From Deltaproteobacteria bacterium (GTDB lineage Bacteria > Desulfobacterota > Binatia > UTPRO1), in contig JAJCZP010000097.1 in the NCBI GenBank assembly GCA_029262315.1, forward strand, positions 1 through 32,084: DNA of 32,084 nt, written 5' to 3'. Below the pieces are notes generated by a model. The model made no database searches. It was given only the letters and a program-made list of their open reading frames with translations, and was not told the DNA's origin. The first letter of the stretch is position 1. Each line of letters opens with the position of its first letter. Both the position numbers and the translations under genes were made by a program. Positions 1 to 32,084 of the stretch are shown one piece after another.

Positions 1-575
1 CCTTCGCGCGGCACACCGCGGCCGATCGGATCGCGCGCTATTTCGACGATCGCACCGCCGTCGAGCCCAATCTCGCCCCCGTCGTCGCTGGTCTCGCCGC
101 TCGTGGTGGTGATGCGAGCCTCTACGAGCGCTACCTGGCACGCAAACGGGCGGCCTCGCACGATCCCGAGGAAGAAGAGCGATTTCTGCTCGCCCTCACG
201 AGCTTCGAGGATCCCGACCTCATCGCACGGACCCTGGCCCTCACCTTCACCGACGAGGTACGCGCACAAGACCGCGCCTTCCTCCTGGCCTACCTGCTCG
301 CCGGTCGGACCTCCCGCCGGCCCGCGTGGGCCTTCGTCCGCGACGGCTGGGAAACCTACGTGCTCGCGATGGATCCCATGCTTCGTCAGTACGTGATCCG
401 CGCGATGGGGAGCCTAACCCCGTCGGATCTCGCCACAGAGGTCGATGGCTTTCTGGCGACGCATGTCACGGACGAGACCCGCGAGACTACGGCCCAAGCA
501 CGCGAGCAGCTCCGACTCGACGCCGCGGCCTGCATCCGCATCGGCCCCGCGCTCACCACCGTTCTCGATCGCTGA
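1..575 (+). CDS. M1-family aminopeptidase, C-terminal part (5' end outside window)
   Basis: An open frame enters from the left edge (first full codon at base 3) and stops with TGA at 573-575, leaving about 190 residues. The sequence is all-helical and resembles the ERAP1-like C-terminal domain of M1 zinc aminopeptidases. Helical-repeat phrases such as DEVRAQD, AWAFVRDGW and FEDPDLIARTLAL are typical of that domain. The catalytic HExxH domain would lie upstream of the window. In this family the C-terminal helical bowl closes over the active site and limits substrate access. The family call rests on the C-terminal domain alone, so the exact peptidase subfamily is open. The GST gene follows 132 bp downstream on the same strand with its own ribosome binding site. 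Confidence 0.8.
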   Translation, partial: FARHTAADRIARYFDDRTAVEPNLAPVVAGLAARGGDASLYERYLARKRAASHDPEEEERFLLALTSFEDPDLIARTLALTFTDEVRAQDRAFLLAYLLAGRTSRRPAWAFVRDGWETYVLAMDPMLRQYVIRAMGSLTPSDLATEVDGFLATHVTDETRETTAQAREQLRLDAAACIRIGPALTTVLDR

Positions 576-707
576 CGGCGCCGATCACTTTGCCATCACG
601 AGCGCGGCCGGGCGTATTTGCATCAAGAGCGCCAGGTCTGTACTCAGCGCAGATCGCCCCGTTCTGGCCCGTCCACGACGCACGTCCGGAACTCTGAAGG
701 AGGCCGC

Positions 708-1358
708 ATGCTCACGCTCTACGGCGCACTGCTCTCGCCGTTCGTCCGCAAAGTGCGGATCGTCCTCGCCGAGAAGAAGGTCGAGTACGAGCTCGTCCCG
801 CAGAGCCCGTTCGAAAAGTCCGCCGAGTTCTTGAAGAAGAGCCCGCTCGGGCGCATTCCGGCCCTCGATGACGAGCAGGGGCGGAGCCTCGCCGACAGCT
901 CGATCATCGCCGAGTATCTGGAAGAACGCTTTCCCGAGCCCGCGCTCCTCCCGCGCGACCCGTACGAGCGCGCCCGCGTGCGCTGGTTCGACGAATATGC
1001 GGATGGCGGCATGGCCCCGACGCTCACCGGCAAGATCTTCTTTCAGCGTGTCGTAAACACGTCGCTGATGAAGAACAAGCCCGACGAGGCCGCACTCGCC
1101 GATGGCATCCAGGAACTCGCGCGCTTCTTCACGTATCTCGAGGACGAGATCGACGGGAACGACTATCTCGTCGGCAACACGTTCAGCCTGGCCGACATCA
1201 GTGTCGGATGCCAGCTCATCAACCTTCGCCATGCGCACATCAGCATCGATGCCGCGGAGCATCCGACGCTCCGACGCTGGTTCGACCGCGTGACGAGTCG
1301 GCCGTCGATCGCGGCCCTGATCGAGCAGGATCAGGGCTTCCTCGGACATCAGACGTAG
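708..1358 (+). CDS. Glutathione S-transferase family protein
   Basis: A 216-residue protein of normal cytosolic GST length. Residues 1-80 form the thioredoxin-like N-terminal domain (start MLTLYGALLSPFVRKVRI), with SPLGRIPAL carrying the cis-Pro loop. D63-S64-S65 is the glutathione gamma-glutamyl contact, followed by IIAEYLEERFPEP. The helical C-terminal domain (about 90-205) carries the N-capping box in FSLADISV. The start at 708 is chosen because AAGGAGG at 697-703 sits 4 nt upstream; the frame is open further upstream but that part shows no GST homology. The N-terminal active position lies near S10, as in Ser- or Cys-type bacterial GSTs. The substrate cannot be read from the sequence. Usual roles are detoxification of electrophiles or glutathione-dependent isomerisation. 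Confidence 0.9.
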   Translation: MLTLYGALLSPFVRKVRIVLAEKKVEYELVPQSPFEKSAEFLKKSPLGRIPALDDEQGRSLADSSIIAEYLEERFPEPALLPRDPYERARVRWFDEYADGGMAPTLTGKIFFQRVVNTSLMKNKPDEAALADGIQELARFFTYLEDEIDGNDYLVGNTFSLADISVGCQLINLRHAHISIDAAEHPTLRRWFDRVTSRPSIAALIEQDQGFLGHQT

Positions 1359-1443
1359 CCGTCAGCCCCGGGGCGACGGCCGTCGCCGTCATCACACGGC
1401 ACGGGGGTTTCCCCAACCACGATGTCCCGGACCGTACCCCGCG

Positions 1444-3522
1444 TCAGTGCGTCGCACGCGCAGTCGCCGCGGTCCGGATCCACGCGCGACCACCCACGGC
1501 CACTCCGGCGCCCCACGAACACAGCAACACCACGAGGACCGGCGCGAGCAGGATCGTGTCGAGGGGACGACGCCAGAACCAGCGCTTGGTGATCAGCCAC
1601 ACCCGGTTCACCACGTGAAACGGCACGTTGAGCCCGAAGAGCAGCGGGCGATCGAGAAAATGCCAGGTGTGCTCGGGATCGTGCTCCGCGTAGACGCGCC
1701 GGGAATTCCAGCCCCAGCGAAAGCTGTGGCGCACGACCGACGCCAGCGTCGGTCGTGGGACGTGCGCCACGCGCGCCAGCGGCTCGAAGTACAGCCTGAA
1801 ACCCTGCGCCCGGGCGCGCCGACAGAAGTCGAAGTCGTGAAACGAGAGGAGCGCCTCGTCAAATCCTCCCGTGGCGTCCAGCGCCGCACGCGTGGCCGCC
1901 AGTGCCGCCGAGGGATGAAAGTGTCGCTCCTCGGCAGGTTGCGTCGCCTGCCAGTTGAAGAAGCACACCATGTGATCGGCACGGCCGAGCGGACTGGCGT
2001 CGGCATCGCACTCGATCGCGGCTCCGACGAGCCCCGCGTCTGGGGCCGCTCCGAGCGCTCGGAGGACGTGGTGCACGAAATCCTCGCCCTGAAGCTGGGC
2101 GTCAGCATCGACGAAGACCACGACGCCGCCGCGCGCCTGCTTGCTTCCCGTATTGCGCGCGGCGCTGGCGCCTGGCGTGGGCTCGTGAAGGACCGTCACC
2201 TCATGCCGCGCCGCCACCGTGGCCGAGTCGTCGCTACTGCCGTTGTCAACGACGATCGTTTCGAGCTCGTACCCCGGCGGACGGCGCTGACGTGCGATGC
2301 TCTCCAACAGTGGCGACAACGTCGCCGCGCTGTTCAGACACGGGATGACGAAGCTCACCGTCGGTGACGGGCCCGCATCACCCGCGGACGGCACCGGCGG
2401 CACCGCGGGAACGAGAAGCTTGTGCGGGTAGTCACGGCCATAGACATCGAGCGCTCTGGCCATCAGGCGGACGCGGTCCGCGCCCTCGCCGCCCGGGCAA
2501 CGGCCCGTCACACGCCGGAGCGCCGCGGCAGCCGTGGTCACCGTCGTTCGGTCGGCACCCGGATCCGCCGCGGCGACGACCGCACGCGCGGCGCGGGTAA
2601 ACGCGCGCGTCGGGTCGAGAAACTGCAGGGGCCACACGCCCGCGCGACGCCGCGTGCCGACGTGACGGAGCCAGCGACGCACCAAGCGGCCCTCACCGTC
2701 ACCGACCTCCGCAAGAAAAGCGCTCGCGCGGGCACGCAGCTCCGGGAGCGGCCACAATGGCGGCGTACCTTCCAGACAGGACACGGCCTCGCCGATCAGC
2801 GCGTGGGCCTTGGAAGATACGAGAGGATGCGTCGTCGAACCGCCCGCCGCAGGTAGACTGGCTCCCGCGGCCGGGGTCGCCGACGCGACAGCCGCTGTCG
2901 CCGCGCCAGCGTGGAGCGGAGACGGCTCGAGTGGTCGCGGCAGCGCGTCGAGCTCGACACGAGTGCGCGCCAGAGAGAACAGTGCCTCCGCCGTCCAGGA
3001 CGCGTCACGACGCCGGAGACAGGCACGAAACCCGGTGACGATGGCCTTGGCGATCAGCCGCTCGGCACGCTCTGGCTCGAGCAGGCTCTGCACCAGAAAG
3101 AGGTGTGCGGTCGCCACGATGTTGGGGACCGCCGGCGCGGGCGAGCTGGTGAGCACGGGCGCGAGCGTCGGGTCTCCGGTCAACATCCGCCCGCAGATCG
3201 AGGTCCGCCCGCTCCGAACGAGGCTCTCCCACAATACGACGACCTCGGCATCGGCAGTCAGCCGGAGCGCGTCGAGCCCGGCGCGCAATTCGGCCGAGCG
3301 CAAGGTCGCGAGCGCCGCGCGCTGCGACGGCAGGATCGCGAACACATCGATGTCGGGACGCGCGCCAGCCGTGCCCGTGGCCAGACTGCCGCCCAGCACG
3401 GTCGTCAGTGTGGGGCAGTGCGCGTGCAGACACTGCAGTAACGCCCGCAGATCAGCGGCCAGCTTTTCCGAGAGTCCGGGGACCCCCGCCACCCCTAGGT
3501 CGATCGCGATGCCCTTCCCCAC
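1444..3522 (-). CDS. Nucleotidyltransferase-like / family 2 glycosyltransferase fusion
   Basis: A 692-residue two-domain protein. The N-terminus has the polymerase-beta-type nucleotidyltransferase signature: GGS at 44-46 followed by D57 and D59 in PDIDV. A helical region to about 370 is interrupted by an Ala/Pro/Gly-rich linker near 200-230. Residues 388 to about 620 are a GT-A glycosyltransferase 2 domain: FVIPCLNSAATL, VVDNGSSDDS, the metal-binding DAD at 472-474, and GGFDEALLSFHDFDFCRRA as the acceptor-side acidic motif. A hydrophobic stretch near the C-terminus (about 655-680) suggests membrane association. The GT2 half probably transfers a sugar to a cell-envelope acceptor; the N-terminal half may modify a small molecule or be inactive. 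No glycan cluster surrounds it. It converges with the GST gene and is well separated from the secreted operon upstream. Confidence 0.85.
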   Translation of the reverse strand: MGKGIAIDLGVAGVPGLSEKLAADLRALLQCLHAHCPTLTTVLGGSLATGTAGARPDIDVFAILPSQRAALATLRSAELRAGLDALRLTADAEVVVLWESLVRSGRTSICGRMLTGDPTLAPVLTSSPAPAVPNIVATAHLFLVQSLLEPERAERLIAKAIVTGFRACLRRRDASWTAEALFSLARTRVELDALPRPLEPSPLHAGAATAAVASATPAAGASLPAAGGSTTHPLVSSKAHALIGEAVSCLEGTPPLWPLPELRARASAFLAEVGDGEGRLVRRWLRHVGTRRRAGVWPLQFLDPTRAFTRAARAVVAAADPGADRTTVTTAAAALRRVTGRCPGGEGADRVRLMARALDVYGRDYPHKLLVPAVPPVPSAGDAGPSPTVSFVIPCLNSAATLSPLLESIARQRRPPGYELETIVVDNGSSDDSATVAARHEVTVLHEPTPGASAARNTGSKQARGGVVVFVDADAQLQGEDFVHHVLRALGAAPDAGLVGAAIECDADASPLGRADHMVCFFNWQATQPAEERHFHPSAALAATRAALDATGGFDEALLSFHDFDFCRRARAQGFRLYFEPLARVAHVPRPTLASVVRHSFRWGWNSRRVYAEHDPEHTWHFLDRPLLFGLNVPFHVVNRVWLITKRWFWRRPLDTILLAPVLVVLLCSWGAGVAVGGRAWIRTAATARATH

Positions 3523-3545
3523 AGCAGCATCCTAGCAGTCCTTTG

Positions 3546-3577
3546 AAAAACGTGCGTGGCGCCCCCAGCGGGGGCGC
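3546..3577 (-). terminator. Intrinsic terminator of the secreted-protein operon
   Basis: Read on the minus strand, an 8-bp perfect GC stem (arms at 3570-3577 and 3559-3566, loop 3567-3569) is followed after 8 nt by five T residues (3546-3550 as A on the plus strand). It begins 5 nt after the stop codon of the 1061-residue vWFA protein. Position and orientation fit rho-independent termination of that two-gene operon. The T tract is short and slightly displaced, so efficiency may be moderate. Confidence 0.65.
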
Positions 3578-3581
3578 TCAC

Positions 3582-6500
3582 TCAGTTTTCACGACACTTC
3601 AGACCGCCCTTGTTGCTCTGGCAATCGACGATGGCCCCGACACGGTTGATCACCGTCTCGGACGTGAGCACGACGGTGACTGGCGCACCGAACGGTAAGC
3701 TGAGATCGCGGGCTCGTGCCTTGACGTTGAACTTCATTACCCCCGGGTTCTTCCGCAGGGGCTTGAAGATGCCCTTCAGACCGCGGTCAGGGGTGCGGCA
3801 GATGATGCGACGCAGTTTGCCGTCGTTGCTGCCAAAGCCCGTCTCGCAGTCCTCCGCCCGCCAATCGAAGGTCTCGTCCAGGAAGATCCCGTCGTACACC
3901 CGCACGGTGATGCCCACCGAGGCGTTGAAGAAATCGATGATACCGGCTTCCGGATCCCCGGGCGGCACGACGACGACGAAGTCCCCCTTGGCCACGATGC
4001 CGCCGTTCGGCTTCTCGGGGCGCTTGGAAGCCTTGATCTTCAAGCTGAAGACGTTCAGCAGGTCGTCTTCCTCGTCGCAGAAGTCCCCGACGCCATCGTT
4101 GTCGAGATCCCCCTGGTCGGGATCGGCGACCTCGGGACAGACATCGAGCGGACACGTGTTGGCGGGAAATCCCGGATCGCCGAATCCGTCGCCGTCGGTA
4201 TCCGTGCAGGGATCGCACGCATCCCCGATGCCGTCGCCGTCGGTATCGGTCTGCTCCGGATTGGCGTCGTCCGGACAGTTGTCGATCGGCAGGCACACGC
4301 CATCGAGATCGGTGTCGACACACGGAATCGCAACACACGCGCCGTCACAGGTGATCGCATCGGGCGGATCGCACTCCTCGGCACCTTCCACCACACCATC
4401 GCCACAGACGATCGCCCGGCAGAGAGGATTGCAGGTCGTGCCGTTCGGCGGATCGCAGTCCTCAGGCGCGTCGACGAAGCCGTCGCCACACGCGGGCACC
4501 CGCTGACAGTCGGTCTCGCAGATGCCGTTCTCCGGCGGATCGCACTCCTCGCCGGCCTGCACGATGCCGTTACCGCAGACGATCGTGGCGCAGCTGACAT
4601 CACAGGTCGTCCCGTTCGGCGGATCGCAGTCCTCGGGCGGATCGACGAAGCCGTCACCGCACGCCGGGACGCGCTGACACCCGGCATCGCAGGTTGCCGT
4701 GTTCGGGGGCTCGCACTCTTCGCCCGCCTGCACCACACCGTTGCCGCAGATGATCGACACGCAGCTGGCGTCGCAGGTCGTCCCGTTCGGAGGATCACAT
4801 TCTTCGGGCGCATCGAGGAAGCCGTCGCCACACACCTGGATGCGCTGGCAGCCCGCATCGCAATTGGTGGTATTCGGCGGTTCGCATTCCTCGCCCGGCT
4901 GCAGAATCCCATTGCCACACACGATGGACACGCAACTCGCGTCGCACGTGCTGCCATCGGGCGGGTCACATTCTTCGGGCGCATCCACGAATGTGTCTCC
5001 GCACACGGGCAGGCGCTGGCACGTCCCGTCGCAGGTCGCCGTGTTTGGAGGCTCGCACTCCTCACCCGACTGCACGATGCCGTTCCCGCACTCGATCAGG
5101 ACGCAGCTGGCGTCACAGTTGGCCGTGTTCGGGGGCTCGCACTGCTCGGGTGCGTCGATCAGTCCGTCGCCGCAGACGGGGGCGCGCTGACACGTCGCAT
5201 CGCAGACGGCGGTATTGGGTGGCTCACACTCCTCGCCGGGCTCGACGTCACCATTGCCACACGCGATCGCGGTGCAATCCGTGTCGCACGTCGCGCCATC
5301 GGGCGGATCGCAGGTCTCCGCGCCGTCGACGAGGCCATCGCCGCAGATCGCCTCGCGCTGACAGGTCGCATCGCAGACGGCCGTATTGGGCGGCTCGCAT
5401 TCCTCGCCCGGCTGCAGGATGCCGTTGCCACACACGATGGAGACGCAACTCGCGTCACACGTCGTACCATCGGGGGGATCACACTCTTCAGGCGCGTCGA
5501 GAAAGCCGTCACCGCACGCCGGAATCCGCTGACAGTCCGCATCGCAGGTGCTGCCATCCGGCGGGTCGCACTCCTCCCCTACCCCGGCGTCGACGGCGCC
5601 GTTTCCACACAGGATCTCGCAGCTCAGCATCACGTCCGCCGAGATGGTCGTCCCATCGACATCATCGGCGAAGCAGACTGCCGTCATCGTAAACGGCGTC
5701 TCGTCGACACAGGTGATGGTTTTCGTGAAACCACCGAGGACGTCGAGCACGACCTCCTGCCCGTCGACCTCGACCCGATCGATCCCCGCGGGCGTAATCA
5801 GCGGCAAGGTCGTCGAGAGCTGTCCAGGATCGGTGACCGGCGTAAAGGTGCCTCCGGTGGCCGTCGCAATGAACTGGAGGTCGTCGGGATCGGCTGACGA
5901 CCCGACCCCGACGGTGTGGATCACCGTGCCTGCCGTGACGGCGGTCGCGAGCTCGGCCGTACACGAGCCGTCAAGGCAACGGCCCCCCTGGTTCGACTCA
6001 CCGTCGGACAAGAAGAAGACGATGTTCGTGCCGGTCGGAAAGAGGGCAAGCGCCGCGTTCATCTCGACGAGCGCGTCGGAAAAATCGGTGGCACTCCCGA
6101 GATTCGCCTGCGGCACGGCCGTGAAGAGGCCGATCTGACCGCCGCTCGGCGTCGTGAAGTCGGAATCAAGTGAGCCGAGAACTTCGGCCACGTCCGCACC
6201 ATTCAGCCCGTCGCCATCCTGCTGCGGGGGGCTCGTGAAGACCTGCGAAATGCCCCCACTGTTCGGCGCGTTCGGATCGACGTCGGCGGCGGCGGCATCG
6301 CTGGCGAACGCGACCACACCGACGTTGACCAATGCCGGATCACCGATGCTCGCGTGCAGCGCGAGGAGGCCGGCAATCTCACCGTCGAGGGTGTCGCCAG
6401 CTTCGCCGTCACCGTTGAAGTCATCGCCAGCGTCACCGGCCGTGCCGTTGCCGTCGGCATCCACCAACGGGCGGCTGTTCTGAATCATGAAATCGAGATC

Positions 6501-6767
6501 GGTACTTCCGGAGACATCCACCACGTAGAGCAGATTGATCGTCTGCCCCGCGATGGACCCGATGGCACAGCTGCCCTCGAGCGTCGAGCTCCCCGGCGGG
6601 ATCGGGAGCGTCGCATTGTCGGCCGGACTCGCAATGACGATCGAGAGCGACTGCCCCGTCGACGGAATCGTGACGGAGTTGGGGCCTGGACCAAACACCC
6701 CGGAGTAGGCCACGGTGACGCACAGGAGAAGAGCGGCCGCGACCGTCGAGAGGCGCAATCTGGCCAT
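3582..6767 (-). CDS. Secreted vWFA protein with 15 Cys-rich repeats, thrombospondin-3-like repeats and a shared C-terminal domain
   Basis: A 1061-residue exported protein. Residues 1-22 are a signal peptide. A von Willebrand A domain spans about 75-330 with the MIDAS motif D84-x-S86-G-S88 and FFLSDGE later. Then come 15 tandem Cys-rich units of about 29 residues of the CGNG...EECDPP...CD..C type, resembling the DUF4215/Myxococcus Cys-rich repeat. Calcium-binding thrombospondin-3-like Asp repeats (DTDGDGIGDACD, DLDNDGVGDFCD) follow. The last 150 residues are a beta-rich domain homologous to the end of the neighbouring 290-residue protein. Domain content implies a calcium-dependent surface or extracellular adhesin. 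It is the second gene of an operon: the start lies 6 bp after the upstream stop, and its GGAG site overlaps the end of that gene. An intrinsic terminator follows. Confidence 0.88.
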   Translation of the reverse strand: MARLRLSTVAAALLLCVTVAYSGVFGPGPNSVTIPSTGQSLSIVIASPADNATLPIPPGSSTLEGSCAIGSIAGQTINLLYVVDVSGSTDLDFMIQNSRPLVDADGNGTAGDAGDDFNGDGEAGDTLDGEIAGLLALHASIGDPALVNVGVVAFASDAAAADVDPNAPNSGGISQVFTSPPQQDGDGLNGADVAEVLGSLDSDFTTPSGGQIGLFTAVPQANLGSATDFSDALVEMNAALALFPTGTNIVFFLSDGESNQGGRCLDGSCTAELATAVTAGTVIHTVGVGSSADPDDLQFIATATGGTFTPVTDPGQLSTTLPLITPAGIDRVEVDGQEVVLDVLGGFTKTITCVDETPFTMTAVCFADDVDGTTISADVMLSCEILCGNGAVDAGVGEECDPPDGSTCDADCQRIPACGDGFLDAPEECDPPDGTTCDASCVSIVCGNGILQPGEECEPPNTAVCDATCQREAICGDGLVDGAETCDPPDGATCDTDCTAIACGNGDVEPGEECEPPNTAVCDATCQRAPVCGDGLIDAPEQCEPPNTANCDASCVLIECGNGIVQSGEECEPPNTATCDGTCQRLPVCGDTFVDAPEECDPPDGSTCDASCVSIVCGNGILQPGEECEPPNTTNCDAGCQRIQVCGDGFLDAPEECDPPNGTTCDASCVSIICGNGVVQAGEECEPPNTATCDAGCQRVPACGDGFVDPPEDCDPPNGTTCDVSCATIVCGNGIVQAGEECDPPENGICETDCQRVPACGDGFVDAPEDCDPPNGTTCNPLCRAIVCGDGVVEGAEECDPPDAITCDGACVAIPCVDTDLDGVCLPIDNCPDDANPEQTDTDGDGIGDACDPCTDTDGDGFGDPGFPANTCPLDVCPEVADPDQGDLDNDGVGDFCDEEDDLLNVFSLKIKASKRPEKPNGGIVAKGDFVVVVPPGDPEAGIIDFFNASVGITVRVYDGIFLDETFDWRAEDCETGFGSNDGKLRRIICRTPDRGLKGIFKPLRKNPGVMKFNVKARARDLSLPFGAPVTVVLTSETVINRVGAIVDCQSNKGGLKCREN
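4320..5609 (-). repeat. Tandem coding repeat, 15 Cys-rich units in an alternating two-unit pattern
   Basis: Fifteen units of 28-29 codons (about 86 bp) lie inside the vWFA gene, 1290 bp in all. Most alternate between a CGNG type (ending near CQR) and a CGDG type (ending near CVSI), so the higher-order period is about 58 codons. The last two units are both CGDG type. Several pairs are almost identical at both DNA and protein level, which points to recent duplication or gene conversion. Each unit has about four Cys, suggesting two disulfides per unit in an extracellular rod. Confidence 0.85.
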
Positions 6768-6773
6768 CGTCCG

Positions 6774-7646
6774 CTACTCCTTACAACGCAGGCCGCTACC
6801 GACCTGCTGGCAATCGGTAATCACGCCAACCCGGTCGATCCCGGTCGTCAGGACCGCCGGCCCATCGGCAATCGTCACCGTGATCGGACCGACGAACGGC
6901 CCGGGCACCACGGTCTTGTCGAGCCGCTTGAGCGTGATGCGAAAACGCTGGATCCCGGGAAACGAACGCAGCGGCCGGATGATGGCGCTGAAGCGTTTGT
7001 CGGTGCTCTTGCACTTGTGGTTGCCCTTGACGTTGGTGACGCACTCGCCCGGCACCCACTCGAAGGACGCGTCCATCGGCGTTCCTGGCAGTGAGTCCTG
7101 AATCCGCACCAGCAGGCCCTGCGTCGGATCGAAGCTCCCGGTCGGATCGAAAAAATCGCCCTTCAGCACGATCCGGCCCCGGGGATTCTTGCCCGGCTTG
7201 CTGTTGTCGAACTTGAGCTTCAGGCGGACCACCTCGACGGTGCCGTCTTCGTCATCGCACACGTCGCCGACGAGATCGCCGTCGATGTCATCCTGGGCGC
7301 CGTTCGCCACCGCCGGACAGTTGTCTTCCGCATCGCAGAGGTTGTCGCCGTCCGTGTCACCGCCGCCGCCCGGCGTACACACGCCGCCCTGACAGGTATC
7401 GATCAGGGTACAGGTCACGCCGGTCCCGGCGTTGCATTGCGTCCCGTCGGACGGGGGCGCGCCAGCCTCGCACAGGTTCGTTCCAAGATTGCACGTCTCC
7501 GCGCCATTGCAGACGTCGCCGTCATCGCACTCGGGGTCACTGGTACACGCCTGGGCGGCTCCGACACCGCACCACAACACGACCGCGACGAGCGCCGCGC
7601 CGACGCGGAGTGCGCGTCGACGCGGCTCTTGATGCATGCTCCTCAT
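6774..7646 (-). CDS. Secreted Cys-rich protein sharing the C-terminal domain of the vWFA neighbour
   Basis: A 290-residue exported protein. Residues 1-33 form a signal peptide ending near GAAQA. Residues about 34-110 are Cys-rich (SDPECDDGDVCNGAETC and similar), of the kind found in myxobacterial-type secreted proteins. A short acidic calcium-binding-like stretch (DTDGDNLCDAEDNCP, DIDGDLVGDVCDDEDG) follows. From about 140 to the end is the same domain as in the downstream 1061-residue protein: GRIVLKGDF, a Cys pair, PLRSFPGIQRF, and a final R-V-G-x-I-x-DCQ...GLxC. ATG at 7646 is chosen because AGGAGG (7651-7656) sits 4-5 nt upstream. It is the first gene of the operon, with a 6-bp gap to the next. 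No enzymatic motif is visible; an adhesin or matrix role is inferred only. Confidence 0.82.
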   Translation of the reverse strand: MRSMHQEPRRRALRVGAALVAVVLWCGVGAAQACTSDPECDDGDVCNGAETCNLGTNLCEAGAPPSDGTQCNAGTGVTCTLIDTCQGGVCTPGGGGDTDGDNLCDAEDNCPAVANGAQDDIDGDLVGDVCDDEDGTVEVVRLKLKFDNSKPGKNPRGRIVLKGDFFDPTGSFDPTQGLLVRIQDSLPGTPMDASFEWVPGECVTNVKGNHKCKSTDKRFSAIIRPLRSFPGIQRFRITLKRLDKTVVPGPFVGPITVTIADGPAVLTTGIDRVGVITDCQQVGSGLRCKE

Positions 7647-8117
7647 GGAATCCTCCTGGGGGAATGGTCACGCTCGGCACGGACGGCGCCCAACACGGCA
7701 CCAACGTTCGCCGCACGCGCGTGACGCGACCATCGAACGGCTCGATGAATGGCTTCGCGTGTCTTGCGGGAAAAGGATGCGCAGAGTGGGGACTGCCCGT
7801 CGCGATGCCGGACGCATACGCGCTCCCGCGTGTGCGTCGAAGAAGAAGTCGGCGAGTGTCGCAACACAGAGGGCAAGTCCGGAACTCCAGGCACCAGTTT
7901 TGAGCGGAACGAAAAGAGAACGCGGGACGATCAGCGGACCAATCCGCACGGGCATCGCGCGACCGGTAAGTCGTAGCGCGCGATCCGGCAAACTGTCAAG
8001 GTAGACGCGCCCCCGCCTGGCGTGGCGCATTCGCACGACAGTGCAGCAACGCGCGGCCCATGCTCACGGGCCGTGCACCCCTGCCAGACTGCGCCGAAAC
8101 GAGGCAGCGAGCGCACG
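7647..8117. other. 471-bp gene-free stretch upstream of the secreted operon
   Basis: No frame here has convincing protein character or a good ribosome binding site. It must hold the promoter for the 290-residue protein, but no clear -35/-10 pair was identified. The one structured element is a strong hairpin at 7811-7838, listed separately. The left edge contains the AGGAGG site for the secreted protein. Confidence 0.6.
7811..7838. promoter_or_regulatory. 12-bp inverted repeat with 4-nt loop
   Basis: Arms 7811-7822 and 7827-7838 pair over 12 positions, with one G-U pair on the plus-strand RNA and one mismatch on the minus-strand RNA. The loop is 7823-7826. It lies 165 bp upstream of the secreted operon and about 280 bp after the aldolase stop. 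No T run follows on either strand, so a simple intrinsic terminator is unlikely. An operator or leader-RNA structure is possible. Confidence 0.35.
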
Positions 8118-8720
8118 CTAGAACTCCAGCTTTGGTTCCTGCCCCAACAGGCGGCAATGCAGATAGGCCTGCGCCGAATCCTCGACGATTTCGGCGCGAT
8201 TGAGGGCCTCGAGGAGGGAGGGCCCGGTGGCCGCGAGGCCATGGTTCGACATCAACGTGATACGCGTGTCGGGCTCCACGTCGTACGCGGCGACCATGAG
8301 ATCACGTAGCTCCTCGGAGCCGGCGTCGGCATACGGCACGATCTGAATCTTCTTCAGATGGGCGCGCGCCTGGCCGGTCATGTGTGGCGGGGTCATCCCG
8401 AGGATCCCGAACGCCATGGTGGCCGTCGAGTGCGTGTGCACCACCCCATGCACTTCGGGGCACTTCTCGAGAATGCCGGCGTGCCAACGATATTCCTTCG
8501 AGGGCTTCAGGTCGCCACCGTACTGCTTACCATCGAGACCCATCTCGACGAGATTCTCGACCGCCGTATCGCCGAACGTGATGCCGGTCGCGGTACACAG
8601 GTAGCGATCCGTGTTCGGAATGCGGACGCTGATGTTGCCGCCCGACCCCGCGGTGAGCCAACGATCGCTCGCGCGATGGCAGATATCGACCAAGTGCCTC
8701 TGCAAATCATCCTTGTTCAT
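8118..8720 (-). CDS. Class II aldolase/adducin family protein
   Basis: A 200-residue protein of usual family length. GSGGNISVRIP near residues 26-36 is the phosphate-binding loop. WHAGILEKCPEVHGVVHTHS carries the HxH zinc ligands. A C-terminal SNHGLAATGPSLLEAL supplies the third zinc-binding His. Members cleave or isomerise sugar phosphates (fuculose- or ribulose-phosphate aldolases, epimerases, methylthioribulose dehydratase); the substrate is not evident. The start ATG has GGAGTT about 5 nt upstream, inside the 12-bp gap after the citrate synthase stop, so the two genes form an operon. Why an aldolase-type enzyme is paired with citrate synthase is not clear from the window. Confidence 0.87.
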   Translation of the reverse strand: MNKDDLQRHLVDICHRASDRWLTAGSGGNISVRIPNTDRYLCTATGITFGDTAVENLVEMGLDGKQYGGDLKPSKEYRWHAGILEKCPEVHGVVHTHSTATMAFGILGMTPPHMTGQARAHLKKIQIVPYADAGSEELRDLMVAAYDVEPDTRITLMSNHGLAATGPSLLEALNRAEIVEDSAQAYLHCRLLGQEPKLEF

Positions 8721-8732
8721 GCCAACTCCATA

Positions 8733-10022
8733 TCAGCCGCGGTCGTCCATCGAAACATACGGGCGCGCGGGGACTCCAACGTAGATCTGCCGTGGTCGAT
8801 ACGTGGACTGCTCGGGATCGCGCATCATCTCCTCCCACTGAGCGGCCCAGCCTACGAACCGCGGAATGGCGAAGAGCACGGGAAACATCTCCGTCGGGAA
8901 ACCGAGCGCTTGATAGACAATCGCCTCGTAGAAATCCACCGTCGGGTGGTAGCCGCGCTCGAGGAAGTATTCGTCCTTGGCGGCCGCCTCCTCCAACGCC
9001 AACGCGGTCTCGAAGAGACGCGAGCCACCGCGCGCAGCGACGACTTTCGTCGCGAGATCTCGCAGAATGCGGGCCCGAGGATCGTAGGTGCGGTAGACGC
9101 GGTGTCCGAATCCAGGGGGCTCGGCGCCCGCGTCGCGCGCCCAGTGGACATACTGTGCCGCCCGGGCCGGATCGCCAATACCCTCCAGCATGTCCAGCAC
9201 GGCCTCGTACGCTTCCTCGTGAAAGCGGCCGTAGAGCGCCGCCGCGGCCGCCGCGGTCGCGGAGTACGGATCGGTACGCGCGCTCCCGACGCCTCGCAGC
9301 GTCGTCGTCGAGCAGGCCTGTTCGTGGTCGGCGTGCAGGATGAAGAGCACGTCGAGGGCGCGCTCCGCGATGGGATCGGGCTCGTACTGCAGCTCGGTCA
9401 TCCGAAACATCATGCTCAGAAAGTTGCCCATGTAGGACAGTTCGCGATCGGGGTACACAAAGGGCAACCCGTTGCGCTTCCTGTGGGCGAACGCGGCGAG
9501 CGTCGGCACCTGACCGATCAACCGCACAACCTGCTCGCGGCGAAACTGCGGCTCGTCGACGAGCACCGATTCTGGATAGAACGTCGACAGGGCCGCGACC
9601 GTACTGACCAGCGTGCCCATCGGATGGGCGTCATAGCGAAACGCCTCGACGAAGCGCGTCACGAACTCGTGAACCGTGGAGTGACTGTTGACAGCATCCC
9701 GCCAGTCGCCGAGCTGCGTCGCCGTCGGCAACTCCCCTTCCAGGATCAGGTAGGCGACTTCCAGATAGGTGGCCCGCTCGGCAAGTTCCTCGATCGCATA
9801 GCCGCGATAGCGCAACACGCCGGTGCGGCCGTGGACGAAACTGATCGCACTCCGACAGATCGCCGTGTTCCGGAGCGCAGGATCATAGGAAATGAGCCCC
9901 CCACGCTCGGGGGAGAGTTTGATCTGGCGGAGATCAGCCGCCGCGATCGTGTTCTCGGTGATCGGGAGCGTGTAGCGCTCCCCCGTGCGATCGTCGATGA
10001 CCGTCAGCGTCTCGCGTGCCAT
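8733..10022 (-). CDS. Citrate synthase family protein with an altered active-site loop
   Basis: A 429-residue protein of type II citrate synthase length. It would condense acetyl-CoA with oxaloacetate at the entry of the TCA cycle. Conserved features are HADHEQ (230-235), the catalytic His H307 in GFGHRVY, YDPRA (313-317), catalytic D363 in VDFYEA, and R388 in PRFVGW. The usual PLHGGAN loop reads G-R-F-H-E-E-A-Y here: the catalytic His (H268) is kept, but the Gly-Gly and Asn are replaced by Glu-Glu and Tyr. HEQNAST reads HEQACST. It may thus be a specialised 2-methylcitrate or other acyl-CoA synthase, or a diverged paralog, and the symbol gltA is withheld. AGGAGG at 10031-10036, 8 nt upstream, fixes the start. 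It is first in an operon with the aldolase-like gene. Confidence 0.85.
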   Translation of the reverse strand: MARETLTVIDDRTGERYTLPITENTIAAADLRQIKLSPERGGLISYDPALRNTAICRSAISFVHGRTGVLRYRGYAIEELAERATYLEVAYLILEGELPTATQLGDWRDAVNSHSTVHEFVTRFVEAFRYDAHPMGTLVSTVAALSTFYPESVLVDEPQFRREQVVRLIGQVPTLAAFAHRKRNGLPFVYPDRELSYMGNFLSMMFRMTELQYEPDPIAERALDVLFILHADHEQACSTTTLRGVGSARTDPYSATAAAAAALYGRFHEEAYEAVLDMLEGIGDPARAAQYVHWARDAGAEPPGFGHRVYRTYDPRARILRDLATKVVAARGGSRLFETALALEEAAAKDEYFLERGYHPTVDFYEAIVYQALGFPTEMFPVLFAIPRFVGWAAQWEEMMRDPEQSTYRPRQIYVGVPARPYVSMDDRG

Positions 10023-10136
10023 CCCGATTTCCTCCTATTCCCCGGCCGATGGGCCACACTACAGCCGCGACAGCCAAAATGCGCCGTGCGAGCAAGCCAC
10101 GCAACGGGTGCGGCCTTCCCTTCATCCGTTCATCCG

Positions 10137-10166
10137 TTGCATTCTCCCGGGGGAATCCCCCATACT
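10137..10166 (+). promoter_or_regulatory. Putative sigma-70 promoter with palindromic operator in its spacer
   Basis: TTGCAT (10137-10142) and CATACT (10161-10166) are separated by 18 bp. The spacer side of the -35 contains a 16-bp near-perfect palindrome (10141-10156, centre CCCGGG), placed where a repressor would block RNA polymerase. It points toward the small frame at 10188. No experimental support; the hexamers match consensus only partly. Confidence 0.35.
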
Positions 10167-10187
10167 ATGGATACGGGAGGCGGTAGG

Positions 10188-10388
10188 ATGGGGAACAAAG
10201 GTCGCATTGCGACGCTGGCTGACCGGTTCATTGGGGTGGAACGCATTCGGGTCCTGCGACGGCGTACGGCGCGGTGGTTCACGCCGCCAGTGCGCCCGGG
10301 CGACGAGAACGAGCCGTTCGACGATCCCGGAGAGCGTGCCACGCGCGCCTCGGCATCACGGCCGCGTACCACCGCCCAACGGCACTGA
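10188..10388 (+). CDS. Possible small basic protein, hypothetical
   Basis: A 66-codon frame starting MGNKGRIATLADRF and ending with TGA at 10386-10388. GGGAGG lies about 7 nt upstream of the ATG, and a promoter-like pair lies just before that. The product is rich in Arg and Pro (RRRTARWFTPPVRPGDENEP) and has no signal peptide or membrane segment. An in-frame ATG at 10167 could add seven residues. I do not recognise a family. The frame sits in the 397-bp gap between citrate synthase and addA and overlaps neither. Translation signals make it plausible, but in GC-rich DNA a frame of this length can arise by chance. Confidence 0.35.
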   Translation: MGNKGRIATLADRFIGVERIRVLRRRTARWFTPPVRPGDENEPFDDPGERATRASASRPRTTAQRH

Positions 10389-10419
10389 GCCAGCCACAGA
10401 AGACGAGCCGCGGCCCTCT

Positions 10420-13400
10420 CTATACACGTAGCAGCACGCTGCGTGTGGGCGCCCCGGTGGCCGCGGCGATGGCCCGGGCATAGATGGCGATCTGCCACCG
10501 GTAGGTCGCAAGGTGCGGCTCGAGATCATAGTCGGTCTTGAAGTCGACGACGGTCCAGGCGTGGTCGTCGTCGGGGTCGCTGAAGGCGAGATCGACCACA
10601 CCCTCGACGAGACCCGCGTCGTCGAGCCGAATCGCAACCGGCACCTCTCGGCGCAGCAACCCCGCACGCGCCGCCGTCGCCGCCCGGCGTAGCAACGGCG
10701 CGCGCAGCGCCCGCACCACGCGCGTAACGGCGGCATCACGCTCCGCCGCGGGCGCACCGAGCAGACGGCCTTGCTGACGCACGACCTGTTCGACACCGGC
10801 CTGGTCCGCGTCGAGATCGACGGCCGCCAGCACCGCGTGCACCAACGAACCGAAACGGGCCCCACGCGGGGCCGCCGCCGTCCAATCCGGGACCTCGTCG
10901 ACGAGCACCTCAGGCACGTCGGGAGCGTCGGCGTGCAGGCTCGCCCATTCGGTCGCGGTCGTCACGTCGACGGTCGGGAGGGACGCCTGCTCTCGCACGC
11001 GCTCCTGCTCCGCACGCCAGGCCGCGTGCGCGCGCACGCCCTCTTCCGAGCGTTCGCCCTTCTCGTCAGCGGCGAGCAGCATCTGTTGGCGCAACCCGAC
11101 GCGCTCCTCGACGTTCAACTCGAGCGCGTGGGGATCCCACCAGACCACCTGGTGCTCCCCACACTCGGGATCGTGCACGCCAGGAGCCACAGCATGCGCG
11201 CTGCCCGGGGCACGCTCCGGGCGCACGGCGACGCTGTCGGATTTGAAGCTCGGGCACCCTGGGGCGCTCACGGCCACCGGTGCGCGCCGGTCCGCCTCCG
11301 ACGGGTAGACCGCCGGATTGAGCGCTCCGAGCCATCCCTCGCGGCGCTCGTCACCGAGCGTTGGCACGACCAGAAGGTCGCGCGCGCGCGTTGCCGCAAC
11401 GTAGAGAATACGCATCGCTTCCTCGCGCTCGCGTTCGTGTTCCTCCGCGCGTCGTTCGAGAAGTTCTGGCGGCGCACACCCGGCAAGTCGCATCGCGCAC
11501 AGATGCCCCTCGGGATCGATGAAGCGCTGCGCCTCGGTCGGGGCCTCCTTGGCCGTAATGTCGGCGAGTACGACGACTGGGAATTCGAGCCCCTTGGCAC
11601 GATGGACCGTCATCAGCCGCACCCCACCCGTCCCCTCCTCGATGATGGGCGCATCACTCGTTCCGCCCTGCGCCGCCCCCTCCCCGAGTTGCTCGACGAA
11701 GCGGCGAAAGGACGTCACGCCACCCCGCTCGGCGCGCCGCGCCAGATCCATCAACCGGGTCACGTTGGCAAGCGCCTGCTCCCCAGTTGGCCAGATCGCC
11801 AAGCCCGCGTGGGCACGGGTCGCCTCCAGCAAGCGGCTGATGGTTGCCGCGATGGGCCGTCGGTTCCGCCCGCGGTGGAGATCGCGCAGGACCGCCAGCG
11901 CCGCGGCGACCTCGGCCAGCGGTGCGGGCGTCTCGTCGGGCGGACGGCGAAACGCGTGAAACGTCCCGCACGCGGCTTGATACGCCAGGAGGGCCCCGTC
12001 ACTGAGCGCGAACAGCGGCCCCCGCAAGGTCGCGAACACCGCCAACTCGTCCTCGGGGCGCTCGATCGCCGTCAAGGCGTTCCGCACCGCCTCGACCTCC
12101 TCGCGGGCGTGAAAGGCGCTCCCGCCAACCAACACATGCGGCAGCTGCCGCGCCTCGAGCGCTCGCACGTAGGGATGCGTGACGTCGTTCCCGAAGGAGC
12201 GGAACCGACGGAACAGCAGACAGACATGTCGGGCCTCGACCGGCACGCGCTCGCCAGGTCGCTCGCGCTCGGTCACCGTCCAGCCGCTCTTCCGCACGAG
12301 CCAGTCGACGAACGCGGCCGTCCCATCGGGCAGCGACTCGTTGATGCGCCAGTCGACGATCTTGCCGTAGTCGCCATACGGCGCCGGCACCGGCAGCGCG
12401 ACCACGGCGGGCTGCGTCTCGATCTCCTCGCGAAACGGCGTCAGCGGTACGTACGTCGCCTGCCCTGCCGAGCCCGTCATGCGCGGCGCCAGTGCCGCGT
12501 TGACGGCCTGCTGGATGTCGGGCACGGCGCGAAAACTCGTCGTGAGATGCTCGACGACGGCACCCGTGCCCACCAAACGTCGCTTGATCGTCTCATAGAG
12601 CGCGACGTCCGCGCGTCGAAAGCGATAGATCGACTGCTTGGGATCGCCGACCAGAAAAAGCTTGCCGGGAATCGGTCGCACGTCGGTCCAATCAGTCGCC
12701 GCCGGGTCGGCAGCGGCAAGCAGCAGCAAAATCTCCGCCTGCAATGGATCGGTATCCTGGAACTCGTCGACGAACAGGTGCGTGAAGCGGGACTGCAGAT
12801 CATGGCGCACGGCCGGATGGGCCAAGAGCAAGTCGCGCGCAAGCAGCAGCAGATCGAGAAAATCGAGACGGCCGGCGCTGACCTTCAGGGACTCGTATCG
12901 CTCGACGACGGGCCAGAGTTCGTCACGCAAGTGTGGTGCGAGGTGGGCACCGGCCGCGTCGGCGAACTCGACGAGCGCGGTATGCAGCGCCTCGCGCCGG
13001 GGACGGACGGGCTGCTTCCACGCCGCGTCCGCCCCGCGCGTGAATCCCGTCCACCGCCAGTGTCGGGCACGCGGCAGCTGAATGAGATCGGCCTCGAGGC
13101 CGTCGTAGTCGCGCGCGCGGACCGCCTCGCGGCGTTCCACTTCATCGACGAAGTGCGCGATCTCGGTGAGCGACTTGGTAAAGTAGTCGTCGGGATTGCG
13201 CCCGGTCGCCTCGGCGGCAAGCGCGGTCATGTCGGCCAGGATCGCGTCGATCGCCGCTGCCCGATCGAAGGTCTCGTGCCGCCACGGTGTTGGGAAATCG
13301 CGCCACCGCGCCAACTCCCACGCGGCGTTCCGCAGCAACGTCCGTGGCCCTCCACGGTCGCGGCTACCGCGCCGTAGCATGCGCCGCAGCCCCTCGCCGG

Positions 13401-13860
13401 GATCGGCCAGTGCGCGCTCGAACCATTGATCGAAAGCGCGCCGGAAGTACTCACCGGAAAGATCCTCGGCCGCGACCTCGAAGAGCGGGTCGACGCCGGC
13501 CTCCACCGGACGTTCGCGCAGGAGGTCGCTGCAAAACGAGTGGATGGTGCCGATGCGCGCTTCCTCGAGTTGCGGCAGCGCCGCCACGAGTCGGCGATGC
13601 TCGACGGAGTCGGGGGCGCTGGCCTCGCGACGACGCTCGATCTCGGTCCGGAGCCTCAGCTTGAGCTCCCCCGCGGCCAGCTCGGTAAAGGTCACCGCGA
13701 CCATGCGATCGAGGGTGGCCACCCCCGCGGTCAGGACCGCGACCATCCGTCCGACGAGCGCCGTGGTCTTGCCGGTTCCCGCGGCGGCCTCGACGACGAG
13801 CGTCGCGTCGAAATCGCCCGCGATCCGCGCGCGAGCGGCGCTGTCCGCAAGCGTCGTCAC
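10420..13860 (-). CDS. addA: AddA-like UvrD-type helicase-nuclease (double-strand break repair)
   Basis: A 1146-residue protein. Residues 26-33 hold the Walker A loop (AAGTGKT), followed by VAVTFTELAAGELKLRLR. Motif II DEFQDTD lies near 363-369, then LVGDPKQSIYRFRRAD, and a C-terminal helicase half with LMTVHRAKGLEFPVVVLAD and YVAATRARDLLVV. The last 100 residues form a RecB-family nuclease: GSLVHAVL, EGVVDLAF, VVDFKTDYD (catalytic D and K), and a Y-R-W-Q motif. With AddB it would process double-strand ends for RecA loading. The start is GTG at 13858-13860, overlapping the addB stop as GTGA, so translation is coupled. The size fits AddA (about 1200 residues) better than RecB. Confidence 0.9.
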   Translation of the reverse strand: MTTLADSAARARIAGDFDATLVVEAAAGTGKTTALVGRMVAVLTAGVATLDRMVAVTFTELAAGELKLRLRTEIERRREASAPDSVEHRRLVAALPQLEEARIGTIHSFCSDLLRERPVEAGVDPLFEVAAEDLSGEYFRRAFDQWFERALADPGEGLRRMLRRGSRDRGGPRTLLRNAAWELARWRDFPTPWRHETFDRAAAIDAILADMTALAAEATGRNPDDYFTKSLTEIAHFVDEVERREAVRARDYDGLEADLIQLPRARHWRWTGFTRGADAAWKQPVRPRREALHTALVEFADAAGAHLAPHLRDELWPVVERYESLKVSAGRLDFLDLLLLARDLLLAHPAVRHDLQSRFTHLFVDEFQDTDPLQAEILLLLAAADPAATDWTDVRPIPGKLFLVGDPKQSIYRFRRADVALYETIKRRLVGTGAVVEHLTTSFRAVPDIQQAVNAALAPRMTGSAGQATYVPLTPFREEIETQPAVVALPVPAPYGDYGKIVDWRINESLPDGTAAFVDWLVRKSGWTVTERERPGERVPVEARHVCLLFRRFRSFGNDVTHPYVRALEARQLPHVLVGGSAFHAREEVEAVRNALTAIERPEDELAVFATLRGPLFALSDGALLAYQAACGTFHAFRRPPDETPAPLAEVAAALAVLRDLHRGRNRRPIAATISRLLEATRAHAGLAIWPTGEQALANVTRLMDLARRAERGGVTSFRRFVEQLGEGAAQGGTSDAPIIEEGTGGVRLMTVHRAKGLEFPVVVLADITAKEAPTEAQRFIDPEGHLCAMRLAGCAPPELLERRAEEHEREREEAMRILYVAATRARDLLVVPTLGDERREGWLGALNPAVYPSEADRRAPVAVSAPGCPSFKSDSVAVRPERAPGSAHAVAPGVHDPECGEHQVVWWDPHALELNVEERVGLRQQMLLAADEKGERSEEGVRAHAAWRAEQERVREQASLPTVDVTTATEWASLHADAPDVPEVLVDEVPDWTAAAPRGARFGSLVHAVLAAVDLDADQAGVEQVVRQQGRLLGAPAAERDAAVTRVVRALRAPLLRRAATAARAGLLRREVPVAIRLDDAGLVEGVVDLAFSDPDDDHAWTVVDFKTDYDLEPHLATYRWQIAIYARAIAAATGAPTRSVLLRV

Positions 13861-16800
13861 GGCATCGCTCGCAAGCGCCGCAACTCGGCCAGCCGCTCGG
13901 CCGGTTTCCGCTTCACCCGGATCTCCTCGTACGGACCACAGACGGATCGGTAGTCGCAGTACCGACAGGCGCGCGGGACCGGCGCCGCGGGAAGAAACCC
14001 GTCGCCGATCGCCCGGCCGACGACGTCGGCAACGACGGCCGCCGCGGCGCGGCTCTCGGCATCGAGGGGGACGACCCGCTCTTCGAATCCCCCCGCGGCC
14101 GCACAGTAGTAGAGTCGCCCCGCCTCCACGGTGTCGGACAGGAGTTGCTCACATGCCAGGGCGTACAGGACGGGCTGGAGAATCTCACCACCACCAACCA
14201 CGATACCGTTCTTGGCGCGGACCTTGCCGGTTTTGTGGTCGGTCGCACGCACCCGACCGTCGTCCTGACGCTCGACGAGATCGATCGACCCCCGGAGGCT
14301 CAGATCGCCGATGACCGTCACGGGCTCGGGTCGACTGGCAGGGTCGGCGTACCCACGTTCACCGAGGGGCAGGCCGAACGACAGCTCGAAGCGATGCGGT
14401 GTCCACTGCGCCGCCCCTTCCGCCTCACGCCGGAGCCATTCACGAAGATCGGCCCGCACACCGTCGATGCCGTCGTCCCACACACGCGGAATCGCTGGCG
14501 CCAACTCGTCGCGATAGCGGGCCTCCACTTCGCGCAGCGCGTCGTCGACGACGTCCAACGCCTGATCGAGCGTGTCGCGCCCCACCGGAAGGCCGTGCTG
14601 TTCCTTGAGCGTCGTCAGGGTCCGGAACTGGACATCGTGAAAGAGCGCGCCGCGCGTGAGCGGATCGATGCTCTCGATCGCCGCGGGCTCCTCGCGCGGC
14701 TTCAACCGCACGATGGCTTGCAGGAAGAAGCGATACGGACAGGCGGCGAAATGCTGAAGTGCGGTCGGCGAATACGAACGCGCGCCGAGCTGGTGCCGTG
14801 CGAGCGCCGCGCGCGCGATCTCATCGGGATCGACGAGCCCGTCGGCGACGTTCCACTTCGGGAACCAGCGCCGCGCCCGCGCCCGCAGCGCGCGGGCGAG
14901 ATGGGGATTGGCGCCCAGCAGATAGTGGGCGGCGCCAACGGTCTCGCTCGGGTCGACATCGAGCAGCGGTCGGAGCAGCGCGAGATCGTACTCCGCGTCG
15001 TCGATCGCCTGCGTCGGCAACTCCGGGGCGGGCCAGCCGACCCGCACGTCGTGTTCCCCGCGGGCACGAGCCGCGATCTCGTCGAAGCCGGGCAAATGCC
15101 CCTCGGCGGCACTCAGGATCTCGAGCGTATAGAACGACGGAACGCGCGGCCGGGCCTGCTCGATGTCGAGCCGCGGATACGACAAGACGACGGATCTGCA
15201 CGCGGCACCGACAGCAAGCCGAAGCGCCAGGCGCTCGGCGGCCACGCGCGTCGCCTGCGTCGCCAGCGTCACCGGCAACACGCGACCACTCTCATGCTGC
15301 GCGCGACGCGGCGTCGCACCGCGCGCGGCCTCCGCCGCCGAGTCCCCGTCGTGCTCACCCCCAGCGCCCTCTCGGCTCCCGTTCAGGCGCTCGCGCGCCG
15401 TATCGAGCAGGATGGGGTCTTCGACGATCTTCCGAGGAAAGAGTCTCTCGGCGAGCCCCGGCACGAACACGACATCGAAGATCAGACCGCGTGCACGGTC
15501 GGCCGGTGCCACCAACACCGCGCCATAGCGGCGACGAGGCGGCGGCACCGTGAGTTCGCGCAGGCGACTCCCGAGCACGAGCTGGACCTCGGCAAGCTCA
15601 ACCGGACCAACCGAGGCCATGGGCTCGAGCTCCGCACACGTGGCCAGGACGTGTTCGGGATTCCGGAGGGTAGCCGCGGCCAGGGCGCGCATATGCCGCA
15701 GCCAGTCACCCCAGACGGCGCGATCGGGCAACGCCGCCAGCTGTTCGATCACCGGAAGGGCGAAGGCCTGCAAGTGGCGCAGGTCGGCGAGGTCGCGTTC
15801 CAACCGCGCGGCACGCGCCTCGTCCTCGGGCGCCAGCTTGTCGCGCTTCCGTTCGAGCTCGTGCCCCAGGCCCGCGAGGCGGCGCGCCCAGCGCTCCTTG
15901 CCACCGATCACCGCGGCGTCGACGAGATGTTGCTCCCAGCGCCACGGCGCGCGCACCGTCCCGTCGAGCACCCCCTGCGCGGCGGGATCGTCGGCGAGCA
16001 CGTCGTCGTCCGCCGGTCCCGCCACGGGCGCGGCCGCGGTGTGCGGCGGCAAGAGCTCATCCTCGGCCGGGACCCACAGCGTATCGAGATCGCCGGCGCG
16101 CTCGCGTTGCTCCTCGGGTGCCGGCACTTGCGCGAGCGAGAGATACTCGCCGAAGCGCCGTGCCGACAAGCCTTCGTCGCGACAGGCCAGCAGCGCCAGC
16201 AACGCACGACCCGATGGGTCGGGCCGCGTCGTTCCACGCGCGAAGAAGGCGGGAATTCCCGCCCGGCGAAGCGCTTCCTCGAGGTGCCCACGATAGTCGG
16301 CCGCCGCGTGCACGAAGACCGCCATGCGATCGAACGGCACGCCGCGCGCGGCCTCGTCGCGGATGCGGCGTGCGATCTCGACGCACTCCCGAGCCTCACC
16401 GGGCCACGAATGGAGGACGACGGAGTCATCGAGCGGTGCGGGCGCCGGGCGTGCCTCCTCGAACAGGTGCGCCTGCAACGTGCCGAGCGAACCTGGCACC
16501 TTGCTGGGCACGGACACGGCGCGCGTCCCGCAAGCCGCCTCCAGGTAGACGAGACTCCGTGCGTCACCCACCGGCACCGTCGCCAACACCGATGGCGCGC
16601 GCGCCACGAGTGCCCGCAGAAAGCCGGCCTCGGCGTCGTTGTCGATGGCGACGTCGAGGAGGAGGAGCGGTAGCCCGACTGGAGATCCCGCGGTCTCCCC
16701 AACGGCCGCGGTTGCAACACTGAGCACGAGCGCGCGATCGGCCACCGCGGCGGCACTCAACTCGTCATCGAGCCCTTGTCCGAGCGCCGCCAGGGCCGGC

Positions 16801-17261
16801 CCCACCGCCGCCAGTGCACCGACGTCCGCGGGCGGCACGCGATCCAGCCGCAACGCCTCCACGGTTCGTGCGACGGCACGTGCGAAGCCCGGACGCGTCG
16901 CCACCGGCGCGAAGTAGCCGAGCGCACCCGCGTCAGCGACCCGCTGCACCGCGCGCGCCGCCACGGCGTCGCGCGTGAGGGCAGTCGCCGGCACCCGATC
17001 GACCGCCGCAAGCGCCGGCGCGGCAAGCAGTCCGCCGAGGCGCCCGAGCGTCACGCGCGTCACCCCGAAGACCGCGCCCACGCTCGCGGTGAGCGCGCGG
17101 GCCAGATCGTCGCAGGCCTCGAGCGTTGGCCCCACCAAGAGCACCTCCGCATCGCGCGGATGGCCCCGCAACCACTCGAGCGCGGCGGCGTGCCGGGCGG
17201 CCGCAGCCGCGCTGGTCACGATGTGCACCTCTGTCCGAGGCGTAGCGCCGCGCGTCCCCAC
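13857..17261 (-). CDS. addB: AddB-like nuclease subunit with 4Fe-4S cysteines
   Basis: An 1134-residue partner of AddA. The N-terminus keeps a helicase-like fold, but the Walker A position reads LLVGPTLEACDDLARAL, so ATPase activity is probably absent; many AddB proteins, unlike this one, retain a Walker A. GLIFDVVFVPGLAERLFPR marks the helicase-2 region. The C-terminus has the PD-(D/E)XK nuclease: GSIDLVE, ATDHKTGK and a Q-P-V-L-Y-A motif. It is framed by four Cys suited to an Fe-S cluster, one in FAACPYRFF near residue 840 and three in CRYCDYRSVC near 1098-1107. The upstream start is GTG at 17261. A second GTG at 17228 (giving MHIVTS) would begin directly at the first beta strand and is equally likely. 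The radical SAM gene ends 68 bp upstream on the same strand. Confidence 0.88.
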   Translation of the reverse strand: MGTRGATPRTEVHIVTSAAAAARHAAALEWLRGHPRDAEVLLVGPTLEACDDLARALTASVGAVFGVTRVTLGRLGGLLAAPALAAVDRVPATALTRDAVAARAVQRVADAGALGYFAPVATRPGFARAVARTVEALRLDRVPPADVGALAAVGPALAALGQGLDDELSAAAVADRALVLSVATAAVGETAGSPVGLPLLLLDVAIDNDAEAGFLRALVARAPSVLATVPVGDARSLVYLEAACGTRAVSVPSKVPGSLGTLQAHLFEEARPAPAPLDDSVVLHSWPGEARECVEIARRIRDEAARGVPFDRMAVFVHAAADYRGHLEEALRRAGIPAFFARGTTRPDPSGRALLALLACRDEGLSARRFGEYLSLAQVPAPEEQRERAGDLDTLWVPAEDELLPPHTAAAPVAGPADDDVLADDPAAQGVLDGTVRAPWRWEQHLVDAAVIGGKERWARRLAGLGHELERKRDKLAPEDEARAARLERDLADLRHLQAFALPVIEQLAALPDRAVWGDWLRHMRALAAATLRNPEHVLATCAELEPMASVGPVELAEVQLVLGSRLRELTVPPPRRRYGAVLVAPADRARGLIFDVVFVPGLAERLFPRKIVEDPILLDTARERLNGSREGAGGEHDGDSAAEAARGATPRRAQHESGRVLPVTLATQATRVAAERLALRLAVGAACRSVVLSYPRLDIEQARPRVPSFYTLEILSAAEGHLPGFDEIAARARGEHDVRVGWPAPELPTQAIDDAEYDLALLRPLLDVDPSETVGAAHYLLGANPHLARALRARARRWFPKWNVADGLVDPDEIARAALARHQLGARSYSPTALQHFAACPYRFFLQAIVRLKPREEPAAIESIDPLTRGALFHDVQFRTLTTLKEQHGLPVGRDTLDQALDVVDDALREVEARYRDELAPAIPRVWDDGIDGVRADLREWLRREAEGAAQWTPHRFELSFGLPLGERGYADPASRPEPVTVIGDLSLRGSIDLVERQDDGRVRATDHKTGKVRAKNGIVVGGGEILQPVLYALACEQLLSDTVEAGRLYYCAAAGGFEERVVPLDAESRAAAAVVADVVGRAIGDGFLPAAPVPRACRYCDYRSVCGPYEEIRVKRKPAERLAELRRLRAMP

Positions 17262-17329
17262 GTATCAGGTCATCGCGCGCCCAGAGCCGGACTGCAAGGG
17301 TCCGGAGGCTGACGCGGGGTCAACCGCTA

Positions 17330-18379
17330 TCAGTCGGTGGTCGGTATCACGTCGCCGGTCGACCGCGACGCGGGCGGGGGCTCGACGCGCGGCGCGGGCG
17401 GGAGCTCGGCGCGCGGCGTACGACGCCGCATGAAGTCGCCCAGGATCTCGGCTGTCGGCCCGAGCGCACTGACCGGACTCGCCAACGCGTGTGAGATGGT
17501 CCGCACACAGCCCATCGCACAACCGGCCTCGCACGGCTTGTGCGTATCGGCGCGGCGGAGATCCTCGAGGGTAAGGTCCTCTACCTGGTGCTGGCCGCCA
17601 GGCACCTGACTACAGTACTGCGTCCGTCCGTCGGCGTTGACGTACAGATACTTGAAGCCGCCCGTGCACTTCCACGGACGACTGAAATCGCCGACCAACA
17701 TCTCGGCGGCGTTCTTCCGGAAGAACGCCATGCCAGGGAAGAGCTCGTGACGATCAAGCAACTCCGCGAAGCGCTTGCCCTGCACGCCGATCTTGCCGTC
17801 GGCGTCGTGCAGCAGCGAAAAGCCAAACTCGAAGTCGAACGGCGCCAACAGAGTGCGGAACTCCGCGTACTGGCGCCAGCTTTCCTCCGTGAGTACGGTC
17901 TGGATCTTGACCGGGAACCGCGCGCGGTCGGCCAACATCCGGAGCCGCGGCACGACCGAGCGCAACGACTTCGGAAGACCGGGGGTGGGATCGACCGTAT
18001 CCACGCTCACCTGCATGCAGTCGAGCCCGGCGTCGTTGAAGCCGTCGATCAGTTCCGGCGTCAGCTTGAACGCATTGGTAATGATGCTGACGAGGTTCAC
18101 CCCGCGCCGGGTCTGCTTGGTGTGGCGGACCAGGCGGACGATGTCGGGATGGAGCAACGGCTCGCCGCCCAGCAAATCGAAGGCGCTCGCGCCGAGATCG
18201 GCGAGGGTGTCGACGCGACGGCGCAACACCTCGTACGGCACCATGGGCGCGCCGTGCGTGAACTCGTGGCAATACTCGCACGTGAGGTTGCACTCGTAGG
18301 TCACGACGAGCTGCGCGTGGAGCGGCCGACCATCAAAGATCCGCTTCATGCCCGTCAGGACGAACAACGCCTTACGCAT
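17330..18379 (-). CDS. Radical SAM protein with SPASM-like C-terminal cysteines
   Basis: A 349-residue enzyme. The 4Fe-4S/SAM motif CxxxCxxC is at C30, C34 and C37 (CNLTCEYC), followed by the GGEPLLHPD motif. A C-terminal cysteine set (WKCTGGF, TQYCSQ, KPCEAGCAMGC) would hold one or two auxiliary clusters. Such enzymes often modify peptides or act as twitch/SPASM oxidoreductases. No small precursor peptide gene is obvious nearby, and the last 30 residues are Pro-rich. GGGGAGGG immediately upstream of the ATG supports the chosen start. It may be co-transcribed with addB (68-bp gap) or simply be adjacent. It is divergent from the selenoprotein gene, with 152 bp between them; the target is not known. 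Confidence 0.85.
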   Translation of the reverse strand: MRKALFVLTGMKRIFDGRPLHAQLVVTYECNLTCEYCHEFTHGAPMVPYEVLRRRVDTLADLGASAFDLLGGEPLLHPDIVRLVRHTKQTRRGVNLVSIITNAFKLTPELIDGFNDAGLDCMQVSVDTVDPTPGLPKSLRSVVPRLRMLADRARFPVKIQTVLTEESWRQYAEFRTLLAPFDFEFGFSLLHDADGKIGVQGKRFAELLDRHELFPGMAFFRKNAAEMLVGDFSRPWKCTGGFKYLYVNADGRTQYCSQVPGGQHQVEDLTLEDLRRADTHKPCEAGCAMGCVRTISHALASPVSALGPTAEILGDFMRRRTPRAELPPAPRVEPPPASRSTGDVIPTTD

Positions 18380-18531
18380 GCACCCTCCCCCCGTCGCGCG
18401 GAACTTTCACTGCCAGAGACATCGCCGCGTTCCCCGGGTCGCCCCACTACGTCGAGGTCACGAGCGCGTCAAGCGGACATCGCCCGGACACCACGGTTCC
18501 ACGAGTATCCGAACTTGGGTATCGTGGGGAG

Positions 18532-19344
18532 ATGGGGCCGGCAACGACAGGCGTCTCGTCCACGCGCCGGCGCAACTGGGCCCCCCTCCTCGGACTGATA
18601 CTCGGGAGCGCCGGGGTCGTCCTGTACGCACTGGCCATCTACGGTCTCGGGGCGTACATGCCCACGGTCCGGAACGACGGGATCCCGAGCTGGCTCCTGA
18701 TTGGCGCGGGGACGCTCCTGTCGTTCGTCGGTGTCCGCCGCGCCTTCGCCTCACGCCGCTCCGGAGGGCGGGCGATCGCCGGGATCGCGCTCGGCGCGAA
18801 CCTCATTTTCGGAGCACTGCTGGCGTGGGTTCTCTATGCCATGGCCGACCTGCCTACGATCCGCGGACCGCAGGTCGGAGCGCCGGCGCCGGCCTTCGCA
18901 CTCGAGGACCACACGGGAGGCATGGTACGGCTGGCGGACTTTCGCGGCTCGCCTCTCCTCCTGGTCTTCTACCGTGGCCACTGGTGACCGTTCTGCGCCT
19001 CCGAGCTGCAGGGTCTGCAGCTGAGCATCGCCGAGTTCACCCGCCGAGACTGCGCCATCGTGGGCATCGTGGTCGACCCCACGGAGACGAATGCGCGCTT
19101 CGCGCGTGACCTCGGCCTGTCGTTTCCGCTCCTGAGCGACCCCACGGCCGCGACGATCGACGCCTACGGCTTGCGCCATGCCGGCGGCCACGCCGGGAGC
19201 GACATTGCGCATCCGGCATCGATCCTGATCGACAGCGCCGGTATCGTTCGGTGGCGTGAGGTCTCGAAGTCGGTCAACAAGCGTCCCACACCGGCCATCG
19301 TGCTCGCCGCCCTCGATCGACTGACGCCGACGCACCCCGAGTGA
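18532..19344 (+). CDS. Membrane-anchored peroxiredoxin-like selenoprotein (UGA read as selenocysteine)
   Basis: A 270-residue protein if the in-frame TGA at 18985-18987 is read as selenocysteine (residue 152). Residues 16-38, 52-70 and 81-104 are membrane segments. From 113 on is an AhpC/TSA-type thioredoxin fold: APAPAFALEDHTGG, LLLVFYRGHW-U-PFCASEL, GIVVDPTETNARFARDLGLSFPLLSDP, and HPASILIDSAGIVRWREV. The family motif is GxWCPFC, and TGA stands exactly at the peroxidatic Cys, with resolving-type C155 giving UxxC. The reading frame continues with family homology to 19344 without any shift. A perfect hairpin with GGT loop lies 24 nt after the TGA. The redoxin domain should detoxify peroxides or exchange thiols at the membrane. 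The start ATG has GGGGAG unusually close, so the N-terminus is less sure. A standard gene caller would truncate it at residue 151. Confidence 0.9.
19004..19022 (+). promoter_or_regulatory. Bacterial SECIS hairpin (selenocysteine insertion element)
   Basis: Arms AGCTGCAG (19004-19011) and CTGCAGCT (19015-19022) pair perfectly over 8 bp, closed by the loop GGT (19012-19014). Opening the top pair gives a GGGTC loop. Twenty-four nucleotides separate the TGA (18985-18987) from the loop G. This meets the bacterial SECIS criteria I know: a stem with a G in the first loop positions, about 16-37 nt after UGA. SelB with Sec-tRNA would bind here. The hairpin is inside the coding region, as expected in bacteria. 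Confidence 0.85.
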
Positions 19345-19366
19345 CCCGGCCTCCGAGCCGCCCGAC

Positions 19367-19981
19367 TCACTTCAACTCGATGATGTCGACCTGGATCCGA
19401 ACCTCTTTTTCGGAGTACTGGTTCACGATCATGGCAAGATACATCTCGCCGTCGTCCCGAACCTGGCGCCCAGCGTAGTAGCGGCGCTGCGACGGCGCAC
19501 TGCTCGTCACCAGTCCGTCCAGGGCGTCGTCGCCCAAGGACGCGAACACCTTCTTCAACCAGACCGAGCCACCGGGAGCCCGCGTACGCGACCCTTTGCG
19601 CGCGAGCAGGGTATCGAGCTTCCCGCGCTCGATGGCGTATCCGTACTGATGATACCCAGTGGCGGCCGTCATGCCGGTGTCGACCTTGTACTGAATCCTG
19701 GTGACGCGGCCCTTGAGGATCTGCTTCTCCTCGATGTCCCCGATACTGGCGTCGTCGCTCGGCAGCGTACCCAACACGAGAGGATACGACGCGTCCTCCT
19801 GCTGATCGTAGTAGACGATCCACGCGAACGGCAGGCGGCTCAGGAAAGGGTGGTCTTTGGACCCAGGGATGTCCTGGGCGTGCACTGGGTTGACGAGCAC
19901 AAGACCGCTCAGGACCCCAAGTATGGCCCCCATGAGCCACAGCGTCTGCACCGACCGTCGTCTCATCGTCACGGATTCCAT
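19367..19981 (-). CDS. Exported DUF4892-like protein, stand-alone
   Basis: A 204-residue protein with a signal peptide ending near VNPVHAQ. The mature N-terminus DIPGSKDHPFLSRLPFAWIVYYD resembles the DUF4892 domain that usually precedes an OmpA-like peptidoglycan-binding domain; here no OmpA domain follows. The central part has RVTRIQYKVDTG and a beta-rich Y-Y-A-G-R-Q segment. ATG at 19981 is chosen because AGGAGG at 19990-19995 lies 8 nt upstream; an upstream GTG at 19990 would overlap that site. It would act in the periplasm or at the outer membrane; its partner is unknown. The gene ends 22 bp from the convergent selenoprotein gene. The PLP enzyme lies 112 bp upstream on the same strand. 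The family call is tentative. Confidence 0.7.
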   Translation of the reverse strand: MESVTMRRRSVQTLWLMGAILGVLSGLVLVNPVHAQDIPGSKDHPFLSRLPFAWIVYYDQQEDASYPLVLGTLPSDDASIGDIEEKQILKGRVTRIQYKVDTGMTAATGYHQYGYAIERGKLDTLLARKGSRTRAPGGSVWLKKVFASLGDDALDGLVTSSAPSQRRYYAGRQVRDDGEMYLAMIVNQYSEKEVRIQVDIIELK

Positions 19982-20092
19982 CAGGCACACCTCCTGACCC
20001 GGATGATCTTGTGCGACGAGGGAGTTGTCAATGCGGGTCCCGTGCGGGGGCCAGGAAGCCGATCGCTCGCGAGGACCGCATGGTCGAGCTCA

Positions 20093-21208
20093 TCACGCCC
20101 CAACCTCAGACGCGAAGAAGCGCCCGAACGCGGCCGGGAGCGCGCTCGGGGCCGGCAGCGCGCCGCCAGGCGGTACCGGCTCACGGGCGGAGAACGTGTT
20201 CCAGAAGAGCACGCGCCGCCCCGGTACGCCTTCGGCCAGCAGCGCCGCCAGACACTTGGCCGTATACGTGGTCTCGACGGCGATGTCCTCGGCCTCGCCG
20301 ATCGCCGCCATGGCCCGCGCGGCCTCGACGGTGGTCGCGCCGTATCCCGGCCCGACGAAGCGCGAGACTATGCGCACATCGCCCGCGGCGAGGGTGAGGT
20401 CCGGCACATTCGGGTCGCAGGCCCGCAGGCGGCGCATGACCCGACCCGCAAGCCGACGCAAGCGGCGCGCCGACGGCGCCAGCATGTCGGTCACCAGCAC
20501 GCCAACGACCTCCGCACGGAGGCCCGCCATCCGGAGACCCAGCGCGAGCCCCGCCGCGGTTCCGCCGGTGCCAATCGGCACGTAGATCGCCTCCGGCTCG
20601 GGCAGGTCCCCGGCGCGGATCTGCCCCGCCAGCTCGAGCCCGGCGCGCACGAAGCCGATCGTTCCCGTCACGGAGCTGCCACCGGGTGCGATGACGAACG
20701 GGGTCTCGCCGCGGACCGTCGTCCGCGCGAGAACGCGAAGGGCCGTCGCCGTCACTCCCGGGACCCCGTGGGCCCAATGCAGCTCGGCGCCAAACGCCTG
20801 CGCCAAGAGTAACGTGCGCCGAACCGCGGCCGACATCGGCTGAGGAACCATGACGAGCACGGTGCGCATACCGACCGCACGGCCGAAGACGGTCGTGGCC
20901 AGACCGTGGTGCGTCCCTATGCCGCCGAATGTGAGCAAGGTACGCGCCCCACGTTGGCGTGCGGCGCCGAGAATGTACTCGAGTTTACGCGGCTTGTTGC
21001 CCCCGTAGATCGCACTGCTGTGATCATCGCGTTTCGCCCACAGCTCGAGTCCACGCGCGGCACCAAGGGACGACAACCGATGGACCCGCGTCGGCGGGCC
21101 CACGAGCGGCACGTGCGGCAACCGTCCGAGCCCCGGGTAGCGCTCCGTCAGGGCATCCACACATGCGGGAGCCTGCGCGGACTCGACGATGGGTGTTCCT
21201 TCCCGCAC
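20093..21208 (-). CDS. PLP enzyme, ACC deaminase / D-cysteine desulfhydrase family
   Basis: A fold-type II PLP enzyme. GGNKPRKLE carries the PLP Lys (K72 counted from GTG 21208). TFGGIGTHHG is the substrate loop, and VPIGTGGTAAGLALGL is the PLP phosphate-binding glycine loop. Family enzymes deaminate ACC or desulfurate D-cysteine. The usual loop QSNH reads GTHH here, so Ser and Asn of the active site are Thr and His; substrate specificity is therefore uncertain. An open frame reaches 21292, but this would run through the ribosome binding site and into the start of the divergent methyltransferase and adds only low-complexity sequence. GTG 21208 is the likelier start, though no strong Shine-Dalgarno is seen. 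A later GTG near 21160 is possible. Confidence 0.82.
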   Translation of the reverse strand: MREGTPIVESAQAPACVDALTERYPGLGRLPHVPLVGPPTRVHRLSSLGAARGLELWAKRDDHSSAIYGGNKPRKLEYILGAARQRGARTLLTFGGIGTHHGLATTVFGRAVGMRTVLVMVPQPMSAAVRRTLLLAQAFGAELHWAHGVPGVTATALRVLARTTVRGETPFVIAPGGSSVTGTIGFVRAGLELAGQIRAGDLPEPEAIYVPIGTGGTAAGLALGLRMAGLRAEVVGVLVTDMLAPSARRLRRLAGRVMRRLRACDPNVPDLTLAAGDVRIVSRFVGPGYGATTVEAARAMAAIGEAEDIAVETTYTAKCLAALLAEGVPGRRVLFWNTFSAREPVPPGGALPAPSALPAAFGRFFASEVGA

Positions 21209-21276
21209 GGCGCGGCACTCACGTTGACTGGACGCCGCGTGGGCGTCAAGTAGAGGGGCTGAAGGAGGACCATCGC

Positions 21277-22371
21277 ATGGCCGCAGAGACACCGAATCTC
21301 GACGTCGAAAAGATCGAAGCCACCGTCAAGCACGTCTTCGGAATGCTCGGGGGCGCCGTCATCTCGGGCATGATCTATCTGGGCGATCGACTGGGCCTCT
21401 ACCGCGCCCTGGCCGGCGCCGGCCCCGTCACGAGTGAAGCGCTCGCGACGTCGACAGGCCTGCACGAGCGCTGGGTGCGCGAATGGCTCCGGGGGCAAGC
21501 GGCGGCCGGCCTCATCGACTACGCCGGCCAGCACGACGGACAGGATCGGTTCTCCCTGTCGCCCGAAGGCGCGATGGTGCTCGCCGAGGAGCGGAGCCCA
21601 GCATTCGCCGCCGGCGGCTTCGGGGGTCTCCCCGCGCAGATGGCCGTGATCGAGAAGCTCCCCGAAGCCTTCAAGACGGGCCGCGGGCTGCCCTACGACG
21701 TGTTCGGCGCCGAGGGCAATCGGGGCGTCGAACGCATGTTCGCACCCTGGTTCCGTACCATGCTGGTCCCGGTGGCCCTCCCCGCACTGGACGGCGTGCA
21801 GGCAAAGCTCGAGGCCGGTGCCCACGTCGCCGACATCGGCTGCGGAGCCGGCGTCGCGCTCATCGAGATGGCCAAGGCGTTTCCGGCGTCGCAGTTCCAA
21901 GGCTACGAGATCTCGGAGCACGCGTTGGCACTGGCGAACGCCAACAAGCAAGAAGCCGGTCTGACGAACGTGACCTTCCACGACGCCCGCACCGACCCGA
22001 TCGCGAGCGATGCCAGCTTCGACCTCATCACGACCTTCGACTGCCTCCACGACATGGCACATCCGGCGCCGGTCATGCAGGCGATCCGGCAGGCCATCAA
22101 ACCCGATGGCACCTGGCTCATCGCCGACATCAAGACCAAATCCTCGTTCGAGGAGAACCTACGAGAGAATCCGATGGCCGGCATGATGTACGGCTTCTCG
22201 GTGATGAGCTGCCTGTCGTCGGCACTCTCGGAGCCCGACGGCGCCGGACTCGGCACCCTCGGATTCACCGAGGACGTGGCGCGCGTCATGACGCGGGAGG
22301 CCGGCTTCACGCGCTTTCAGCCCCGCGACTTCGATCATCCTATGAACGCCTACTACGAGGTTCGCCCGTAG
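21277..22371 (+). CDS. SAM-dependent methyltransferase with N-terminal winged helix
   Basis: A 364-residue class I methyltransferase. Residues 15-100 form a winged-helix-like N-terminal domain (GLYRALAGAGPVTSEALATSTGLHERWVREWL) as in the Rv2258c and O-methyltransferase groups. Motif I, VADIGCGAG, lies near 184-192. TFDCLHDMAHPAPVM and PDGTWLIADI are the later SAM-fold motifs. The start at 21277 has AAGGAGG (21262-21268) 8 nt upstream. An open frame extends further upstream without homology, so the shorter start is used. The MFS transporter starts 42 bp downstream; the pair may make and export a methylated small molecule. The substrate is unknown. Confidence 0.88.
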   Translation: MAAETPNLDVEKIEATVKHVFGMLGGAVISGMIYLGDRLGLYRALAGAGPVTSEALATSTGLHERWVREWLRGQAAAGLIDYAGQHDGQDRFSLSPEGAMVLAEERSPAFAAGGFGGLPAQMAVIEKLPEAFKTGRGLPYDVFGAEGNRGVERMFAPWFRTMLVPVALPALDGVQAKLEAGAHVADIGCGAGVALIEMAKAFPASQFQGYEISEHALALANANKQEAGLTNVTFHDARTDPIASDASFDLITTFDCLHDMAHPAPVMQAIRQAIKPDGTWLIADIKTKSSFEENLRENPMAGMMYGFSVMSCLSSALSEPDGAGLGTLGFTEDVARVMTREAGFTRFQPRDFDHPMNAYYEVRP

Positions 22372-22413
22372 CGGCAGGCGCCCCCCGCCTCTCGCCAGGC
22401 ACCGCTTCCCGTC

Positions 22414-23568
22414 ATGCCCGAAGAGCACCGCGAGCGCGTGCTCACGCCGGCGTTCGCCCTCTCGTTCGTTGCCAACTTTCTCCAGAGCCTGGCCTTCATG
22501 CTCTACATCCACCTGCCGGGCTTCCTGCAGGATCTCGGCGCCAACGAGATCGGAATCGGCGTCATCTTCAGCATCACCGCGCTGAGCGCCATCATCGCCA
22601 AACCGCCAATCGGCCGCGTCATGGACGTCCAGGGCCGCCGGACCGTCATTCTTGCTGGCGGCGTGCTGAACGTCCTCGTCTGCTTTCTGTACCTCACCGT
22701 GTCGACGCTCGGGCCGTGGCTCTTCGCCGTGCGGATCGTACACGGCATCGCCGAGGCGATGCTCTTTGCCGCACTGTTCACCCTTGCCGCCGATCTCGTC
22801 CCGGCATCGCGCCGCACCGAGGGCATGGCGCTGTTCGGCGTCTCCGGCCTGCTCCCGATGTCGCTCGGCGGCGTGCTCGGCGACCTCATTCTCGGGCACG
22901 CGGGCTATCACGAGCTGTTTCTCGCCTCGGGTGTGCTCGCGATCGCGTCGCTCGCCCTGTCTCTACCGCTACGCGACCATCCGCCCGCCGCCGATGATCT
23001 GCCACCCCGCGGCTTTCTCACCGCGATCGCCGAGCCGCGCCTGCTGCCTCTCTGGTTCGTCGGCACCGTATTCGCGATCGCCCTGGCGGCCCATTTCGCG
23101 TTCCTGAAAACGTACATCCTCGCGACGGGCGTCGGCTCGGTCGGGCTCTTCTTTACCGCGTATTCGGCGGCCGCGATCGTCCTCCGCCTCTTCTTCGGAT
23201 GGGTCCCCGATCGCATCGGGCCGACACGCGCGCTGCACCCATCACTGGGCCTGCTCGCCGGGGGCTTCGTGCTCCTCGCCTTCGCCTCCACCGCGACCGA
23301 AGTCGCCGTCGCCGGAGCCTTCTGCGGGCTCGGACACGGCTTCACCTTCCCGATCCTGTCGGGCCTTGTCGTCTCCCGGGCCCGGCCCGCGGAACGCGGT
23401 GCCGCCATGTCCCTCTTCACCGCCCTCTTCGACGCCGGAATCCTCATCGGCGGCCCGCTCCTCGGCGCAACGATCCGCTTCGCCGGCTATCCGGCCATGT
23501 TCCTGACCGCCGCCGGGATGCTCGTGGTCGGCGCCATCGTCTTCGGGCTCTGGGACCGCCGGGTCTGA
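22414..23568 (+). CDS. MFS transporter
   Basis: A 384-residue major facilitator protein with about 12 hydrophobic segments. The loop after TM2 has GRVMDVQGRRTVILAGG, the MFS motif A (GxxxDxxGRR type). A second copy, GWVPDRIGPTRAL, follows the centre. The sequence FRFAGYPAMFLTAAGML style near the end is typical of drug or metabolite exporters of this superfamily; the substrate cannot be assigned. No strong ribosome binding site precedes the ATG, which suggests translation depends on the upstream methyltransferase gene. Its stop is 47 bp before a strong hairpin shared with the convergent tRNA gene. Confidence 0.88.
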   Translation: MPEEHRERVLTPAFALSFVANFLQSLAFMLYIHLPGFLQDLGANEIGIGVIFSITALSAIIAKPPIGRVMDVQGRRTVILAGGVLNVLVCFLYLTVSTLGPWLFAVRIVHGIAEAMLFAALFTLAADLVPASRRTEGMALFGVSGLLPMSLGGVLGDLILGHAGYHELFLASGVLAIASLALSLPLRDHPPAADDLPPRGFLTAIAEPRLLPLWFVGTVFAIALAAHFAFLKTYILATGVGSVGLFFTAYSAAAIVLRLFFGWVPDRIGPTRALHPSLGLLAGGFVLLAFASTATEVAVAGAFCGLGHGFTFPILSGLVVSRARPAERGAAMSLFTALFDAGILIGGPLLGATIRFAGYPAMFLTAAGMLVVGAIVFGLWDRRV

Positions 23569-23615
23569 CGATGCCGCGGCGCGGCCGCGCCCTGCTCCGC
23601 CTCCACCTCTTAAAC

Positions 23616-23655
23616 GAGACAAGGCCGCCGGAGTTTCCTCCGACGGCCTTGTCTC
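23616..23655 (-). terminator. Hairpin terminator of the tRNA-Asn gene
   Basis: An 18-bp stem (arms 23638-23655 and 23616-23633) has a GAAA loop when read on the minus strand, with one G-U pair. It begins 4 nt after the tRNA CCA end and is followed by GTTTAA. On the plus strand the same hairpin has one A-C mismatch and no T run. It therefore best serves the tRNA transcript and may also trim the convergent MFS mRNA. Confidence 0.75.
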
Positions 23656-23659
23656 AGGA

Positions 23660-23993
23660 TGGCTCCCCGGGCCGGACTCGAACCAGCGACCATTCGGTTA
23701 CACGAACTCCCAACGTTTCCGCTGGGCGTGGACTATCTCATCACCGTATCCCCGTAAGGGACGTAGGTGGCGGGCGCTCGTGAGGAGGTTATTCTTTCGT
23801 CACTCCTTAGTCTCTGCACCTTCCCCCCGCCCTGCCGGTCACTCGACCGGGTCATCGGAGGGCTTGGCTCAGGGTTCCCGTATGCCCCATGACACGTAGG
23901 CTTCCCTGAATTCACCCGCTTTTCACTCGCCGGTTTCCCGACGAGGCTGCGTTTTCTCACAGCCGAACGCTCTACCAACTGAGCTACCGGGGA
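23660..23993 (-). tRNA. tRNA-Asn(GUU), interrupted by a group I intron
   Basis: Exon 1 is 23959-23993 (35 nt) and exon 2 is 23660-23700 (41 nt). Joined, they give a complete 76-nt tRNA: acceptor TCCCCGG/CCGGGGA, D arm GCTC...GAGC, anticodon stem TTCGG/CCGAA, loop CTGTTAA with anticodon GTT, T arm GCTGG-TTCGAGT-CCGGC, discriminator G and encoded CCA. Stems pair throughout, with one T-G pair in the T arm, and G73 is right for Asn. The body resembles known bacterial tRNA-Asn. The intron separates anticodon positions 35 and 36. It is the only tRNA gene seen here. A promoter-like pair at 24007-24035 and a terminator at 23616-23655 frame it. Confidence 0.93.
23701..23958 (-). ncRNA. Group I intron in tRNA-Asn anticodon loop, 258 nt
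   Basis: The core matches the IC3 type known from cyanobacterial tRNA-Leu introns: P4 from TTCAGGG/CCCTGAG, then GAGCCAAGCC, AAGGTGCAGAGACT and GATAGTCC for J/P7. P1 forms between exon GGCTGT and intron GCAGCC with the required terminal U-G pair at the 5' splice site. P2 (8 bp) and P9 (7 bp) both carry GAAA tetraloops; P3 is GCGGG/CCCGC; P6 includes CCGGTC/GACCGG. The intron ends in G (base 23701). It holds no endonuclease gene, so it is probably a self-splicing, non-mobile form. Exact base pairs of P5 and P8 are less certain. Confidence 0.93.
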
Positions 23994-24006
23994 CCAGAAG
24001 CAGGTA

Positions 24007-24035
24007 CCTATAATCGAGCCGACGGGGACGTGCAA
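24007..24035 (-). promoter_or_regulatory. Putative promoter of the tRNA-Asn gene
   Basis: On the minus strand TTGCAC (24030-24035) and TATAGG (24007-24012) are 17 bp apart. The -10 lies 13 nt before the tRNA 5' end, so the transcript would start close to the mature end. The element overlaps the stop codon of the upstream sigma-54 activator gene, which is unusual but sterically fine. Read-through from that gene is an alternative. Confidence 0.5.
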
Positions 24036-25042
24036 TGCACGCCGCCTCCGGTGAGGCCAAAGGACCGTTGGACGACGATCCCGAGCCGGCGCATCCGCTT
24101 GCGGAGGCCGAATCGGCTCATCCCGAGGGCCGCCGCGGTCCGGGTCACGTTCGAGCCGTGGGCCTCGAGCGCCTCGGCCACGAGCTGGCGCTCCAGATCA
24201 CGCATGGCTTGGGCCGGGGAACGGGGGGCCGCCCCCGGAGCCCCGCCCCCGGATGGTACGCCCCAAGAACCCGTCCCCGCAGGCGCACTTCCGCGGATGC
24301 GGGGGGAAAGATGGCGCAGCGCCACCCGTCCGAGCCCACGGGCCAGGGTGGCGGCCCGGGCCAGCTCGTTCCGAAGCTCGCGGACGTTCCCGGGAAAATC
24401 ATAGGCGATCAGCCGATCGAGGGCCTCAGGCGCCAGAACGACCATCTGCCCGCCGCTCCGTGCGGCCAGCGCGCGAAGAAAGTGCTCGACGAGCAACGGA
24501 ATGTCGCTCCGTCGTGCGCGCAAGGGGGGCAAGGTGATCGTCAGCACGCTCAGCCGATAGAATAGATCCGCGCGGAACGTCCCACGCGCGGCCGCGGCCT
24601 CGAGCGAGGCGTTGCTGGCGGCCACGATACGGACGTCGACCGAACGACTCCGGTCGGCCCCCACCGCTCGGATCTCGGCGTTCTCGAGGACGCGCAGCAA
24701 CCGTGCCTGCAAGGCGGGCGAAGTAGTCGCGATCTCATCGAGAAACGCCACACCCCCGTGGGCGGATTCGAGGAGGCCCGGACGATCGCGATCGGCTCCG
24801 GTAAAGGCGCCCCGGCGATGGCCGAAGAGCTCGGCGTCGAGCATCGCATCGGGCAGGGCCGAGCAGTTGATGGCGACGAACGGTCGCCCGCGCGGCGCCA
24901 GCGCCCGCGCCACGACCTCCTTCCCGGTGCCCGTCTCGCCTTCGACCAGCACCGTGACGTCGCTCGCGATCGCCGCGCGCACCATGTCGGCGACCTCGTG
25001 CATCGCCGCGCTATCGCCAAGCAAGCCAGGTATTCCGGTCAT
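24008..25042 (-). CDS. Sigma-54-dependent transcriptional activator without receiver domain
   Basis: A 344-residue bacterial enhancer-binding protein. The AAA+ domain has Walker A GETGTGKE (35-42), the sigma-54 contact loop GAFTGA (78-83), Walker B GGVAFLDEI (96-104), and sensor II FPGNVREL near 206-213. The C-terminal Fis-type helix-turn-helix is GSNVTRTAAALGMSRFGLRKRMRRL. No receiver, PAS, GAF or other input domain precedes the AAA+ domain, so control must come from a partner protein or from its own level. ATG at 25042 has GGAGG 7 nt upstream; an open frame reaches 25075 with no added homology. It ends 14 bp before the tRNA-Asn gene. No sigma-54 promoter was found in the window. Confidence 0.88.
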   Translation of the reverse strand: MTGIPGLLGDSAAMHEVADMVRAAIASDVTVLVEGETGTGKEVVARALAPRGRPFVAINCSALPDAMLDAELFGHRRGAFTGADRDRPGLLESAHGGVAFLDEIATTSPALQARLLRVLENAEIRAVGADRSRSVDVRIVAASNASLEAAAARGTFRADLFYRLSVLTITLPPLRARRSDIPLLVEHFLRALAARSGGQMVVLAPEALDRLIAYDFPGNVRELRNELARAATLARGLGRVALRHLSPRIRGSAPAGTGSWGVPSGGGAPGAAPRSPAQAMRDLERQLVAEALEAHGSNVTRTAAALGMSRFGLRKRMRRLGIVVQRSFGLTGGGVHCTSPSARL

Positions 25043-25124
25043 CGGGCTGCCTCCACCACTCCTCAGGGGAGACACCTAGCAGAGCAACGCCGGAAGGCGC
25101 GCGGGTACGAGTCGTCGCGGGCGT

Positions 25125-26393
25125 TCAGCGCTGCCAGACGAACACGTCGGAGACACCATTCGTATCGCCGTCGACCAGATTCGCGGCCTCGCCGTAGACC
25201 GTGACCACATCGCCGGTGGCCGACACGGCGGCCCCAGAGAGATACGTTGCCGCGTCCCCAGCCACCAGCCGACTGAGACGACCGCTCTCGCGGTCGCGCG
25301 CAAAGACGTCGGTGACAGCGTTGGTATCGCCATCCACGAGGTTGGTCGCGGCGCTATAGAACACGACCATACGGCCGTCCCGAGACAGCGCCCCTTCGAC
25401 GCTGGCCCCATCGGCCTCCGCCCCATCGGCGGCAATACTCACCCGCGTGGGCTCTGCCTCGGCGCGCATGCGGACGAACAGATCGACCTTCCCCTTGGTA
25501 TCCTCGCCGTCCGGCAGAAGCTCGCGTGCGCTGCTGCTGAACGCGACGACCGCGCCGTCGCCCGAAAGCATCGGGAATCCGATGCTCGCGCTCGTGGGTT
25601 CGCGATCAGGATCGGCGATGGACATCCGCTCGGTGGTCCCACCGCTCCGATGCCGCACGAAGACATCGATCGCCCGATTCTGATCGTTCGGCACCAGATT
25701 GTCAGCCGCACTCGCGAACGCCACCGAGTCACCATCCGCGGAGAGCGACGGCCAGAAACTCATCCCTGCCCCCTGCCCGTGGACACCGACGCTGACACGC
25801 TCGGTCGTGTCCGCCTGACGGTCGCGCACGAACACATCGGTCGCGCCGTTGGTGTCGTCCGCGACCAAATTGGCCGCAAAGCTCCGGAACGCGACGAACC
25901 GGCCGTCGGCGGAGATGCTCACGTGACCGAAACTGGTACCGTCGGCCTGTGCACCAGCCGCCCCCACACTGACGCGCTCGGTCGTCCCGAGCTCACGATC
26001 CCGGACGAAAACGTCCGCCACACCGTTGCTGTCGCCCGGCACGAGATTGCTGGCCACGCTGGCAAACGCCACGAAACGCCCGTCACCCGAGAGTGCCACC
26101 CCCGCACTCAGGCCATCGCCGCCGCGACCGTCGCCGCCGACGCTGACCCGCTCAGTCGTTCCGGTCCGCCGCGCATAGACGAAGACGTCGGTCATGCCGT
26201 TCTGGTCGTCGGCCACGAGATTGGTCGCGTCGCTCGCATAGGCGACGACGCTCCCGTCGGCGGACACCGCCGAGACGAAACTCGCACCGTTGGCGGTACT
26301 CCCATCGGGAGCCCGGCTGATGCACTCGATCGTCTCCCCACAGACCGGCCCGACCCACAGGACGAGCAGGACACCCGCCGCGACGAGTCTCAC
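25125..26393 (-). CDS. Secreted WD40-like beta-propeller protein
   Basis: About 422 residues with a signal peptide (MRLVAAGVLLVLWVGPVCG). The rest is about seven repeats of 55-57 residues, each with S.DGR.VAF.S.A.NLV..D.NG..DVFVRDR and a TERVSV turn. This matches TolB/PD40-type propeller blades; the D.NG segments look calcium-binding. The start is GTG at 26393, overlapping the upstream hydrolase stop as GTGA, so translation is coupled (an earlier GTG at 26396 is also in frame). It would be exported or periplasmic. The coupled hydrolase suggests a shared envelope task, not a proven one. Confidence 0.85.
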   Translation of the reverse strand: MRLVAAGVLLVLWVGPVCGETIECISRAPDGSTANGASFVSAVSADGSVVAYASDATNLVADDQNGMTDVFVYARRTGTTERVSVGGDGRGGDGLSAGVALSGDGRFVAFASVASNLVPGDSNGVADVFVRDRELGTTERVSVGAAGAQADGTSFGHVSISADGRFVAFRSFAANLVADDTNGATDVFVRDRQADTTERVSVGVHGQGAGMSFWPSLSADGDSVAFASAADNLVPNDQNRAIDVFVRHRSGGTTERMSIADPDREPTSASIGFPMLSGDGAVVAFSSSARELLPDGEDTKGKVDLFVRMRAEAEPTRVSIAADGAEADGASVEGALSRDGRMVVFYSAATNLVDGDTNAVTDVFARDRESGRLSRLVAGDAATYLSGAAVSATGDVVTVYGEAANLVDGDTNGVSDVFVWQR

Positions 26394-27760
26394 CACCGTT
26401 GCCCGCTCATCCGCAGTGCACGCCGGAACCCGCGCGCACGCGCGGCGAGCGTCGCTGCCTGCGCTGGGTCGCGCGCGAGCCGGTTCGTCGTCTCTCCCGG
26501 GTCGGTCGCGAGATCGTAGAGCTCATAGCGCTCCGCCACGTCGAACGGGCGAAGCATCACGCGCGACGCCGGCACCGGCGGCCCGGCGCCGCGGGTATGC
26601 ACGAGCTTCCAGCGTCCCTTCCGAACCGCGAACGGGTGATTCGTACGCGCGCCGACCGCAAGCGCCACGTGGTCGGCCGCCACGACCCCGTCCGTGAGGA
26701 GCTGGTCGCGCACACTCGTCCCCTCGAGCCCAGAGACCGGATCGCCAACCAACGCGAGCAACGTGGGCGTGAGATCGACGCCGCTCATCGACTGGGCGAC
26801 GACGCGCCCCGCGGGCAGTGTGCCGGGCCAGCTGATGACCAGCGGCACGTGCAGCGTCGTTTGGTACACGAACCACCCGTGCTGCAAATACTCGGTACGC
26901 TCGGTGAGGCTCTCTCCGTGATCGGCCGTGACGACGATCAGCGTACGCTCGCCCATGCCGAGTTCGCGAACCACATCGAGGAGTCGACCGATCTGACCGT
27001 CGGTAAAGTTGATCTCGCCGTCATAGCGCCGGACGTACGATGAAAGGCGCGTCCGGCCCTCCACGAACTGGTAACGCGGGATGCTGCCAAGCCCGATGTT
27101 GCCCCGGCCCACGGGAAGCGGGGCATCGGTACCGAACCAATCCTCCGGATAGTCGGTGCGCGTTTCCCACTCGTGATCCGCTGCGTACGGACCATGCGGG
27201 TCCATGAGGTGGAGCCACAGATGCCAGGGCGAGGCGGGCGCCTCGCGCAACCAGGCCTCGGCCATGGCGGCGCCGTTGGCGTCCGAGTGCAACGTCTCGT
27301 CGTGACCGAAGATCTCGAAGACATCGAACCCTTGCGCGAAGCCGAACCCGTCGCCGACGAGCTCGTTGCCGACGAATCCGGCCGTCGTGTACCCCCGTGC
27401 GCGTAAATGCTCCGCGAGCGTGGTGACATCCGCGGGTAGGCTCGCCCGGTTCTCGACCACCCGATGACCCGGCTGATACAGCCCCGTCAGGAGAGAGGCC
27501 GTCGCCGGCGCCGTTTCCGGTGCCGTCGCCATGACGGCCTCACACCGCACCCCGCCGCGCGCGAGCTCGTCGATCCGCGGGCTCGTGGGCACCGGGTAGC
27601 CGTACGCACCGAGGTGGTCGGCGCGAAGAGTATCGACCGTGATCAACAACACGTTCGGGGGTGCCGTCCGATCGTCCGCGGCTACCGCCGGCGGGACGCC
27701 GAGCCAGCCGAGCGCCGCGAGCGCGATGGCAGCCGGAACGCGTACAGAGGAGAAACCCAT
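26390..27760 (-). CDS. Exported sulfatase-superfamily hydrolase lacking the FGly Cys/Ser
   Basis: A 456-residue protein with a signal peptide ending near AVA (about 27). The alkaline phosphatase-superfamily fold shows VLLITVDTLRADHLG (metal Asp 43), HLMDPHGPY, and VVTADHGESLTE as the later metal motif. The activation segment, normally CxPSRxSLLTG, reads TAPATASLLTG (T83-A-P-A-T). With neither Cys nor Ser to become formylglycine, classical sulfatase action is unlikely. A Thr nucleophile, as in phosphodiesterases or phosphoethanolamine transferases, is possible. The ATG at 27760 sits 142 bp from the divergent kinase gene. The gene is first in an operon with the propeller protein. Confidence 0.85.
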   Translation of the reverse strand: MGFSSVRVPAAIALAALGWLGVPPAVAADDRTAPPNVLLITVDTLRADHLGAYGYPVPTSPRIDELARGGVRCEAVMATAPETAPATASLLTGLYQPGHRVVENRASLPADVTTLAEHLRARGYTTAGFVGNELVGDGFGFAQGFDVFEIFGHDETLHSDANGAAMAEAWLREAPASPWHLWLHLMDPHGPYAADHEWETRTDYPEDWFGTDAPLPVGRGNIGLGSIPRYQFVEGRTRLSSYVRRYDGEINFTDGQIGRLLDVVRELGMGERTLIVVTADHGESLTERTEYLQHGWFVYQTTLHVPLVISWPGTLPAGRVVAQSMSGVDLTPTLLALVGDPVSGLEGTSVRDQLLTDGVVAADHVALAVGARTNHPFAVRKGRWKLVHTRGAGPPVPASRVMLRPFDVAERYELYDLATDPGETTNRLARDPAQAATLAARARGFRRALRMSGQRW

Positions 27761-27802
27761 CCTGGAGGCCTTGAAACACGAGTCGCCAGGCCGTGCAATC
27801 TG

Positions 27803-27832
27803 GACGGACCGTCACATCCATGACGGTCCGTC
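27803..27832. promoter_or_regulatory. Twin palindromes in the divergent promoter region
   Basis: GACGGACCGTC (27803-27813) and GACGGTCCGTC (27822-27832) are each 11-bp palindromes around a central A or T. Their centres are 19 bp apart. Together with a flanking A and T they also form a 12-bp perfect inverted repeat with loop CATCCA. They lie between the sulfatase-like gene (-) and the receiver-kinase gene (+). A pair of dimer sites for a regulator is the simplest reading. A cruciform or hairpin is the alternative. Confidence 0.6.
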
Positions 27833-27902
27833 ACAATCGCTCAAGTTCCCGGAAGCAGCGGCCGATAGCACTACGGGCTGACTTTCGCCCACACCACGCG
27901 CC

Positions 27903-29138
27903 ATGCCCGTTCGCCTACTGCTCATCGACGACAGTCCGTTCGACCGCGAACTCGTCCGCCACGCGCTGACGCAGGCTCAGACGGACGCCCCGATTCAGAT
28001 CGTGTCGGCGGACACGTGGACCGAAGCCTGGCCTCACGTGGCCGAAGGCAAGCTCGACATCATTCTGCTCGACTTCCTCCTGCCGACGATGACCGGCCTG
28101 GAGGTGCTCGAGAAGCTGCGGCTCCATCCGCACCCACCGATCATCATGGTCAGTGCGCAAGACGATCTGCCCACCGCGATCGAAACGCTCCGGGCCGGCG
28201 CCCACGACTATGTCATCAAGTCGGGCGACTGGGGACGCGAGCTCTGCCGCGCGGTCGAGCGGGTCCTGGTGCGCGCCGGGCTGGAGCAAGAGTTCGCCAC
28301 CACGCGCGCCCGAGCGGCGAGCCAGGCCGCCGAGCTCGCCCGCACGGTCGAGACCGAACGCGCGCACGCGCAGACCCGCAAACGCGAGATCGAAGAGCTG
28401 TACGTCCAGACCGAAGAGATGGCCCGCATGAAGACTGAGATCGTGGCCAACGTCTCGCACGAACTCAGGACGCCGCTGAACAGCGTCCTCGGCTATGCCG
28501 ACCTCCTCGAGGATCAGATTCCCGGCGACGACGCGACGGAGGCCCGCCACCTCCTCCGCGAGCTGCGTGCGCAGGCGTTCCGCCTGCACACCGTCGTCGC
28601 CTCCGTGCTCTCGGTCGAACGGCTGCGCAGTGCCCGCGAGCCCGTGGCCATCTCTCGCTTCCCGCTGGCCGGCATCGTCGAGGAACTGCGTGCCGACGCG
28701 ATGGTGCTCAACGCGGACAAGGGACTCGTCACCTCCTGGACCGGCCCGAGCCGCGGCACGCCGGTCGAGCACGATCGCGTCAAGATCCGCGCCATCGCCA
28801 AGCAACTCGTCAGCAACGCAATCAAATTCACGCCGGCGGGATCGGTGCACGTCACGGTTTGCCGCACCGCCGGCGGCGGCGTCGTCATCGAGGTCCGGGA
28901 TACCGGGATCGGCATTCCGGCCGAGGCGCGATCCTTGATCTTCGAGGACTTCCTGCAGCTCGACGGCTCGAGCACCAGGCGCTACGAGGGCCTGGGACTC
29001 GGGCTGGGGATCGTCAAACGCTACACGGCGCTGCTGCGCGGGGTCGTGACCGCGCAAGACGCCCCCGGAGGCGGCACGACCGTGCGTGTCGCGCTGCCCC
29101 CACCCTCGGCGCGCCGCAAGCGCCTCGCCGCCCGGTAG
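27903..29138 (+). CDS. Receiver-histidine kinase hybrid
   Basis: A 411-residue cytoplasmic signalling protein. The N-terminal receiver domain (1-122) has the acidic pair D9/D10, phospho-acceptor D57 in ILLDF, S84 and K106. A helical coiled coil (about 125-180) leads to the HisKA domain with phospho-acceptor H186 in SHELRTPLN. The HATPase domain has N305 (N box), DTGIGI (333-338) and GLGLGLGI (363-370). The order receiver then kinase, with no membrane segment, makes it a relay protein whose kinase is controlled by phosphorylation of its own receiver. The start ATG has no good ribosome binding site. The upstream palindromes suggest regulated transcription. No cognate output regulator is next to it. 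Confidence 0.92.
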   Translation: MPVRLLLIDDSPFDRELVRHALTQAQTDAPIQIVSADTWTEAWPHVAEGKLDIILLDFLLPTMTGLEVLEKLRLHPHPPIIMVSAQDDLPTAIETLRAGAHDYVIKSGDWGRELCRAVERVLVRAGLEQEFATTRARAASQAAELARTVETERAHAQTRKREIEELYVQTEEMARMKTEIVANVSHELRTPLNSVLGYADLLEDQIPGDDATEARHLLRELRAQAFRLHTVVASVLSVERLRSAREPVAISRFPLAGIVEELRADAMVLNADKGLVTSWTGPSRGTPVEHDRVKIRAIAKQLVSNAIKFTPAGSVHVTVCRTAGGGVVIEVRDTGIGIPAEARSLIFEDFLQLDGSSTRRYEGLGLGLGIVKRYTALLRGVVTAQDAPGGGTTVRVALPPPSARRKRLAAR

Positions 29139-29327
29139 CGGGGAACCGCACCGGCGCATTCCGGCCGGCCTGAAACGGCCGTGCGGTCGTGCACTCTCCA
29201 CGCGCCCTCACACGGCAGTTCGGCGCCCGGATTCGGCCTCTTGCCCGGACCGGCGCCCTGCGATATCGAGACCTTCGGGGAGTCCTCGTAGCGAGGGCCT
29301 ACAGCACGATCGACGTGGGGGTCACGA

Positions 29328-30344
29328 ATGGATGCCGAACGCACGATGAACCGGGCCGCAACACTACTGATGGGGAGCGCGCTGGCGCTGATCCTGGCGC
29401 TACCGGTGACCGCGACCGCTCAGGGACGCGGAGTACAATTCGCCCCCGATGGCTCCGGGAGAGTGCTGGTCAACAAAGACGTCGGTGTCGACCGCTTCGC
29501 CATTACCAAGAATCCCGATGGCTCGCTCACCGGCAACGTCTTCCGGACCGACGGTAGCGATCCCATCTTCCTCGTCTGCACGCCACTCGTTCCCGCGAAC
29601 ACCTACACCTGCAGCGCGGCGGATCCGTGCCAGGATCTCGGAAGTGGACCGGCGCGCGGCATTCAGCGCACGCCGGACCTCCAGATCGTCCTGGTCAACA
29701 AAGACGTCGGCACAGACCGCTTCGCCATCAGCTTGAACGCGGATGGCACCGTCTCCGGGAACGTCTTCCGGGAGAACGAGCCGTCGCCCGCTTTCATCCA
29801 CTGCACCCCGACGGGCCAAGCGAACGAGTTCTCGTGCTCCGGTGCCGATACCTGCGTCACCGAGACCTGTGTCGATCAGTACACCGTCATCGGCAATGTG
29901 ACCCTCCCCTCCGATTTCTTCGACGTGCCGAGCCCCTGCAACGAGCCGTTCCTCTTCACATCCGAGGTCACCCTGCCCGCGAACTTCTTCGTACCGCCAG
30001 AGACCGTCACCTTCTCCATCACTGCCAGCGAGGGCGTGCAGGGCTTCACGATCGACGCCACCTATCCGACCCCCAAGGGCGCGTTCAGCGGCAGCGCCGA
30101 CGGCGTCGGCTGCTTCGCGAATGGAGACAACTTCGTCGGCAACGACACCGATGACGGAAATCTCCGCTTCGTCATGGGGAAAGCCACCGACCTGACCCTG
30201 CCCATCGACATCACGTGCACGTTCGACGAGACCGAGGGTATGGACCTCGCGGCTGGCGACATTGGCGTCGATGTAGTGAACGTCACGCAGAACGCGGCCT
30301 CCGGCAACACGATGGCGGTCGGCGTCAACGTTGCCGTTCAATAG
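29328..30344 (+). CDS. Exported protein with two VLVNKDVG repeats
   Basis: A 338-residue protein with a signal peptide (through about residue 32, ATAQG). Two repeats of about 68 residues follow, each with VLVNKDVGxDRFAI, a N.DG..GNVFR segment, a conserved C-T-P, and a closing C..AD.C. The second half begins after the sequence CVDQYTVIGNVTLP and is beta-rich, with Cys pairs and an acidic DDGNLRF region. No known enzyme motif was recognised; a secreted or surface function is likely. ATG at 29328 is preceded by GGGGG about 7 nt away; an internal ATG at 29346 is also a good start. It converges with the cyclase gene, whose stop is 12 bp beyond. Confidence 0.78.
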   Translation: MDAERTMNRAATLLMGSALALILALPVTATAQGRGVQFAPDGSGRVLVNKDVGVDRFAITKNPDGSLTGNVFRTDGSDPIFLVCTPLVPANTYTCSAADPCQDLGSGPARGIQRTPDLQIVLVNKDVGTDRFAISLNADGTVSGNVFRENEPSPAFIHCTPTGQANEFSCSGADTCVTETCVDQYTVIGNVTLPSDFFDVPSPCNEPFLFTSEVTLPANFFVPPETVTFSITASEGVQGFTIDATYPTPKGAFSGSADGVGCFANGDNFVGNDTDDGNLRFVMGKATDLTLPIDITCTFDETEGMDLAAGDIGVDVVNVTQNAASGNTMAVGVNVAVQ

Positions 30345-30356
30345 CAGCCGCCGCGC

Positions 30357-31940
30357 TCACAAACTCCCGGAGGGGGCCCCGAGACCGTAGACCTCGACGG
30401 GCTCGCTCCGGCCGCGTAGCGCGACGGCCTCGCGAAACGCGATCGCACAGCTCACGCCCTGGTCTGCCGCTGCCGCGTAGACCCGCTCGGAGGCCACCAC
30501 GTCGTGGTCGCGCTCCTTCCCGAGTTGTTGCAGACGGGCCGCGACATTCACCGTGTCTCCGATGACGGTGTACTCGTGTCGATCCGCGGCGCCGATCAGG
30601 CCCGCGACCACGTCGCCGCTATGCACCGCCACGGCCATGGCAAGCGGTACCCGATCGGCCGCGGCCCGCCGAGCATTCAGCTCGGCAAGGCGCTGCCGCA
30701 TCCCGAGCGCGCAGCGCAGGCCATCGGCCGCGGCGTGGTCATCGCGCCCGTCCGGCTCGAACAAGCCGAAGATCACCAGCACGGCATCCCCGATGAACTT
30801 GTCGATCGATCCTCCGCAGGTACGCGCCCACGAGGTCATCTCGGTGAAGAACTCGTTCAACGTTTCCACCACCTGCTCGGGCGCCGTCCGCTCGGCGAAC
30901 GACGTAAAACCACGAAGATCGCAGAACAGCACGGTAGCGTGGCGGCGCTCCCCGAGCTGACGGGACCCCGCCGCCAGGAGCTGGTCGCGAACGGCTGGAT
31001 CGACCACGCGCCCGAAGGTCTGGAAGATATGCTCGCGATCGCGGAGCGCCCGCACCATCGCGTTCACCCCGTCCTCGAGCACCCCGACTTCATCGCCGGA
31101 CCCGACCGGCACCTGCACCGCCAGATCCCCACGCTCGACGCGTCGTAGGGCCCCGACGACGTCACCGAGCGGCCGGGTCAGCGTGCGGGCAAGCAGGATC
31201 GTGAGCGTCACGCCAACCAGCAGATAGACCCCGAACGTGGCACGGCTGGCGATCGCAAGATCACCGATGATGCGGGTGGGGTCCATGCCGCCCGCCAGGC
31301 GCGCCGCGGCGGACTGCACCAGGCCCAGAATCGTGAACAGAGGGAGAAACGCCACGGCCGTCAGAAACACGAGGAGACGCATCTGGACCCCAAGCGGCCG
31401 CGCCCCTGGCACGTCGGCAAGGCGCCCCTCCGGAAAGACGTGCGGCACGACCTGGGCGCGGAAGATCCAGTCGACGAGGAGGTATCCCGTCGTGGCGGCG
31501 AGGAAGCTGTTCACCAGTGGGGAGAGCACGTGTTGCGAGGCGAGTTCCGGCGCCCAGGTGCCGAAGCGGCTGATCGTCAGGAGGGGGAAAAAGATCGTGC
31601 CCACGACCCAGCCGGTAAAACACGCGCCGGCCATCAAAATCGGACCGTTCAGCACGCGCCGCTGCACCTTGAGCGGGGCCGGCGGAGGGACACCCGCACG
31701 AAAATACGCGATCACCGGCCACAGGTATGCGACCAGAACCAACGTCGTGAGCGGATAGACGATGCAGCGATAGAGCGGCAGCCAGGTAAGGTCGTACGCC
31801 CGGACGGCGAGCGCGAAATCCGACAGGCTCTGCATCAGATCGATCGTCTGTCCCGCGGTCACGCCCGCCAGAAGGTTGACGGAGAGCAGCGTCACCACCG
31901 AGAGCCCTACCCACAGAAGCGATGCCTTGCGCTCGGCCAC
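30357..31940 (-). CDS. Membrane-bound class III adenylate/guanylate cyclase with HAMP domain
   Basis: A 527-residue protein. Hydrophobic segments lie near 9-28, 57-80, 98-122, 135-160, 188-212 and 235-255. A HAMP linker follows (about 250-305: RTLTRPLGDVVGALRRVERGDL). The catalytic domain has metal Asp D341 (FCDLRGFT) and D385 (KFIGDAVLVIFG), substrate-site K381, and the C-terminal VIGDTVNVAARL with the transition-state Asn and Arg. Essential residues are present, so it should be active, probably making cAMP (the base-specificity residues resemble adenylate cyclases). The start codon is GTG without a clear ribosome binding site. No ligand-binding input domain is recognisable outside the membrane part. 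Confidence 0.9.
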   Translation of the reverse strand: MAERKASLLWVGLSVVTLLSVNLLAGVTAGQTIDLMQSLSDFALAVRAYDLTWLPLYRCIVYPLTTLVLVAYLWPVIAYFRAGVPPPAPLKVQRRVLNGPILMAGACFTGWVVGTIFFPLLTISRFGTWAPELASQHVLSPLVNSFLAATTGYLLVDWIFRAQVVPHVFPEGRLADVPGARPLGVQMRLLVFLTAVAFLPLFTILGLVQSAAARLAGGMDPTRIIGDLAIASRATFGVYLLVGVTLTILLARTLTRPLGDVVGALRRVERGDLAVQVPVGSGDEVGVLEDGVNAMVRALRDREHIFQTFGRVVDPAVRDQLLAAGSRQLGERRHATVLFCDLRGFTSFAERTAPEQVVETLNEFFTEMTSWARTCGGSIDKFIGDAVLVIFGLFEPDGRDDHAAADGLRCALGMRQRLAELNARRAAADRVPLAMAVAVHSGDVVAGLIGAADRHEYTVIGDTVNVAARLQQLGKERDHDVVASERVYAAAADQGVSCAIAFREAVALRGRSEPVEVYGLGAPSGSL

Positions 31941-32027
31941 GAGCGTGCATCATCGCGTGCGAACCGGACTGCGTCCAGGGTGGCGAGCGGAGCGCGGTGC
32001 GATTCGCTCCCGGACGCGATTCCGCCC

Positions 32028-32084
32028 CTACCAGGCCTCGCTGCCCGGCTCCCCCTTGAACGGCCCGACGATGGCCGCCGTGAT
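32028..32084 (-). CDS. Possible C-terminal end of an unidentified gene
   Basis: A frame enters from the right edge and stops with TAG at 32028-32030, leaving 18 residues that end FKGEPGSEAW. The short peptide looks like ordinary coding sequence but is too short to assign. It would be upstream of the cyclase on the same strand, with 87 bp between. Confidence 0.3.
   Translation of the reverse strand: MTAAIVGPFKGEPGSEAW

Follow-up and report, generated by a model that had tools for sequence, protein, structure and literature searches.

A TGA-interrupted gene for a membrane-anchored, peroxiredoxin-like UxxC redoxin is a probable selenoprotein gene

Within the window, that is, the whole 32,084-nucleotide stretch of DNA analyzed here, a reading frame on the forward strand (18532-19344) begins with ATG and encounters a TGA at codon 152 (18985-18987), raising the question of whether this triplet ends the gene or is read as selenocysteine (Sec). 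The original prediction had placed the TGA exactly at the first cysteine of the motif FYRGHW[C]PFC, and this proved correct to the base. Behind it, 118 codons (18988-19341) continue in the same frame up to the terminal stop codon, again a TGA (19342-19344), and a Pfam PF00578 match (E-value 1.9e-31; 109 bits against a gathering threshold of 26) runs straight across the interruption, bearing out the redoxin homology claimed for the downstream part. Comparison with a relative (L037) indicated purifying selection past the TGA (dN 0.37, dS 1.10). Read through, the gene would encode a 270-residue, membrane-anchored, peroxiredoxin (Prx)-like redoxin, with Sec152 in the first position of the UxxC motif UPFC and Cys155 (18994-18996) in the second. 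We consider this reading, a selenoprotein with a membrane anchor, the best explanation of the sequence data, at a probability of about 0.9. That the TGA is instead an ordinary stop, leaving a 151-residue membrane protein and a remainder that is either decayed or separately started, appears highly improbable: a possible GTG start does lie behind the TGA at 19060, but its product would lack the active site, and both the intact AhpC-TSA domain across the TGA and the open frame under purifying selection speak against truncation.

Two peptide patterns that omit the Sec column (LVFYRGHW and P[FY]C..ELQ) were searched for in approximately 85,000 species genomes, and the best 80 loci were kept. The Sec codon is TGA in 79 of these, which come from several phyla, and TGC in one (L218), a distribution that again argues against an ordinary stop. 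Among relatives of the same class, the five nearest found (57, 57, 53, 42 and 37% identity) carry TGA at the same codon, and one at 38% identity carries TGC, as do the paralogues L047, L049 and L057. Across 51 aligned sequences, an alignment that the original prediction had proposed as a check, residue 152 is always U or C and residue 155 is always C; the in-frame UGA thus falls where homologues have Cys or Sec, as is expected of a selenoprotein gene. The window protein clusters with its class relatives in a quick tree (support 98). These comparisons also bear on a possible assembly error hiding a true TGC or TGT codon. Although the assembly is a draft and TGA is one base away from either, the codon is TGA in independent genomes as well, and SECIS-like hairpins lie behind TGA and not behind Cys codons, so that we assign such an error a very small probability. 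A UAG-Sec variant, considered on account of apparent internal TAG codons in matches of two genomes (G023 and G043), was rejected, the active-site codons being TGA (L041) and TGC (L042).

The genome that contains the window is a 5.92-Mb draft in 298 contigs, estimated to be 99.96% complete. It encodes SelA (541 bits) and SelB (357 bits) in adjacent genes on one contig (C145) and a SelD domain (303 bits) on another (C79), all above their curated cut-offs. The presence of selA, selB and selD is further evidence against an ordinary stop. The original prediction had named these three genes and selC as the machinery to look for in the same genome, and the fourth was not found: searches of the draft with the Rfam tRNA-Sec model, ARAGORN, Rfam on the sel loci, a class-specific covariance model, the pattern CTTCAA..GGTTCRA, a one-mismatch anticodon arm and BLAST with the gene of a relative all failed to return a tRNA-Sec. 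Those Rfam matches that were checked with ARAGORN were ordinary tRNAs, mostly for Ser and Leu.

Two alternatives draw on this negative result. It is a point in favor of an ordinary stop, and it would also fit a lineage that decodes the UGA at this site with no canonical selC, relying on a highly divergent tRNA-Sec or some other suppressor, given that selA, selB and selD are present and yet several different searches were negative. Relatives in the class, however, have a normal tRNA-Sec: SelA occurs in 41 of 58 genomes, and tRNA-Sec in 37 of those 41 plus one genome without SelA. The SelA-bearing genomes without a normal tRNA-Sec are, besides the window's own, G007 (74% complete), G046 (880 contigs) and G024. 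G024 encodes one of the window protein's two closest relatives, and its tRNA-Sec gene breaks off at the end of a contig; G007 and G046 are incomplete or fragmented. We therefore regard non-canonical decoding as very unlikely. Because the gene is truncated in this manner in G024, an assembly gap appears to be the likeliest reason for the missing tRNA-Sec in the window's genome.

The truncated gene occupies positions 1-69 of locus L103 (contig C256 of G024), and in G044 and G017, too, tRNA-Sec is close to a contig edge; selC seems to be a site at which the assemblies of these bacteria break. The SelD protein of the window's genome (L030:5874-8132, minus strand, on contig C79) carries an N-terminal pyridine-nucleotide-disulfide oxidoreductase domain, and its SelD active site contains the CxxC motif CGGC; fusions of this type (Ndh-SelD) are already known (PMC2398784).

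With the window protein as query, the same genome yielded further candidate selenoprotein genes. A paralogous membrane-anchored redoxin with the motif FFRGHWUPYC (L002:1492-2241, minus strand, contig C116) has a different hairpin, TCGCCG-AGTTA-CGGCGA, nearer to the TGA, and relatives of this paralogue exist both with TGA and with TGC. At L004:1501-2400 (contig C16, from 7793 onwards), a WUPPC redoxin contains an in-frame TGA followed by the hairpin GCAGCTC-GGT-GAGCTGC and runs on into a DsbD N-terminal-like domain (PF11412), possibly a fusion of a Sec-redoxin with a DsbD-type protein. A third, TGA-containing redoxin-like frame with the motif FYRGFWUPPC (L008:1261-2100, minus strand, contig C213) shows a weak PF00578 match and the hairpin GCTCCG-AGTTG-CGGGGC.

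In bacteria, Sec insertion is directed by a SECIS element, a hairpin close downstream of the UGA with a G in its small apical loop (PMC1088965). Such a hairpin, AGCUGCAG-GGU-CUGCAGCU, was found at 19004-19022 on the forward strand, with its loop at 19012-19014; as originally described, it has a perfect 8-bp stem that starts 16 nt after the TGA, with 24 nt between the TGA and the GGU loop. Judged from the window gene alone, it may be due to chance. Its folding was not significant against shuffled sequences (z -0.53) or against synonymous recoding (p = 0.13, with 13% of recodings reaching the same stem length), because LQ-G-LQ written as CTG CAG ... CTG CAG is palindromic by itself. An Rfam search over the TGA site at E-values up to 1 returned no SECIS family and only a chance match.

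The significance of the hairpin thus comes from the family. In 90 TGA sequences, paralogues included, the mean stem measured 6.87 bp compared to 4.04 bp under synonymous recoding, whereas four Cys homologues reached 4.25 versus 4.14 bp; by this comparison, the hairpin is conserved in TGA sequences beyond what the protein demands, and not so in Cys homologues. The 29 distinct members with LQGLQ pair their Gln and Leu codons as CAA:TTG (22) or CAG:CTG (7) and never mix them; the tree contains three switches between the two states, all compensated, a number too small for a phylogenetic sign test. Where the peptide is LQGLG or LRGLG, other codons make up the stem (CTC CAA GGN CTT GGA and CTC CGA GGN CTC GGA, respectively), and paralogues with QLGEL form CAGCTC-GGT-GAGCTG. 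In all likelihood, these family hairpins are SECIS elements. Along with selA, selB and selD and the Sec/Cys exchange among relatives, this selection on the hairpin supports the central claim of the original prediction, namely that the gene is translated through its UGA. From these lines of evidence, we infer Sec insertion at residue 152: the ribosome, together with SelB and Sec-tRNA, would read the UGA at 18985-18987 as Sec, guided by the hairpin at 19004-19022.

What kind of redox protein would result? An AlphaFold2 model built with 51 sequences (the window protein and its relatives from the species genomes; mean pLDDT 94) has a thioredoxin-type fold behind three helices, and the AhpC-TSA/redoxin domain spans residues 115-241 (18874-19254). 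Foldseek identified AhpE, Bcp4 and other peroxiredoxins as the closest solved structures, with a TM-score normalized to the target of around 0.9 for AhpE. Aligned to AhpE, the protein has Sec152 at the catalytic Thr position and Cys155 at the peroxidatic Cys position. Accordingly, the window protein has UxxC at its active site and lacks the T/S-x-x-C with peroxidatic Cys (or Sec) that strictly defines a peroxiredoxin. No NCBIfam model accepts it: the ResA model scored 50 bits against a cut-off of 170, the SelL-related model NF040769 54.7 against 120 and the thiol peroxidase model PRK09437 56.7 against 140. The name selenocysteine peroxiredoxin given in the original prediction is too specific in its second half. 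Because Sec lies at the Thr position and Cys155 at that of the peroxidatic Cys, the protein is, as far as its sequence can tell, a Prx-like UxxC selenoprotein and not a true peroxiredoxin.

Its function in the cell envelope is most likely that of a thiol-disulfide oxidoreductase, slightly favored over a thiol peroxidase, the two being nearly equally likely. Working mainly as a peroxidase, the protein would reduce peroxide at its Sec/Cys pair and so protect the envelope, Cys155 occupying the peroxidatic Cys site and Sec152 standing in for the catalytic Thr. We hold this to be a serious contender, somewhat short of even odds: 1-Cys AhpE, Bcp4 and PrxQ are the top matches by structure and sequence, and Cys155 aligns with the peroxidatic Cys of AhpE, but the TxxC motif of peroxiredoxins is absent, the PRK09437 score stays far below its cut-off, and WUxxC resembles the thiol-disulfide oxidoreductases ResA and TlpA, whose matches are significant as well, ResA ranking next by sequence. 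In either role, the Sec152 selenolate would act as the nucleophile, on a disulfide or a peroxide, Cys155 would resolve the intermediate as a selenenylsulfide, and a membrane or periplasmic reductant would regenerate the Sec152-Cys155 pair.

The N-terminal part of the protein matches no Pfam family. AlphaFold2 and hydrophobicity indicate three transmembrane helices, comprising residues 17-39 (18580-18648), 51-73 (18682-18750) and 77-103 (18760-18840), the last preceded by the basic loop RAFASRRSGGR, which the positive-inside count assigns to the cytoplasmic side. Averaged over 51 members, Lys and Arg residues number 2.35 in the N-terminal tail and 3.31 in the loop that joins helix 2 to helix 3, versus 1.06 in the first loop and 0.82 after helix 3. 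Because basic residues gather on the tail and the helix 2-3 loop, the redox domain probably lies outside the cytoplasm by the positive-inside rule. The product would accordingly begin with a short basic tail in the cytoplasm, cross the membrane with three helices and end in an outer thioredoxin-fold domain of the AhpC/TSA type with Sec152-x-x-Cys155.

Three hydrophobic segments are shared by 59 of the 78 relatives analyzed, from Verrucomicrobiota, Planctomycetota, Rokubacteria/Methylomirabilota, Acidobacteriota and deltaproteobacterial metagenome-assembled genomes; those without them are more distant and include the Gemmatimonadota members. Tyr32 and Arg47 are conserved within the module, which has no conserved Cys. 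The fusion of the helices to the redoxin domain, originally put forward as perhaps a less described form, is thus no local oddity but extends over at least five phyla, and the openly accessible main texts searched do not mention it. More speculatively, the module might, beyond anchoring, be specialized as an electron path or docking site that delivers membrane reducing power to the outer Sec-Cys pair, which would make these proteins a distinct class of transmembrane selenoenzymes in Verrucomicrobiota, Planctomycetota, Rokubacteria, Acidobacteriota and deltaproteobacterial lineages; we rate this idea as rather unlikely.

Several known systems resemble the window protein in part. It shares the tethering of a redox domain outside the cytoplasm and the W-C/U-x-x-C motif with ResA, TlpA and DsbE; those proteins have one N-terminal anchor, whereas the window protein has three helices. 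SelL-related redox proteins (NF040769) are weakly homologous (54.7 bits, as above), but the SelL motif is UxxU, unlike the single Sec in UxxC found here. With Sec-peroxiredoxin (TxxU) and the AhpE/PrxQ peroxiredoxins it has the fold in common; it differs from them in its membrane anchor and in that its Sec replaces Thr and not the peroxidatic Cys. Prx-like thiol:disulfide oxidoreductase selenoproteins (PF00578, UxxC/UxxU) have been catalogued, among them 'Prx-like 1' (PMC2398784), and Prx-like PF00578 selenoproteins also appear in Table 1 of PMC13188914. The window protein matches Prx-like 1 in its PF00578 domain, in Sec as the first residue of UxxC and in a SECIS-like hairpin directly downstream, and departs from it, as described, in its conserved three-helix N-terminal membrane module. 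A selenoprotein tabulated as 'Redoxin family protein' (PF08534, UxxC; PMC13188914, PMC9312934; examples HEU0032618.1 and MBA3499694.1) likewise combines a redoxin domain with UxxC and, judged by its table entry, may be the same family. Example sequences of the catalogued UxxC families might carry the three-helix N-terminus. UxxC selenoproteins of PF00578/PF08534 are already known, and the part for which we found no mention is the three-helix membrane form.

Apart from synteny among close Rokubacteria, we found no conserved neighbor or operon partner of the gene, and its surroundings are for this reason no help in choosing between functions. The divergent neighbor in the window (17330-18379, minus strand) encodes a radical SAM protein (PF04055), for which no link to the selenoprotein gene was found. 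Further along the minus strand lie adjacent large genes for a UvrD-type helicase/nuclease and a PD-(D/E)XK nuclease (10420-17261), resembling an AddAB recombination pair, and a gene for a 1,061-residue protein (3582-6767) with many CGNGxxxxGEECxPP-type repeats, typical of secreted cysteine-rich repeat proteins.

If the selenoprotein reading is true, an envelope selenoprotein that is widespread in soil and aquatic bacteria is being missed or split by annotation pipelines, and these uncultured phyla would use more selenium at their cell surface than is currently estimated. The hairpins behind LQGLQ, LQGLG, LRGLG and QLGEL differ in sequence and have their loop, GGN or similar, equally far from the UGA, and the family would offer a clean natural data set for the rules of bacterial SECIS elements. 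That Sec is kept over Cys in nearly all relatives suggests a chemistry that Cys would serve poorly.
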